From assembly GCF_002797575.1 (NCBI RefSeq), contig NZ_PGTX01000002.1:248001-312000 (forward strand): a stretch of 64,000 nucleotides of DNA. The letters run 5' to 3'. A model generated the notes under the pieces. The model worked only from the letters and a program-made list of their open reading frames with translations. It had not been told where the DNA came from and did not search any database. The position numbers and the translations under genes are program-made. The stretch comes from Polynucleobacter brandtiae (GTDB lineage Bacteria; Pseudomonadota; Gammaproteobacteria; Burkholderiales; Burkholderiaceae). This document shows, piece by piece, positions 1 through 64,000 of the stretch; the first letter of the stretch is position 1, and every line of letters starts with the position of its first letter.

Positions 1-108
1 ACCTATGGCATCACAGGCACACCCACCCTTTTCTTTACTGATGGTAGTCGCTTTCCAGGTGCAGTACAAATTGCAGATATTGAAAAGAAATTTAGTAGTT
101 TGAAGTAA
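1..108 (+). CDS. DsbC-like thiol:disulfide interchange protein, C-terminal end (partial)
   Basis: Only the last 35 codons are in the window, ending in TAA at 106-108. They read TYGITGTPTLFFTDGSRFPG and then a short helical tail. The cis-proline TPT motif followed by a strand and turn (LFFTDGSRFPG) is typical of the thioredoxin fold in periplasmic DsbC/DsbG disulfide isomerases. The catalytic CxxC region lies upstream of the window, so the exact subfamily cannot be settled. The M61 peptidase gene starts three bases after this stop, so co-transcription is likely. Confidence 0.7.
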   Translation, partial: TYGITGTPTLFFTDGSRFPGAVQIADIEKKFSSLK

Positions 109-111
109 CTG

Positions 112-1899
112 ATGATGAAAACCCCTCACCCCTCAGATTGGCCCGCTATTCAATATACGATTTGGTCAGCCGATCTAAATGGCCACCGCTTTCATGTCAA
201 GCTTCGTATTGACAACCCACTTCCTAGCGGGCAGATCGTCCAAATGCCAAGCTGGATTCCAGGAAGCTATTTAATTCGGGACTTTAGTAAACACATTGAA
301 ACAATTCAAGCCTATGTTGCTGACAAGCCAAATCAACCGTTAACACTTGAACGAATCGATAATGATCAGTGGCGCTTACCTAATGTAGTTGGACCTGTTG
401 ATATTCTGACTACGGTATATGCATTTGATTCTTCCGTTCGCACTGCTTATCTAGGTACTGATCGCGCCTTTATCAATGCTAGTAGTTTGTGTTTATCTGT
501 GAAGGGTCAAGAGCTATTACCTTGCGCCCTAGTCCTAATACCACCTCAAGATGCATCTGCTGATGATTGGACAGTGCAGACGAGTTTGCGCGCAGCCAAG
601 GTTGACAGCCAAGGCTATGGCTTTTATCTTGCCAAAAATTATGATGATTTGCTGGATCATCCGATTGCTCTGGGCGTGTTTCAGATTGCGCATTGGAAAT
701 CCAATGGCGTTTCCCACAGCATGGCGATTCAGGGATGTATCCATGAAGTGGATTTAGCGCGATTGGCAATAGATCTACAAGCTATCTGTACGTGCACCAT
801 TGATCTTTTTGAGCCCGCAACGAAACAGGCTCCGTTTGAGAATTACCTGTTTCTAGTCAATGCGGTACTTGCCGGCTATGGCGGGCTTGAACATCGCGAT
901 AGCACTGCCCTGCTTTGTCGACGGGATCAGATCCCACAGATCCACACACCCTTAGATGAAACTGCTTATCGTGAGTTCCTCGGTCTATGTAGTCATGAAT
1001 ATTTCCATGCCTGGCTTGTTAAGCGCATTCAAGCTAAAGCCTTTCAACCCTACCAACTTCATCGCAGAAACCATACGCGCCTGCTTTGGTTATTTGAAGG
1101 CTTTACGAGTTACTACGATGATCTACAGCTATTACGTAGTAAACGGATTGATCTAAAGACCTATCTTAAGCTCGTTGCCAATCATTGGAATGGCGTTCTG
1201 CGAGGCCCCGGAAGACATAAGCAAAGTTTGGCTGACAGCTCTTTTGATGCCTGGACGAAGTACTACCAAGCAGATGAAAACACGCCCAACGCAGTAGTGA
1301 GCTACTACGGCAAAGGGGCACTGCTTGCCCTAGGTCTGGATCTTCAAATTCGGATGTTTACCCTGAACGAACTTTCACTGGATGATTTGATGCGCCTCAT
1401 TTGGCAACGTCATGGCCTCACCATGAATGGCATTGCAGAGGATGGTCTTAATGACTTGATGATGGAATTATTGGGTCCTGGTTTTCATAAAACCTGGAGC
1501 GCATTTAAAGCCCGCTATATTTTTGGCGTTGAAGATATTCCGCTACAGAAATGGTTTGACCAAAACTATATTTCAGTTCAAACAAAAGCATATACCAAGC
1601 TAGAGAAAATTAAACTTCAGTTGGGTATGCGTCATGTCGATTCAAATGGCTGGCTCAAGATATCCCATGTGCTTGATGGCGGTGCAGCGCAACTAGCTGG
1701 ACTTGCCCCTGGAGATTTGCTTGCCAGCATCAATGGGGAACGCATCACTGCAGCACGCCTAGATATAATTTTATCTAGCCTTGTAAGCAAACAAGTCATC
1801 ACCATCAGCTTTTATAGGGATGATCTAGAGCATCAATGCATGACTACATTAGAAGAGAATCAAATGCCGGCACAATATGCATTAACTGCAGCGCATTAA
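112..1899 (+). CDS. M61 family metallopeptidase with C-terminal PDZ domain
   Basis: This 595-residue protein matches the M61 (glycyl aminopeptidase-like) zinc peptidases. The zinc motif HEYFH is at residues 295-299. The third ligand is probably Glu329 in LWLFEGFTSYYDD, and the family GGLEH motif is at about 257-261. An N-terminal beta-rich domain covers roughly residues 10-200, and a PDZ domain with the GDLLASINGE loop covers about 505-580. No signal peptide is evident, so it is probably cytoplasmic; its substrates are unknown. Two ATG codons lie in tandem at 112 and 115, and either may be the start. The stop overlaps the ung start as TAATG, which suggests translational coupling. Confidence 0.9.
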   Translation: MMKTPHPSDWPAIQYTIWSADLNGHRFHVKLRIDNPLPSGQIVQMPSWIPGSYLIRDFSKHIETIQAYVADKPNQPLTLERIDNDQWRLPNVVGPVDILTTVYAFDSSVRTAYLGTDRAFINASSLCLSVKGQELLPCALVLIPPQDASADDWTVQTSLRAAKVDSQGYGFYLAKNYDDLLDHPIALGVFQIAHWKSNGVSHSMAIQGCIHEVDLARLAIDLQAICTCTIDLFEPATKQAPFENYLFLVNAVLAGYGGLEHRDSTALLCRRDQIPQIHTPLDETAYREFLGLCSHEYFHAWLVKRIQAKAFQPYQLHRRNHTRLLWLFEGFTSYYDDLQLLRSKRIDLKTYLKLVANHWNGVLRGPGRHKQSLADSSFDAWTKYYQADENTPNAVVSYYGKGALLALGLDLQIRMFTLNELSLDDLMRLIWQRHGLTMNGIAEDGLNDLMMELLGPGFHKTWSAFKARYIFGVEDIPLQKWFDQNYISVQTKAYTKLEKIKLQLGMRHVDSNGWLKISHVLDGGAAQLAGLAPGDLLASINGERITAARLDIILSSLVSKQVITISFYRDDLEHQCMTTLEENQMPAQYALTAAH

Positions 1900-2675
1900 T
1901 GACGGCATTTTCTCCTACAGATATTCCTGAAGATTGGCGTAGTCTATTAGGTGATTACTTTGAGTCTGCCCAATGGCAAACTCTACAAAGTAAGCTTCAA
2001 GCAGAAATTGATTTGGAAGGTAGCCTGATTAGGCCAGAGCCCCAGAATTTCTTCAAAGCCTTATCGCTGACTGCCCTTTCTAATGTCAAGGTGGTGATTC
2101 TGGGCCAAGATCCCTACCATTCACCAGGCCTTGCTCAAGGCCTAGCCTTTTCTGTTCCTGGCCATATCCCCCTCAACTCTCGCCAATTCCCAAGCTCTCT
2201 TCGCAATATTCGCAAAGCATTGGCTTTAGAGGGCTTTGGTGCTCTTGCTAGCGGAGATTTGCATGACTGGGCAAAGCAAGGTGTACTCCTGCTCAATACA
2301 GCGCTGAGCGTCAAATTAGGCGAAGCAGGAAGCCACGCAAACCTAGGCTGGAAATCGCTCATTGATCGACTGATTGCTGAGTTGGTCAAGTACCAACCAA
2401 ATCTTGTCTGGATGCTGTGGGGTGGACATGCCCAGTCCAAGCTAGCCCTCATTGAATCGGGGTCTCAGCAGCTCATCCTGCAGTCCTCCCACCCCTCAGG
2501 ACTGGGGGTATATAAAACCGATCAGCCATTCTTACAGCCTGATGGAAAAGCCAGTTGTGGGCACTTTAAGAAAGCCAATACATGGTTAACAGAACATGGT
2601 CTGAGCCCAATATGCTGGGTAAACCAATCTGGAGAGGATCTCTTTGCATCAGATCAAGGCTCGCTGTTTAGCTAG
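1899..2675 (+). CDS. ung: Uracil-DNA glycosylase, family 1
   Basis: Ung removes uracil from DNA to begin base excision repair. The 258-residue product has the water-activating motif GQDPYH at residues 69-74 with catalytic Asp71, a PSSLRNI motif near 98-104, and HPSGL with His198 in the minor-groove loop. The usual family-1 motif is HPSPLS. Here the second proline is Gly, and the stretch before the following CGHF is longer than in the E. coli enzyme. The ATG at 1899 was chosen over an upstream in-frame ATG at 1836 because it overlaps the M61 stop and leaves a normal N-terminus. Confidence 0.93.
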   Translation: MTAFSPTDIPEDWRSLLGDYFESAQWQTLQSKLQAEIDLEGSLIRPEPQNFFKALSLTALSNVKVVILGQDPYHSPGLAQGLAFSVPGHIPLNSRQFPSSLRNIRKALALEGFGALASGDLHDWAKQGVLLLNTALSVKLGEAGSHANLGWKSLIDRLIAELVKYQPNLVWMLWGGHAQSKLALIESGSQQLILQSSHPSGLGVYKTDQPFLQPDGKASCGHFKKANTWLTEHGLSPICWVNQSGEDLFASDQGSLFS

Positions 2676-2688
2676 GTACTTATTAGGC

Positions 2689-2724
2689 ACTTAGTTAGAT
2701 ACTTAGTTAGATACTTAGTTTGCT
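2689..2724. repeat. Tandem 12-bp repeat, three units
   Basis: The unit acttagttagat occurs twice exactly (2689-2700 and 2701-2712). A third, diverged copy, acttagtttgct, follows at 2713-2724. The array fills most of the gap between the ung stop and the stop of the convergent membrane-protein gene. It carries many TAG/TTA triplets but no hairpin or poly-T tract, so it does not look like a classical terminator. Confidence 0.85.
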
Positions 2725-3001
2725 ACCTAGCAATCACCGCATAAAGGTAGCCTGACGCACTAGCAGCCACAATGGCACTGAGCCATTCCAGCATTTGTCC
2801 GGATTGGAAGAATCCGGCCCACTGCCCTGCGAAAGAGCTGGCGAAAGCCGCTAGGAAACCGATCAGAGCTGCCCAAAGGCACTTTTGACGCGATAGTTTG
2901 AGTGGTTTGAGTGATTGGGGACCTGGATAAGACACCCAGGCAAATAAGCCGGATACGCTGCCGATTAGTAAAAAAGCCAAAAACCCCATTGCAACCCCCA
3001 T
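2723..3001 (-). CDS. Small membrane protein of unknown function
   Basis: This 92-residue hydrophobic protein has about three predicted membrane segments: [36 protein letters not shown] and [17 protein letters not shown]. The size, the glycine-rich helices and the PG in the first loop recall YeaQ/YmgE (GlsB-type) proteins, but this is only a weak resemblance. The frame stays open upstream to 3046, which would overlap hemA. I chose the ATG at 3001. The next ATG, at 2989, has a GGGGG ribosome-binding-like run five bases upstream and is an equally good start. The gene is divergent from hemA and convergent with ung. Confidence 0.6.
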
Positions 3002-3018
3002 TAATAGCGCATCAATTC

Positions 3019-3024
3019 TATAAT
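3019..3024 (+). promoter_or_regulatory. Consensus -10 box (TATAAT) for hemA
   Basis: A perfect TATAAT ends exactly six bases before the hemA ATG at 3031. Transcription would start at or within a base or two of the ATG, giving a leaderless mRNA. The intervening bases cacaca contain no ribosome binding site. No good -35 hexamer is visible at the usual spacing, which lowers confidence. Confidence 0.5.
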
Positions 3025-3030
3025 CACACA

Positions 3031-4347
3031 ATGAAGTTGTTGACACTTGGCATCAATCATCACACAGCGCCGATTGCTATTCGAGAAAAAGTGGCCTTTG
3101 CCCCTGAATTTCTTCAAGAAGCGTTGCACGATCTTCGCCAACATCTGGTTGGCGCGAATCAGGCTGGGCTGCCAGAAGCCACTATTTTATCTACCTGCAA
3201 TCGTACGGAAATTTACTGCGCCGCAAATGACGCCAATGCAGCTAGCTTATTACATGAAGCCACCTTTGACTGGCTAGCCAAAACCCAACAGTTAGCGGCA
3301 AGCAGCTTACAACCCCACGTGTATGCGCTGCCCCAGTCTGATGCCGTGCGACATGCCTTCAGAGTAGCTTGTGGACTAGATTCGATGGTGATTGGAGAGA
3401 CCCAAATTTTAGGTCAGATGAAGGATGCTGTGCGCACCGCCAATGATGCAGGCGTCCTTGGAACCTATCTCAACCAACTTTTTCAAAAGACATTTGCAGT
3501 CGCTAAAGAAGTACGTAGCTCTACAGAGATTGGCGTCCACTCGGTGTCGATGGCAGCCGCATCAGTGCGACTTACAGAGCGGATCTTTGAAACCATTGCA
3601 GACCAACGCGTACTCTTTATTGGTGCCGGAGAAATGATCGCTCTATGTGCAACCCATTTTGCTGCGCGCAAACCAAAGGTAATAGCAATTGCTAACCGAA
3701 CAACCGAGCGCGGTCAAGAATTAGCGGATGCTATAGCCAATCAGGACATCAACACAGAGGCCTTGAAATTATCCGATCTTCCTAGTCGACTGCATGAATT
3801 TGATGTCATTGTTTCTAGTACTGCATCATCTTTACCAATTATTGGTTTAGGCATGGTTGAGAGTGCGCTTAAGCAACGCCGCCATAAGCCTATGGTCATG
3901 ATCGATTTAGCAGTGCCGCGTGATATTGAATCAGAGATTTCTCGTTTAAATGATGTGTATCTCTACACCGTAGATGACCTTGGCGTCATGATTCAAACAG
4001 GTGCTTCTTTGCGCCATGCTGCAGTAAGTCAAGCCGAAGCGATTATTGAAGATCGTGTTGGAAACTTTATGCACTGGATGCAGGGTCGTAAAACCGTTCC
4101 ATTGATTCAGGATATTCAACAACAGGGTGAACATCTCAGACAGCTTGAGCTCGATCGCGCTATGAAACGCTTGATGCGGGGTGATGACCCTCAAGAAGTG
4201 CTCAACGCAATGGCGCAAGGCTTAACTAATAAGTTTTTACATGGCTCCCTACATGCTTTGCAACACTCTCATGGTGCCGAGCGTGATGCACTCATTAAAT
4301 TACTACCCAAATTATTTTCCTCACACACTAAGCCAGAAGATCATTAG
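3031..4347 (+). CDS. hemA: Glutamyl-tRNA reductase
   Basis: HemA reduces glutamyl-tRNA(Glu) to glutamate-1-semialdehyde with NADPH, the first committed step of C5 tetrapyrrole synthesis. The 438-residue protein opens with [20 protein letters not shown]. It carries the catalytic cysteine in STCNRTEIY (Cys56) and the Rossmann motif VLFIGAGEM in the NADPH domain. The C-terminal helical dimerisation region is present, so length and layout are normal. The frame stays open to 2911, but the family N-terminus fixes the start at 3031. prfA follows with no gap, then prmC, the common hemA-prfA-prmC operon. hemB lies about 48 kb away in the window. Confidence 0.97.
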
Positions 4348-5427
4348 ATGAAGCCTAGCATGCGGGCTAAGTTAGATCATCTAGATACGCGCTTAGCCGA
4401 ACTCAACTCCCTGTTAACTACTCAAGAGTCTACGAAAGATATGGATCAATATCGTAAGCTCACGCGTGAGCATGCAGATATTGCCACCGTGGTTGAGCAG
4501 TTCGGTTTATATAAACAGGCTGAGTCAGATGCTCAGGCAGCCGAGGAAATGCGTAAAGATCCTGATATGAAGGACTTTGCTGATGAGGAGCAAAAGCAAG
4601 CACAGGCGACGATGGAGGTGCTAGCAGAAACATTGCAAAAACTATTGCTTCCCAAAGACGTGAATGATGAGCGTAATGTGTTTTTGGAGATCCGAGCTGG
4701 TACTGGCGGTGATGAGAGTGCTCTGTTTGCGAGTGATCTATATCGGATGTACACCCGCTTTGCAGAGCGCCAAGGCTGGAAAGTAGAAATTGTGAATGCT
4801 GCTGAATCCGATTTAGGTGGCTACAAGGAAGTAGTCCTACGCCTAGTTGGTCAATCGGTCTACTCCCGCCTCAAGTTTGAATCTGGCGGTCATCGCGTGC
4901 AGCGAGTTCCCCAAACTGAGACTCAGGGACGTATTCATACCTCGGCGTGCACAGTTGCAGTGATGCCAGAAGCTGATGAATTAGAAGCCGTCAAAATCAA
5001 CCCCGCTGAACTACGCGTTGATACTTTTCGCGCTTCTGGGGCAGGTGGTCAGCATATTAATAAAACAGATTCTGCAGTCCGTATTACGCACTTACCCACG
5101 GGCACTGTGGTGGAGTGTCAGGATGATCGTAGTCAACATCGCAACCGCGAACAGGCTATGAAAGTATTGGTTTCTCGAATCATGGATGCCCGTGAACGAG
5201 AAAAACATCAACTCGAAGCGCAAACCCGTAAGTCTTTAGTAGGCTCTGGCGATAGAAGTGATCGTATTCGGACGTATAACTTCCCGCAGGGTCGGATTAC
5301 AGATCATCGAATTAATCTCACGCTCTACAAAATTGACTCCATGATGGATGGCGACTTGGACGATCTATGTAATGCCCTTGCTTCTGAGCATCAAGCGGAA
5401 CTACTGGCGGCACTAGGCGATCATTAA
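4348..5427 (+). CDS. prfA: Peptide chain release factor 1
   Basis: RF1 recognises UAA and UAG stop codons and triggers peptide release. The 359-residue protein has the catalytic GGQ at residues 233-235 ([13 protein letters not shown]), whose glutamine is the target of PrmC, encoded next. The stop-codon tripeptide at 188-190 reads PQT; E. coli has PAT at the same positions, so the middle residue differs while Pro188 and Thr190 are kept. The ATG directly follows the hemA stop, and prmC starts 11 bases downstream. Confidence 0.97.
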
Positions 5428-5438
5428 CGACCTCTCAG

Positions 5439-6317
5439 ATGGATGCAACCCGCTCATTAAAGGCATTACTCAGTAACTCAACATTGCCGCCCAAAGAAGC
5501 ACGAATTCTGCTGGCGTACATTTTAGAGCAGCACTATCAGCTCCCTCGATCTGCCTTAATGTCTCGTGACGATATGGTGCTCAATGAGGAAGCCCAGAGG
5601 GCATGGCAAAACCTGGAGGCGCGCAGAATGCAAGGTGAGCCGATTGCTTATGTCTTAGGGAAAAAAGGATTTCACAATATTGAACTACTGGTTGCTCCAG
5701 GCGTCCTCATTCCTCGCCCTGAAACTGAATTGCTAGTCGATCTTGCCTTAGCCCAAATCAGTCGGCTACCCCAGATCCAGGGGCAAAGCGGGCCAATTCA
5801 ATTGCTAGACCTAGGAACGGGCTCTGGCGCGATTGTTCTTGCCATTGCCAGTACTGCCCCAGAGGTAAGCTGCACCGCAACAGATCAATCGGAAGATGCA
5901 TTGTTGATTGCACAAGAAAATGCACGATTATTAGGGCTTAGCAATAGGGTGAAATTTGCTAAGGGCAATTGGTACGAGGCGCTTGACGCCCAAATGCGCT
6001 TTGACGTCATTGTGAGCAATCCTCCGTATATTGCCAATCATGATCCCCATCTAATTGAGGGGGATTTGCGGTTTGAGCCATCATCCGCCCTCACAGATTT
6101 CGCCAGTGGGCTTACCTGCTTAGAAGCAATTATTTCCCAGGCGGATTCATACTTAAAGCCAGGGGGTTTCATTGCCGTAGAACATGGATTTGACCAGTCT
6201 GAAGCCGTAGTTCAGCTCATGGGTATGGCAGGCTTGGTGGATATTGAAGTGCATCTCGATTTGGCGGGTCATCACCGCGCCGCCTCTGCCAGGAAAAGTC
6301 GATCCGATCACTCATAG
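5439..6317 (+). CDS. prmC: Release factor glutamine methyltransferase
   Basis: PrmC methylates the GGQ glutamine of RF1 and RF2 using S-adenosylmethionine. The 292-residue protein has an N-terminal helical domain (about 1-80). The Rossmann methyltransferase core follows, with the SAM loop DLGTGSGAIVLAIA near residue 125 and the catalytic NPPY motif in VSNPPYIANHDPHL. Its place directly after prfA, its main substrate gene, is typical. The length is at the upper end of the family's usual range. Confidence 0.95.
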   Translation: MDATRSLKALLSNSTLPPKEARILLAYILEQHYQLPRSALMSRDDMVLNEEAQRAWQNLEARRMQGEPIAYVLGKKGFHNIELLVAPGVLIPRPETELLVDLALAQISRLPQIQGQSGPIQLLDLGTGSGAIVLAIASTAPEVSCTATDQSEDALLIAQENARLLGLSNRVKFAKGNWYEALDAQMRFDVIVSNPPYIANHDPHLIEGDLRFEPSSALTDFASGLTCLEAIISQADSYLKPGGFIAVEHGFDQSEAVVQLMGMAGLVDIEVHLDLAGHHRAASARKSRSDHS

Positions 6318-6411
6318 GATTCGACCAAGACACTTATTAGCCCTTTTTTCTATATAGGCTTAAAATTCAATTTATTAACAGCAGCATATTAACGACGTAT
6401 TTTAGGAAAAA

Positions 6412-6723
6412 ATGATGGATAACCAAGCAAAAATTCAAGAAATCGTGACTAGCCACCCTGTAGTGCTGTTCATGAAAGGCAACGCACAGTTTCCTCAGTG
6501 CGGCTTCTCCGGCAATGCGATCAACATCTTGCGCACCTGTGGTGTAAACGACATCTTCACAGTCAATGTGCTCGAAGATGAAGGTATTCGCCAAGGCATT
6601 AAGCAATTTTCAAACTGGCCTACTATTCCGCAGCTGTATATTAATGGTGAGTTTATTGGCGGTTCAGACATCATGACTGAGATGTTTCAGAGCGGCGAAC
6701 TAAAAACCTTAGTGCAGGCTTAA
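6412..6723 (+). CDS. grxD: Monothiol glutaredoxin (CGFS type)
   Basis: This 103-residue protein is a monothiol glutaredoxin that binds and passes on [2Fe-2S] clusters with glutathione, often together with BolA-type partners. The active site is CGFS at residues 30-33, in KGNAQFPQCGFS. The glutathione-binding WPTIPQLY and GGSDI motifs follow. Two ATG codons at 6412 and 6415 are possible starts, with an AGGAAAAA ribosome binding site just upstream. A BolA family gene (ibaG) lies at about 29.8 kb in this window. Confidence 0.95.
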   Translation: MMDNQAKIQEIVTSHPVVLFMKGNAQFPQCGFSGNAINILRTCGVNDIFTVNVLEDEGIRQGIKQFSNWPTIPQLYINGEFIGGSDIMTEMFQSGELKTLVQA

Positions 6724-6769
6724 TTACTCAAACTCATCCTATTGATATTTTTGAGCATTTGTTCCATTC

Positions 6770-8044
6770 GTGACATTTGATTTAAGCACCCTGCTTTTAT
6801 TTGGCCTGCCATTGGGTATATGTGCAGGCCTTTTAGTTTATGCGCTGAACTTGCGATCTGCCCTCATGCGAGTGCAAGAGCAAATTCAGAATGAAGGGGC
6901 TCTAACCACCACTTTACGAACTGAGCGCGATCAGGCCCTGCAACAGGCTATTCGACTAGAGGCAGAGTTACATTCTGAACGCAAGCAAGGCCTTGGCAGA
7001 ATTGAGTCTCTCAACGAAGCTAAAGAAGCCCTCACCAGTCAGTTCAAGAATCTAGCAAATGAAATTTTGGAAGACAAATCCAAACGCTTTGCTGAGCAAA
7101 ATGTGGCTAGTCTAGATGCATTGCTCAAACCACTACAGACCAAACTAAGTGAATTTAAAGAACAAGTTAATACGTCTTACGGTAATGAGGCGCGCGAACG
7201 CTTTGCCCTTAAAAATGAAATAGAACGCCTGGCCAATCTCAATCTACGCATGTCTGATGAGACCCGCTCCCTAACGCAAGCATTAAAAGGGGATTCTAAA
7301 GTGCAGGGTAATTGGGGTGAGCTGGTATTGGAGTCCATCCTAGAATCTTCTGGCCTACGCAAAGGTGAGGAGTATTTGGTTCAAGATAGTCATACTCTGA
7401 CTGATGGTTCACGTCTCCAACCTGACGTAGTGGTCAAGCTTCCTGAGGGAAGAAGTCTTGTAGTCGATAGTAAGGTATCGATTACTGCGTATGCACGGCA
7501 TGCCCAAGAAACTGACCCCGCCATTGCCGAACAAGAATTAGCGGCTCATATTCAATCACTACGGCAGCATATTCAGGGGCTGTCTTCGAAGAACTACAGT
7601 GCACTTTACGGTATTGGCTCGGTAGACTTTGTGCTGATGTTTGTTCCCATTGAGCCTGCATTTTTGCTGGCCTTAAAAACAGCGCCTAATCTTTATCAAG
7701 AAGCCCTCTCTAAAAATATTGTTTTAGTTTGTCCCAGCACCTTGATGGCTACGCTGCGAACTGTAGCCCATCTCTGGCGCCAAGACCACCAAAATCGCAA
7801 TGCGCTAGAGATCGCAAAACAGTGCGGCAGCTTGTACGATAAGTTTGTCGGATTTGTGGATGACCTAGAAAAATTAGGTCAGCGATTGGATCAAGCCCAA
7901 ACTAGCTACCATGATGCGTTTAACAAATTGAAGTCTGGCAAAGGCAACCTCATTCGGACTGCAGAAAAAGTACGGGAGTTAGGTGTTAAACCTAGTAAGA
8001 GCTTATCAAGCCCCCTGATTGAATCTGCTGCAGATCCTGAATAA
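6770..8044 (+). CDS. rmuC: RmuC family DNA recombination protein
   Basis: RmuC proteins limit inversions and recombination at short inverted repeats; the mechanism is unclear, but the domain has a nuclease-like fold. The 424-residue product has an N-terminal membrane anchor (about residues 5-25) and a charged coiled coil (about 28-90). The conserved RmuC region follows, with QGNWGELVLESILESSGL, the PDVVVKLPEGRSLVVDSKVS core near residues 218-238 and FVLMFVPIEPAFL. Translation appears to start at GTG 6770; no in-frame ATG fits better. The gene stands alone between grxD and an MFS gene that begins nine bases after its stop. Confidence 0.9.
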   Translation: MTFDLSTLLLFGLPLGICAGLLVYALNLRSALMRVQEQIQNEGALTTTLRTERDQALQQAIRLEAELHSERKQGLGRIESLNEAKEALTSQFKNLANEILEDKSKRFAEQNVASLDALLKPLQTKLSEFKEQVNTSYGNEARERFALKNEIERLANLNLRMSDETRSLTQALKGDSKVQGNWGELVLESILESSGLRKGEEYLVQDSHTLTDGSRLQPDVVVKLPEGRSLVVDSKVSITAYARHAQETDPAIAEQELAAHIQSLRQHIQGLSSKNYSALYGIGSVDFVLMFVPIEPAFLLALKTAPNLYQEALSKNIVLVCPSTLMATLRTVAHLWRQDHQNRNALEIAKQCGSLYDKFVGFVDDLEKLGQRLDQAQTSYHDAFNKLKSGKGNLIRTAEKVRELGVKPSKSLSSPLIESAADPE

Positions 8045-8053
8045 ACGGCTCTT

Positions 8054-9385
8054 TTGATTTTGACAAAATCAGATCCCCATTCTTATAGAAAAGTAGCTGT
8101 TGCAGCCTGCTTTGGTACTTTCTTAGAGTGGTATGACTTTCTAACTTTTGCTACCTTAGCTGTCATTTTTGGCCCCCTATTCTTTCCTTCTAGCGACCCC
8201 AATACGGCTCTTCTAGCCAGTCTAGCGACCTTTGGTGTGGGTATGGTTGTGCGACCACTTGGTGCCGCTTTTTTTGGATCATTGGGCGATCGCATTGGTC
8301 GTAAGCCCGTATTCATGATGACAATTAGCCTCATGGGTGTTGCTACTGTGAGCGTTGGATTTTTACCGACCTATGCCGATATTGGCATTTGGGCCGCAGT
8401 CTTGTTAGTCGGCCTCAGACTACTTCAAGGCCTTTCTGCCGGCGGTGAAATTGGTGGGAGTGCGGTCTACCTTACTGAACACGCAGGGCAAGAAAATCGT
8501 GGGTTCAAGACTAGTTTTTTACAACTCATGGGTCCTCTAGGCATTTTAGTATCGACTATTCAGGTGGCCCTACTTCGGCACTATCTTAGCGATGACCAAT
8601 TCCAGTCTTGGGGTTGGCGTGTACCATTTTGGATGTCCCTATTGCTCCTGATCATTGCATTTTGGATACGTAGATCTTTAGAAGAAACCCCTGTGTTTCT
8701 AGAACTTAGTAAGCATGGTGCAAAAGTTGAATCGCAGTTGATCAATAACTTTAAGAACCCAGAAATTCGAAAGAGAATGTTTCTACTCTTTTTCTGTGTT
8801 TCATCCAGTGGTGCCATCTTGTTTTTCTGTGTACAGGTTTACACGGCCATTTTTCTGAAAACAGCAGCCCACCTTCCTAGCGCCTTGGTAGATCAACTCA
8901 GTATCTATGCGACCTTGGTTCTTTTCCCGCTGACTATTTTTACAGGATGGCTATCCGATAAAGTTGGTAGAAAACCAGTGGTGGTCTGTGGTCTGATATT
9001 CGGGGCGGTATTGATCTATCCGGCATTTGAGATTTTGCAGATACTCAGTGCGCAGTATCTTCAATCGAGCAATGACGTTTTCGTAGTCCAAATAGGGTTG
9101 ATTCTGACCGCCCTATCCCTCTCACTGGCACTGGTGATCGGACCGCAATCGGCATTACTGGCAGAGCTTTTTCCGGCAAAGAATAGAAATAGTGCAGCCA
9201 CCCTCCCCCATAATTTAGCGGCGGGGTGGATCGGGGGATTATTACCTCTGATTGTTACTGGCTTGAATCAATGGTCTGGTAACAGCATTGCCGGGCTTTG
9301 GTATCCCACGGTATTTCTGGGTTGTGGGGCTGTTGTTGCTTTGCTTTATCTGCCTGAAACCAAGAAAACAGATCTGCTTCTTTAG
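8054..9385 (+). CDS. MFS transporter, metabolite:proton symporter (MHS) type
   Basis: This 443-residue, 12-helix permease belongs to the MHS branch of the major facilitator superfamily (ProP, ShiA and KgtP relatives). It has the subfamily N-terminus GTFLEWYDFLTFATLAVIFG. The loop 2-3 motif is GDRIGRKPVFMM, and the repeat in the second half is GWLSDKVGRKPVVV. The substrate cannot be read from the sequence; organic acids, betaines or proline are typical. No ATG is available near the start, so TTG at 8054 or 8060 is the probable start. A hairpin overlapping the stop codon probably ends the transcript. Confidence 0.88.
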   Translation: MILTKSDPHSYRKVAVAACFGTFLEWYDFLTFATLAVIFGPLFFPSSDPNTALLASLATFGVGMVVRPLGAAFFGSLGDRIGRKPVFMMTISLMGVATVSVGFLPTYADIGIWAAVLLVGLRLLQGLSAGGEIGGSAVYLTEHAGQENRGFKTSFLQLMGPLGILVSTIQVALLRHYLSDDQFQSWGWRVPFWMSLLLLIIAFWIRRSLEETPVFLELSKHGAKVESQLINNFKNPEIRKRMFLLFFCVSSSGAILFFCVQVYTAIFLKTAAHLPSALVDQLSIYATLVLFPLTIFTGWLSDKVGRKPVVVCGLIFGAVLIYPAFEILQILSAQYLQSSNDVFVVQIGLILTALSLSLALVIGPQSALLAELFPAKNRNSAATLPHNLAAGWIGGLLPLIVTGLNQWSGNSIAGLWYPTVFLGCGAVVALLYLPETKKTDLLL

Positions 9386-9393
9386 ATCTGTTT
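9366..9393 (+). terminator. Rho-independent terminator overlapping the MFS stop codon
   Basis: The arms AAACAGATC (9366-9374) and GATCTGTTT (9385-9393) pair perfectly around a 10-base loop. They are followed by the T-rich run ctttaa. The TAG stop of the MFS gene (9383-9385) lies inside the structure. Confidence 0.7.
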
Positions 9394-9425
9394 CTTTAAT
9401 CCACTAAGAGCACTTCTAAAAGCAA

Positions 9426-9458
9426 AAAGACCTAAATGCATGATCAATTTAGGTCTTT
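9426..9458. terminator. Perfect 12-bp hairpin, probable bidirectional terminator
   Basis: AAAGACCTAAAT (9426-9437) and ATTTAGGTCTTT (9447-9458) form a perfect 12-bp stem with a 9-base loop. The stem ends in A/T runs on both sides. It lies between the MFS gene (plus strand) and the 3-prime end of tRNA-Thr (minus strand), so it can stop transcription from both. Confidence 0.7.
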
Positions 9459-9463
9459 AAATG

Positions 9464-9539
9464 TGGTGCCCCTTGTCCGACTCGAACAGACCACCTACTG
9501 ATTACAAATCAGTTGCTCTACCAGATGAGCTAAAGGGGC
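9464..9539 (-). tRNA. tRNA-Thr (anticodon UGU)
   Basis: The minus strand reads GCCCCTTTAGCTCATCTGG at the 5-prime end and closes with AAGGGGCACCA, so a 7-bp acceptor stem forms and CCA is encoded. The anticodon stem ACTGA/TCAGT encloses the loop TTTGTAA, giving anticodon TGT, which reads ACA threonine codons. The T-loop TTCGAGT is present. The gene lies 18 bases downstream of sspB on the same strand. Confidence 0.95.
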
Positions 9540-9557
9540 AACGATCAATATTGTAGC

Positions 9558-9965
9558 CTACTTCACAATCGTCAAGCTTGGCCTATTGGACCTGGGTTTG
9601 TCTGCAGGTGCATCAGATTGCCCTGCAACGTGCAATGCAGATACCTTTGTTGGATCAAACGGGAAGGACATGCCTTGCCCATTTTCCTTGGCGTAAATCG
9701 CTAATATATGCGTAACCGGCACCATGATTTTTCTGGGTATTCCGCCAAATCGAGCCTGAAAGCTAATCCAATCATTATCTAAATTCAGTTGATGGCAGGC
9801 CTCTACAGATAGATTTAGAACAATTTCATTGTTTTTCACGAACTCCATAGGCACCTCTACTCTTTCATCTACAAATACTGCAATGAAAGGCGTAAAACCA
9901 AAATCCGTGCACCACTGATGTAGAGCACGGATTAGGTAAGGCTTGTTGCTTGGAACGTCAGACAT
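9558..9965 (-). CDS. sspB: Stringent starvation protein B, ClpXP adaptor
   Basis: SspB tethers ssrA-tagged and other substrates to ClpX for degradation. The 135-residue protein has the N-terminal substrate-binding domain (about residues 5-110) and a flexible linker rich in Ala, Asp and Pro. It ends in RPSLTIVK, which fits the C-terminal ClpX-binding tail consensus RPxLxVVK. It follows sspA on the same strand after 30 bases, the standard sspAB arrangement. Confidence 0.93.
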   Translation of the reverse strand: MSDVPSNKPYLIRALHQWCTDFGFTPFIAVFVDERVEVPMEFVKNNEIVLNLSVEACHQLNLDNDWISFQARFGGIPRKIMVPVTHILAIYAKENGQGMSFPFDPTKVSALHVAGQSDAPADKPRSNRPSLTIVK

Positions 9966-9995
9966 ACTGATATCTCTGATGACGTCATGAGTCGC

Positions 9996-10607
9996 TTAGC
10001 GACGCATAACCTTTTCAGAAGGTGTCAAAGCTTCGATGTAAGCAGGTCTACTGAAGATGCGCTCGGCATACTTGAGTAAAGGGGCAGCATTACGGGATAA
10101 ATCAATACCGTAATGCTCTAAACGCCACAACAATGGTGCTATTGCAACGTCCAACATAGAAAACTCATCACCCAGCATGTACTTATTTTTAACAAAAATA
10201 GGGGCAAGTTGAGTTAAACGATCCCGAATCGCTAAACGCGCTTTTTCATGGGTCTTCTCAGCAGGCTTACCTTTTTCATTCTCTAAAGCCGATACATGCA
10301 CAAACAACTCTTTCTCAAAATTGAAGAGGAAGAGACGTGCGCGTGCGCGGGCAACTGGATCAGGCGGCATCAATTGTGGGTGAGGAAAACGCTCATCAAT
10401 ATATTCATTAATGATGTTGGACTCATACAAAATCAAGTCGCGCTCAACCAGAATAGGAACCTGACCGTAAGGGTTCATCACTGAGATGTCTTCAGGCTTG
10501 TTAAACAAGTCTACGTCACGAATCTCAAAATCCATGCCTTTTTCGAAAAGCACCAAACGGCAGCGTTGCGAGAATGGGCAATTAGTACCCGAATACAACA
10601 CCATCAT
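9996..10607 (-). CDS. sspA: Stringent starvation protein A, glutathione S-transferase fold
   Basis: SspA has a glutathione S-transferase fold but acts as an RNA polymerase-associated regulator in stationary phase and stress. The 203-residue protein has an N-terminal thioredoxin-like domain, MVLYSGTNCPFSQRCRLVLFEKG. It has the NPYGQVPILVERDLILYESNIINEYIDERFP region and a helical C-terminal domain. The start ATG at 10607 has an AAGGAA ribosome binding site. It lies downstream of petABC and upstream of sspB, an order common in betaproteobacteria. Confidence 0.93.
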   Translation of the reverse strand: MMVLYSGTNCPFSQRCRLVLFEKGMDFEIRDVDLFNKPEDISVMNPYGQVPILVERDLILYESNIINEYIDERFPHPQLMPPDPVARARARLFLFNFEKELFVHVSALENEKGKPAEKTHEKARLAIRDRLTQLAPIFVKNKYMLGDEFSMLDVAIAPLLWRLEHYGIDLSRNAAPLLKYAERIFSRPAYIEALTPSEKVMRR

Positions 10608-10663
10608 AAATTTATTCCTTAAATTTCTAAATCAATACAACACATTACTGCTTTAAATGTAAA

Positions 10664-10717
10664 TCTGAGTTCAAGTCTTCATCTGAATCCGAATGTGAAT
10701 TCAGATTCAGATCTGTT
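10664..10717. repeat. Degenerate period-6 repeat between petC and sspA
   Basis: Read in steps of six from 10664, the plus strand gives tctgag, ttcaag, tcttca, tctgaa, tccgaa, tgtgaa, ttcaga, ttcaga, tctgtt. All are variants of one hexamer. TCTGAATC (10682-10689) and GATTCAGA (10704-10711) can also pair as a weak hairpin, but there is no poly-T tail. It fills most of the 111-base spacer between petC and sspA. Confidence 0.65.
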
Positions 10718-10718
10718 G

Positions 10719-11492
10719 TTAATGAATATCTTTCCAGTAGGCTTTATTTAAACGCCAAGCCAACAAGGTAAAGATTGCCAAGAACAAGAGCACAATTACA
10801 CCAAGACGCTTGCGCTCTAGTTGCACTGGCTCAGCCATCCAAGATAAGAAAGCTACTAAGTCTGCGATGTTGTCGTCATACTCTTGGGGCTTCATTGTGC
10901 CTGGGGTCAACTGCTCAAACCCAACAAACACTTTTTCAACCCGAGTCTCGTCATGCGGATCTTTGCGTTCCTCAAACTTTGCCGCTCTCTCGCCTTGTAG
11001 CTGCCATAAAACATGTGGCATACCCACGTTTGGATACACTAGATTATTCCAACCGGTTGGTGTGGTGTCATCTTTATAGTAGGTGCGGAAATAGGTATAC
11101 AACCAGTCTGTTCCACGCGCGCGGGCTTCAACAGATAAGTCCGGTGGTGTTTTACCAAAATACGCCTTGCCATCCTTTGGCGTCATTGAGATGGTCATTA
11201 GATCGCCTACTTTGGCATCATTCAGAATCAAATTATCTTTGATCTGTTGATCCGTCAAGCCAATATCGCGTAAGCGGTTGTAGCGCAAACTCACTGCTGA
11301 ATGGCATCCCGAGCAATAGTTCACAAAGGTCTTGGCGCCATTTTGCAATGAAGCGTTATTACTGACGCGATTAGGAGCCTTGTCTAAAGGAAAGCCTTCC
11401 TCATTAGCATTGGCAGCCATTCCAAAACCTAAAGCAGCAACCAAAACCGTAGCCTGCAATACGCCTGTTACAGTTTGTAAAATTCGTTTCAT
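10719..11492 (-). CDS. petC: Ubiquinol-cytochrome c reductase, cytochrome c1 subunit
   Basis: Cytochrome c1 passes electrons from the Rieske protein to soluble cytochrome c in the bc1 complex. The 257-residue precursor has a signal peptide (about residues 1-30). The haem motif CSGCH is at residues 60-64, and MSMTPKDGKAYFG follows later. One C-terminal membrane anchor (GVIVLLFLAIFTLLAWRL) ends the protein. It is the last gene of petA-petB-petC, 30 bases after petB. Confidence 0.96.
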   Translation of the reverse strand: MKRILQTVTGVLQATVLVAALGFGMAANANEEGFPLDKAPNRVSNNASLQNGAKTFVNYCSGCHSAVSLRYNRLRDIGLTDQQIKDNLILNDAKVGDLMTISMTPKDGKAYFGKTPPDLSVEARARGTDWLYTYFRTYYKDDTTPTGWNNLVYPNVGMPHVLWQLQGERAAKFEERKDPHDETRVEKVFVGFEQLTPGTMKPQEYDDNIADLVAFLSWMAEPVQLERKRLGVIVLLFLAIFTLLAWRLNKAYWKDIH

Positions 11493-11522
11493 ACTAGTTC
11501 CTAATTTTTCTCAGGGATTGAA

Positions 11523-12923
11523 TTAATGGGCTGCAAAAGTAATGCGATCAGGAACTTGCTTGAATGAACCCAGCGTGCTCCAGAACGGCATTGCTAAGAA
11601 GAAGCCCAGATAATAGATAGTACAAATCTGAGAAATCTTTTCAAATACGGGTGATGGTGGCTGAATGCCCAAATAACCTAGGATCACAAAGCTCACAACA
11701 AACACGCCATAAATGTACTTATGAAATTGTGGGCGATAACGAATCGATTTCACCGGTGAGTGATCAAGCCAAGGCAAGAAGAATAAGATCACTACCGAAC
11801 CGCCCATAATAACTACGCCCCAGAATTTGGCATCAAATGCATAAAAGCCAGCCGCCAAAATCACGGCAATGGCAACGCATGCGCCTTTGACTTTGATCTC
11901 TTTACTGCGCAAGGCAAACATACCTAAGATCAATGCCAAGAAAATCCACAAAGGCAATAGGAAATTGGTCGTAGTAGCACGCAACATCGAGTAGAACGGT
12001 GTGAAATACCAAACCGGTGCAATGTGTGTTGGCGTGACAAATGGGTTTGCAGGAATAAAGTTATTCGCCTCTAGGAAGTATCCGCCCATTTCTGGAGCAA
12101 AGAATACGATTGAGGCAAAGATGATTAAGAATCCACCCAAGTACATCACATCGTGAACACTGTAATAGGGATGGAAAGGAATACCGTCTACTGGATTACC
12201 TTTGGCATCCAGCGTGTTTTTAATCTCTACGCCATCCGGATTGTTTGAGCCCACTTCATGCAATGCCAGAATGTGTGCTGCAACCAAACCAATCAATACC
12301 AATGGAATGGCTATCACATGGAAGGCAAAGAAGCGGTTGAGGGTAGCATCGCCAACCACATAGTCGCCGCGCAACCAAAGGGACAGATCTGGGCCAATTA
12401 GCGGAATTGCGGAGAACAAGTTCACAATAACCTGAGCACCCCAATAGGACATCTGGCCCCAAGGCAGCAAATAGCCAAAGAAAGCCTCGCCCATCAAGCA
12501 CAAGAAAATGGCGCAACCAAAGATCCAAATGAGTTCACGGGGCTTACGATATGAGCCATAGATCAAACCACGGAACATATGCATGTAAATCACCACAAAG
12601 AACATCGAGGCGCCAGTGGAGTGGGTATAGCGAATCAACCAGCCCAAAGGCACTTCGCGCATGATGTACTCAACAGATTCAAATGCCTTAGCTGCATCTG
12701 GCTTGTAGTTCATCACCAGGAAAATACCGGTGATGATTTGGATTGCCAAGACCACAATTGCCAAAGCGCCAAAAATGTAGAAGAAATTGAGGTTTTTAGG
12801 CGCGTAATACTCGCTCATATGGCGCTTAAAGGCCTCAGTTACTGGTAACCGAGAGTCAACCCAAGCCATTACCTTGACTGCAGCAGATGAGCCAGCAGGG
12901 ACTTCTTTTTCATGAAATGCCAT
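11523..12923 (-). CDS. petB: Ubiquinol-cytochrome c reductase, cytochrome b subunit
   Basis: Cytochrome b holds both quinone sites and two b haems of the bc1 complex in the inner membrane. The 466-residue protein has the full set of core helices: haem histidines in RYTHSTGASMFFVVIYMHMFR and AFHVIAIPLVLIGLVAAHI, the Qo-site loop, and extra C-terminal helices. It is larger than the mitochondrial form, as usual in proteobacteria. It lies 10 bases after petA. Confidence 0.97.
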   Translation of the reverse strand: MAFHEKEVPAGSSAAVKVMAWVDSRLPVTEAFKRHMSEYYAPKNLNFFYIFGALAIVVLAIQIITGIFLVMNYKPDAAKAFESVEYIMREVPLGWLIRYTHSTGASMFFVVIYMHMFRGLIYGSYRKPRELIWIFGCAIFLCLMGEAFFGYLLPWGQMSYWGAQVIVNLFSAIPLIGPDLSLWLRGDYVVGDATLNRFFAFHVIAIPLVLIGLVAAHILALHEVGSNNPDGVEIKNTLDAKGNPVDGIPFHPYYSVHDVMYLGGFLIIFASIVFFAPEMGGYFLEANNFIPANPFVTPTHIAPVWYFTPFYSMLRATTTNFLLPLWIFLALILGMFALRSKEIKVKGACVAIAVILAAGFYAFDAKFWGVVIMGGSVVILFFLPWLDHSPVKSIRYRPQFHKYIYGVFVVSFVILGYLGIQPPSPVFEKISQICTIYYLGFFLAMPFWSTLGSFKQVPDRITFAAH

Positions 12924-12933
12924 TTATCTCTCC

Positions 12934-13536
12934 TTAGGCCTTCTTATCGTCGCCAATGACAATCTTGGTGTCGCTCAAATACATATGTGGCGGCACTTCC
13001 ATGTTGTCTGGTGCGGGTTTATTCTTAAATACACGGCCTGCCAAATCAAAAGTAGAGCCATGGCAAGGGCAGAGAAAGCCACCTGGCCAAGTATTGGGCA
13101 AGGAAGGTTGGGCGCCTGCTTCAAATTTAGCGCTAGGAGAACACCCTAAGTGCGTACAAATGCCCACTACTACTAGATATTCTGGATTGATAGAGCGCCA
13201 TTGGTTTTGTGCATATGACGGTGTTAGTTCAGCCTGATTTCTTAAAGAATCAGGATCCGCAAGCTCAGAATCAATCTTTGATAGCTCTGCTACCTGCTCA
13301 GGTGTGCGACGCACAACCCAAACCGGCTTTCCGCGCCATTCAACCATTCTCATCTCGTCTGGCTTCATACCAGAAATATCAATCTCTACCGCCGCTCCGG
13401 CAGCTTTGGCACGCTCAGAGGGCTCAAAACTGGCAACAAAGGGATATATGGCTGCCGCTGCGCCTACGCCACCGACGGCTGAAGTGGCGATCAGCCACTT
13501 GCGGCGATCATTGTCCATACTGGGGTCGTTACTCAT
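12934..13536 (-). CDS. petA: Ubiquinol-cytochrome c reductase, Rieske iron-sulfur subunit
   Basis: The Rieske protein takes the first electron from ubiquinol through a [2Fe-2S] cluster. The 200-residue protein has an uncleaved, Tat-type N-terminal anchor (DRRKWLIAT, then a membrane helix to about residue 35). The cluster ligands are Cys127 and His129 in CTHLGC and Cys156 and His159 in CPCHG; Cys132 and Cys158 can form the stabilising disulfide. An AAGGAA ribosome binding site precedes ATG 13536. This is the first gene of the bc1 operon. Its Tat-type export is consistent with the tatABC genes in this window. Confidence 0.97.
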   Translation of the reverse strand: MSNDPSMDNDRRKWLIATSAVGGVGAAAAIYPFVASFEPSERAKAAGAAVEIDISGMKPDEMRMVEWRGKPVWVVRRTPEQVAELSKIDSELADPDSLRNQAELTPSYAQNQWRSINPEYLVVVGICTHLGCSPSAKFEAGAQPSLPNTWPGGFLCPCHGSTFDLAGRVFKNKPAPDNMEVPPHMYLSDTKIVIGDDKKA

Positions 13537-13672
13537 TTACAAAATTCCTTGGAAGAATGTTTATAGGTGTAAATACTTAATGATGGTATTTTAAAGTAAA
13601 AAATAAGGTGCGTAAGAAAGCTGTGAAATTGTTATCCAGAAAACTAGGATTCAGATCAAAAGAAAGGTAAAT

Positions 13673-14104
13673 ATGAGCGTTTTAAAGGAATTTAGGGACT
13701 TTGCAGTCAAGGGCAACGTCATTGATTTAGCAGTTGGTGTCATCATCGGGGGCGCATTTGGGAAAATTGTCGATTCCCTTGTCAATGACATCGTGATGCC
13801 GGTTATTTCTACCCTGCTGGGTGGCCATATTGATTTCACGAACCTTTTTATTGTTTTAGGGAAAATTCCGGAAAATGTTCCGTATACCTACGACGCCCTC
13901 AAAAAGGCTGGAATTCCTATCTTTGCTTATGGCAACTTCATCACCATATCCATCAATTTCATCCTGTTGGCATTTGTGATATTTCAAATGGTCAAGGTGG
14001 TAAATCGTGTAAGAGTCATGGATGAGCCTCCAGCAGCACCCCCAGCTCCAACGCCAGAAGATATTGTGCTTTTAAGAGAGATTCGCGACAGCCTTAAGAA
14101 ATAA
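13673..14104 (+). CDS. mscL: Large-conductance mechanosensitive channel
   Basis: MscL opens under membrane tension and releases solutes during hypo-osmotic shock. The 143-residue protein has the conserved N-terminal helix and first membrane segment ([37 protein letters not shown]). It has a periplasmic loop, a second membrane helix ([16 protein letters not shown]) and a C-terminal helix after a proline-rich linker. An AAAGG ribosome binding site precedes the ATG. It is divergent from petA and appears to be a single-gene unit. Confidence 0.96.
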
Positions 14105-14135
14105 AAGGGGAATGACAAACAACACTTAATCTAAC

Positions 14136-14201
14136 GACCTTGCGCAAAATTTGTTTGGTCAAGGTCTAGGAATTTAGGGGAATTTTAATTTGGCATTCCC
14201 C
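14136..14201. repeat. Two inverted repeats downstream of mscL
   Basis: GACCTTG (14136-14142) pairs with CAAGGTC (14160-14166) around 17 bases. GGGGAAT (14177-14183) pairs with ATTCCCC (14195-14201) around 11 bases. Neither has a clear T-run, so a terminator role for mscL or the convergent receptor gene is possible but unproven. The rest of 14105-14285 shows no gene. Confidence 0.4.
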
Positions 14202-14285
14202 AAATGTCTTAGGCACCTCTCATAACGTACAGAATAGTCTTTTCCAAGGTTGTATTAATTACCTCTGATTCATTATCAACACTAC

Positions 14286-15266
14286 TTACTCAGGCTTAAT
14301 ACCTGCGATCTTAACGACTGCACCCCACTTGGATGATTCTGCCTTAACCAAGGCTATAAAGTCTGCCGGTGTACCGCCGCCAATTTCATTTCCTTGGGAT
14401 AGCATTAACTCTCGTAATTGTGGATCCTTAAGAGCTTCATTAGCTGCTGCGTTGAGCTTATCAATAATGGCTTTGGGAGTACCTTTGGGGGCAATCAACC
14501 CTTGCCAATTAAGTACTTCAACTTTTGGATACCCTATTTCAGCAAAGGTAGGTATGTTTGGAAGCAATGGCGAGCGCTTTTTACTGGTAATGGCAATTGC
14601 TCGCAACTTATCAGCTTTAATACTTGGCATTGCTGAATACATTTGATCAAACATCATGGTGACGTTGCCTCCCATTAAATCGGTCAGCGCTGCAGAGCCA
14701 CTCTTATAGGGCACATGAATCATATCAATGCCTGCGCTTTGTTTAAAAAGCTCGGCAGATAATTGATGACTTCCTCCAATACCACCTGATGAGTAGGTCA
14801 AAATGCCAGGCTTAGCTTTGGCACTATCCACAATATCCCCTACTGTTTTGTATGAAGAAGATGGGTTCACCACCAGAACCAAAGGGCCTTTTTCAATTAA
14901 AACAATAGGCATCAAATCAGTTTCAGGGTCATAGCGTAAGTTACCAAACAAGGTTTTATTCACAGCCATCGGTGCAAAGTTGCCCATACCAATGGTGTAG
15001 CCATCTGGCGCAGCGCGAGCAATCAACTCGGTACCGATATTGCCACCAGCTCCTGCTTTATTTTCAACAATAATCGGCTGCTTCAAAATGACGCTCATCT
15101 TTTGGGCAATCTGACGACTGCGGGCATCAGCCCCTCCACCAGCCCCGTAAGGAACAATGAAGTTGATTGGCTTATTAGGGTAATTTGTTTGCGCTACAGC
15201 TTTCAGCGGCATGAGTGCCAGCAATCCCATTATTAATGTGAGATCTATAAACTTGATTGAACGCAT
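14286..15266 (-). CDS. Bug/TctC family periplasmic solute-binding receptor
   Basis: This 326-residue protein is a Bug-type (TctC) tripartite tricarboxylate receptor. It has a signal peptide ending near AVA at residues 23-25. The YPNKPINFIVPYGAGGGADARSR ligand loop and the FKQSAGIDMIHVPYKSGSAALTDLMGG motif follow. Such receptors capture carboxylates or other small ligands for TctAB permeases, and the ligand cannot be predicted. An AAAGGGAA ribosome binding site precedes the ATG. No tctA or tctB gene is nearby; a second paralogue lies just upstream on the same strand. Confidence 0.9.
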   Translation of the reverse strand: MRSIKFIDLTLIMGLLALMPLKAVAQTNYPNKPINFIVPYGAGGGADARSRQIAQKMSVILKQPIIVENKAGAGGNIGTELIARAAPDGYTIGMGNFAPMAVNKTLFGNLRYDPETDLMPIVLIEKGPLVLVVNPSSSYKTVGDIVDSAKAKPGILTYSSGGIGGSHQLSAELFKQSAGIDMIHVPYKSGSAALTDLMGGNVTMMFDQMYSAMPSIKADKLRAIAITSKKRSPLLPNIPTFAEIGYPKVEVLNWQGLIAPKGTPKAIIDKLNAAANEALKDPQLRELMLSQGNEIGGGTPADFIALVKAESSKWGAVVKIAGIKPE

Positions 15267-15370
15267 GACTATTCCCTTTAAAAATATCGATAAAAATTAC
15301 TGTGATGAATTGGCAAAGCAATTTGCTGAATGGCGCTGAAGCAACCGAAACTGCGCCCTACTAATCACGA

Positions 15371-16345
15371 TTAATCAACCGTAATCTTTGCTTTTTCAAC
15401 TACCTTTGCCCAGCGGGTTTGCTCAGACTTAATAAAAACCCCAAACTGAGCTGGTGTATCGCCAATCAACACAGCCCCGTCTTCCAACATTCTTTTGGAA
15501 TCCTCTTTTGACTTTAAACCCTTAGCAATATCTTTTTGAAGTCTGTCAATAATCGATTGTGGCGTTCCAGCAGGAACAATAATTCCATACCACTGAGAGG
15601 TTTCAAAACCCTTGTAGCCCGATTCCGATATGGTGGGAACATTGGGCAACACCTTTGAACGCTCAAGCGAGCCAACAGCTAGCGGCCGCAATGTGCTGCC
15701 TTTTATCTGCCCAATTAGAGAGGGCAAACCATTGAAGGTCGCTTGAATTTGACCGCCAATTAAATCGGTCAACATTGGGCCAGAACCTTTATAAGGAACA
15801 TGCACTAAATCAATACCTGCTTCCACAGAAAAATATTCCATTGCCAAATGTCCAGCGCTTCCATTGCCTGCTGAACCATAATTAATCTTTCCAGGATTCT
15901 TTTTGGCATCAGCCACTAAATCTGCTAATGTCTTAATTGGATTCTTTTCGCTCACTGCAATTACATTAGGCACTTTCGCCACCAAGGTAACAGGAGCAAA
16001 ATCTGTATTTGGGTCATATGGCAATTTTTTCCCAAACAATGCAGGATTAACAGCCAATGTACCTACGTGGCCTAGCATTAAAGTGTAGCCATCTGGTTTA
16101 GCTCGTTTAACTTCCTCCATCGCAATATTGCCAGCGCCACCGGGCTTGTTATCAACATAAACGGATTGGCCCAGACTAGTACTAAGACTACTAGCAACAG
16201 ATCTAGCAATGATTTCAGAGGTTCCGCCAGTAGCAAATGGGACTACCAGACGAATAGATCTGTCTGGATACGCTGAGAGTACAGGCAAAGAAAATAAGGT
16301 TGCAAAACACCCAATCAAAGCCGTAAAGAAGATATTAATGAACAT
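15371..16345 (-). CDS. Bug/TctC family periplasmic solute-binding receptor (second copy)
   Basis: This is a 324-residue paralogue of the neighbouring receptor. It has a signal peptide (MFINIFFTALIGCFATLF... to about residue 24), the YPDRSIRLVVPFATGGTSEI ligand loop and EAGIDLVHVPYKGSGPMLTDLIGGQ. The frame is open upstream to 16447. ATG 16345 was chosen because it gives a normal signal peptide and has a GGGAA ribosome binding site. It lies 104 bases before the first receptor, so they may be co-transcribed. The two sequences differ clearly, so this is not a recent duplication. Confidence 0.9.
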   Translation of the reverse strand: MFINIFFTALIGCFATLFSLPVLSAYPDRSIRLVVPFATGGTSEIIARSVASSLSTSLGQSVYVDNKPGGAGNIAMEEVKRAKPDGYTLMLGHVGTLAVNPALFGKKLPYDPNTDFAPVTLVAKVPNVIAVSEKNPIKTLADLVADAKKNPGKINYGSAGNGSAGHLAMEYFSVEAGIDLVHVPYKGSGPMLTDLIGGQIQATFNGLPSLIGQIKGSTLRPLAVGSLERSKVLPNVPTISESGYKGFETSQWYGIIVPAGTPQSIIDRLQKDIAKGLKSKEDSKRMLEDGAVLIGDTPAQFGVFIKSEQTRWAKVVEKAKITVD

Positions 16346-16536
16346 TAAAAATTCCCAAAAGAAAGCCAACAAAACACTTAAATAAAATCTCCCACTTAAC
16401 CGTAAAGCAACTTTCAGCTTCCCACAAGTTGAGATTTGGCTGGTCACTGAAGCGTAGTCGGCCTAAAAACAATACCAGAAGTTGAGTCAGTAACTCTCAA
16501 AAATCAACGCTCAGTAACACCACCACACACAATGAA

Positions 16537-16566
16537 TAAACCCACTACATTGCTGTAGTGGGTTTA
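16537..16566 (-). terminator. Porin transcription terminator
   Basis: TAAACCCACTACA (16537-16549) and TGTAGTGGGTTTA (16554-16566) form a perfect 13-bp stem with a four-base loop. It lies 44 bases past the porin stop on the minus strand. No other gene ends nearby, and the T-rich end supports a strong rho-independent terminator. Confidence 0.85.
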
Positions 16567-16610
16567 TATAAAGCCAAACTAATTACAAACTAGCTCATGC
16601 TAGCAAGCGA

Positions 16611-17873
16611 TTAGAAAGTGTGACGTAAGCCTAATGCATAGCCAGAAATTGATGAACCGGCAGTTGCGCCAACGATAGAGCTACCGTTAACAGATGAAGT
16701 TTGGCTGTGGCCAAAAATTCCGTATAAGTTAGTGCGCTTACTTAAGTAGTAGTTTGCGCCCAACTGGTAAGCAGTAACGTTAGCTGTTGGCTCGCCTGCA
16801 CCAAATGCCTGATAACGACCAAGACCAGCAGATGCCCAAGCTTCGATCACTGGAGTTACATAACTACGAACACCAATCTGTTGACCTGAACGACTGAGGT
16901 ACTTGCTTGAGTTATTGGCATCTACAATCTTACGATTTACATAGTTTGCATACGCTTTTAAGATTCCGAAGTCGTATGTCGCACCACCGTAATACTGAGT
17001 ATCACTGGTATTTGTTGTACTAGCAACAGTAACGGCTGTTGAAGGGAACGCAAGTGCTGGATCAAATGTTCCTGCGGCACCTTGGATTTGCTGTTGCTTA
17101 AAGTTAGAGTAAGCAGCTGTTACTAACAATTTGTTCAAAGTGTAATCGCCTGAGAAACTTACACCAGTAAAAGTGTTTGGACCACCGGTTACAGCTGCTG
17201 CGGAACCTACTTTTCCGTTTGTAGTAGCTGTCGCGGGTGTTGTAGCTACAGCTGCAGTTGTGCGCTGAGTTGCATCTTGTCCGTTCATTACATAGTTCGC
17301 AGCCAATCTGAAACCAGCAAAACGAGCTGTTTCACCGTACAAACTGTTAGTTGTCAAAATAGTTACAGCTGTTGATGCTGCACCTTGACCGTCTTGTGAT
17401 GCTGACAAACCAACTGGACGAATGATGTTACCTGCAACGTTGTTACCGTTACCTGGGTCTGTTGGGTTCAATGCATTCATCCACAATGCTGTGTATTGAG
17501 TACCGATGGAAGCTTGCCCGATACCGTTTTTCTTCAAACCAACAAAACTTTGGCGATTGTTAGGTGCCCATGTTGTACCTTGTGGCTGAAGACCAAATTC
17601 TGCTGTAAAGAACGCAGAAGTACCACCACCTAAATCTTCAGTACCTTTAAAACCGATACGGCTTGATTGTTCAGCTGACTGACCAAAAGAGCTATTAGTT
17701 ACTTTTTGTGTAGAAGGACCATTGCCTTGGATTGCACCAGTTGTAGCTGGGCCACTTGCAGAGTTACCAACATAACCTACATCCAAAATACCGTAAACAG
17801 TCACTGATGACTGAGCTTGTGCAGCTGATGCAAATGCACCGATTGCTGCAACTGCTAGTAGTGATTTTTTCAT
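16611..17873 (-). CDS. Gram-negative trimeric porin (Burkholderia type)
   Basis: This 420-residue outer-membrane porin has a signal peptide (MKKSLLAVAAIGAFASAAQAQ). The first strand is SSVTVYGILDVGY. The constriction-loop region has SSRIGFKGTEDLGGGTSAFFTAEFGL and SFVGLKKNGIGQASIGTQYT, and the protein ends ALGLRHTF with the C-terminal aromatic needed for Bam-mediated insertion. A low-complexity Ala/Thr loop (about residues 205-235) is probably surface exposed. A strong terminator and a 208-base upstream region suggest a single, highly expressed gene. Confidence 0.95.
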   Translation of the reverse strand: MKKSLLAVAAIGAFASAAQAQSSVTVYGILDVGYVGNSASGPATTGAIQGNGPSTQKVTNSSFGQSAEQSSRIGFKGTEDLGGGTSAFFTAEFGLQPQGTTWAPNNRQSFVGLKKNGIGQASIGTQYTALWMNALNPTDPGNGNNVAGNIIRPVGLSASQDGQGAASTAVTILTTNSLYGETARFAGFRLAANYVMNGQDATQRTTAAVATTPATATTNGKVGSAAAVTGGPNTFTGVSFSGDYTLNKLLVTAAYSNFKQQQIQGAAGTFDPALAFPSTAVTVASTTNTSDTQYYGGATYDFGILKAYANYVNRKIVDANNSSKYLSRSGQQIGVRSYVTPVIEAWASAGLGRYQAFGAGEPTANVTAYQLGANYYLSKRTNLYGIFGHSQTSSVNGSSIVGATAGSSISGYALGLRHTF

Positions 17874-17965
17874 TCTTTAAATCTCCATAAATTGAAAGTA
17901 ATGCCCAAATAAAAAAGGGACTCATGGATTTTGCTTGTATTGCTTTGCTAGACTGGTGGTTAGGG

Positions 17966-17992
17966 TATTTAAGCGCTGTTTTTGCTTGTCAA
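17966..17992 (-). promoter_or_regulatory. Candidate porin promoter
   Basis: On the minus strand a perfect -35 TTGACA (17992-17987) is followed after 15 bases by TAAATA (17971-17966). The -10 box is weak and the spacing short, so this is only a candidate. The long leader to ATG 17873 is AT-rich; no other gene lies in 17874-18081. Confidence 0.35.
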
Positions 17993-18081
17993 AAGATAGT
18001 TTTTTGGCTTTCTTCGTTGTATCAGGGCAACAAGCACTTTGTTTTCTGTCTTTTTAGGCCTTTGAATGCCAAAATTGTCAG

Positions 18082-19587
18082 ATGGCAAGCCGTGAATTCT
18101 TAAAAATCCTGCAGTCCGCCCGTTTAGGTGATGTTTCCGCGCAACAAAATGTAGCTGCGGCTTACCTCACAGGCGCCTTTAAAACCCCGATTCAACCCGC
18201 TAATGCCTTGATTTGGCTGGAAAAATCCTATCTTTCCATTACCAATCAAGAGCTTAGCAATTTAAGCTTAGAAATTAGTCTAGGTTCTGGTGATCACCCC
18301 ACTCACCCCCAATTGCTTGGCATTTTGGAGCAAATTGCTACTGTGCCTTTGGCTGCCACCCTCAATTCAACTGCTTTTGGCTTTGGCTGGGAAATCTTTT
18401 GGCAAATGGCGCAAAGGGATGTTTCAGCAAATCATGCTGTCCAGTGGCAACTAGCCGATTTACTACTGCACCCAGATAAAAAAATACTTCAGGCCAACCT
18501 TGTTGATTGGCTAGCAAATAAACGTGGTGAGAGTCGTGTTGAGAATCACGGTGTGAATCGCGATCAGAGTGATGGCCATTTTGTTTCTCTGCAAAAACAA
18601 GCCAAAGCATTTTTGATGCATTTAGCCAGTATCGATACCCCGTTCACCTTGTCAGCAAAAGCCTTACTGATTCAGCTACAACCCAAAGACGAGGCGCTCT
18701 CTTCACTTTGGGGTGCTTGGGTAGAAGATGAAAACGAAAGCGCACTACTGCAAGCAGCTGAGCTTGGCTTGACTGTTGCCAAATACACTCTGGGCTTAAG
18801 GCTGGCCCAAACCACTCAAGCTTCTGCATTAACGAATAACAGTTCTGGAAAATCAAATGCCTCTTTGAAAAAAGCAGCCTATTGGTTAGACATGGCGGCA
18901 AAAGATGGTGATCGCAATGCTTGGTTTGCGTTAGGAGAAATTTATCGCCGCCCACAGTTTTCTGGATACAGCGCTACCGAGAGCGATCGTTGCTTTGGTA
19001 TGGCAGCAGATCTCGGTCATGCACAAGCGCAGTTTTTAAAAGGCGCCCACTTATGGCGTAAGCGAGAGAAGTCTGAAGAAAAAGTACGGGGTCTACAAGC
19101 CTCTTATTGGATATGGCAGGCCCATCAACAAGGTGTACCTGAAGCAACATTATTACTTTCTAAGGTTTTAGAAAATATTACTAATCAAAAAAGCAACGAT
19201 TGGCATCGTTTGGCCACCAATGCCCAAACAGTCATTAATCATCATGCTGAGCATCAATTGGATCAAGAGTGGCTTTTAATGTGCCATCGCCTCATTATTG
19301 CCAATCAATTTAATCTGAGCAAAGCTGAGCTTTTACTATGCGAAGTCAGCCAACTGCAGCATGAGCATTGTGTGGTGGTGGATATTAGGCATGAGCTACC
19401 CAAAATACTTCCCCGGCTTATTCAGATTGATACAACCCAGCAACGTCGCTGCTTGCTAGCCGCCGCTAAAGCTTTTGTAGGAAGTGAATCAGATCAGGAA
19501 GGTAATCTGCGACAAAGACGCTATCGATTTGATCGGCTCACCGAGTGGCTCAATACGCACTACGCGCAAGATCAAGCAGTGGTCTAA
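18082..19587 (+). CDS. Sel1-repeat protein of unknown function
   Basis: This 501-residue protein has no signal peptide. It contains Sel1/TPR-like alpha-helical repeats: ARLGDVSAQQNVAAAYLTG with ANALIWLEKSYL near residues 13-50, then KKAAYWLDMAAKDGDRNAW, SDRCFGMAADLGHAQAQFLKG and SYWIWQAHQQGVPEA at about 270-360. Such repeats usually mediate protein contacts. Residues about 148-163 are encoded by a degenerate 12-base tandem repeat. The C-terminal part (about 380-501) is not recognised. There is no partner gene on the same strand. The TAA overlaps the tatC stop on the other strand, so transcripts from the two genes converge. Function is unknown. Confidence 0.75.
   Translation: MASREFLKILQSARLGDVSAQQNVAAAYLTGAFKTPIQPANALIWLEKSYLSITNQELSNLSLEISLGSGDHPTHPQLLGILEQIATVPLAATLNSTAFGFGWEIFWQMAQRDVSANHAVQWQLADLLLHPDKKILQANLVDWLANKRGESRVENHGVNRDQSDGHFVSLQKQAKAFLMHLASIDTPFTLSAKALLIQLQPKDEALSSLWGAWVEDENESALLQAAELGLTVAKYTLGLRLAQTTQASALTNNSSGKSNASLKKAAYWLDMAAKDGDRNAWFALGEIYRRPQFSGYSATESDRCFGMAADLGHAQAQFLKGAHLWRKREKSEEKVRGLQASYWIWQAHQQGVPEATLLLSKVLENITNQKSNDWHRLATNAQTVINHHAEHQLDQEWLLMCHRLIIANQFNLSKAELLLCEVSQLQHEHCVVVDIRHELPKILPRLIQIDTTQQRRCLLAAAKAFVGSESDQEGNLRQRRYRFDRLTEWLNTHYAQDQAVV
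18523..18570. repeat. Degenerate 12-bp tandem repeat inside the Sel1 gene
   Basis: Four successive 12-mers are cgtggtgagagt, cgtgttgagaat, cacggtgtgaat and cgcgatcagagt. They encode RGES, RVEN, HGVN and RDQS. The repeat is in frame and adds a polar segment between helical repeats. Confidence 0.65.
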
Positions 19588-20399
19588 GCACCCGGATTGT
19601 TTGCGTTGGCGTTGGCGTTGGCATCAGCATCAGCATCGGCAGAGTCATCATCGCCTGGCTTAGGCACATAAAAACGGGCAATCAACAAACCCAACTCATA
19701 CAGCAGGGTCATTGGAACCGCTAACAAGAGCTGCGACAGTACATCTGGTGGGGTAACCACTGCAGAAATGACAAAAGCGCCCACAATGACATAAGGTCGA
19801 ATTTCTCGAAGCTTTGCTAAGGAAACGACGCCCATTCTTACCAGCACCACCACTACTACTGGCACTTCAAAAGTAATACCAAACGCCAAGAAAGTAGTCA
19901 TGGCAAAACTTAAGTAATTATCAATGTCAGTTGACATCTCCGCGCCCAAGGGAGCGTTATAACTGGCCATAAACTCAAAGACGGTTGGGAATACTAAAAA
20001 GTAAGCAAAGGACATGCCAAAGATGAATAAGCTGTAACTACTGACTACCAAAGGCACAATTAATTTACGCTCATGTTGGTAGAGGCCAGGGGCAATGAAG
20101 GCCCATAACTGATACATCACCACTGGCAAGGCAACCAAGAAGGCCACCAGCATAGTGACTTTCATAGGTACAAAAAATGAGCCGGTGACATCCGTCACAA
20201 TCATCTTTCCGCCAGCAGGCAGGGCTTTTAATAGGGGCTGAGCAAACAAATGAAAAATGTCAGGCGCCCAGTACACCAAACACACAAAAACAATGATGAT
20301 GGCTAAGCCGGCCTTAATGACCCGGTCACGCAATTCAAATAAATGCGATAGAAACGATTCTTGAAGACCGGAGTCTTCGGATGGGTGGTTATCCGACAT
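19584..20399 (-). CDS. tatC: Sec-independent protein translocase TatC
   Basis: TatC is the six-helix core that recognises twin-arginine signal peptides. The 271-residue protein has the conserved N-terminal QESFLSHLFELRDRVIKA and first-loop region, and the FVFPTVFEFMASY-like motif (FLVFPTVFEF). Helices continue to about residue 240. The C-terminal tail is low complexity (Asp-Ala then Asn-Ala pairs) and is encoded by a hexanucleotide repeat. It is the last gene of tatABC, six bases after tatB. Its stop overlaps the convergent Sel1 gene stop. Confidence 0.96.
   Translation of the reverse strand: MSDNHPSEDSGLQESFLSHLFELRDRVIKAGLAIIIVFVCLVYWAPDIFHLFAQPLLKALPAGGKMIVTDVTGSFFVPMKVTMLVAFLVALPVVMYQLWAFIAPGLYQHERKLIVPLVVSSYSLFIFGMSFAYFLVFPTVFEFMASYNAPLGAEMSTDIDNYLSFAMTTFLAFGITFEVPVVVVVLVRMGVVSLAKLREIRPYVIVGAFVISAVVTPPDVLSQLLLAVPMTLLYELGLLIARFYVPKPGDDDSADADADANANANANNPGA
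19603..19638. repeat. Hexanucleotide repeats encoding the TatC tail
   Basis: On the plus strand GCGTTG is repeated three times (19603-19620), then GCATCA twice and GCATCG once (19621-19638). On the coding strand these give alternating Asp-Ala and Asn-Ala. Gain or loss of units would keep the frame and only change tail length. Confidence 0.85.
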
Positions 20400-20405
20400 G
20401 AGTAA

Positions 20406-20885
20406 TTAGTGATTGCTTGCGCTGTGGTGAAAACGCTTCATTCTGGCGGCGCCCGATTGCACCCGGGTACGCATTCCCGATGAACGCTTAAACCAAACGG
20501 GCCTGGCTGCACGCCGAACACCCCAGCTTTTACGCCCTTGGCGCATTGACTTCGCTAAAACCTCTTTGGCATCAAGCGGCGCTCTGGTGAAGTTGCTTTC
20601 ATAAATGTCCGCTTGATCACTGAGGTTTGCTTTCGCTTCGTTGACTGTCGATGCAATACTGTTCTCCACCTCTTTAAACATCGAGGTGCTATCTTCACGC
20701 AGCTTCTTAAACTCTTCGACTTCCATCTGGCGACTAACCTCAGACTTCACATCTGCCATGTAACGCTGTGCGCGGCCAAATAAATTACCCGCCATACGGG
20801 CAACCTTAGGCAGACGCTCGGGACCAATCACCACTAAAGCCACTACAGCGATAAGCGCGAGTTTAGAAACACCAAGGTCAATCAT
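20406..20885 (-). CDS. tatB: Sec-independent protein translocase TatB
   Basis: TatB works with TatC in the substrate receptor complex. The 159-residue protein has one short N-terminal membrane helix (MIDLGVSKLALIAVVALVVIGPERLPK) with the conserved Glu and Gly-Pro hinge. An amphipathic helix follows, then a charged tail. The C-terminal part is strongly basic (many Arg and Ser), more so than usual. The gap from tatA holds a small 12-bp repeat and no clear ribosome binding site. Confidence 0.93.
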   Translation of the reverse strand: MIDLGVSKLALIAVVALVVIGPERLPKVARMAGNLFGRAQRYMADVKSEVSRQMEVEEFKKLREDSTSMFKEVENSIASTVNEAKANLSDQADIYESNFTRAPLDAKEVLAKSMRQGRKSWGVRRAARPVWFKRSSGMRTRVQSGAARMKRFHHSASNH

Positions 20886-20894
20886 GAATGGATC

Positions 20895-20918
20895 GATGGA
20901 TACATCGATGTGTACATC
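20895..20918. repeat. 12-bp repeat pair between tatA and tatB
   Basis: GATGGATACATC (20895-20906) is followed directly by GATGTGTACATC (20907-20918). Each unit is itself an interrupted palindrome GATG-N4-CATC. The pair occupies most of the 39-base tatA-tatB spacer. Confidence 0.7.
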
Positions 20919-20924
20919 GCATGA

Positions 20925-21158
20925 TTATTGCTTGATGTCTTTAGCTTGTACATCTACCGTTTTTTCTGTAGCAACCGTGTTTTGCTGTATCTGGTCCGGG
21001 GTTTCTGTCTTAGGCTCTTCAGATGCTTTCATACCATCCTTAAAACCCTTCACAGCACCACCCAAATCAGCACCCATGTTGCGCAGTTTTTTCGTGCCAA
21101 ATACCAGCATCACAATAACCAACACAATTAACCAATGCCAAATACTAAATGAGCCCAT
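20925..21158 (-). CDS. tatA: Sec-independent protein translocase TatA
   Basis: TatA oligomerises to form the passage for folded proteins. The 77-residue protein starts [20 protein letters not shown], has the [10 protein letters not shown] hinge and amphipathic helix ([16 protein letters not shown]), and ends in a charged tail. ATG 21158 was chosen because it matches the family start and lies seven bases after the AAGGAG ribosome binding site; an ATG at 21161 is adjacent. Confidence 0.95.
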
Positions 21159-21174
21159 CATCAATCTCCTTGGA

Positions 21175-21534
21175 TTATTTTTTCCACGGGCGGGGTCCGC
21201 CCATCACATGCAGATGCAGGTGATAAACCTCTTGCCCGCCATCCGCACCATTATTTACCACTAATCTAAATCCACCATCTTGGCCAGGACGACAACCCTG
21301 CTCCTTTGCAAGCCGCGGTGCTAATTCCATCATTCTACCTAGCATTGGTGCATCGACAGGCTCGGCTGACTCCAGCATCGCTAGATGCTTCTTCGGAATG
21401 ATTAGGAAGTGCACTGGTGCAGCAGGGTTAATGTCTTTAAAAGCGTAGATTTCCGCATCCTCATAGACCTTTTGGGAAGGAATGAGGCCTTGAACAATCT
21501 TACAAAACAAACAATTCGGATCATGGTTCATCAC
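21175..21534 (-). CDS. hinT: HIT family purine nucleoside phosphoramidase
   Basis: This is a 119-residue histidine-triad hydrolase of the HinT/HINT1 group, which cleaves adenosine phosphoramidates. The active-site triad is in HLHLHVMGG near the C-terminus. The N-terminal [19 protein letters not shown] is characteristic. It sits between hisE and tatA, a conserved position in beta- and gammaproteobacterial his-tat regions. Confidence 0.93.
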
Positions 21535-21564
21535 TTATCCCTTAGTCCTTAGTCCTACTGTTCT

Positions 21565-21966
21565 TTACTCTGTACCAGCTGCTTTGCGAGCCGCCTTCTC
21601 TTCAATACCCGAGGTACCAAGACGACGCTCTAGCTCGGCAATGACGTTCTCCGGGCGCAAATTAAACTGAGATAGCGCAACGAGGCAATGAAACCACAGA
21701 TCGGCGACCTCCCCAACCAATAGCTGCTGTTGCTCAGGCGCTAAATTGGCATGGCGAGAATCCTTTGCCGCCATCACTGTCTCCGTCGCTTCCTCACCAA
21801 TCTTCTTCAAAATCCCATCATCGCCCTTGGAAAAGAGCAGCGCGGTATAGGAAGTCTTCGGATCGGTCTGGCCCGCCTTGAATGCATCACGACGTTGATC
21901 AAGCACATTAGCTAAATGCGCTAGCGCAGAATCGAGGTTCGATGAAGGTTGGGCTGGAGTCGTCAT
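21565..21966 (-). CDS. hisE: Phosphoribosyl-ATP pyrophosphatase
   Basis: HisE hydrolyses phosphoribosyl-ATP to phosphoribosyl-AMP, step 2 of histidine synthesis. The 133-residue protein has the MazG-like core with [12 protein letters not shown] and [13 protein letters not shown], which bind metal. It is separate from HisI here, not fused as in E. coli. A TAAAAT hexamer lies exactly six bases before the ATG and there is no ribosome binding site, so a separate leaderless start is possible. Confidence 0.95.
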
Positions 21967-22008
21967 AAGCTCATTTTATGTCTTTTGAGTACTGAAAGCA
22001 CAGTTTGC

Positions 22009-22410
22009 TTACTTTTGAGACTTGGATTCATCTAGCCAGCTGGTAGTCGCACAATCCCAGCCCTGAAAAAAACAACTGTGTTCGCCGGTGTGACAGGCAA
22101 TACCGTCTTTTTGCTCCACCACTAGCAAAATAGTATCCCCATCGCAATCCAAACGCACGTCTTTTACTGTTTGGGTGTGGCCAGACTCTTCACCCTTATG
22201 CCAAAGTTTCTGACGTGAACGGGTCCAATAAACTGCCTCACCCAGGCGTAAAGTCGCCAACAAAGCATCTCGGTTCATCCAGGCCATCATCAAAATATCT
22301 TTACTTCCGAACTCTTGGGCAATCACCGGAACCAGGCCCTGCTCATTCCAGCTCACGGCATCAAGCCATGGCCCTGCTTCTATATTGGGATTTGGTGTAA
22401 ATGGACTCAT
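22009..22410 (-). CDS. hisI: Phosphoribosyl-AMP cyclohydrolase
   Basis: HisI opens the adenine ring of phosphoribosyl-AMP, step 3 of histidine synthesis. The 133-residue protein carries [12 protein letters not shown], the [18 protein letters not shown] segment, the DCDGDTILL metal-binding aspartates and the zinc cysteines in [10 protein letters not shown]. It lies between hisF and hisE with gaps of about 33 and 42 bases. Confidence 0.96.
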
Positions 22411-22443
22411 CTTTTGATCAACTCGACACTTTTCTCATACGCT

Positions 22444-23202
22444 TTAAATACGAACAGGAATACCTTGGCTAGCCATATATTCTTTTGCTTGGCCAACCGT
22501 GTATTCACCATAATGAAAAATACTCGCCGCTAGTACAGCATCAGCATGGCCTTTGGTGATGCCATCCACTAAATGCTGCAAATTACCGACCCCGCCTGAT
22601 GCAATGACCGGAACGCTCACGGCATCACTGACAGCCGCGGTTAATTCCAAATCAAAACCATCTTTACTGCCATCGCGATTCATACTCGTGAGCAAAATCT
22701 CGCCAGCGCCACGCTGAGTCACCTCTGTTGCCCATGCAACGACGTCCATACCCGTAGCTGTTCTACCGCCATGGGTAAATACTTCCCAATGGCCAGCCGG
22801 CGTTTTTTTGGCATCGATCGCAACAACAATACACTGCGAACCATAGTGGGCGGCGGCATCAGAAACTAAATCAGGATTAGTCACCGCGGAAGAGTTCATG
22901 CTCACTTTGTCAGCACCTGCATTGAGTAAACGTCTGACGTCCGAAACGACACGCACACCACCACCAACCGTCAGTGGAATAAAAACTTGTGAGGCAACAG
23001 CCTCGATGATGTGCAAAATGAGATCGCGCCCATCGGAGGTAGCGGTAATGTCTAAAAATGTAAGTTCATCAGCACCCTGCGCATCATAGCGGCGCGCGAT
23101 TTCAATAGGGTCACCCGCATCGCGTAAGCCAACAAAGTTGACCCCTTTCACTACGCGCCCTGCCGTCACATCAAGACAAGGAATAATTCTTTTAGTGAGC
23201 AC
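22444..23202 (-). CDS. hisF: Imidazole glycerol phosphate synthase, cyclase subunit
   Basis: HisF uses ammonia from HisH to form imidazole glycerol phosphate and AICAR. The 252-residue TIM barrel has both phosphate-binding halves: VGGGVR in the first and ASGGVG in the second. Catalytic aspartates lie in [12 protein letters not shown] (N-terminal) and [13 protein letters not shown]. The start is GTG at 23202. It lies 11 bases after hisA. Confidence 0.97.
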
Positions 23203-23213
23203 GGATCATTACT

Positions 23214-23975
23214 CTAGATCATTTTCTTAGTAAATTTGAGTGTTAACTCATCAGCGTATTGTTGAGCCACTGTTAAATCCAGATCGCCAGCATAAATAGA
23301 GCGTCCTGCAATCACACCCATGATGCCTTCAGCCTCAGCCTCACAAAGTGCCTCAATATCTTGATTATTGGATAGGCCGCCACTGGCAATCACGGGTATA
23401 CGAATGGCTTGAGCTAATTTAATCGTGGCATCCATATTGACACCCTTGAGCATCCCATCGCGCCCAATATCTGTGTAAATGATGGCTTCGACACCCCAGT
23501 CTTCAAATTTCTTAGCTAAATCAATCACTTCGTGTCCCGTGATCTTGCTCCAACCATCAGTAGCTACTTTGCCGTCACGTGCATCAAGGCCAACCATGAT
23601 GTGCCCTGGAAATGCAGCACAAGCGTCTTGTACAAAGCCTGGGTTTTTTACCGCCGCCGTACCAATAATCACCGTAGAGATACCGTCATCCAGTAAGCGC
23701 TCAATCGTTTCTAAATCACGAATGCCACCACCCAGTTGAACCGGGATCTCATTACCCACGGCTTTGAGAATGGATTTAATGGCAGATTCATTTTTTAGCT
23801 TACCGGCAAATGCGCCATTCAGATCCACCAAATGCAAGCGACGCGCACCCTTACTAATCCAATGGGCTGCCATTGCGCCCGGGTCTTCTGAGAACACCGT
23901 GGCCCGATCCATATCACCTTGCTCAAGTCGAACACAGTGGCCATCTTTTAAATCAATTGCGGGAATAAGTAGCAT
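23214..23975 (-). CDS. hisA: ProFAR isomerase
   Basis: HisA isomerises the aminoaldose ProFAR to the aminoketose PRFAR, step 4 of histidine synthesis. The 253-residue TIM barrel has the N-terminal catalytic Asp ([21 protein letters not shown]), LGGGIRD and ASGGLS phosphate loops, and the second Asp in [12 protein letters not shown]. Length and motifs are standard. It follows hisH and precedes hisF. Confidence 0.97.
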
Positions 23976-24006
23976 AGCAGCGCGTTAAGTAAGCGTTATA
24001 AAAATA

Positions 24007-24669
24007 TTAAGGTTGCCAAGAAACAAAATTTTGATAGAGCTTTAATCCGTATTCTGCACTCTTTTCCGGATGAAACTGCGTCGCGAAAATATTATCTCTT
24101 GCTACGGCAGAAGTAAACCAATCTCCATATTCAGTTGAGCCCACAATGTCTTCGTTACGCTGGGGTACAACATAGTAACTATGAACAAAATAGAAACTAG
24201 TGAGGTCCGGAATACCATCCCATAAAGGGTGCTCCCTATCTTGGCGCACTTGGTTCCAGCCCATATGCGGGACTTTGTATACAGAACCATCGGGCTGACG
24301 CCTGCCGGTTAATTCAAAACGGCGAACTTCTCCTGGCATCAGTCCTAGGCAGGGGGTCCACAATTGATCGGCATTTGCTCGCACTTCAGCACTTTGGTCG
24401 AACATCATCTGTTCGCCAACACAGACACCTAAAAATGGTTTGTTTTTTGCGGTCTCTAGCAATGCTTCAAGTAGGCCTGATTCCTCAAGGTGCCTCATGC
24501 AGTCAGGCATGGCACCCTGACCTGGCAGCACTACACGATCGGCTGAGATGATGTCTTCTGGCTTGCTAGCAATCAGCACGTTAGCATCCGGGGCCACATG
24601 ATGGAATGCTTGATATACAGAACGCAGATTGCCCATTCCGTAATCAACAATTGCAATGGTTTGTGCCAA
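24007..24669 (-). CDS. hisH: Imidazole glycerol phosphate synthase, glutaminase subunit
   Basis: HisH is the class-I glutamine amidotransferase that feeds ammonia to HisF. The 220-residue protein has the nucleophile cysteine in [12 protein letters not shown], the oxyanion region [13 protein letters not shown], and the His-Glu pair in [14 protein letters not shown]. The apparent start is TTG at 24669 with an AGG element six bases upstream; no ATG gives a complete domain. The gap to hisB is about 70 bases. Confidence 0.95.
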
Positions 24670-24739
24670 AGTGAACCTGTGTTTTCTTATGCTTTAGCAG
24701 TCTTCAGTCTTCTAGCAAAAGCACCAGAAGCGCTCTAAA

Positions 24740-25327
24740 TTACAGACTACCCTTTGTGGAGGGAACAACGCCCGCTGCCCGTGGATCGATTTCCAAGGCC
24801 ATCCGAAGTGCGCGACCAAAGGCTTTGAACACAGTCTCAATTTGGTGATGGGCGTTAATTCCCCGCAAATTGTCAATATGGAGCGTCACACCAGCATGGT
24901 TTACAAAGCCGCGGAAGAACTCAATACTGAGGTCCACATCAAAATCACCTACCCGTGCACGTGTAAAAGGTACATTGAATTCCAGGCCAGGACGACCTGA
25001 AAAATCAATCACTACCCGAGATAAAGTCTCATCTAGAGGCACATAGGAATGCCCATAACGGGTGATACCCGCTTTGTCGCCTACTGCCTTCGCAAAGGCC
25101 TGGCCCAAGGTGATACCCACATCCTCAACAGTGTGATGATCATCAATATGCGTATCGCCTGTAGCCATTACTTTGAGGTCAATCATGCCGTGACGGGCAA
25201 TTTGATCGAGCATATGGTCTAAAAACGGAACGCCGGAGGCGAGCTCGGCTTTTCCTGAGCCATCTAAATTGATGACAATCTGAATTTTGGTTTCCGAAGT
25301 ATTTCGGGTAACGTCGGCTTGCCGCAT
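24740..25327 (-). CDS. hisB: Imidazoleglycerol-phosphate dehydratase (monofunctional)
   Basis: HisB dehydrates imidazole glycerol phosphate, step 6 of histidine synthesis. The 195-residue protein has the manganese-binding repeats [11 protein letters not shown] with [12 protein letters not shown], and the second set [10 protein letters not shown] with [17 protein letters not shown]. It lacks the histidinol-phosphatase domain of E. coli HisB, and no such gene is seen in the window. The frame is open to 25369, but ATG 25327 ([15 protein letters not shown]) matches the betaproteobacterial start. It is divergent from the inverted hisC. Confidence 0.95.
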
Positions 25328-25440
25328 GCTTACGTGCGCCGCGAGGCGAAGTGTTGATTGAAGCCTCATAATATCATTTCTAATACTGAATTAAATACTG
25401 CGTTTTTTACTTACCTGCTGATTTTTGACCAGAGTCCCTC

Positions 25441-26508
25441 ATGAGCCGTTTTTGGAACCCCGTTGTTCACACCCTCACTCCATATGTTCCCGGAGAACAA
25501 CCGCAAATGGAGCGGCTGGTGAAACTCAATACCAATGAAAGCCCTTACGGCCCATCACCCAAGGCGCTTGCAGCCATTGAGCAGCACAATAATGATGATT
25601 TAAGGCTCTATCCTGACCCTGAGGGTAGCGCCCTCAAGAAAGCTATTGCAACTTTGCATGGCTTGGACCCAAAGCAGGTCTTTGTCGGTAATGGCTCGGA
25701 TGAAGTGCTTGCTCACATCTTTTTAGGGCTCCTCAAGCAAGCCAAGCCAGTTCAATTCCCCGACATCACCTATAGCTTCTACCCGGTGTACTGCAAGCTA
25801 TTTGGCATTGACTATCAAACCATTCCATTGGGCTCAGACTTTGCAGTACATCCTGAGGATTTCAAGGTCCCTAGTGGGGGCATCATTTTTCCCAATCCCA
25901 ATGCCCCTACCGGACGTTCTATTTCCAGAGCAGAAATCGAGGCCTTGTTAAGCCGCAATCGTGATTCAGTGGTGGTCATTGATGAAGCTTACGTGGACTA
26001 TGGAACCGAATCTTGCATTCCGCTCTTGCGTGGGTCAGCCTGTCCGGAAAATTTAGTTGTCGTGCACACCCTGTCTAAGTCCCGCGCTTTAGCAGGCTTA
26101 CGTGTGGGCTTTGCGGTGAGTCATCCCACTTTGATTGAAGGCCTTGAGCGAGTCAAAAATAGTTTTAATTCTTACCCGCTGGGTAAATTAGCCCAAGCAG
26201 GTGCAATTGCCGCTATTGAAGATCAGGCGCACTTAGAGTCAAGCTGTGCCAAGGTCATTCAAACCCGCGAACGCTTAGTGCAGGTATTAGCAGCGCTAGG
26301 CTTTGAAACCTTGCCGTCCACTGCTAACTTTATTTTTACGCGTCACCCAAAGCATGCGGGGGCAAAGCTGTATCAGGCCTTACGTGATCGTGGCATCATC
26401 GTGCGCCACTTTAAGCTACCCCGTATTGAAGAATTCCTGCGCATCACTATCGGCACCGATGATCAAACCAATACGCTGCTTGCAGCTTTGAAAGAAATTC
26501 TGGTCTAA
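25441..26508 (+). CDS. hisC: Histidinol-phosphate aminotransferase, inverted within the his cluster
   Basis: HisC converts imidazole acetol phosphate to histidinol phosphate with PLP. The 355-residue class-II aminotransferase has [12 protein letters not shown] at the N-terminus, [21 protein letters not shown], and the PLP lysine in [15 protein letters not shown]. It is on the plus strand while every other his gene here is on the minus strand. Its stop is five bases from the hisD stop, and its start is 113 bases from hisB. It therefore needs its own promoter and is convergent with hisD. Its close fit between hisD and hisB suggests a local inversion of an ancestral hisDCB order. Confidence 0.96.
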
Positions 26509-26513
26509 GGTAA

Positions 26514-27833
26514 CTACTTCAAGCGCATTTCCGCTGCACGGGCATGGGCTTGAAGACCTTCGCCATGGGCTAAAGTGCTTGCTACTGCGCCTAAGGTTTG
26601 GGCACCTGCTTCACTGACCTCAATCATGCTCGAGCGCTTAATAAAATCATAAACACCTAAAGGTGAAGAAAAGCGCGCAGTACGAGCAGTTGGTAAAACG
26701 TGATTAGGGCCAGCACAATAATCGCCTAAGGATTCGCTTGTGTAGTTGCCTATAAAAATAGCGCCGGCATGCCGAATCTGTTCTGCCCACTGGCGCGGAT
26801 CAGTTGTGCAAATCTCTAAATGCTCAGCAGCAATCTGATTGGCAATGTCACAAGCCTCTGCCATGTCTTTTACTTCAATTAATAAGGCACGATTGGTAAG
26901 CGAGGTCTCAATCACTTTCTTTCGAGGCATCTCTGGCAATAATTGATTGATGCTAGCTTGAACCCGTTCAATGAAACTGGCGTCGGGGCAAAGCAAAATA
27001 GACTGCGCTAATTCATCATGCTCGGCCTGCGAAAATAAATCCATCGCAATCCAGTCCGGATTGCTTGAGCCATCACAGAGCACTAAAATTTCCGATGGTC
27101 CAGCAATCATGTCAATACCAACCGTACCAAATACTCTGCGCTTGGCTGCCGCAACATAGGCATTACCTGGACCCACAATTTTATCAACGGCAGGAATGGT
27201 TTTAGTGCCATAAGCTAAGGCACCTACGGCCTGCGCACCGCCAATCGTAAAGACCCGGTCCACCCCTGCCAACCAAGCTGCAGCCAGGACAAGCGGATTT
27301 CGGGTTCCGTCTGGTGTAGGTACAACCATGATCACTTCAGATACACCAGCCACTTTGGCTGGAATGGCATTCATCAGCACCGAGGAGGGGTAGGCAGCTT
27401 TGCCACCAGGCACATAAATCCCCACACGATCCAGTGCAGTGACTTTCTGACCTAAACGAGTGCCATCAGGCTCGGTATATTCCCAAGAGTGGCAACCGGT
27501 TTCAATTTTTTGCTGCTCGTGATACGCGCGCACCCGTTGCGCAGCAACGTCTAAAGCAGTCTTCTGGTCTGCCGCCAAGCCCTCATAAGCCTGCTGTAAC
27601 GCTTGCTGAGAAATCTCTAATTCAGTCACGCTGGCAACACTCAAACGATCGAACTGTTTTGTGTAATCTAAAACAGCAGCGTCTCCGTGGGCTTGCACTT
27701 GCGCCAAAATCTGGACGACTGCTGCATCAATAGCCTCATCATCGGCCATCGGCAAAGAAAGGCTAGATAACAGAATTTCCGTAAATCCTGGATCGCTGCT
27801 GTTGAGGCGTTTTACGTGGATGGCTGTAGGCAT
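26514..27833 (-). CDS. hisD: Histidinol dehydrogenase
   Basis: HisD oxidises histidinol to histidine in two NAD-dependent steps. The 439-residue protein has the Zn and NAD region [29 protein letters not shown], the [17 protein letters not shown] histidine region, and the C-terminal [26 protein letters not shown] 27833 ([11 protein letters not shown]) was chosen; it lies one base past the hisG stop, while the frame extends to 27872 inside hisG. It ends five bases from the convergent hisC stop. Confidence 0.96.
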
Positions 27834-27834
27834 A

Positions 27835-28461
27835 TTATTTGAGCAACTCAAAGAAAGGCTGTAACTGAGCACGTTTACGTTTATATGAAGCCTGATTCAC
27901 TACCAGTCGCGCACTGATATCGGCAATCGGCTCTACTTCAATCAGGCCATTTGCACGCAAGGTATTTCCAGTAGACACTAGATCCACGATTGCATCGGCT
28001 AAACCCACTAATGGGGCTAGCTCCATCGATCCATACAAATGAATCGTATCAATATGTACGCCCTTGTTCGCAAAATGCTCGCGAGCACAATTGACATACT
28101 TGGTAGCGACCTTTAAACGAGAGCCTTGTTTGACAGCAGCAGCATAGTCAAAACCCTCTTTGACCGCTACTGACATTCGGCACTTCGCAATATTGAGATC
28201 AAATGGCACATACAAACCGTCTGTACCATTTTCCATCAACACGTCTAAACCAGCCACCCCAAAATCCGCTCCGCCAAATTGAACGTAGGTAGGGACATCC
28301 GAAGCGCGCACAATAATTAAACGGACATCAGGATTAGAGGTCTCAATAATTAATTTACGTGATTTTTCAGGATCCTCAAGCGGACGAATACCGATCTTGG
28401 ATAAGATCTCAGCGGTTTCTTCAAAGATGCGCCCCTTCGAAAGGGCTAAAGTTAACTTCAT
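27835..28461 (-). CDS. hisG: ATP phosphoribosyltransferase, short form
   Basis: HisG joins ATP to PRPP, the first and feedback-controlled step of histidine synthesis. The 208-residue protein is the short form, lacking the C-terminal regulatory ACT-like domain; such enzymes require HisZ as a regulatory partner. No hisZ is present in this window. Motifs include [11 protein letters not shown] and the PRPP-binding [25 protein letters not shown] hexamer lies exactly six bases before the ATG and no ribosome binding site is seen, so it may have its own leaderless start downstream of murA. Confidence 0.95.
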
Positions 28462-28481
28462 GTCTTAATTATCTATCAGGC

Positions 28482-29756
28482 TTAATGAATTCGCTTAATC
28501 TGAGCCCCTAATAAGGTGAGTTTTTGCTCCATCCGATCATATCCGCGGTCCAAGTGGTAGATACGGTCTACCTGCGTTTCGCCTTGAGCGGCCAAACCTG
28601 CAATGACTAAACTGGCTGATGCCCGTAAATCCGTTGCCATCACCACTGCACCAGAGAGCTTTTCTACACCTTGGACTACAGCGGTATTGCCTTCAATCGC
28701 AATATCCGCCCCCAAACGATTCATCTCTTGAACATGCATGAAACGATTCTCAAAGATCGTTTCCGTAATGGTAGCGGTACCGCTGGCGATTGCATTAACT
28801 GCCATGAGCTGCGCTTGCATATCAGTCGGAAAGGCAGGGTATTCAGAGGTGCGGAAGTTAACAGCTTTGGGACGCACTTGCATTGAGGCCTTAATCCAGT
28901 CAGGCCCCACTTCCATCTCTAGCCCAACCTCTTTTAATTTAGCCAGAACAGCATCTAGCGTATCCGGGCGGCAATGTTTTACCAGCACTTCCCCGCCAGT
29001 GGCAGCTACCGCACATAAAAAGGTACCTGTCTCAATACGATCAGCGATGATGGTGTGCTCAGCACTATGCAGTTTCTCAACGCCTTGAATGACCAGGCGG
29101 TCAGTGCCAATCCCAGTGATCTTTGCACCCATCTTCACTAATAGTTCAGCTAAGTCACCGACTTCAGGCTCCCGTGCGGCATTTTCTAAAATAGTCGTGC
29201 CGGTTGCGAGGGTGGCGGCCATCAATAAATTTTCAGTACCGGTAACGGTAATCATGTCCGTCAAAATAGAGGCTCCTTGCAGACGCTCTAAAGGCGGCTT
29301 CATTTCTGCCTGAATATAACCACTCTGAATTTGAATGGTCGCCCCCATCGCCTTTAAGCCTTTAATATGCTGATCCACTGGACGCGCACCAATTGCGCAA
29401 CCTCCGGGCAAAGATACTTTAGCGCTATGCATTCTAGCTAGCAAAGGGCCGAGAACCAATATTGAAGCCCGCATGGTTTTCACCATCTCATAGGTGGCTT
29501 CAGAGCTCTTGATATCTGCTGCATGGAGCACTAGATGCGTTCGATTGGCCTCATCTGGAAAGGATACTTTTACACCGATCTCTTGTAAGAGCTTAAGCAT
29601 AGTGCGCACATCTTGTAGGTCGGGCACATTACGCAATACGATCGCTTGATCGGTTAATAGGCAAGCGCACAAAATAGGGAGTGCTGCATTTTTAGCCCCA
29701 GAAATCAATACTTCGCCCTTGAGCGGAGTACCGCCCACCATACTTAATTTGTCCAT
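28482..29756 (-). CDS. murA: UDP-N-acetylglucosamine 1-carboxyvinyltransferase
   Basis: MurA transfers enolpyruvate to UDP-GlcNAc, the first committed step of peptidoglycan synthesis, in the cytoplasm. The 424-residue protein starts [27 protein letters not shown]. It has the fosfomycin-target cysteine in [14 protein letters not shown] and the two inverted alpha/beta barrel domains (ending [17 protein letters not shown]). ibaG lies upstream and hisG downstream on the same strand, a conserved order. Confidence 0.97.
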
Positions 29757-29798
29757 GAATGGATTCCAGTAAAAAACGAAACGGGTACGACAGCCCTC

Positions 29799-30047
29799 TT
29801 AAGCTGTGGCGTTTTGGGCAAACTCTTCAGGCGTAAAAGCCTTAATAGAGAGTGCATGCACTTCAGCTTTCATACGATCGCCCATGGCAGCATAGACCAA
29901 TTGATGACGCTGAATTAATCGCTTACCTGCAAACTCAGGGCTCACAATCGTAGCAAAAAAATGCTGGCCATCGCCTTCAACCTGTATATGCGTGCAAGAA
30001 ATGCCTTGCTGGATATATCCCTCAATTTGTTCTGGGGTGGGCAACAT
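29799..30047 (-). CDS. ibaG: BolA family protein (IbaG type)
   Basis: This 82-residue protein belongs to the BolA family, which binds [2Fe-2S] clusters with monothiol glutaredoxins. It has the class-defining strand-helix region IQVEGDGQHFFATIVSPEFAGKRLIQRHQLVYAAMGDRM, including the conserved RHQLVY histidine. An AGGAGA ribosome binding site precedes the ATG. The position directly upstream of murA and downstream of the mla region is that of E. coli ibaG (yrbA). A likely partner is the GrxD-type glutaredoxin at 6.4 kb. Confidence 0.93.
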   Translation of the reverse strand: MLPTPEQIEGYIQQGISCTHIQVEGDGQHFFATIVSPEFAGKRLIQRHQLVYAAMGDRMKAEVHALSIKAFTPEEFAQNATA

Positions 30048-30113
30048 ACTCTCTCCTAATGACGAATTATTTTGTATTGGTGTTTTGATATTGAGTGCGT
30101 AGTCAATTACTCA

Positions 30114-30902
30114 TTAACTTCTGAGTTTGTAGCCTTTTTGCAATAAACGCAAAGCTAGCGCTGAGACTAGGATAAAAAAACAAGCGATGATGACTAGACT
30201 TCTCCAGGGTGAAATATCAGAAACGCCGAAGAAGCCGAAACGAAATCCATCAATCATGTAGAAAAAAGGATTGAAATGGGAGACGATTTGCCAAGCCGCG
30301 GGCAAAGAATGAATGGAATAAAAGACGCCCGATAACATCGTTGCCGGCATGATAATAAAGTTCTGGAAGGCAGCCAATTGATCATATTTGTCAGCCCAGA
30401 TACCTGCAATGAGGCCCATACTTCCTAATATGGCTGCGCCCAGAAACGCAAATGTCAAAATCCACAGTGGGTATTCAAATGCAGGTGGTGCATACAGCGC
30501 AGTAATGGCCAGCACTCCAAATCCAACCACTACCCCACGAAATACTGCAGCTAATACATAAGCAGCATAAAACTCTATATGGCTAAATGGCGCCAATAGT
30601 ACAAATACCAAGTTACCAGTCACTTTTGACTGAATCAAAGATGAGGAGGTATTAGCAAAAGCGTTTTGGAGGACACTCATCATGACTAGACCAGGAATCA
30701 AGAAAGTTGAATAGCTCAAGCGGCCATAAATCTCCCTACCTTCTAATACTTGACCGAAGATCATCAGGTACAAAATAGCCGTCAAGACCGGCGCTGCAAC
30801 CGTCTGAAAGCCTACCTTATAAAACCGTTTGATTTCTTTACGCAAGAGCATCGGAAATCCGCTGCCGTAAATTAAAGCAGGGGGTGTGAGAATCTTTTTC
30901 AC
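30114..30902 (-). CDS. ABC-2 type exporter, permease subunit
   Basis: This 262-residue membrane protein has about six helices and the ABC-2 permease layout, with a cytoplasmic N-terminus (LLRKEIKRFYKVGFQTVAAPVL) and the GVFYSIHSLPAAWQIVSHFNPFFYMIDGFRFGFFG C-terminal motif. It resembles the YadH/NodJ group. It overlaps the ATPase gene by four bases (ATGA), so the two form one transporter. The substrate is unknown; its position next to mla and murA suggests an envelope role, which is only inference. Confidence 0.9.
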   Translation of the reverse strand: MKKILTPPALIYGSGFPMLLRKEIKRFYKVGFQTVAAPVLTAILYLMIFGQVLEGREIYGRLSYSTFLIPGLVMMSVLQNAFANTSSSLIQSKVTGNLVFVLLAPFSHIEFYAAYVLAAVFRGVVVGFGVLAITALYAPPAFEYPLWILTFAFLGAAILGSMGLIAGIWADKYDQLAAFQNFIIMPATMLSGVFYSIHSLPAAWQIVSHFNPFFYMIDGFRFGFFGVSDISPWRSLVIIACFFILVSALALRLLQKGYKLRS

Positions 30903-31651
30903 AATACGCTGCCCGACATAATATTGACGAAAACATTCTCAAGATCGGTTTTACCCTCACCATCTTTTTTAATTGAGCCGTACTGACTCAGTAAATTCTG
31001 AGTAGTGTCGAGAGCCACAATGGTTCCTTGCTTAAGCATTGCAATACGCTGGCAGAGTGCCTCGGCCTCTTCTAGGTAATGCGTTGTCAATACGATCGTA
31101 TGACCATCTTGATTGAGGCGGCTAATAAATTGCCAAAGGGATTGACGTAACTCCACATCTACCCCTGCTGTAGGCTCATCTAAAATAATGACCGGGGGTC
31201 TATGAACCAAGGCCTGAGCGACCAGAACCCGTCGTTTCATACCGCCGGATAAAGCACGCATATTGCTGTCTGCCTTATTGACTAGATCAAGATTGGCCAT
31301 GATCTCATCAATCCAAGCATCATTATTGCGGATGCCAAAGTACCCCGACTGAAATTGCAATGTTTCGCGCACCGTAAAAAAAGGATCAAATACTAACTCT
31401 TGCGGCACGACGCCCAACATTCGGCGAGCCTCACGAAAATGGCTCTGTACATCCGCCCCCATAATCGCAGCATGGCCATGATCCGCAGTCGCCAAACCCG
31501 CCAAAATAGAGATCAGCGTTGTCTTACCCGCACCATTGGGTCCCAGCAAACCAAAAAACTCACCTTGCTCAATCGATAGGGAAACCTGATCTAGCGCCTG
31601 CAGTGCACCATAGTTTTTGGATATGTTTTTAATGGAGATTGCTGGATGCAT
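30899..31651 (-). CDS. ABC-2 type exporter, ATP-binding subunit
   Basis: This 250-residue ATPase has the Walker A motif LLGPNGAGKTTLIS, Q-loop, signature LSGGMKRRVLVAQAL and Walker B VIILDEPTAGVD. It resembles the YadG/NodI group of exporter ATPases. The frame is open to 31690, but ATG 31651 (MHPAISIKNISKNYG) starts the domain correctly and lies just past the mlaB stop. It is coupled to the permease gene by a four-base overlap. Confidence 0.92.
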   Translation of the reverse strand: MHPAISIKNISKNYGALQALDQVSLSIEQGEFFGLLGPNGAGKTTLISILAGLATADHGHAAIMGADVQSHFREARRMLGVVPQELVFDPFFTVRETLQFQSGYFGIRNNDAWIDEIMANLDLVNKADSNMRALSGGMKRRVLVAQALVHRPPVIILDEPTAGVDVELRQSLWQFISRLNQDGHTIVLTTHYLEEAEALCQRIAMLKQGTIVALDTTQNLLSQYGSIKKDGEGKTDLENVFVNIMSGSVL

Positions 31652-31652
31652 A

Positions 31653-31919
31653 CTATGACAAACCAAGTAATGCTGACACGCCATATACACTGGCTAGCAC
31701 CGTTAACTTTTCTGGGGCTCCAGTCATTTGTAGGTTTAAACCGCGAGCCTGCAAGTTCTTTTGCCATGAAATTAAGACTGTCAATACCGTTGAGTCAAAA
31801 TCTTGAAGGCCAGAGCAGTCAATCAATCCTGATGTAGTCAGGCTAAGCAAGCCGTCTCTCTCCAACTGCACAGCATTGGCTTGTGTTACTGAAGCAGGTA
31901 ATAAAAATGACATCTTCAT
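31653..31919 (-). CDS. mlaB: Mla STAS-domain protein MlaB
   Basis: This 88-residue protein is a single STAS domain, with DCSGLQDFDSTVLTVLISWQ matching the anti-sigma-antagonist-like core. MlaB binds MlaF and stabilises the MlaFEDB phospholipid transporter. It is the last mla gene, seven bases after mlaC, and is followed at once by the ABC exporter genes. Confidence 0.88.
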   Translation of the reverse strand: MKMSFLLPASVTQANAVQLERDGLLSLTTSGLIDCSGLQDFDSTVLTVLISWQKNLQARGLNLQMTGAPEKLTVLASVYGVSALLGLS

Positions 31920-31925
31920 TGGGGC

Positions 31926-32573
31926 TTAATTAGCGGGCTTAACAGTTGCTAGCTGCTTGTTTCGGTCCTGCAAAAATTTCACCAAGCCATCGATGCCATT
32001 TTGACTAATTTGATTGGCGAACTGATTTCGATAGGCCTCGACTAGCCACACGCCCATGATGTTCATATCGTAGACTTTCCAGCCATTGGCGGTTTTCTCA
32101 AGGCGATAGTCAAGCGATACGGGATCGCCTCGCCCAAGCACAACCGTCTTGACAATAACTTCCTTATCGTCTGGAGCTGCACGTAAGGGCTTAAATTGAA
32201 TCGTTTGGTCTCGTAACTGACTCAATGCACCTGAGTAAGTGCGCATCAACAGGCTTTTAAATTCTGCTATTAATTGCGCCTGCTGTTCAGGGGTCGCTTT
32301 TTTCCAATTTGGACCCATGGCCATTTCAGTAGTACGGCGCATATCGGCATAAGGAAGAATCTTTTTCTCAACCAATTCGACAATGCGAGGAATATTCCCT
32401 TTCTGAATCTCGGGATCAGATTTCACAGAAGCCATCACATCAGACACCACTGCTTTAATCAGGCCATCGGGAGTCGACTGATCAATGACTTGAGCGCCAG
32501 CATTGCTCAGTACTAAGAAAAAGCTAGCAAGCAATACCGCAAGGTAGCGTTGAATTATTTTGTTACTTTTCAT
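31926..32573 (-). CDS. mlaC: Periplasmic phospholipid-binding protein MlaC
   Basis: MlaC ferries phospholipids across the periplasm between MlaA and MlaFEDB. The 215-residue precursor has a signal peptide (about 1-27, ending SNAGA). The Tol-Toluene tolerance (Ttg2D) fold follows, with ILPYADMRRTTEMAMGPNWKKATPEQQAQLIAEF and KTANGWKVYDMNIMGVWLVEAYRNQF. It follows mlaA after about 70 bases. Confidence 0.94.
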   Translation of the reverse strand: MKSNKIIQRYLAVLLASFFLVLSNAGAQVIDQSTPDGLIKAVVSDVMASVKSDPEIQKGNIPRIVELVEKKILPYADMRRTTEMAMGPNWKKATPEQQAQLIAEFKSLLMRTYSGALSQLRDQTIQFKPLRAAPDDKEVIVKTVVLGRGDPVSLDYRLEKTANGWKVYDMNIMGVWLVEAYRNQFANQISQNGIDGLVKFLQDRNKQLATVKPAN

Positions 32574-32646
32574 ATGTTCTCGATCATGACGCTATAACCA
32601 GATTTATTTTAAATGCTTTGCATTCAATCACTGCCGACGATGCCTA

Positions 32647-33396
32647 TCATTCATAGGGATTTTGATAAGGCCGCACTAAGGGCTCTTCATCATCGCGCCC
32701 CTCATTGATCTGATACTCACGCCGCTGAATATACGCATCACGCACAAAGCTATATTTATCAATTGCCGCACCATCGAGCAAGTCACCAGCCTCGTAATAG
32801 GTATTGCGTCCATTGACTACGCGCAGACCGGTAATGCTGTTACGCAAGCCAATATCTTTTACATACTTAAATAAGTAATCTGACTCCAGATCAGCACCCG
32901 TACCAAAGGTATCGCGCACACTACTAGGTCCAAAGAATGGCAACACCACATAAGGCCCCGCTGGAACGCCCCATACGCCAAAGGTTTGACCCCAATCTTC
33001 TTTATGTTTTGGTAAACCACCTGGCGTTGCTAAATCAATCAATCCACCTAAACCCATTGTGGTGTTCACAACAACCCGCATGAGGTCTGTAAATGCATCG
33101 GCTGGCTTACCTTGCAGTAAGTTTTGCAATGCGGTGTAAATATCACTGTAGTTGCTAAAAAAGTTGTAAACCCCGTCACGAATAAACTCGGGCAATACAA
33201 AGCGATATCCGGTTACCACTGGCTTCAGTACATAGGCATCCAAGCCCTCGTTAAACTCAAAAACAGATCGGTTAAATGGCTCCCAAGGATCTGCGGGAGA
33301 GCGCTCAACGCCAGCAGGAATAGATGCGCACCCTACAATTACCGATACTAGGCCAAGCAATACTAAGCGCCTAAGCCTCTTCAGTAATGGCATCAT
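32647..33396 (-). CDS. mlaA: Outer-membrane lipoprotein MlaA (VacJ)
   Basis: MlaA removes phospholipids from the outer leaflet of the outer membrane. The 249-residue precursor has a lipoprotein signal with lipobox VIVGC near residues 19-23. Its MlaA core includes DPWEPFNRSVFEFNEGLDAYVLKPV, GGLIDLATPGGLPKHKEDWGQTFGVWGV and GPYVVLPFFGPSSVRDTFG. It sits inside the operon between mlaD and mlaC, overlapping mlaD by four bases. E. coli keeps mlaA elsewhere. Confidence 0.95.
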   Translation of the reverse strand: MMPLLKRLRRLVLLGLVSVIVGCASIPAGVERSPADPWEPFNRSVFEFNEGLDAYVLKPVVTGYRFVLPEFIRDGVYNFFSNYSDIYTALQNLLQGKPADAFTDLMRVVVNTTMGLGGLIDLATPGGLPKHKEDWGQTFGVWGVPAGPYVVLPFFGPSSVRDTFGTGADLESDYLFKYVKDIGLRNSITGLRVVNGRNTYYEAGDLLDGAAIDKYSFVRDAYIQRREYQINEGRDDEEPLVRPYQNPYE

Positions 33397-33899
33397 TTTG
33401 CTGCGCCCTTGTCTTGTGCCTTGTCTTGTGCTTTATCTTGGCCGCTATCAGCAGCCTTGTTATATAAGAATTGACTGATGAGGCTTTCTAAAACAATGGC
33501 AGACTGAGTTTGCGTAATTCTGTCGCCGGAGGCTAGCATGTCATCCGAGCCACCAGCATCCAAACCAATATATTGCTCGCCCAATAAGCCGGAAGTCAAA
33601 ATCTTCGCGGCTGAGTCTTTCGGGAACTTGTAGCCCTCTTCGATAGTCATCAACACAGTCGCCTGATACGTTTTGTCATCAAAAGAAATATTGGCAATCC
33701 GCCCAACCACCACTCCAGCACTCTTGACTGGCGCACGTGGCTTGAGTCCGCCAATATTGTCAAATCGCGCAGAAATTTTATAGGTTGGCGCAAAGGAAAC
33801 GGCATTCATATTGCCGACCTTTAGGGCTAAAAATAAAGCAGCTAGCAAACCAATTGCTACAAAAATTCCGACCCAAACATCAATTGCACTTTTTCTCAT
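33393..33899 (-). CDS. mlaD: Phospholipid transporter MCE-domain subunit MlaD
   Basis: MlaD is the inner-membrane-anchored MCE hexamer of the Mla system. The 168-residue protein has an N-terminal membrane helix (residues about 8-28) and the MCE domain (RFDNIGGLKPRAPVKSAGVVVGRI through LLGEQYIGLDAGG). A C-terminal helix ends in a repetitive tail with QDKA units, encoded by a 12-base tandem repeat. The tail probably extends into the periplasm. Confidence 0.94.
   Translation of the reverse strand: MRKSAIDVWVGIFVAIGLLAALFLALKVGNMNAVSFAPTYKISARFDNIGGLKPRAPVKSAGVVVGRIANISFDDKTYQATVLMTIEEGYKFPKDSAAKILTSGLLGEQYIGLDAGGSDDMLASGDRITQTQSAIVLESLISQFLYNKAADSGQDKAQDKAQDKGAAK
33409..33444. repeat. 12-bp tandem repeat encoding the MlaD tail
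   Basis: Plus-strand units are ttgtcttgtgcc (33409-33420), ttgtcttgtgct (33421-33432) and a diverged ttatcttggccg (33433-33444). On the coding strand these give repeats of Gln-Asp-Lys-Ala. Unit changes would keep the frame. Confidence 0.8.
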
Positions 33900-33920
33900 A
33901 AGAGTCCTAGTTCGTACTTT

Positions 33921-34718
33921 CTAATTCGAGAACATCATGGCCGTTAGTAAAAAATCTAACGCTAAAACCGATAAAGAGGAGATCACCACCGTACGGGTAG
34001 TCGCCTGTGAGACGCCTTCGGGCGTGGGCTTTGATTCGTAACCTTGGTAAAGTGCAATGAAAGTGACGGCTACACCAAACACCACACTCTTGATTAGGCC
34101 ATTACCTATATCCGAGAAAAGATCAACGCCCCCTTGCATCTGCGACCAAAACGCCCCAGAGTCCACACCAATTAGCGGAACTCCTACAAAGTAACCGCCC
34201 ATCACACCTACTGCAGTAAAAATCGTTGCCAAAATAGGCATCGCAATAATACCCGCCCAAAGCCGTGGGGCGATCACACGACTAAGCGGATCAACAGCCA
34301 TCATTTCCATAGCACTTAACTGCTCACCGGCTTTCATCAAGCCGATCTCTGCTGTCAGTGAGGTGCCGGCTCTACCAGCAAACAACAAGGCAGTAATAAC
34401 AGGGCCTAGTTCACGGGTCAGTGAAAGTGCAACCAATAAACCTAATGCCTGCTCTGAGCCATAGCGGTTTAAAGTGTAATAACCCTGCAAGCCCAGCACA
34501 AAGCCAACGAATAAGCCAGATACGGCAATGATTACAAAAGAGTGATTACCAACGAATAAAATCTGATCACATACCAAGCGAGGTCTTTTTAATAAAAATC
34601 CAGAGCGCATGATCACTGCCGCAAACATGCGTGCAGCAAGGCCAAGGCTTGCGAGATTGTGGCGTACAAAAAACCCTAGATCCCCTAGGAGATTAATGGA
34701 TTTGTAAAGAATATTCAT
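33921..34718 (-). CDS. mlaE: Phospholipid transporter permease MlaE
   Basis: MlaE is the inner-membrane permease of MlaFEDB. The 265-residue protein has five or so helices and the family motifs LLVALSLTRELGPVITALLFAGRAGTSLTAEIGLMKAGEQLSAMEMM and AVTFIALYQGYESKPTPEGVSQATTRTVV. It overlaps mlaF by four bases and precedes mlaD by 21. Confidence 0.96.
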   Translation of the reverse strand: MNILYKSINLLGDLGFFVRHNLASLGLAARMFAAVIMRSGFLLKRPRLVCDQILFVGNHSFVIIAVSGLFVGFVLGLQGYYTLNRYGSEQALGLLVALSLTRELGPVITALLFAGRAGTSLTAEIGLMKAGEQLSAMEMMAVDPLSRVIAPRLWAGIIAMPILATIFTAVGVMGGYFVGVPLIGVDSGAFWSQMQGGVDLFSDIGNGLIKSVVFGVAVTFIALYQGYESKPTPEGVSQATTRTVVISSLSVLALDFLLTAMMFSN

Positions 34719-35578
34719 TGTGCTTTCACCCCAAAATCTTCCTCAAGCGTTTGCCCTGGGTAATGAAATGGCACAGGGCCATCTGGTGACGCATCTAAAA
34801 ACTGACGGACAAAGGGATCCGTTGAGCGGCTCAATTCTTCTGGTGTACCTTGTGCACCAATCCGACCGTTGGCAATGAAATACACGTAATCCGCAATTTC
34901 AAAAGTTTCCTCAACATCGTGAGTAACCAAAAGGCTGGTTGCTCCTAAGGCACTATTTAAGTCACGGATCAAGCGAGCCGTAATACCCAATGAGATCGGA
35001 TCTAATCCTGCAAAGGGCTCGTCATACATAATCAGAGGCGGATCCAATGCAATGGCCCTTGCTAAAGCTACACGACGCGCCATGCCACCCGAAATTTGCG
35101 AAGGCATTAAATCCCGCGCACCCCGTAAACCCACAGCATTTAATTTCATTAAAACTAAAGAACGCAACAAGTCTTCAGTCAAATCAGTATGTTCACGTAA
35201 TGGAAAAGCAACGTTCTCTAAAACACTAAGGTCGGTAAACAGTGCGCCAAACTGGAAAAGCATGCCCATACGACGGCGTGCCGCCATGAGTTCAGCAGAG
35301 TTCATTTTGCCAATATCAGCGCCTTCGAATAACACTTGGCCTGACTGAGCTGCGAACTGCCCACCAATCAGGCGCAAGATAGTGGTCTTACCGCACCCCG
35401 AACCCCCCATCACCGCAACTACTTGTCCGCGACGGAACTCCATATTGAGCCCAGATAGGATTTGTCTCCCACCCAGCTCATAAGCAAAGTTCACATTCTC
35501 AATCGATACAACAATCTCACCAGAAAAATCTTGCTGGGTATTCACTGAGTTCGACGTATCGCGGTTCATATCCCTCAC
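34715..35578 (-). CDS. mlaF: Phospholipid transporter ATP-binding subunit MlaF
   Basis: MlaF powers the Mla transporter. The 287-residue ATPase has Walker A VMGGSGCGKTT, the signature ISGGMARRVALARAIALDPP, Walker B LIMYDEPFAGLD and the H-loop VTHDVEE. The C-terminal extension (VPFHYPGQTLEEDFG) is normal for MlaF. The start may be GTG 35578 or ATG 35569; neither has a well-spaced ribosome binding site. It begins next to the gltD stop, so glutamate synthase and mla genes may share transcripts. Confidence 0.95.
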   Translation of the reverse strand: MRDMNRDTSNSVNTQQDFSGEIVVSIENVNFAYELGGRQILSGLNMEFRRGQVVAVMGGSGCGKTTILRLIGGQFAAQSGQVLFEGADIGKMNSAELMAARRRMGMLFQFGALFTDLSVLENVAFPLREHTDLTEDLLRSLVLMKLNAVGLRGARDLMPSQISGGMARRVALARAIALDPPLIMYDEPFAGLDPISLGITARLIRDLNSALGATSLLVTHDVEETFEIADYVYFIANGRIGAQGTPEELSRSTDPFVRQFLDASPDGPVPFHYPGQTLEEDFGVKAQ

Positions 35579-35579
35579 A

Positions 35580-37043
35580 TTATCGCGGCAGAACGGAAGA
35601 CCCCATTAAATACTCATCTACTGCTTGGGCGCACTGACGACCTTCACGAATAGCCCAAACTACTAAGGATTGACCACGACGCATGTCGCCAGCAGCAAAT
35701 ACCTTAGGGACATTGGTTTGATAGGCATTTTGACCATCAACCGTCGCTTTTGCGTTACCGCGGGCATCTTTTTCAACGCCAAAGGCATTCAAGACTTGTT
35801 GTGCAGGAGATACAAAACCCATGGCCAGTAACACTAGATCCGCTTTAATCTCAAATTCAGAGTTTGGCACTTCTGACATCTTTCCGTCTTTCCACTCCAA
35901 ACGAACGCCAATCAGCTTCTCCAACTTGCCGTCTTTTCCTTCAAAACGCTTGGTTCCGACGGACCAATCACGATCACAACCCTCTTCATGGGAAGAGGAA
36001 GTGCGCAACTTGGTTGGCCAATAGGGCCACACTAATGGCTTATTTTCTACTTCAGGAGGCTGTGGCAATAATTCAAACTGGGTAATCTGTGCTGCGCCAT
36101 GACGGTTGGAAGTTCCCACGCAGTCAGAACCAGTATCTCCGCCACCGATGACGACAACATGCTTGCCAGTTGCCCGAATCTCGTTCTTAAAGTCGCCGGC
36201 GTTCTCTTTATTCTGCGGAATTAAGAACTCCAAGGCATAGTGCACACCAGCTAATTCACGGCCTGGAACAGGAAGGTCGCGGGGCTGCTCAGCACCACCG
36301 GTAATGACGACAGCATCGAAGTCTTTCATCAACTGATCAGGTGAGACTGTTTTGCTTGAGTAATTTTTGACCTCAACTCCCATGGCCTCTTTGCCTACGA
36401 AAACACCTGTTTCAAACTTTACGCCTTCAGCTTGCATCTGCTCGACACGACGGTCGATCAACCATTTTTCCATTTTGAAGTCTGGAATACCATAACGCAA
36501 CAATCCACCAACGCGATCATTCTTTTCAAATACGGTGACGTCGTGACCAACGCGGGCCAATTGTTGTGCCGTTGCCATGCCGGCAGGCCCACCACCGACT
36601 ACTGCAATCTTTTTACCGGTCTTCGTTTTTGGTGGCTGCGGAACAACCCAACCATTTTCCCAGCCTTTATCAATAATGGCATGCTCGATTGACTTGATGC
36701 CCACGGCTTCACTATTAATACCTAATGTACACGCAGCCTCACATGGCGCTGGACAGATACGGCCAGTGAACTCTGGAAAGTTATTGGTTGATTGCAATAC
36801 ATCCAATGCATTCTTCCAATCATTTTGGAATACCAGATCATTGAAATCTGGAATGATGTTGTTCACAGGGCAACCGCTATTACAAAAAGGAATGCCGCAG
36901 TCCATGCAACGAGCACCCTGTACTTTAGCTTCTGCATCTGTCAATGCCACTACAAACTCTTTGTAATGATGAAGACGTTGAACTGGTGCTTCGTAGGTTT
37001 CTGCTACGCGCTCAAACTCCATAAATCCAGTGACTTTACCCAT
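35580..37043 (-). CDS. gltD: Glutamate synthase (NADPH) small subunit
   Basis: GltD supplies electrons from NADPH to GltB. The 487-residue protein has an N-terminal cysteine region ([28 protein letters not shown] and [17 protein letters not shown]) that binds two [4Fe-4S] clusters. The FAD site is [20 protein letters not shown] and the NADPH site [14 protein letters not shown]. It lies 52 bases after gltB on the same strand. Confidence 0.97.
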
Positions 37044-37095
37044 ATCGAATCCTTAGTTATCTTTTCTTAGTATCTAGACGTATTAGTGGAATTAC

Positions 37096-40000
37096 TTAAG
37101 CAGCAACTGTTTTGTTTTGCGCTTTTTCCCACAACTCACCTAAAGCACGTTTGTACTCAGTAGGAAGTACCTTTACAAAGCGACTGCGGGCATTACCCCA
37201 ATCAGCCAACAGTACTTTAGCGCGCTCGGAACCAGTGTGACGGAAATGACGCTCAATCAAATTTTTCAAAATTTGCTCATCCGTCAAACGCTCACCACCA
37301 TCCTTCACATCAACAGGAGCGTGCCACTGCGACTGAGGCATCTGAGCAATTTGTTCAGCAGAAGACAGCACTTTTTCTAAGCTGGCCATACTGGTGTTAC
37401 AACGCTTTTCGAATAAACCATCTTCGTCATACACGTAAGCAATACCACCACTCATACCGGCTGCAAAGTTACGGCCAGTTGCGCCCAGAACTACGACCGT
37501 TCCACCTGTCATGTACTCGCAGCCGTGATCGCCAGTACCCTCAACGACAGTGGTTGCCCCTGAATTACGAACTGCAAAACGCTCGCCAGCTACGCCATTA
37601 AAGAATGCCTCGCCACCAATTGCGCCGTACAACACAGTATTGCCCACAATAATGTTTTTTGCCGTATCGCCACGGAATTCATGTGGCGCGCGCACGATGA
37701 CACGTCCACCAGATAAGCCTTTACCAACGTAGTCGTTGCCATCACCCACTAAATCTAGCGTGATGCCGTGGGCTAAAAATGCTGCAAAGCTTTGCCCAGC
37801 AGTACCATTCAATTGAATATGAATCGTGTCATCAGGCAAGCCAGCATGGCCGTAACGCTGAGCTACTTCACCAGACAGCATGGCACCAACGGTGCGGTTT
37901 ACATTTTTCACTGGAACGATGAAAGAGACTTTCTCGCCGCGTTGAATTGCAGGCTCACTCTTCTCAATCAGAATGTTATCCAGGGCACTACCCAAACCAT
38001 GCTCTTGAGTGAGGATCTGATAACGCGGGGCATCAATAGCAACTTGCGGCTCAGCAAAAATCTTACTGAAATCTAAGCCATGGGTTTTCCAGTTATCAAT
38101 TCCTTTGCGGGTATCTAAATAGTCAACTCGCCCGATCAAATCATCAAACTTTCGAATGCCCAATTGCGCCATGATCTCGCGTACTTCTTCAGCAATAAAG
38201 AAGAAGAAGTTCACCACGTGCTCTGGCTTACCAGAGAATTTTTTCCGCAACTCTGGATCTTGAGTGGCAACACCCACTGGACAAGTATTGAGGTGACATT
38301 TACGCATCATGATGCAACCTTCAACTACCAGTGGGGCAGTTGCAAAACCGAACTCATCTGCGCCCAGTAATGCGCCAATCACGACATCGCGCCCTGTTTT
38401 CATTTGGCCATCAGCCTGAACACGAATACGACTACGCAAACCGTTAAGTACTAAAGTCTGCTGGGTTTCCGCCAAACCCAACTCCCATGGTGATCCTGCA
38501 TGCTTGATGGAGGATAGTGGTGAAGCACCAGTACCACCGTCATGCCCAGCAATGACTACGTGATCAGCCTTTGCCTTAGCAACACCCGCTGCAATAGTAC
38601 CGACACCGACTTCAGACACCAGCTTGACTGAAATATCAGCCGCAGGGTTCACATTCTTTAAGTCATGAATTAACTGTGCAATATCTTCAATGGAGTAAAT
38701 ATCGTGGTGGGGTGGCGGAGAAATCAAGCCAACACCAGGAACAGAAAAGCGCAGTTTACCGATGTAATCAGAAACCTTGCCACCTGGCAATTGCCCGCCC
38801 TCGCCTGGCTTAGCACCTTGCGCCATTTTGATCTGAATTTGATCAGCAGAACGCAAGTATTCTGTTGTTACACCGAAACGACCTGAAGCCACCTGCTTAA
38901 TTTTGGAGCGCAATGAATCGCCATCCAATAAAGGGATATTCGCTTCCACAACATCGCTACCCAAAATACTCGCTAAGGTTTCTCCTTTTTTAATTGGAAT
39001 ACCCTTCAGTTCATTGACGTAACGATTAGGATCTTCGCCACCTTCGCCAGTATTCGATTTACCGCCAATGCGATTCATCGCAATCGCTAAAGTAGCATGG
39101 GCTTCAGTAGAGATCGAGCCTAAAGACATCGCACCGGTTGCAAAACGTTTCACGATTTCTTTTGCCGATTCCACTTCATCCAACGGAATTGCTTTAGCCG
39201 GATCAAGCTTGAACTCGAATAAACCTCGTAAAGTCATTTGGCGCTTGGTTTGATCGTTGATCAGGTTTGCATACTCTTTATAGGTTTGATAGCCCTTATC
39301 AATACCAACACGAGTCGAGTGCTGTAACTTCGCAATCGTGTCGGGCGTCCACATATGGTCTTCACCCCGAATACGGAAAGCATACTCACCACCAGCCTCT
39401 AACATATTGGTCAAGACTGGGTCTGCACTAAACGCCGATTGATGCATCCGCAGGGCTTCTTCAGCCACCTCAAATACACCAATACCACCCACGTTAGAAG
39501 GTGTACCCTTAAAGTAATGATCAATGACATCGTGATTTAAACCAATGGCTTCAAAAATTTGTGAACCGGTATAAGACATATAGGTAGAGATGCCCATCTT
39601 AGACATCACTTTTTGTAAGCCCTTACCGACTGCTTTAACAAAGTTCTTCACTGCTTTTTCAGGCGATAAATCCCCTGACAATCCTTTAGCCATTTCAGCC
39701 AGTGTTTCTAGGGCGAGGTATGGATGAATGGCTTCTGCTCCATAGCCGGCCAAAAGCGCAAAGTGGTGTGTTTCACGTGCACTGCCAGTTTCAACTACTA
39801 AACCAACGCTAGTACGCAATCCTTTTTCAACCAAATGTTGATGAATCGCTGAGGTAGCCAACAAAGCAGGAATCGCAACGTGCGCTTCATCTACTTGGCG
39901 ATCACTCACAATTAGGATGTTGTAACCAGAGCGCACAGCATCAGCAGCTTCTGCACAGAGTGATGCTAGGCGCGCTTCAATACCCTCTTTGCCCCAAGAT

Positions 40001-41841
40001 GCCGGATAACAAATATCTAGCTCGTATGAACTAAATTTACCATTTGTGTAGTGTTCAATATGACGAATCTTAGTGATGTCATCAAAGTCTAAAATCGGCT
40101 GACTGACCTCTAAGCGCATTGGTGGGTTGATATTGTTCGTATCCAATAAATTGGGTTTTGGCCCAATAAATGAAACTAAAGACATCACCATATTTTCGCG
40201 AATCGAATCAATCGGCGGATTAGTTACCTGAGCAAATAGTTGCTTAAAATAATTGTAGAGGGGCTTATTCTTGCTAGAGAGAACGGCTAAAGGACTATCG
40301 TTCCCCATCGACCCGATTGCCTCTTCGCCATTCATTGCCATTGGCGCCATGAGATATTTAATATCCTCTTGCGTGTAACCAAAAGCTTGCTGGCGATCTA
40401 ATAATTTTGCCGCTGGACGAATAGTCTTTTCTTCGTCAATTAAGTCAGCTTTGCTTGCGTCCACTTCATCTAGCTTGACGCGTACCGCATCAATCCAGCT
40501 CTTGTAAGGCTTTGCTTTTGACACCGCATTTTTAAGTTCGATGTCATCAATGATGCGTCCTTGCTCCATGTCAATCATGAACATCTTGCCTGGTTGCAAG
40601 CGCCATTTTTGAACAATCTTGCTCTCAGGAATCGGTAATACGCCAGCCTCAGAACCCATGATGACCAGGTCATCATCCGTTACGTAATAACGTGCTGGAC
40701 GCAATCCATTGCGGTCTAAAGTTGCACCAATTTGACGACCATCCGTGAATGCCATTGCTGCTGGGCCATCCCATGGCTCCATCATAGAAGCGTGGTACTC
40801 ATAAAAAGCACGACGATTTTCGTCCATTAATGCATGCTGCTCCCAGGCTTCTGGAATCATCATCATCATGGCTTGGGCTAATGGATAGCCTGCCATTACC
40901 AACAACTCTAAGCAGTTATCAAAGCAGGCCGTATCTGATTGGCCTGGATAAATGAGTGGCCACAATTTCTTCAAATCGTCACCGAGCACTGGAGAACTAA
41001 TTGCGCCCTCGCGAGCGTTAACCCAATTCACGTTGCCTTTAACTGTATTGATCTCGCCGTTATGCGCAATCATCCGATATGGGTGAGCCAATTCCCACGC
41101 TGGGAAGGTATTTGTTGAGAATCGTTGGTGCACCAAAGCCAATGCAGAAACCGTACGCGCATCTTTCAAGTCCTGGTAATAGGCACCCACTTGATTTGCT
41201 AACAACAACCCTTTGTACACAATAGTACGGGCTGACATCGATGCCACGAAATATTCTTTACCGTGCTTTAAATGTAAATCCTGAATTGCATGACTTGCAG
41301 TTTTGCGAATGACATAAAGCTTGCGCTCTAATGCATCAGTAGTCATGATGTCGCGTCCGCGCCCAATAAAAATTTGACGAATAAATGGCTCTGTCATTCT
41401 TACTGTTGGTGACATTGGTAGCTTCACGTCGATTGGAACATCTCTCCAACCCAACACGACCTGCCCCTCTAAACGTACTGTACGTTCTAATTCTTGCTCG
41501 CAAGCCAAGCGTGAGGCATGCTCTTTTGGCAAGAAAATCATACCGACACCATATTCACCAAAGGGTGGCAACGCAATTCCTTGCTTCGCCATTTCTTCTC
41601 GATACAGCAAATCTGGAGTCTGAATCAGTATCCCAGCACCATCACCCATTAACGGATCTGCACCCACGGCACCCCGGTGATCTAAGTTCTCCAGAATCTG
41701 CAATCCTTGAGCAACAATCTCGTGGGATTTTTTACCTTTGATGTGTGCAACAAATCCTACGCCGCACGCGTCGTGCTCATTTTGAGGATCATAAAGTCCG
41801 TGGGCGATGGGGCGAAGTGGTGATTGAATTTGCTTAGTCAT
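37096..41841 (-). CDS. gltB: Glutamate synthase (NADPH) large subunit
   Basis: GltB makes two glutamates from glutamine and 2-oxoglutarate, the GOGAT step of ammonium assimilation. The 1581-residue protein has a class-II glutaminase whose catalytic Cys26 ([10 protein letters not shown]) becomes N-terminal after removal of a 25-residue propeptide. It has the FMN synthase domain with [12 protein letters not shown] and [18 protein letters not shown], the [3Fe-4S] cysteines in [21 protein letters not shown], and the C-terminal beta-helix (GGxxVRAPHEF and [11 protein letters not shown]). The frame extends to 41916, but ATG 41841 has a GGAAA ribosome binding site. Confidence 0.97.
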
Positions 41842-41887
41842 GATATTTCCGTGCGCCTCTAATGGCTTGATTACTTTTGGAAGATCA

Positions 41888-41916
41888 AATATAGGGGAAT
41901 ACCCATGCTGATGCAA
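41888..41916 (-). promoter_or_regulatory. Candidate gltB promoter
   Basis: On the minus strand TTGCAT (41916-41911) and TATATT (41893-41888) are spaced by exactly 17 bases. Transcription would begin about 40 bases before ATG 41841. The -10 matches consensus in five of six positions; the -35 matches only in TTG. The REPIN-like repeat ends 14 bases upstream of the -35. Confidence 0.5.
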
Positions 41917-41929
41917 TAGAAATAAAATA

Positions 41930-41988
41930 ACTCTGTCCCATTTAATTATGGGTTTAACTCAAAAATTAGATTATAAAAGGGACAGAGT
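41930..41988. repeat. REPIN-like inverted repeat next to a RAYT gene
   Basis: ACTCTGTCCC (41930-41939) and GGGACAGAGT (41979-41988) are perfect inverted arms of 10 bases. They are separated by 39 AT-rich bases that may partly pair. Two REP-like sequences in opposite orientation beside a REP-associated transposase gene are what a REPIN looks like. It lies between the 3-prime end of the RAYT gene (48 bases away) and the gltB promoter. Confidence 0.65.
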
Positions 41989-42036
41989 CAAAATCTTGCT
42001 AGAGGAAATCGGTGTACTCATACCCCCTAATCCTCT

Positions 42037-42741
42037 CTAAGCCATTGAAATTATTGAAGTTATCTTCTTAGGGCGACCCCGGCGACGAATCTTAACCTGC
42101 TCGGGATTGTTCTTAAAAAGCTTTTGTGCATAAACATCCCTCATCCAGGGCTTTGAGCGTAGAAGCGCTTCTGTAATTTGTTGATCCTCCCAGTAGGGGG
42201 CACCCTCCTTCACAAAAGTAGCCCAAGCCATTTGTCTTTCAAAGGGGGTATTACCTAATCTCCAAAAATGCTCGTGGTCCACCAACCAAGTTTCGGCAGT
42301 CCCACTAATATGGGACCCAAAACTAGTCCAGCTTGATCCCTGTGGACTCGACTCAAATCCGGATCTCACTGGATTGAGCTCGATGTAGCGTTGGCATCGC
42401 AAAAAATAATCGGGGTCTATCAAGGACGATCGATACCGCCCCTCCCAAATAGTGCCAGAGCGACCTTGCTGCTGATTAAAGTACTGAACATAACGTCGAC
42501 CCAAAGACTGCATCGTTTTAGCAAGCGAATCAACATGCTGAGGTGTTATCAAAAGATGCACATGATTTGGCATCAAAGCAAATGCATGCACAGAACAAGC
42601 AAATTGTTTGGCCGCTTCGCGCAACCAGTCTAAATAAATACGACGATCAGCATCTTTATAAAAGATTGTTTCTCGATTATTTCCCAGCACCATCACATGC
42701 ATTGCTTGGCCAGGGATGATCGTACGAGCCTGTCGTGCCAT
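42037..42741 (-). CDS. REP-associated tyrosine transposase (RAYT, Y1/HUH family)
   Basis: This 234-residue Y1-type transposase-like protein matches RAYTs, domesticated IS200/IS605-related single-strand nucleases that mobilise REP or REPIN sequences. The HUH motif is HVH at residues 60-62 (ALMPNHVHLLITP), and the likely catalytic Tyr84 is in LGRRYVQYFNQ. The family motifs WEGRYRSSLI and RYIELNPVRSG follow at about 99-127. The basic C-terminus has an AT-hook-like core, RRGRPKK. It starts 12 bases after the mrcA stop on the same strand and probably depends on mrcA transcription. No insertion-sequence ends or target duplications are visible. Confidence 0.9.
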   Translation of the reverse strand: MARQARTIIPGQAMHVMVLGNNRETIFYKDADRRIYLDWLREAAKQFACSVHAFALMPNHVHLLITPQHVDSLAKTMQSLGRRYVQYFNQQQGRSGTIWEGRYRSSLIDPDYFLRCQRYIELNPVRSGFESSPQGSSWTSFGSHISGTAETWLVDHEHFWRLGNTPFERQMAWATFVKEGAPYWEDQQITEALLRSKPWMRDVYAQKLFKNNPEQVKIRRRGRPKKITSIISMA

Positions 42742-42753
42742 TACCCTAACGAA

Positions 42754-45081
42754 CTACTGAAGTTCGCGAACCCCATTGCCATTAGAAAATTCAGGGATAA
42801 ACCAGTCGCCGTCCAATTGACTAACGCCTGCAGGTACTTCACGCGTCTGTTGTGGCTCGTCTCGTAGAGCGGTCGCCATATAAGATGTCCACATAGGCAA
42901 AGCAAGACCGCCGCCAGTCTCTCGATCACCTAAGCTAGCAGGCTTATCAAAGCCAATCCAGGCGATGGCTACCACCTTTGGGCTATATCCTGCGAACCAT
43001 GCGTCATGAGAGTCATTCGTAGTGCCCGTTTTACCGGCAATATCACTTCTTCCCAACTTCGCCCTGGCACTAGCAGCCGTACCCGTCTTGGTCACCTCTT
43101 GAAGCAAGCTATCCATAACAAAGGCAGTACGCGCATCCAGGACGCGTGTTGCATCTACTTTTGCCTGAGTTGGCTTTGCCTCGAACAAGACAACCCCTTT
43201 TGAATCCACCATCTTATTAATTAAGTAAGGGTCAACTCGATAGCCTCCATTAGCAAAAACACTGTAGGCAGAAGCCATTTGCAATGGGGTTACTGAACCA
43301 GCACCGAGCGCCATGGTTAAGTAAGGAGGGTGTTTCTCGGCTTCAAATCCAAAGCGTTGGATGTAGTCCTGTGCATAGGAAGGGCCAATAGCGCGAATAA
43401 TTCGCACTGACACTAAATTTTTAGATTTAGCTAGCGCATTACGCAAACGCATCATGCCATCGTACTTACCGTCATAGTTTTTGGGTTGCCATGCCTGACT
43501 ACCGGTCTCCATACTTCCAATCGACAGCGGTGCATCGTTGACCATCGTGCTAGGTGAGAAGCCTTTTTCAATCGCAGCGGCATAAATGAATGGCTTGAAG
43601 GATGAGCCTGGTTGACGCTGCGCCTGCGTTACATGATTAAATTGATTGCGACGAAAATCAAATCCACCTACTAAGGAAAGAATCGCGCCCGTCTCGGCAT
43701 TCATTGACACAAATGCTGCCTCTACTTGAGGTAGTTGTGCCAACTTCCAAACGCCGCCATCAGATAACAGTCTAATAATTGCACCGGCACGTAAGCGTTT
43801 TTTTGGTTGGGCGCTATCAGTCAAGGAGGCTGTAGCTAACTTCATTCCCTCTCCCTTTAGAGTGATAATGTCCCCAGTAGCAATCATGACTTGCATCTCT
43901 TTTGGCTTGAAATCAAGAACAACTCCGGACTGCAAATCATCTAATTGTGGATGTGCAAGCAATGCCTCATCAATCACGCGTTGACGCTTGACAGTTTCCT
44001 CGGGTAATTCAATGAATCCCTCAGGGCCACGGTAGGCATGGCGCAGATCGTATTCAAAAATACCGCGACGCACTGCTTTATAAGCCGCATCTTGATCAGC
44101 CTTCAAGATAGTGGTGTAAACATCAATTCCCTGAGAGTAGATTGCCTCACCGTATTGGGTAAACAATAATTGCCGCACCATCTCTGATGGAAAGTCAGCT
44201 CTGGTACTGAACTCATTTCCAAGGCCGCGTATGTGCAACTCTTCGGCCATGGCTATTTGATATTGCTCCGGGGTTATGTAGCTTAGGTCGCGCATACGCT
44301 GCAAAATATATTCTTGGCGAATTTTTGCGCGACGGAAATTGCTCACTGGGTTATAAGCGGAGGGAGCCTTCGGTAAACCCGCCAGCATCGCAGATTCTGC
44401 AATTGAAATATCTTTTAATTCTTTACCAAAATAAATTTGCGCTGCGCTAGAAAAACCATACGCTCGCTGACCCAAGAAAATTTGATTCATGTAGATTTCT
44501 AAAATCTTATCTTTACTGAGTTGGGCTTCGATCTCCCAAGCCAGCAATACCTCGTAAATTTTCCGGCTAAACGTTTTTTCATTACTTAGGAAAAAATTAC
44601 GAGCGACTTGCATGGTGATAGTAGAGGCGCCCTGAGACAAATTGCCTCGTAAGTTTGTTAAGGTGGCTCGCAATATACCAACGTAATCTACTCCGCCATG
44701 CGAGTAAAAACGGTCATCCTCAATAGCCAAAACTGCATTACGCATTTTTATCGGAATCTCATTAAGGGGAATGACCTTACGACGCTCCTCCCCAAACTCA
44801 CCTATGAGTACCTTATCGGCTGTATAAATTCGCAATGGGGTTTTGGGGTTGTAATCCACCAAGGCTGAGATTTTAGGCAAATTAGGCTTGGCTATTAAGA
44901 AAGCGTAGCCCAGCATGAGCATGCACACTACTGCAAATACCATGCCCATAATGAGTAATGCTTTTACTAATGGGTTACTTCCCGATGTTGAGCGCCCAAC
45001 TACCTGTTTTGTTGGGCGTCGGTCTGGCTGTCGGCTAAATCGCCGATTCAATGGTGGCTTGTCTTGAGGAGGGTTTGCCAT
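42754..45081 (-). CDS. mrcA: Penicillin-binding protein 1A, bifunctional
   Basis: PBP1A polymerises and cross-links peptidoglycan in the periplasm. The 775-residue protein has a short cytoplasmic tail and a membrane helix (about 36-62). The GT51 glycosyltransferase domain has the catalytic EDDRFYSHGGVD and QGASTITMQVARNFFLS. The transpeptidase domain has SSFK (QPGSSFKPFIYA), SKN (LAKSKNLVSVR) and KTGTT boxes. The frame also allows TTG at 45087. ATG 45081 was chosen because it lies six bases after a perfect TATAAT and normal family starts fit either. It is divergent from the secretin locus. Confidence 0.95.
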   Translation of the reverse strand: MANPPQDKPPLNRRFSRQPDRRPTKQVVGRSTSGSNPLVKALLIMGMVFAVVCMLMLGYAFLIAKPNLPKISALVDYNPKTPLRIYTADKVLIGEFGEERRKVIPLNEIPIKMRNAVLAIEDDRFYSHGGVDYVGILRATLTNLRGNLSQGASTITMQVARNFFLSNEKTFSRKIYEVLLAWEIEAQLSKDKILEIYMNQIFLGQRAYGFSSAAQIYFGKELKDISIAESAMLAGLPKAPSAYNPVSNFRRAKIRQEYILQRMRDLSYITPEQYQIAMAEELHIRGLGNEFSTRADFPSEMVRQLLFTQYGEAIYSQGIDVYTTILKADQDAAYKAVRRGIFEYDLRHAYRGPEGFIELPEETVKRQRVIDEALLAHPQLDDLQSGVVLDFKPKEMQVMIATGDIITLKGEGMKLATASLTDSAQPKKRLRAGAIIRLLSDGGVWKLAQLPQVEAAFVSMNAETGAILSLVGGFDFRRNQFNHVTQAQRQPGSSFKPFIYAAAIEKGFSPSTMVNDAPLSIGSMETGSQAWQPKNYDGKYDGMMRLRNALAKSKNLVSVRIIRAIGPSYAQDYIQRFGFEAEKHPPYLTMALGAGSVTPLQMASAYSVFANGGYRVDPYLINKMVDSKGVVLFEAKPTQAKVDATRVLDARTAFVMDSLLQEVTKTGTAASARAKLGRSDIAGKTGTTNDSHDAWFAGYSPKVVAIAWIGFDKPASLGDRETGGGLALPMWTSYMATALRDEPQQTREVPAGVSQLDGDWFIPEFSNGNGVRELQ

Positions 45082-45087
45082 TTTCAA

Positions 45088-45093
45088 ATTATA
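45088..45093 (-). promoter_or_regulatory. Consensus -10 box (TATAAT) for mrcA
   Basis: On the minus strand a perfect TATAAT (45093-45088) is followed by six bases (TTGAAA) and then ATG 45081. This is the same spacing as at hemA. No ribosome binding site is present and no clear -35 is seen. It predicts a leaderless or near-leaderless mRNA. Confidence 0.45.
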
Positions 45094-45218
45094 GGGTGCT
45101 TGGCTAATCTGCTACCGTACTCCAAAACCCCTATTAGGAAAGTTTGGGGTTTAATTTTCTGACAAGCCATTACGCATATCCTGATTCTTTTTCTCCTCCC
45201 CAAGGAAAACAATATGGC

Positions 45219-45899
45219 ATGCCCCCACGCCAAATCTCTCCCCAATCCTTTGATGATATTTTGAGTGACCTAGGGGATGATCCAGCCATTCCCGATCCCC
45301 ATGGTATTCGTAAGCCTTCAGCAGCCCCAAGACCGCAGCAGGAGTTCACCAAAAATCCAAAATCCACTGCCTTTTCTTTGGAAAACCTTCCGCTAAATAA
45401 CGTCAAAATCGGTCCTTTTTTCCTTTACGCCTGGGCCTTTTTGGCGCTGTCAGCTGGTCTCTTTCTGATTTTAGAATCCAATAAATCAAGTTCTGCAGCG
45501 CAATTGGAGCCACTACAAATTCAATTATCAAGCTTACAAAAACAGTTCGATTTAGCCAAAATAGAATGGGAACATGATTTGGAGAGTCTTTATGAAGAAA
45601 TAGATATATTAGAAGTAAGCATTCACTTATTAGAGGTAAAAGCACCGTTATCATCGGCTCAAAACAAAACGCTTCCCACGCCCCATGAGGCGGATCTGCG
45701 TCGCTGGAGGTACCTAGGGTTAATTCGCGTAAAAGGTATCGAGCAGGCTTTTTTTCACAACGGCAAAGCCAGCGTGATGCTGGCAAAGGATGGGCTTGCT
45801 TTGGGTGACTGGCGTCTAAGCCAAGCCCAAAAAGAAGGGGCGATATTAACCCACCCCAAGGGCAAATCGATTACTTTTCAATCGTCCAAACCAGAATGA
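45219..45899 (+). CDS. Putative PilO/PilP-like inner-membrane protein of a reduced secretin locus
   Basis: I do not recognise this 226-residue protein with certainty. It has an acidic, proline-rich cytoplasmic N-terminus (FDDILSDLGDDPAIPDP at residues 11-27) and one membrane helix (about 66-86). A coiled coil follows (about 95-142), then a beta-rich C-terminal domain (about 160-222, RRWRYLGLIRVKGIEQAFFHNGKASVMLAKDG). The helix plus coiled coil resembles PilO, and the C-terminal domain loosely resembles the PilP homology region. It sits where pilMNOP normally stands and overlaps the secretin gene by four bases (ATGA). ATG 45219 has an AAGGAAA site; a TTG at 45144 in the same frame would add 25 residues. 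Confidence 0.6.
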   Translation: MPPRQISPQSFDDILSDLGDDPAIPDPHGIRKPSAAPRPQQEFTKNPKSTAFSLENLPLNNVKIGPFFLYAWAFLALSAGLFLILESNKSSSAAQLEPLQIQLSSLQKQFDLAKIEWEHDLESLYEEIDILEVSIHLLEVKAPLSSAQNKTLPTPHEADLRRWRYLGLIRVKGIEQAFFHNGKASVMLAKDGLALGDWRLSQAQKEGAILTHPKGKSITFQSSKPE

Positions 45900-47023
45900 A
45901 TCCATTTAAAAAGGTTCGCCTTTTACCCATCCTTTACATCACTATTGTTGTGCTGAGTTTATGCAATATACGCCCTCTAGCTGCTCAATCCACTCAAGAA
46001 ATCAGCGCCTCACCCGGCCCTCAGGATGGGCTTATAAGCCTACAGTTTCATCAAATAGAGCTAACTGCACTTTTACAAGTATTGGCTAAAGTGGGCAATA
46101 CGAACTTTATCTTGAGTGAGTCAATTCAAGGCAAGATTACTGTGGATTTAAGTGACACTCCCTGGAAAACAGCCCTGGATTCCATTCTGGCAAGCCGCGG
46201 ACTTCGCTTAGTCAGAAACGGGGGTATTTACTGGATTGGGCCTCACGCAGAAATCCAGAGCTTCCAAAAGTTTCGGCGAGAGGACGCCGCCCTCCCATTT
46301 GGCGGGGATCATATAAATAGTCCTCGTCAGATTCTGATTGAGGCACGTATTGTTGAGGCAGATCAGCGCTTTGCTAGAGAGCTAGGAGTCAAACTAGGGT
46401 ATCAAGCTGCAAATGCTAGCAACCCCAATCAAAATGCCAGCGCCGCGGTAGATTTAGCTGGAGCCGGCTTAAATGGCTTTAATCCAGCGACTCTAGCCGC
46501 AACCCTCATCTCTAAGAACGCAGCAAGACTCTTACAAATCGAGCTCTCAGCGCTGGAATCTGATGGTCAGGGCAAGATTTTGTCTAACCCCCGCATCATG
46601 ACGGGGGATCAAGTCAAGGCTGTTATCGAGCAAGGTACTGAATTGCCGTATCAAGTTAGCAGCCAAAGCGGCAGTAAATTACAGTTTCGTAAGGCTAATT
46701 TACGTTTGGAGGTTTTACCCAAAATTCATCCAGATGGAAAAATATCCATGCTGGTGGGCATCAATAAAGACACGATTGGTATGAAAACCGAACAGGGCTA
46801 TGCGATCGATACTAAGAACTTGAGCTCTGAGGTAACGGTTGAGAATGGGGGTACAGCCATCATTGGGGGGATTTTCCAAACCACGGAACGAGAGGATGAG
46901 GTGAAAATTCCCCTGCTGGGCGATATCCCTCTGATTGGGCACTTATTTCGGCATAAATCCAAATTAGCAGACAAAACTGAATTATTAGTTTTCTTAACTC
47001 CCACTGTTTTAGACAAACCCTAA
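45896..47023 (+). CDS. Short PilQ/HofQ-like secretin
   Basis: This 375-residue protein is an outer-membrane secretin with a signal peptide to about residue 30. It has one STN domain (about 47-116, LISLQFHQIELTALLQVLAK) and a complete secretin domain (about 145-373), including RQILIEARIVEADQRFARELG, GKILSNPRIMTGDQVKAVIEQG and LLGDIPLIGHLFRHKSK. It lacks the AMIN domains and is about half the length of typical PilQ. In size it is close to HofQ/ComE secretins linked to DNA uptake. The position before aroK-aroB is the standard pil/hof/com locus. A role in DNA uptake or type IV pili is inference. Confidence 0.88.
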   Translation: MNPFKKVRLLPILYITIVVLSLCNIRPLAAQSTQEISASPGPQDGLISLQFHQIELTALLQVLAKVGNTNFILSESIQGKITVDLSDTPWKTALDSILASRGLRLVRNGGIYWIGPHAEIQSFQKFRREDAALPFGGDHINSPRQILIEARIVEADQRFARELGVKLGYQAANASNPNQNASAAVDLAGAGLNGFNPATLAATLISKNAARLLQIELSALESDGQGKILSNPRIMTGDQVKAVIEQGTELPYQVSSQSGSKLQFRKANLRLEVLPKIHPDGKISMLVGINKDTIGMKTEQGYAIDTKNLSSEVTVENGGTAIIGGIFQTTEREDEVKIPLLGDIPLIGHLFRHKSKLADKTELLVFLTPTVLDKP

Positions 47024-47035
47024 TAAAATCGAGGG

Positions 47036-47560
47036 GTGAACTCTTCATCAAACAATATTTTTCTGATTGGCCTTATGGGCGCCGGCAAATCCACAGTTGG
47101 AAAACTGCTTGCTAAAAAATTAGGGCGCCAATTTTTAGATGCCGATCATGTCATTGAAGAGCGCTGTGGTGTAAAGATCCCGGTCATCTTTGAGATGGAG
47201 GGAGAAGAGGGCTTTCGTAGGCGCGAGGCCCATGCCATCAAAGATAGCACTGCTGAACACAATATTATTTTGGCTACCGGTGGTGGTGCGATCTTATTGG
47301 CTGAAAATCGTCAATTACTGAGCGAGCGGGGCACAGTCATCTATCTTCACGCAAGTCCGGTTGAGCTCTGGCATCGGACTAGAGGCGGTGAAGGTAGACC
47401 GCTACTGAAAAATGGCGATGCCAAAAAAATTCTCGAAAACTTATACGTCATTCGGGATCCCCTCTATCGCGAAATCGCCGACCACATTATTGAAACGGGT
47501 AAGCCCAGTGTGAATCAACTGGTGAATACTCTCATCATGCAACTTGAACTTTCTGCCTGA
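47036..47560 (+). CDS. aroK: Shikimate kinase
   Basis: AroK phosphorylates shikimate in aromatic amino-acid synthesis. The 174-residue protein has the P-loop [12 protein letters not shown] at about residues 12-23, the shikimate-binding [11 protein letters not shown] and TGGGAI, and the lid [11 protein letters not shown]. The start appears to be GTG 47036. TAAAAT lies exactly six bases before it, and the GAGGG run abuts the GTG too closely to act as a ribosome binding site. aroB follows after eight bases. Confidence 0.96.
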
Positions 47561-47568
47561 ACCCACCC

Positions 47569-48657
47569 ATGAAAACATTAGAAGTTGATCTCGGTAATCG
47601 TAGCTATCCTATTCATATTGGTACAGATCTGATTGATCAGCCTGAACTCTTTCAGGCTTGTGCAAAAGCTACTTCTATTTTTATAGTAAGCAATACGACC
47701 GTTGCCCCCTTATATGCACAGCGCCTTACCAAAACGTTACAAACACTGGGTAAACCAGTGAGGACGATTGTTTTGCCAGATGGTGAGTCCTATAAGGATT
47801 GGAAAAATCTCCAACTCATTTTTGATGATTTACTTCAATTTGGCGCCGATCGCCAAACCATGTTGGTGGCTCTGGGTGGTGGCGTAATCGGCGATATGAC
47901 TGGCTTTGCAGCAGCAAGCTTTATGCGAGGCATTCGTTTTATTCAAGTACCAACGACGCTCTTGGCACAAGTGGATTCATCTGTGGGCGGGAAAACAGGT
48001 ATTAATCACCCGCTTGGTAAGAACATGATTGGCGCCTTTCATCAACCTGTAGCCGTGATTGCGGATCTCAATACCCTCAAAACCTTACCAGCACGTGAAC
48101 TTTCCGCGGGACTTGCCGAAGTCATTAAGCATGGTGCAATTGCGGATGCTGACTTCTTAGATTGGATTGAAGTCAATACACAAACTTTATTAGCATGTGA
48201 TACCCAAGCTATGGCACATGCCGTGCTGCGCTCTTGCGAGATCAAATCCGCAGTGGTTTCGGCTGATGAACGAGAAGGTGGTATTCGTGCCACCCTGAAT
48301 TTCGGCCATACCTTTGGCCACGCTATTGAGGCTGGTATGGGTTATGGTGAATGGCTTCATGGTGAAGCCGTAGGCTGTGGCATGGTGATGGGCGCTGACC
48401 TATCTTGTCGCATGAACTTCATCACGCCATCTGAAGTGGCCCGTTTAACCAAGATTATTGAATCTATGAACCTACCAATTAAGCCGCCTCAATTTGGTGG
48501 ACAGCGTTACATGGAACTCATGCAAGTAGACAAAAAAACTGAGGGCGGTCAAATTCGCTACGTGGTTCTAGAGAAAATAGGTAAAGCAATTATTCAGAGT
48601 GCGCCAGAGGCGCAGGTACTCGAAACCTTAACTGCTACTGGGGCTGGAGCTACTTAG
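47569..48657 (+). CDS. aroB: 3-dehydroquinate synthase
   Basis: AroB cyclises DAHP to 3-dehydroquinate using NAD and a divalent metal. The 362-residue protein has [10 protein letters not shown], the NAD loop [15 protein letters not shown], and [22 protein letters not shown]. Metal histidines lie in [26 protein letters not shown]. It is coupled to aroK. It converges with cyaY, whose stop is 15 bases away; no terminator is seen between them. Confidence 0.97.
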
Positions 48658-48671
48658 CTTGACCTCGATGC

Positions 48672-49055
48672 TTATTTGGCAATCAAGCTTACTTTGATTG
48701 CCTGTCCTGCTTGAGCACTGGCAAACTCAGATAAGTCACCCAAGAGTTCGCGTCCCGTTTTAGTATCCAACCAGAGTGGCTGCGCAAGCGATCCAGCCCA
48801 ACGATAGTGATAACCGCCTGATTTAGCTGCGACCCAGATTTCGTGCAAGGGAGGCTGTGTATTGACAACAATGACACTACGATCCTTGAAGCGGATATTA
48901 ATGACATTGCCACCTTGACGCTCTACGTCCAGGTCTAGATCCAGTGCATCATCTGCTGCCTCTAATGCCACCTCGATTGATTGCAACAGATTGCTACCCA
49001 GTTGATAAAACTGCTTGTCATCAATGATTTCAGCGCTGGGGTTATTTGGATTCAT
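48672..49055 (-). CDS. cyaY: Frataxin-like iron donor protein CyaY
   Basis: CyaY binds iron and regulates cysteine desulfurase during iron-sulfur cluster assembly. The 127-residue protein has an acidic first helix (FYQLGSNLLQSIEVALEAADDALDLDLDVERQGG) and the sheet segment VINIRFKDRSVIVVNTQPPLHEIWVAAKSGGYHYRW. The frame extends to 49100. ATG 49055 was chosen because an AGGAC site lies upstream and the family N-terminus is short. The gene is divergent from lptM with only 47 bases between the starts. Confidence 0.93.
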   Translation of the reverse strand: MNPNNPSAEIIDDKQFYQLGSNLLQSIEVALEAADDALDLDLDVERQGGNVINIRFKDRSVIVVNTQPPLHEIWVAAKSGGYHYRWAGSLAQPLWLDTKTGRELLGDLSEFASAQAGQAIKVSLIAK

Positions 49056-49102
49056 ATTGGAGTCCTGCATGCTATATTCAATCATTCGTTTTAGAGACAT
49101 TC

Positions 49103-49291
49103 ATGATAGCGACTCTTATAAGTACTCTCGGCATTAGCCTTTTAATATCCCTTGCAGGGTGTGGGGTAAGAGGGCCACTGTATTTACCTAATGTGCCAGC
49201 AGCTCCGACTCCACCCCCTGAGTCAGAGCCTAAAGGTAAACTCTACCCACCCCAAAGCCCTACCGTGACTAATTCAACACCGGCCAAGTAA
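49103..49291 (+). CDS. lptM: LPS-translocon lipoprotein LptM (YifL-like)
   Basis: LptM is a small outer-membrane lipoprotein that helps LptD fold within the LPS translocon. The 62-residue precursor has a lipoprotein signal with lipobox SLAGC, followed by the family hallmark CGVRGPLYLP and a proline-rich tail. ATG 49103 gives a normal signal peptide; the frame is open further upstream to 49046. The TAA overlaps the lysA ATG (TAATG). The cyaY-lptM-lysA arrangement is widely conserved. Confidence 0.88.
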   Translation: MIATLISTLGISLLISLAGCGVRGPLYLPNVPAAPTPPPESEPKGKLYPPQSPTVTNSTPAK

Positions 49292-50589
49292 TGACAAATA
49301 AGACCATTCCCCTTCCAGAGTTAACGGGATTTACAGAGCGTGACGGCATCTGGTTCGCTGAAGATATTCCGCTGGCAGATTTGGCAAAAGAGTATGGGAC
49401 TCCCTTGTACATCTACAGCAAAAAAGCTTTAACAGAAGCCTACCAAGCTTATGACAAGGCCTGTATTGATCACGCCGGAAAAAGACGTGCCCGGGTGCAT
49501 TACGCAATGAAGGCAAATAGCAACTTAGCTGTTATTGATTGCCTTAAAAAACTGGGCGCTGGCTTTGATTTAGTCAGTGGCGGTGAGTTGGCGCGTGCAC
49601 TTGCCATCGGCGCAGATCCCAAAAGTCTAGTATTCGCCGGTGTTGGTAAATCAGCCAGTGAAATTGCTCAAGCATTACAAGCGGGCGTTAAATGCATCAA
49701 TGTTGAGTCGATTGCAGAGCTACATCAAATCAACCGCGTAGCGACTAAGCTTCATTGTCGCGCCCCTATTTCATTAAGAGTCAATCCAGATGTTGATGCC
49801 CAAACGCATCCCTATATTTCAACTGGATTAAAGGGAAATAAATTTGGGATTGCCTATCATGAAGTGCTGACAGCCTATAGAGAAGCTGCACTACTGTCAC
49901 AAATTGATGTAGTTGGAATTGACTGTCATATTGGCTCGCAAATTACCAGTACTGCCCCTTATTTAGATGCTCTAGATAAGGTATTGGAGTTAGTTGCCCA
50001 ATTAAAAAACGAAGGTATTGATATTCACCATTTAGATTTGGGTGGTGGCCTAGGAATTTCTTATGGCGATGATAATCCGCCTGATATTACTGACTTCACT
50101 AACATTCTTCTGAACCGTGTTGCAGAGCGTGGCTTTGCCCATTTAGATGTAGTGCTAGAGCCAGGAAGATCACTAGTAGGTAACGCCGGTATCCTGCTTA
50201 CTCAAGTCGAATACCTCAAGCCAGGGGCAGAGAAAAACTTTTGCATTGTGGATGCTGCAATGACTGAGTTAATGCGGCCTGCGCTATATGAGGCTTATCA
50301 CAGCATTGTTCCCGTAGAAACAAAAAAGATAGCAAGTGCTACTTATGACGTTGTTGGGCCTGTTTGTGAATCCGGGGATTGGCTTGGCAGAGATCGTAGC
50401 CTCGCAGTTGAGGAAGGTGATCTACTAGCAATCTTATCGGCTGGCGCTTATGGTTTTGTTATGGCCTCTAATTACAACACCCGACCCAAGCCAGCGGAAG
50501 TGATGGTGGATGGTAAAAATGCTTATGTCATTCGTGCACGTGAAAAAACGGCTGATCTCTTCGCAACTGAGAAAGTCCTGCCGAACTAA
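49291..50589 (+). CDS. lysA: Diaminopimelate decarboxylase
   Basis: LysA decarboxylates meso-diaminopimelate to lysine with PLP. The 432-residue fold-type III enzyme has the PLP lysine in HYAMKANSNLAV, FDLVSGGELARAL, the DCHIGSQI histidine, LDLGGGLGISY, and EPGRSLVGNAG. The C-terminal active-site cysteine is in GPVCESGDWLGRDR. It is translationally coupled to lptM and followed by a strong terminator. Confidence 0.97.
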   Translation: MTNKTIPLPELTGFTERDGIWFAEDIPLADLAKEYGTPLYIYSKKALTEAYQAYDKACIDHAGKRRARVHYAMKANSNLAVIDCLKKLGAGFDLVSGGELARALAIGADPKSLVFAGVGKSASEIAQALQAGVKCINVESIAELHQINRVATKLHCRAPISLRVNPDVDAQTHPYISTGLKGNKFGIAYHEVLTAYREAALLSQIDVVGIDCHIGSQITSTAPYLDALDKVLELVAQLKNEGIDIHHLDLGGGLGISYGDDNPPDITDFTNILLNRVAERGFAHLDVVLEPGRSLVGNAGILLTQVEYLKPGAEKNFCIVDAAMTELMRPALYEAYHSIVPVETKKIASATYDVVGPVCESGDWLGRDRSLAVEEGDLLAILSAGAYGFVMASNYNTRPKPAEVMVDGKNAYVIRAREKTADLFATEKVLPN

Positions 50590-50610
50590 ATCGGTCAGTC
50601 TTGCAATAAT

Positions 50611-50637
50611 AAAATCCCGCTAAGTTAGCGGGATTTT
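50611..50637. terminator. Bidirectional terminator between lysA and cytochrome c4
   Basis: AAAATCCCGCT (50611-50621) and AGCGGGATTTT (50627-50637) form an 11-bp stem with a five-base loop. It has A and T runs on either side. It lies between two convergent genes and can serve both. Confidence 0.9.
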
Positions 50638-50659
50638 GTTTTGCGGTTAACAACTTCGA

Positions 50660-51403
50660 TTAGCGCAAACCGGCCATGTAATCGGAAACTGCCTTCATTT
50701 CTTGGTCAGATAGCTTCGTAGCGATAGAGGTCATCTGACTGCTATTTTTACGAGTGCCCTCTCTAAAAGCCATCAACTGCGTTGTACTGTATTCAGCCCA
50801 TTGCCCGCCTTGGCGTGGATATTGTGACGGTATACCGGCACCATTTGGACTATGGCAACCAGCACACGCAGCAACGCCTTTAGAAGCAATGCCACCACGA
50901 TAGATGCTTTGACCCAATTCAATCGTCTCTTTATTTTGAGCAACTCCTAAAGAAGGCTCTTGTTTGACTAAATAAGCAGAAATATTGACCATATCCTGCT
51001 CTGTCAAGGCAGCAGACATACCAGCCATTACTGCGTTTGCACGGGTACCATCTTTATAGCTCTTGAGTTGCTTTGTAATATACGCCGCATGCTGAGCGGC
51101 TAGCTTAGGCCATGCGCCTGAAGCGCTCTTCCCATTTGCTCCATGACAGCCTACACAGGCCACTACACCACGGCTAGCATCGCCGTTTGAATACAGGGCT
51201 TCCCCTGCCGCAGGGTCTGCTTTTGGCTTACCTGGGACCACGGGCTTAGCTGCTGGAGCCTCAGCCATTGGTGCCATAGCAGCTGCTGGGGCAGGATCTG
51301 CTGCATTCACTAAGCCAGACAAACCGGTCATAGTTATAAAAAAGCCAGCTGCTAAGCACGCACTAAAGCCAGTTAATTTGGAGATTTCAGAGGATTGACG
51401 CAT
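50660..51403 (-). CDS. Dihaem cytochrome c (cytochrome c4 type)
   Basis: This 247-residue precursor has a signal peptide to about residue 34 and an Ala/Pro-rich linker. Two class-I cytochrome c domains follow, with CVGCH at residues 83-87 and CAGCH at 180-184. Each has a later methionine segment (VMAGMSAALTEQD and QMTSIATKLSDQE) for the sixth ligand. Cytochrome c4 passes electrons from the bc1 complex to terminal oxidases; petABC lie in this window. An AAGGTAA-type ribosome binding site precedes the ATG. Confidence 0.93.
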   Translation of the reverse strand: MRQSSEISKLTGFSACLAAGFFITMTGLSGLVNAADPAPAAAMAPMAEAPAAKPVVPGKPKADPAAGEALYSNGDASRGVVACVGCHGANGKSASGAWPKLAAQHAAYITKQLKSYKDGTRANAVMAGMSAALTEQDMVNISAYLVKQEPSLGVAQNKETIELGQSIYRGGIASKGVAACAGCHSPNGAGIPSQYPRQGGQWAEYSTTQLMAFREGTRKNSSQMTSIATKLSDQEMKAVSDYMAGLR

Positions 51404-51520
51404 TATGTTTACCTTGGCAAAAATTCTTCAACAGTGTTTGGGCCCTACTTTTACAACCCTTTACCCAACACCATGAAATATATTTCATAGTCTTGCGTGA
51501 TTTTACAATAGCTTCTGAAT

Positions 51521-53189
<1,669 letters not shown>

Positions 53190-53202
53190 GGCATCGCAAG
53201 CA

Positions 53203-53240
53203 TTTTGCTTTTGCTTTTGCTTTTGCTTTTGCTTTTGCTT
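53203..53240. repeat. Hexanucleotide tandem repeat (TTTTGC)6
   Basis: Six exact copies of ttttgc run from 53203 to 53238, plus a partial tt. The array lies between the convergent hemB and dsbD genes and fills much of the 66-base spacer. It has no hairpin. Confidence 0.95.
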
Positions 53241-53255
53241 AACGCCAATGATTCA

Positions 53256-54929
53256 TTACTGATTTTCAAGGGCTTTTTTTAGGCGCTCCTCAAATCGTTG
53301 TGGTGGCATGTAACCAATCACGCGCTGATCTTTTAATTCAGCTGAATTTAGATTGAATAACAATATTCCGGGTGGCCCAAACAATCCAAAACGCTTTAAG
53401 AGTGCCTGATTATCAGCGCTATTTCTTGTCACATCCGCCTGAATCAAAATAAATTTCTCGAGCGCTTGGTTCACATCCGGGTTCGCAAATGTATTGACTT
53501 CCATTTCTTTACAGGAGATGCACCAGTCTGCATAAAAATCGAGTAGCACAGGCTTTTGTAGATCCTTTGCTTGCACTAAAAGCTGATCTAACTGTGCACT
53601 AGTTTCAATTACAGAAAAGTGAGCATTGCCTATTACCTGTTGACGCTGTCCGTTAGCGCTTAACTTGGAGTCCTGTGCGCTGCCATCCTGCCACAACGGT
53701 GATGCAATCCAGGCTGCCGTTGCTACCAACAGGACACCAAGCGTTCTTTGCAACCAGATCATCCAAATGCCCGTTGACGGGATCAGGTTACGTGCTTCCA
53801 CAGCGATAAAGAGTAAAGGTAAGCCCATGCCCAAAGCCATGACAAATAACAATCCCGCGCCCAAGCTCATGGACCCTGTTTGGGCAATAAAAGTTAATAC
53901 TCCAGCTAAGGGGGCGGTGATACAAGGGCTTGCTACTAAAGTTGAAATGCCGCCTAATGCAAACGCACCCATAATGCTTCCGCCTTTTTGCCGCCCTGCC
54001 AGTTTATCTATCTGTTGATGCCATACCTGCGGCAATCTAAGCTCATACAGACCAAACAGGCTACCCGACAGGGCCAGGAGCAATAAAGCAAATGTAGCCA
54101 GGGCTAGCGGGCTCTGTAAGGCTCTTTGAACACTTCCCCCTAAAGCCGCCATCAGTACACCGGCTGTAGCGTATACCAACGCCATACCTAAAACATACGC
54201 GAGGGCTAATGTACTAGCTCGGCGCTTTGAAACCGGTTTTCCACCCCGAGATCCAAAGATGATGCTAGATAGAATTGGTAGCATTGGCAGTACGCAGGGT
54301 GTAAATGCTAATGCAAGGCCTAAAATAAAAAATGCCAAAAATAAATAAGCTAATGGGGTGTTTTCTAAAAATCGACCAATAGTATTGACATCATCTCGCT
54401 CTCGCCATAAATCCATTAGCCCTAACTTCGGCTTTGGATCAGCACCAACCATTCCTTCCCCTATTTCAGGCAGTGGACCAGCTTTTACGCCCGGTCTTGC
54501 CAGCAAGAAGCGCAGGTTCATCGGCGGATAACATATTCCAGCTTCGGCGCAACCCTGTAATTCAACATCAATATTCATTGCCTTACCATTTTGTGGTTTT
54601 ATATCTAGCAATACCGTAAAGGGTTGCTTATAGACCTGCAGCTTTTTTTGAAAGGTCTCATCAAATTTTTCAATGCCAAGGGGCAATGGTGGCTTAAGGC
54701 TAACAAGCCTATTTTCTTGATTACCAGCCTGAAACTTTAAAGATTCTTTATATAAGTAATAGCCTTTTTCAGGCACAAACCTTATTTCTATTTGACGAGT
54801 ATTTTCTAGCCAACTAGCCTCAACTAGAAAGGCTTTTTCAGGGGGTAAAAAGTCAGGGGCAGCGACTGCTTGGCCTAGAAAGATAGCTGAAGCAGCAAAA
54901 AAGAGGATGAGATGTTTAATGAATTGCAT
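53256..54929 (-). CDS. dsbD: Thiol:disulfide interchange protein DsbD
   Basis: DsbD carries reducing power from cytoplasmic thioredoxin to periplasmic DsbC/DsbG and CcmG. The 557-residue precursor has a signal peptide to about residue 23 and an N-terminal alpha domain with the cysteine pair in QGCAEAGICYPP. About eight membrane helices follow (with AFTPCVLPMLPIL and SPCITAPLAG cysteines), then a C-terminal thioredoxin domain with DWCISCKEME. It lies five bases after cutA. A DsbC-like gene ends at position 108, so both partners may be present. Confidence 0.96.
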   Translation of the reverse strand: MQFIKHLILFFAASAIFLGQAVAAPDFLPPEKAFLVEASWLENTRQIEIRFVPEKGYYLYKESLKFQAGNQENRLVSLKPPLPLGIEKFDETFQKKLQVYKQPFTVLLDIKPQNGKAMNIDVELQGCAEAGICYPPMNLRFLLARPGVKAGPLPEIGEGMVGADPKPKLGLMDLWRERDDVNTIGRFLENTPLAYLFLAFFILGLALAFTPCVLPMLPILSSIIFGSRGGKPVSKRRASTLALAYVLGMALVYATAGVLMAALGGSVQRALQSPLALATFALLLLALSGSLFGLYELRLPQVWHQQIDKLAGRQKGGSIMGAFALGGISTLVASPCITAPLAGVLTFIAQTGSMSLGAGLLFVMALGMGLPLLFIAVEARNLIPSTGIWMIWLQRTLGVLLVATAAWIASPLWQDGSAQDSKLSANGQRQQVIGNAHFSVIETSAQLDQLLVQAKDLQKPVLLDFYADWCISCKEMEVNTFANPDVNQALEKFILIQADVTRNSADNQALLKRFGLFGPPGILLFNLNSAELKDQRVIGYMPPQRFEERLKKALENQ

Positions 54930-54934
54930 AAGCT

Positions 54935-55267
54935 TTACTTTACCTCTGCTTGTACCCAGTTGCCATAATGCATCTCATATTCCTCTGGTTTAAACGCAAT
55001 AATTTCAGGCAATTTAAAAGGATGCCTCGCTTTAATGAAGGCTCTTATGTCATTCCAACGACTTAAATCGGTTTTAGCTGAAAGCATAACTTCACTTTCT
55101 TCGCAAATCTTGCCTTCCCATCTATAAAGAGAACAAATCCCATCTTGGATTTGAACGCACGCAGCTAGATTTTGCTCTATTAATTGGCGCGCCATTGTCA
55201 GTGCATCCTCCCGGTTAGGGAAGCTACTAACGACCACTAATAGTTTAGATTCGAACTCTTGATTCAT
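54935..55267 (-). CDS. cutA: CutA family protein
   Basis: CutA forms a very stable trimer with a ferredoxin-like fold and is linked to divalent cation tolerance; its precise role is unclear. The 110-residue protein has VVVSSFPNREDALTMARQLIEQNLAACVQI, the SLYRWEGKICEESEVMLSAKT core and HPFKLPEIIAF. The frame begins at a TTG (55285), but ATG 55267 is more likely. It precedes dsbD directly, a pairing common in proteobacteria. Confidence 0.92.
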   Translation of the reverse strand: MNQEFESKLLVVVSSFPNREDALTMARQLIEQNLAACVQIQDGICSLYRWEGKICEESEVMLSAKTDLSRWNDIRAFIKARHPFKLPEIIAFKPEEYEMHYGNWVQAEVK

Positions 55268-55294
55268 GATGTTGTTGCAATCCAATAAATGAAA

Positions 55295-55318
55295 AAAGCC
55301 AGACCGAAGTCTGGCTTT
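55295..55318 (-). terminator. Terminator of the ribosomal protein operon
   Basis: On the minus strand a perfect 10-bp stem AAAGCCAGAC/GTCTGGCTTT encloses the stable tetraloop TTCG and is followed by a T-run. It lies 18 bases past the rplQ stop, ending the spc-alpha cluster before cutA. Confidence 0.93.
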
Positions 55319-55335
55319 AAATCATTAAAAAGCGC

Positions 55336-55728
55336 TTAAGCCTCTTCAACTACTGCTGTTTCTTCCACCTCAGGACGATCGAGCAACTCAACCAAAGCCA
55401 TAGGTGCATTGTCACCATGACGGAAACCAAACTTCAAAATACGAAGGTAGCCGCCTGGTCGTGTTGCATAACGTGGTCCAAGCTCTGTAAAGAGTTTAGT
55501 CACAATATCGCGGTCGCGCGTGCGATTGAAAGCCAAGCGACGATTTGCTAAATTGTCCTTTTTACCTAAAGTAATTAAGGGCTCAACAACCATGCGCAAC
55601 TCTTTTGCTTTTGGCAAAGTGGTTTTAATCACTTCGTGCTCCAAAAGAGAGTTAGACATGTTGCGCAACATCGCTAAGCGATGTGATGATGTTCTATTTA
55701 GTTTGCGTAAGCCGTTTCCGTGACGCAT
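55336..55728 (-). CDS. rplQ: 50S ribosomal protein L17
   Basis: The 130-residue protein starts [20 protein letters not shown], the conserved L17 N-terminus that lies near the peptide exit tunnel. It has the [26 protein letters not shown] core. It is the last gene of the alpha operon, 16 bases after rpoA, and is followed by a TTCG-loop terminator. Confidence 0.98.
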
Positions 55729-55744
55729 GATGCTTCCTTTCTAA

Positions 55745-56725
55745 TTATTTCTCGAGGTTAGCTGGAGGCCAGCTTTCGAGTTTCATGCCAAGACTTAAGC
55801 CACGAGCCGCCAATACATCTTTAATTTCATTCAATGACTTACGACCTAAATTAGGCGTTTTCAATAATTCGTTCTCAGTGCGTTGAATGAGATCGCCAAT
55901 ATAGTAAATATTTTCAGCCTTCAGGCAGTTAGCAGAACGCACTGTGAGCTCAAGATCATCAACTGGACGCATCAACATTGGATCAACCATTGAAGAGCGA
56001 CTTGGTGCAAGATCACCAGAAATTTCACTGCTTTCAAGTGCAGCAAAAACCACTAACTGATCAACCAAAATAGTAGCTGCCTGACGAATTGCTTCTTCAG
56101 GAGTCAACACACCATTAGTCTCAATAGTCATTACTAGACGATCAAGGTCGGTACGTTGTTCAACGCGAGCAGACTCAACAGCGTAACTCACACGACTAAC
56201 CGGACTAAAAGAAGCATCCAACACAATGCGACCAATAATCTTAGTGGCTTCATCGTGATATTGGCGCATGTTGCCAGGAACATAGCCGCGACCCTTTTCA
56301 ACCTTAATTTGCATGTCTAACTTACCACCAGCAGATAAGTGAGCGATAACGTGGTCAGGATTAATGATTTCTACATCGTGTGGCAAATCAATATCTTTTG
56401 CCGTAACAACGCCTGGGCCTTCTTTGCGTAAATTAATGGTTACTTCATCACGTGACTGTAATTTAAATACGATCCCTTTGAGGTTCAAGAGTAAGTTCAC
56501 TACATCTTCTTGTACGCCATCTAATGTAGAGTACTCATGAACAACACCAGCAATAGCAACTTCAGTTGGTGCATAACCACCCATAGAAGACAATAAAACA
56601 CGACGCAATGCATTTCCGAGTGTGTGGCCATAGCCACGCTCGAACGGCTCCATTACAACCTTAGCTTGGTTGGCAGTAAGCGCTTCAACAGAAATAATTT
56701 TTGGCTTGAGCAAATTTGTTTGCAT
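55745..56725 (-). CDS. rpoA: RNA polymerase alpha subunit
   Basis: RpoA dimerises to seed RNA polymerase assembly, and its C-terminal domain contacts UP elements and activators. The 326-residue protein has the N-terminal [23 protein letters not shown] motif. The linker is at about 235-250, and the C-terminal domain has [43 protein letters not shown]. Length is normal. It follows rpsD by 22 bases. Confidence 0.98.
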
Positions 56726-56747
56726 ATTTTTCCTTGAGAGTGCTTAA

Positions 56748-57371
56748 TTAACGTGAATACAATTCAACGATCAAACTTTCATTAATTTCACCGCTAATAT
56801 CTTCACGGTCTGGCACCTGCTTAAATGTTCCTTCAAGCTTAGCCGCATCAACTGATACCCAGGTAACCGCAGCCATCTGACCAACTAAACCTAATGATTC
56901 AGCAATACGCGCTTGTTTCTTTGCTTTTTCACGAATAGAAACTACATCACCAGGCTTTACCTGAATAGATGGAATGTTCACGGGCATGCCGTTGAGCATC
57001 ACAGCACAGTGCGATACCAATTGACGAGACTCAGCTCTTGTAGAACCAAAACCCATGCGATAAACCACATTGTCAAGGCGTGACTCTAGTAACTGCAACA
57101 ACGTAGAACCAGTGTTACCTTTGCGACGTTCTGCCTCTGCAAAATAACGACGGAATTGACGCTCTAAAATTCCATAAATACGCTTAACTTTTTGCTTTTC
57201 ACGCAATTGGTTGCCGTAGTCAGAAGTTCTTGAGCCAGATGTACGACCATGTTGACCAGGCTTCGTATCTAACTTGCACTTGTCTGACAGGGCGCGACGT
57301 GCGCTCTTTAAAAATAAGTCGGTACCTTCCCGACGTGCTAACTTGGCCTTAGGCCCTAAGTAACGTGCCAC
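56748..57371 (-). CDS. rpsD: 30S ribosomal protein S4
   Basis: S4 nucleates 16S rRNA folding and is the usual repressor of the alpha operon. The 207-residue protein starts [21 protein letters not shown] and carries the S4 RNA-binding domain ([37 protein letters not shown]). A 117-base gap separates it from rpsK, the largest in the ribosomal cluster, and holds a hairpin at 57390-57410. Confidence 0.98.
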
Positions 57372-57389
57372 GATGCTTTCCTTTCATTG

Positions 57390-57410
57390 CCGCAGTCTTA
57401 CGACTTGCGG
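57390..57410 (-). promoter_or_regulatory. Hairpin in the rpsD leader
   Basis: CCGCAGTC (57390-57397) pairs with GACTTGCGG (57402-57410) with one bulge around a four-base loop, ending 18 bases upstream of the rpsD start. It could be a leader or processing structure. Nothing in the sequence shows that S4 binds it. Confidence 0.4.
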
Positions 57411-57488
57411 TGAGTTCATCTTTTAAATTAGACGAACAGTGGGCTTTAATAAAAAACTACTAAAAAATTGTGCTACACACCGTCGATA

Positions 57489-57896
57489 TTAAATACGACG
57501 ACGCTTTGGAGGACGGCACCCATTATGTGGAACAGGGGTAACGTCTTGAATCTCAGTAATTTTGATACCAAGAGAATTCAATGCACGAACCGCTGATTCA
57601 CGACCAGGACCAGGACCCTTAATCTGCACTTCTAAATTCTTGATACCACACTCAACAGCTGCTTTACCAGCAACCTCTGCAGCTACCTGAGCAGCAAATG
57701 GCGTTGATTTACGTGAACCCTTAAAACCTTGTCCGCCAGATGTGGCCCATGAAAGCGCATTACCCTGACGATCAGTGATCGTAATAATGGTGTTGTTAAA
57801 GGAAGCATGAACGTGAGCAATACCGTCAGCTACATTCTTTTTTACCTTTTTGCGTGCGCGCTGTGAAGCTGCGGATGCGGATTGTTGTTTTGCCAT
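57489..57896 (-). CDS. rpsK: 30S ribosomal protein S11
   Basis: S11 lies on the 30S platform near the mRNA exit. The 135-residue protein has the conserved [31 protein letters not shown] and the C-terminal [16 protein letters not shown]. It follows rpsM by 18 bases. Confidence 0.98.
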
Positions 57897-57914
57897 GTCA
57901 ATAAACTTTCTTGA

Positions 57915-58280
57915 TTATTTCTTCAGTTGTACGCCAGACTTACGCGGGCCCTTACGGGTACGGGCATTTGTCTTTGTACGTTGGCCACGAACAGGCAAGC
58001 CTTTGCGATGGCGAACGCCGCGATAGCAGCCTAAGTCCATTAAACGCTTGATGTTCATCGTTACTTCACGACGAAGGTCGCCTTCAGTAATGAATTTGCC
58101 AACTTCATCACGTAACTTTTCCAAGTCACCATCAGTAAGATCTTTAACTTTTTTATCAATAGCAACACCAGTGGTTTTACATATCTTTTGAGCACGAGTT
58201 GTACCAATGCCAAAGATTGCTGTCAAACCAATGACAGTGTGTTGATGATTTGGGATATTTACCCCAGCGATACGTGCCAT
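57915..58280 (-). CDS. rpsM: 30S ribosomal protein S13
   Basis: S13 contacts the P-site tRNA and the 50S subunit at the head. The 121-residue protein starts [26 protein letters not shown]. It has the basic C-terminal tail [25 protein letters not shown]. It follows rpmJ by 23 bases. Confidence 0.98.
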
Positions 58281-58303
58281 GAGATTTCCTCTTAATTAAC
58301 CAA

Positions 58304-58420
58304 TTAGCCTTGACGCTGCTTATGACGCGCATCTGATGAACAGATAACACGAACAACGCGTTTGCGCTTAATGATCTTGCAATTTCTGCAAATACACTTA
58401 ACGGATGCTAAAACTTTCAT
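58304..58420 (-). CDS. rpmJ: 50S ribosomal protein L36 (zinc-binding form)
   Basis: The minus strand encodes 38 residues beginning [20 protein letters not shown] and ending with the typical L36 tail HKQRQG. The zinc ligands Cys11, Cys14, Cys27 and His33 are kept, so this is the zinc-containing form. Cys9 is an additional cysteine. It lies between infA and rpsM, its usual place. Confidence 0.95.
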
Positions 58421-58453
58421 AACTCACCTCTTAAAAATAGATACAACTTAATC

Positions 58454-58672
58454 TTACTTCGCCCGGAATATGATTCTTGCGCGCGTCAGGTCATAGGGAG
58501 TTAACTCCACTGTCACCTTATCTCCTGGCAATATGCGAATGTAATGCATTCTCATCTTCCCGGAAATGTGCCCCAGTACCACATGTCCGTTTTCTAGCTT
58601 TACGCGAAACATAGCGTTCGGCAAATTTTCAATAATCTCACCCGCCATCTGAATTACATCGTCTTTAGACAT
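58454..58672 (-). CDS. infA: Translation initiation factor IF-1
   Basis: IF-1 occupies the ribosomal A site during initiation. The 72-residue protein is a single OB-fold ([57 protein letters not shown]). It starts four bases after the secY stop. Betaproteobacteria can carry more than one infA; this is the copy in the ribosomal cluster. Confidence 0.97.
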
Positions 58673-58676
58673 TCAG

Positions 58677-60014
58677 TTAAGCGCCCATCTTAAAATTAGC
58701 TTTTTTCATTAATGACCCATACTGTTGCTGCATAACAAATGACTGAACTTGAGCCATGAAATCCATTGCAACAACAACAATAATCAACAAAGAAGTGCCG
58801 CCAAAATAAAATGGTACGTTGTACTTCAATACTAAGAATTCAGGTAACAAACACACCAAAACCATGTAAATTGCACCAGCAAGTGTCAAGCGAACAAGAA
58901 TTTTGTCAATGTAACGACCAGTTTGATCACCCGGACGAATACCTGGAACAAAAGCGCCGCTTTTCTTTAGGTTATCAGCCGTTTCGCGACTATTGAAGAC
59001 CAGAGCCGTATAGAAGAAGCAAAAGAAAATAATTGCTGCCGCATACAAAATTGTATAGACCGGTTGACCTGGCGCTAATGTCGATGCTAAATCTTTGATA
59101 ATCTTGCTAAACATATTGCTTGGTTCGCCTGATGTAAACCACCCAGCAATAGTTGCAGGAAACAAAATAATAGATGAAGCAAAAATAGGAGGAATAACAC
59201 CAGCCATATTTAGCTTCAGGGGAAAATAAGATGACTGACCGCCATAAACTTTGTTGCCTACTTGGCGTTTAGCATAATTTACTAAGATGCGGCGTTGCCC
59301 ACGCTCCACAAACACTACAAAATAAGTAACTGCTATACAAATCACTACGATAAGCAAAGCAGAAAGAATATTCATTGACCCAGTGCGAACTAACTCAAGC
59401 AAGCTTCCTATAGCAGTTGGTAGACCAGAAACAATACCGCCAAAAATAATAATAGAAATGCCGTTACCCAGACCGCGCTCAGTAATTTGCTCACCAAGCC
59501 ACATTAAGAACATCGTTCCGGTAACCAAAGTTACAACCGTATTTAATTCAAATATTAAACCCGGATTAATCACCAATCCTGGCTGAGCTTGCAATGCTAC
59601 AGAAATACCTAAAGCCTGAAAAGTTGCCAAGACAACCGTACCATAACGCGTGTACTGTGTGATCTTTCGTTGCCCAGCTTGTCCTTCTTTTTTCAAGGAC
59701 TCCAATGTTGGAACAACAATCGTCATTAATTGCATGATGATCGATGCAGAAATGTAAGGCATGATTCCTAAAGCGAAAACTGTAAAGCGAGATAGAGCGC
59801 CGCCTGAAAATAAATTAAACATTCCCAAAATACCATCTTTTTGACCAGAGAACAGTTGAGCTAACTGATCTGGATCAATGCCAGGCACGGGGATGTGGGC
59901 ACCCAAACGAAAGACAAGCAAAGCCAACAGCAGGAAAACTAAGCGTTGACGTAATTCGCCAAACTTATTACCTGAATGTGTTGTGCTTGCTGTTTTTGTA
60001 GGTAAGAGTGCCAT
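58677..60014 (-). CDS. secY: Preprotein translocase subunit SecY
   Basis: SecY is the ten-helix channel of the Sec translocon. The 445-residue protein has the plug region [41 protein letters not shown] and [22 protein letters not shown]. It also has the ribosome/SecA-binding loops and [15 protein letters not shown]. It follows rplO by 20 bases and precedes infA by four. Confidence 0.98.
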
Positions 60015-60034
60015 TGATTAACTTAAAAAGCGAA

Positions 60035-60475
60035 TTAAACTAACTCAACGAGTTTGCCACCAGCCGCTTCAATAGCAGCTTTAGCGCCAGCTGTTGCTGT
60101 AATCCCTTTGAGGGTTACAGCAATACTCAACTCACCAGTCTTAATCACCTTTACAGCATGAATTTGCTCACCAGCAAAACCGTGGGCTCTCAATACCAAT
60201 AGGTCAACTTCTGGCAAATTAATTTTTGCTAAATCGGCTAGAGTGATCTGACCAATATGACGACGCGTCAAGGATACAAAACCACGCTTTGGCAAACGAC
60301 GATACATTGGCATTTGACCGCCTTCGAAGCCCACTTTATGGAATCCACCTGAACGCGACTTCTGACCTTTGTGACCACGGCCAGCAGTTTTTCCAAGACC
60401 GGAACCGATGCCACGACCTACGCGGCGGCGGTTTTTCTTAGATCCCTCTGCGGGTTTGAGTGTATTGAGTTGCAT
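60035..60475 (-). CDS. rplO: 50S ribosomal protein L15
   Basis: The 146-residue protein has the glycine- and arginine-rich L15 N-terminus ([29 protein letters not shown]) and the globular C-terminal domain ending [11 protein letters not shown]. It lies between rpmD and secY. Confidence 0.98.
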
Positions 60476-60499
60476 ATTCTTAGCCTATATACCTAATAT

Positions 60500-60688
60500 T
60501 TAGTTAATAACTTTAACTAAATAAGAAACTTTATTAATCATTCCGCGAACAGCTGGAGTGTCTTCTAATTCAGAAACAGAATTAATGCGACGTAGACCAA
60601 GTCCACGAACCGTTGCACGGTGACTTTCGCGAGTACCGATCAAACTGCGCACTAATTGCAGCTTAACTTTGGATTGAGTTGTTGTCAT
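60500..60688 (-). CDS. rpmD: 50S ribosomal protein L30
   Basis: The 62-residue protein has the L30 core [54 protein letters not shown]. It sits between rpsE and rplO in the standard spc order. Confidence 0.97.
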
Positions 60689-60712
60689 TTATAGATTCCT
60701 AATCTTGTGGTC

Positions 60713-61231
60713 TTAACCGAGAATCTCTTCAACTGATTTACCGCGCTTAGCAGCAATTTCAGAAGGAGTACTCATCTTGCTTAGGCCATCAATCGTTGCA
60801 CGAACCATGTTGTAAGGGTTTGTTGAACCAAGTGATTTTGCAACTACATTCGTTACACCCATCACGTCGAAAATAGCGCGCATTGGACCACCAGCAATTA
60901 CACCAGTACCGTCTTTTGCAGGAGAAATCATTACGCGTGACGCGCCATGTTTGCCAATGACAGTATGTTGCAAAGTGCCTTTACGCAAGGAAACCTTAAT
61001 CATCTTACGACGCGCTTCATCCATTGCTTTTTGAACGGCTACAGGTACTTCTTTTGATTTACCTTTGCCCATGCCAATACGACCGTCGCCATCACCAACT
61101 ACGGTAAGTGCAGCGAAGCCTAAAATACGACCCCCCTTAACTACCTTAGTTACGCGATTAACCGCGATCATCTTCTCGCGAAGACCATCATCACGCTCTT
61201 CGTTTTGCATCTTATTTTGCATTTTTGCCAT
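60713..61231 (-). CDS. rpsE: 30S ribosomal protein S5
   Basis: S5 is needed for decoding fidelity. The 172-residue protein has [49 protein letters not shown] and the spectinomycin-site loop region VVKGGR. The N-terminus contains two successive MQN(K/E) quartets. It follows rplR by 18 bases. Confidence 0.98.
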
Positions 61232-61249
61232 GTTTTTTCCTAAACCCTG

Positions 61250-61603
61250 TTAGAACTTCAGGCCGGCTTCACGCGCAGCTTCAGCTAAGGCCTTAATACG
61301 ACCGTGATAACGATGACCGGAGCGATCAAAAGCTACATCAACAATGCCTGCTTTAACAGCACGCTCAGCAACAAGCTTACCAATTTGCTTGGCTGCATCG
61401 GCGTTTCCACCATTTTTAATTGCAACTCTTAAGTCTTTTTCCATAGTCGAAGCAGCAGCTACAACCTTAGTGCCGCATGGGCTATAAACCTGTGCAGAAA
61501 TGTGGGTGTTACTACGGATAACGGTTAAGCGATTTGCTAGAGCCTCAGCAATGCGAATGCGAGTCTGCCGTGCACGTCTTTGTCTGGATTCGTCTTTATT
61601 CAT
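61250..61603 (-). CDS. rplR: 50S ribosomal protein L18
   Basis: L18 binds 5S rRNA. The 117-residue protein has [33 protein letters not shown] and the C-terminal [30 protein letters not shown]. Order and spacing are standard. Confidence 0.98.
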
Positions 61604-61614
61604 TTTTATCTCGC

Positions 61615-62148
61615 TTACTTCTTCTTAGTTTCTTTCAGATGTACAACCTCATCAACGTAGCGAACACCTTTGCCTTTGTATGGCTCTGGTGAACGGTATG
61701 CGCGAACTTCAGCTGCAACCTGGCCAACTTGTTGCTTGTTGGTACCTTTAATAATAATTTCGGTTTGAGTTGGCGTCTCAGCTTTTATACCTTTTGGAAG
61801 GTTATAAATAATGTCATGAGAGAAACCTAACTGCAACTTCAAGGATTCGCCTTGAGCTGCAGCACGATAACCTACCCCAACCAAACTAAGCTTGCGCTCA
61901 AAACCTGCTGTAACACCAATAACCATGTTATTGACTAGAGCACGAGCAGTGCCTGACTGAGCACCGGCTTCTGGTGAATCGTTGTTTAAGGTAACCGTTA
62001 AAACGTCATTTTCTTGCTTCAAACCAACTGATGCGTGCAAATTATGTGTCAAAGTTCCTAGTGGCCCTTTGACAGTGATCATTGCACCATTAATACTGAT
62101 TTCAGCGCCCTTAGGGACTGTAATAGGTGATTTACCAACGCGAGACAT
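61615..62148 (-). CDS. rplF: 50S ribosomal protein L6
   Basis: The 177-residue protein starts [21 protein letters not shown] and ends with the conserved [14 protein letters not shown] segment and a basic tail. The frame extends to 62202 inside rpsH, but the family start at 62148 has a GGAG ribosome binding site. Confidence 0.97.
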
Positions 62149-62158
62149 ATTTCTCTCC

Positions 62159-62554
62159 TTACGCGACGTAGCAAATAACTTCGCCACCAACGCCGTTTGC
62201 ACGGGCTTTGCGGTCTGTCATTACGCCTTGTGGGGTTGAAATAATTGCAATGCCCAAACCATTCATTACTTCAGGAATGTCGTGGCGTCCTTTGTAGATA
62301 CGTAGACTTGGTGTTGATACACGGTCAATACGCTCAATTACAGGGCGGCCTGCATAGTACTTAAGATCAATGTGGAGCACTGGCTTAGCTGCTTCACCTT
62401 TGATTTCAAAACTATCAATATAACCTTCATCCTGCAAGACTTTTGCAATAGCTACTTTTACTTTTGACGACGGCATCAAGACTACGGGCTTCTGCACTGC
62501 TTGCGCATTGCGTATCCGGGTCAACATGTCGGCGATTGGATCGCTAATACTCAT
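62159..62554 (-). CDS. rpsH: 30S ribosomal protein S8
   Basis: S8 binds 16S rRNA and in E. coli represses the spc operon. The 131-residue protein has [19 protein letters not shown] and the C-terminal [33 protein letters not shown]. Start and length are typical. Confidence 0.98.
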
Positions 62555-62578
62555 GAGTTCTCCTAATTCTTTCGCCGC

Positions 62579-62884
62579 TTACCAGCTGGCCTTGGTTAAT
62601 CCGGGGATTTCGCCACGGAAGGCGATTTCGCGAATCTTGCTACGGGCTAATCCAAACTTACTGAATACACCGCGTGGACGACCTGTTAATGAACAACGAT
62701 TTCTTTGACGAATCGGGCTTGCATTCCGTGGAAGCGCTTGCATTTTCAAACGTGCTTCATACCGCTCTTCATCACTGCGAGACTGGTCAGCGATGATTGC
62801 TTTTAGTTCAGCGCGCTTAACAGCGTACTTCTCTACAGTTTTAGCGCGCTTATTCTCGCGCTCAATCAGGGATAGTTTTGCCAC
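62579..62884 (-). CDS. rpsN: 30S ribosomal protein S14 (zinc-free long form)
   Basis: The 101-residue protein has [41 protein letters not shown]. It lacks the CxxC pairs of the short zinc form, so it is the long, zinc-independent type, while L36 in the same cluster keeps its zinc ligands. Confidence 0.98.
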
Positions 62885-62893
62885 GTTAGCCTC

Positions 62894-63436
62894 TTAATTG
62901 CGGAATGGGAATTTGAACGCTGCTAACAAAGCTTTTGCTTCTTCGTCAGTTTTAGCGGTCGTCGTAATACTAATATTGAGACCACGAAGGGCATCAATTT
63001 TGTCGTACTCGATTTCAGGGAAAATAATTTGCTCTTTAACGCCAATATTGTAGTTACCACGGCCATCAAATGCCTTACCAGAGATTCCCCGGAAGTCACG
63101 AACACGTGGTAATGCAACAGTAACAAAGCGATCTAAAAACTCATACATGCGCTGACCACGTAGTGTCACCATGGCACCAATTGGGTAGCCTTGACGAATC
63201 TTGAAACCAGCGATAGCTTTTTTTGCCTTCGTTACGACTGGCTTCTGACCTGCTACTTTTGTCAAATCACCAACAGCATTTTCGATAATTTTTTTGTCAT
63301 TTACCGCATCACCCAAACCCATATTCAGGGTAATCTTGGTGATACGTGGAACTTGCATTACTGACTTATAACCAAACTTGGTCATTAAGTCAGCCATGAC
63401 TTTTTCTTTGTAATGCTCTTGAAAACGTGTGCTCAT
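62894..63436 (-). CDS. rplE: 50S ribosomal protein L5
   Basis: L5 binds 5S rRNA and contacts P-site tRNA. The 180-residue protein has [48 protein letters not shown] and the C-terminal [20 protein letters not shown]. Confidence 0.98.
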
Positions 63437-63452
63437 AATTTTTCCGTATCCC

Positions 63453-63761
63453 TTATGCGCTCAATGTTGCGCCGGTAGTTTTCAGGAAACGCTGCTTTTT
63501 ACCGTCAACGAGTTTGATACCAACACGTGATGGCTTGCCGTTTCCGTCAACCAAAGCAACATTAGAAATGTGAACTGGCATTACCTTGTCAATCATTCCA
63601 CCAGTGATACCGGCAGCTGGATTAGGTTTTACGCTCTTCTTATAAATATTTACACCTTCAATTACTAACTTATGCTCAAGAACTGTCGTTACAGTTCCTT
63701 GCTTGCCCTTGTCGCGGCCAGTTAATAAAATGACGGAATCACCTTTACGAATCTTTTTCAT
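63453..63761 (-). CDS. rplX: 50S ribosomal protein L24
   Basis: L24 starts early 50S assembly. The 102-residue protein has the KOW motif [27 protein letters not shown], then [20 protein letters not shown]. It starts ten bases after rplN. Confidence 0.98.
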
Positions 63762-63770
63762 ATCAGCCTC

Positions 63771-64000
63771 TTAAATGACTTCGGGGGCGAGAGAAACGAT
63801 CTTCATGAACTTTTCAGTACGCAATTCGCGCGTTACTGGTCCAAAGATACGTGTGCCAATTGGCTCTAGCTTTGCGTTGAGAAGTACCGCAGCGTTTGCA
63901 TCGAATTTAATCAATGAACCGTCTGGACGGCGAACACCCTTAGCAGTTCTCACTACTACAGCGTTGTATATGTCACCTTTTTTTACACGGCCACGTGGAG
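63771..64000 (-). CDS. rplN: 50S ribosomal protein L14 (partial, N-terminus beyond the window)
   Basis: The visible C-terminal part includes [48 protein letters not shown]. The reading frame stays open to the window edge, with [20 protein letters not shown] just inside it. L14 is about 122 residues, so roughly a third of the gene lies outside. The GTG at 63953 is an internal valine, not the start. Confidence 0.97.

Follow-up and report, generated by a model that had tools for sequence, protein, structure and literature searches.

A two-gene secretin locus in Polynucleobacter, the likely envelope-spanning half of a reduced type IV competence pilus

In Polynucleobacter brandtiae, the site that holds pilM-Q-type genes in other genera of the family is occupied by a single gene pair, which raises the question of what these two genes do and how they might connect the inner membrane with a secretin. 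The window analysed here, 64,000 nucleotides of contig NZ_PGTX01000002.1, comes from a 2.0 Mb genome of the genus Polynucleobacter that is 99.98% complete and is labelled G000 below. As claimed in the first-pass annotation, the ORF listing of the window places only two genes between mrcA and aroK, one for a membrane protein designated AP and one for a secretin:

42754-45087, minus strand: mrcA, flanking the AP side in divergent orientation
45219-45899, plus strand: AP, a predicted 226-aa single-pass membrane protein (cytoplasmic peptide, transmembrane segment, coiled coil, HR domain), from ORF, conservation and model
45896-47023, plus strand: PilQ-type secretin of 375 aa, from ORF and domain matches
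47036-47560, plus strand: aroK, flanking the secretin side

The start of the secretin gene overlaps the AP stop (ATGA). A TTG start 75 bases upstream of the AP ATG would give a product of 251 aa, but 226 aa is taken as the right length because M1, P2 and R4 are invariant in 47 of 47 aligned sequences. Profile searches returned only one secretin match in the G000 genome. The pair is no accident of assembly, since it recurs through the genus.

The secretin passes the cut-off of the PilQ model TIGR02515 (308.9 bits, cut-off 284.35) and remains far below that of the GspD model (174 bits, cut-off 351). Consistent with its first description as a secretin with a single STN domain and no AMIN domain, Pfam recognised one Secretin domain (PF00263, 2.9e-45, residues 219-372), one STN domain (PF07660, 1.8e-8, residues 70-116) and no AMIN domain in the 375 residues. 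Two regions can be delimited:

46040-46243, plus strand: N0/STN domain, residues 49-116, the sole recognised periplasmic domain (PF07660 at 70-116; PF21305 at 49-112)
46322-47011, plus strand: secretin core, residues 143-372 (best stretch of TIGR02515; PF00263)

The match to PF21305, the GspD N0 family, lies slightly under cut-off. The N1 domain is also missing, none being found at residues 113-144, and the distance from N0 to the core is 29-30 residues in three members of the genus versus 88-106 in eight of ten PilQs of other genera. Of the N0-N3 set that characterises the GspD of type II secretion systems, the secretin has N0 only. In the remaining two PilQs, both from g22, the distance is 30 and 36 residues and N1 is gone too; these g22 proteins (L036 3089-4480, L037 6847-8217) have lost N1 independently, and PilM-N-O-P-like genes are still there. 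The AlphaFold2 model of the secretin was poor (pLDDT 47) and was left unused.

The AP product can be divided into three parts:

45219-45314, plus strand: residues 1-32, conserved cytoplasmic motif MPxRxISPQSFDxILSELGDDPAIPDPHGIRK (invariant and near-invariant columns; dN/dS)
45408-45638, plus strand: residues 64-140, one long helix with a transmembrane segment at 67-85 followed by a probable coiled coil (model, hydropathy)
45684-45887, plus strand: residues 156-223, PilP/GspC homology-region (HR) beta domain (fold match, hhalign)

The AlphaFold2 model, built with 47 sequences, comprises a low-confidence N-terminal helix (8-17), the helix 64-140 and the beta domain 156-223 (pLDDT about 90), and the hydropathy peak falls on residues 67-85. 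Model and hydropathy together bear out the cytoplasmic segment, single helix and beta-rich end announced for this protein, and make its coiled coil a probable one. The best fold matches were PilP (2y4y, Z 9.1, rmsd 2.4 over 68) and the HR of GspC (3oss_C, Z 8.1). PilP or GspC HR filled six of the top seven ranks, and the remaining one was a chain from a model of the type IVa pilus machine; Foldseek's own E-values were all above 0.001. With hhalign, an HR profile of 17 genus members matched the PilP of the sister genus at 97.2% (E 3.7e-11 for a single comparison), against 0.1-0.2% for the PilO and PilN controls; the match to the PilP profile was only 47% with 47 closer relatives and rose to 97% once divergent genus members were added. 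Among all PDB chain sequences, two of the three best hits of the HR profile were Neisseria PilP, at E-values that are weak alone (0.025 and 0.067). On these model and profile comparisons, the C-terminal domain is assigned to the PilP/GspC-type HR domains. The proposal that AP is a PilO-PilP fusion is supported for its PilP-like end and not for its PilO half: in the AlphaFold2 model the helix runs to residue 140 and is followed by the HR domain only, with no ferredoxin-like domain. No significant match identified the N-terminal part as PilO (20% over 45 columns) or PilN (9%).

Family databases did not name AP. Pfam gave no match for the protein alone and no consistent family over 10 and 15 members, NCBIfam no consistent family for it alone or over 15 members, and PHROGs one weak match (E 0.21). 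The HR beta domain, supported by fold and profile matches, is a feature of PilP, and PilP or PilO-PilP fusions likewise have their gene directly upstream of pilQ. However, AP is not a lipoprotein: the translated protein is devoid of cysteine, and the lipoprotein anchor of PilP is replaced by the transmembrane segment 67-85 and a coiled coil, without the ferredoxin-like domain of PilO. Its single transmembrane segment and periplasmic HR domain, as predicted from model, fold match and hydropathy, are those of GspC in type II secretion, whose partner secretin also keeps N0; AP differs from GspC in having its coiled coil directly after the membrane segment, no PDZ domain, a conserved cytoplasmic motif and no sequence-family match.

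Selection on AP is uneven along its length. Among 11 AP genes (those of G050, G084 and G127 being left out), median dN/dS was 0.054 for the cytoplasmic 32 residues, 0.405 for the middle and 0.223 for the HR domain, from 36, 45 and 29 usable pairs out of 55, respectively; the whole gene gave 0.236 (50 usable pairs) and the secretin 0.055 (13 genomes, 29 of 78 pairs usable). The cytoplasmic motif is nearly invariant in 47 AP sequences. A shortened form, R-x-[IL]-[ST]-S-x-[SA]-F-D, is kept in some divergent members of the genus, and the motif is weak or absent in others (G577, G578, G545, G546, G482, G512). A slowly evolving cytoplasmic peptide carried on a fast-evolving membrane segment and coil would be the pattern of a docking site.

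The other parts of a pilus machine were sought in the whole genome, where pilB, pilC, pilD, pilins, comEA and comEC were all found. The pilB, pilC and pilD genes form a cluster next to coaE- and zapD-like genes (names assigned here), at a distance of 47 kb upstream of the window; pilBCD-coaE-zapD is the usual gene order. PilB (364 aa) matches only positions 169-462 of the 564 in the PilB model, its N-terminal domain being missing, and narrowly prefers this model (385.9 bits) over GspE models (380.8 and 361.9 bits), all scores being below cut-off and that for PilB far under it. PilC (357 aa) scores best with the HofC and GspF models and is below the cut-off of the full-length PilC model, and PilD is a 167-aa prepilin peptidase (PF01478) without methylase domain. 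The ComGA and ComGB models match the PilB/PilC-type proteins below cut-off. Motifs kept in the PilB/PilC/PilD set include Walker A, Asp/Walker B, the His-box, CxxC and GxGD. A CNNM/CorC-type gene (L051 5688-6974) overlaps the start of pilB (6971-8065) by 4 bases; each of the nine canonical pilB loci read in the genus has such a gene next to pilB, and in G094 it is broken. The PilA-like major pilin, at G000:C3 (L062), carries a PF00114 Pilin domain. Between ribD- and ribBA-like genes (L142) lie four consecutive small ORFs, probable minor pilins, one with a GspH (FimT-type) domain and one with a below-cut-off N_methyl match; those of 109 and 215 aa, which have no Pfam match, were called from position and N-terminus. 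By Pfam domain (PF00437, PF00482, PF01478 and PF00114/PF07963), the PilB-type extension ATPase, PilC, PilD and prepilins of a type IVa machine are present.

Other components were not recovered. The genome search of G000 returned no PilT, the single PF00437 ATPase being closest to PilB/GspE, and exactly one intact PF00437 ATPase was found in 12 of the 15 genus members examined first, G000 included (G050 has two, G149 four and G094 one that is broken). In addition, G149 (L049) and G050 (L055) each have an extra, larger pilus/secretion cluster that includes an ATPase, and the one in G149 also includes a secretin. PilN, PilO and PilP genes are absent at the mrcA-aroK locus. PilM, not visible at first pass, was not found in the G000 genome either, where PF11104 matched only one frame, weakly (355 aa, at G000:C3:348394), which is taken for MreB. 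With a structure related to PilP, no PilM and no second secretin in G000, none of the outcomes named beforehand as speaking against the first-pass reading was encountered. The competence apparatus is represented in G000 by both the ComEC channel and the ComEA receptor. ComEC is intact in G000 (over cut-off) and in 14 of the 15 members examined first, and was detected in 129 of 151 genus genomes; ComEA was found in all 15, over cut-off in 13 (G000 among them) and below it in G127 and G094.

Related genera provide context for this reduction. The loci of g24, g21, g22 and g11 contain PilM-N-O-P-Q-type gene strings, assigned by order and size from ORF listings in which some ORFs are merged or hidden by opposite ORFs (L038, L039 and L046, for example). 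In g9 (L044), PilM and PilN are followed by a 315-aa probable PilO-PilP fusion and PilQ; the PilO part of this fusion is a weak match (10.7%). The fusion ORF (L044 5396-6343) has no Pfam match. PilO-PilP fusions are already known, as in Pseudomonas putida Q88CU9, mentioned in PMC3169554. In g18, a protein of 179-198 aa, with the PilN FNLLPYR motif (84.5% to PilN) followed by an HR domain, stands between PilM and PilQ:

L033 5859-6398, L034 5714-6310 and L035 5768-6307: PilN-HR chimera, between PilM and PilQ

Its HR matches the C-terminus of the g9 fusion at 98.8% and the Polynucleobacter HR at 78-83%. The sister PilP profile gave no significant match to the g18 HR (0.4%) or the g9 C-terminus (6%), so these two are linked through AP and each other. 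The g18 chimera is a second, apparently independent collapse of PilN/O/P. Both reduced loci resemble that of Polynucleobacter in having PilN/O/P collapsed into fewer proteins with the HR kept, but they retain PilM, the PilN FNLLPYR motif and the N1 stretch of PilQ. These relatives are consistent with a graded and parallel shrinkage of pilMNOP, which would have gone furthest in Polynucleobacter (no PilM, one transmembrane-HR protein) and suggests an evolutionary path.

We consider it likely that a strongly reduced type IV competence pilus exists throughout the genus, that the gene pair encodes the half of it that spans the envelope, and that AP replaces PilM, PilN, PilO and PilP. With the type IVa pilus machine (PilMNOPQ, PilB/C/D/T), this pilus shares the PilQ-type secretin, PilB-, PilC- and PilD-like proteins, pilins and the pilM-Q site; it differs by its one HR protein, by the lack of any PilM found, of PilN/O/P genes at the locus and of PilT, and by the shorter PilB, PilC, PilD and PilQ (relative to usual sizes, in part model lengths). 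Building on the computed parts list, the domain identities, the conservation across the genus and the G000 searches that found neither PilM nor PilT, we infer two docking contacts, oligomerisation, retraction and DNA uptake. AP is predicted to cross the inner membrane once, and its HR domain probably binds the single N0 of the short secretin. This contact is proposed because the HR of GspC holds the N0 of GspD, a binding documented in PMC3169554, and because the secretin keeps N0 without N1 and AMIN. On the other side of the membrane, the probable docking partner of the cytoplasmic peptide is the short PilB, or PilC, and the coiled coil probably lets AP multimerise, clustering it around the platform. 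PMC4471445 describes it as very likely, though not formally shown, that PilM contacts the assembly ATPase; the joint absence of PilM and of the N-terminal domain of PilB fits the loss of such a contact. PilB, the short PilC, the PilD without methylase domain, the major pilin and the four probable minor pilins would then extend a filament; retraction without PilT would be driven by PilB itself or be spontaneous, perhaps passive, and the filament would bring DNA to ComEA and ComEC. The two functional suggestions made at first pass, a minimal link from the inner membrane to the secretin and a stripped-down DNA-uptake or pilus machine, are supported, the latter by the parts list of G000.

A more specific version can be put forward tentatively. 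AP would be a one-protein alignment module, its cytoplasmic motif placed on a motor or platform without regulatory N-terminal domain and its HR on the secretin. The whole would then correspond, in a cell with an outer membrane, to the Com pilus of monoderms, and might be the smallest type IV filament machine known to be coupled to a secretin; it would work without PilM, PilN, PilO, PilT or N-methylation of pilins by PilD. The monoderm Com pilus (ComGA-GG, ComC) likewise has one short ATPase without N-terminal domain, a short platform protein, no PilT, and one major and four minor pilins. Polynucleobacter differs by its outer-membrane secretin and AP, and its ATPase scores higher with PilB than with ComGA. 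The individual parts are of known kinds, and a machine with a single HR protein as its alignment complex would be a variant of the type IV pilus/DNA-uptake machine. Titles and abstract openings from a portion of the open-access literature contained nothing on a Polynucleobacter pilus or competence, and no description of a secretin-linked type IV machine with one HR protein as its whole alignment complex. The roles of PilM, PilN and PilO in type IV pili have long been in question. Polynucleobacter is a freshwater genus, mostly free-living, in which PilMNOP apparently collapsed to one HR protein, with PilT and the N-terminal domain of PilB apparently dropped as well. Such a genus would offer a natural minimal system that points to the indispensable contacts (from motor or platform through the inner membrane to the N0 of the secretin) and whose few parts could serve for reconstitution.

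An alternative that we regard as unlikely is a minimal type II-like secretion system or pseudopilus, with AP as GspC and the secretin as a small GspD, whose filament would push proteins out rather than take up DNA. The GspC-like architecture of AP (short cytoplasmic part, transmembrane segment, linker, HR), its fold match to 3oss_C, the preference of PilC for the HofC and GspF models, and several species in which comEC is undetected beside an intact secretin all fit this possibility. Against it stand a secretin that passes the PilQ cut-off and falls far short of that for GspD, the Pilin domain of the major pilin, the location of the pair at a pilM-Q site, the narrow preference of the below-cut-off ATPase for PilB, and the wide occurrence of ComEC and ComEA in the genus.

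A secretin match occurs in 146 of 151 genus genomes and in 115 of the 117 of good quality (at least 90% complete, at most 5% contaminated), some of the genes being broken. Sixty-eight of 74 related loci reach beyond AP, each with a secretin ORF (366-402 aa) followed by aroK; in one of them (L085, P. necessarius PPGSP2) the AP frame is interrupted. The two genes also occur at ten divergent loci of the genus (L149-L158), where the protein at the AP position has 170-264 aa. The AP profile, run against 300 genomes sampled across the order, gave 14 matches: four genus members, nine weak matches (E 3.6e-4 or worse) and G154, which matched over the C-terminal domain only (E 8.5e-7). The protein matched in G154, a member of another family, is small and encoded upstream of a different secretin, beside PilN/PilO-like proteins (as named by this analysis). 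Its locus (L146 6626-10344) is atypical and type II/IV-like: the HR protein is followed by a secretin ORF that carries a long extension at its N-terminus and by two pilin-like ORFs.

Among the 117 good-quality genomes, comEC lesions were found in 4 of 7 with a secretin lesion versus 9 of 110 without (p 0.0028), and pilB lesions in 4 of 7 versus 6 of 110 (p 0.0009), both uncorrected for phylogeny and based on lesions read by eye from match tables, with only 12 candidate ATPases scored per genome. Secretin lesions comprised G491 and G527 (no match), G518 (residual match) and G455, G461, G539 and G094 (broken); comEC lesions, 12 undetected genes and G094; and pilB lesions, seven undetected genes, G094, and G455 and G537, judged broken from E-values and match number only. 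The base test left out G528 (secretin truncated), G577 (split), G498 (stop inside the match) and G557 (contig end), the short or split comEC frames of G547 (split), G561, G572, G573 and G577, and the weak pilB match of G545. Without correction for phylogeny, the comEC value was 0.0052 with G528, 0.0087 with G528 and G577, and between 0.0038 and 0.0249 under alternative readings of doubtful genes, the upper value being the strictest; other variants for pilB gave 0.0002 and 0.0005. All three genes are lost or broken in G518, G455 and G094, the last a weaker witness because other genes nearby are also broken. Across the 151 genomes, with 12 candidates scored in each, PF00437 had no match in nine (G512, G518, G523, G527, G552, G557, G559, G577, G578).

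Losses of secretin, pilB and comEC are therefore associated, and their coupling is imperfect. A broken (G461, G539) or truncated (G528) secretin can coexist with comEC and pilB; conversely, comEC is undetected in eight good genomes with a stop-free secretin (G441, G469, G503, G514, G533, G537, G554, G562) and split in G547, and G523 has an intact secretin with neither pilB nor comEC detected. Given exceptions in both directions, some species may use the pilus for something else, such as those with comEC undetected beside an intact short secretin (G441, G469, G503, G514, G562 and others). A piliation or adhesion machine that lost retraction and DNA uptake with PilT, its competence genes persisting independently, seems improbable to much the same degree as the secretion system. 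The absence of PilT from G000 and the decoupled losses in G539, G461 and others fit such a machine, as does the abolition of DNA uptake in pilT mutants of species with retractile pili, reported in PMC4471445. Against it stand the associations between lesions, which persist without the two fragmented assemblies G491 and G527 (p 0.0079 for comEC and 0.0031 for pilB) and at the strictest comEC reading (p up to 0.025), with pilB ranging from 0.0002 to 0.0031, all uncorrected for phylogeny. That the pair is a functionless, decaying remnant of pilMNOPQ is highly improbable, since its broken copies in some lineages (G094, G455, G539) are outweighed by open frames in the same order in the 68 loci, save AP in L085, and by the low dN/dS of both genes, a conservation that already contradicts decay.

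The flank of the locus beyond mrcA shows a separate feature. A transposase of the REP-associated type (Y1_Tnp, PF01797; window 42037-42741, minus strand) lies between mrcA and a glutamate synthase gene, and a Y1_Tnp-like ORF with 69-84% identity adjoins mrcA in 68 of 68 related loci reaching that far. Its conservation beside mrcA suggests that this transposase has been domesticated.
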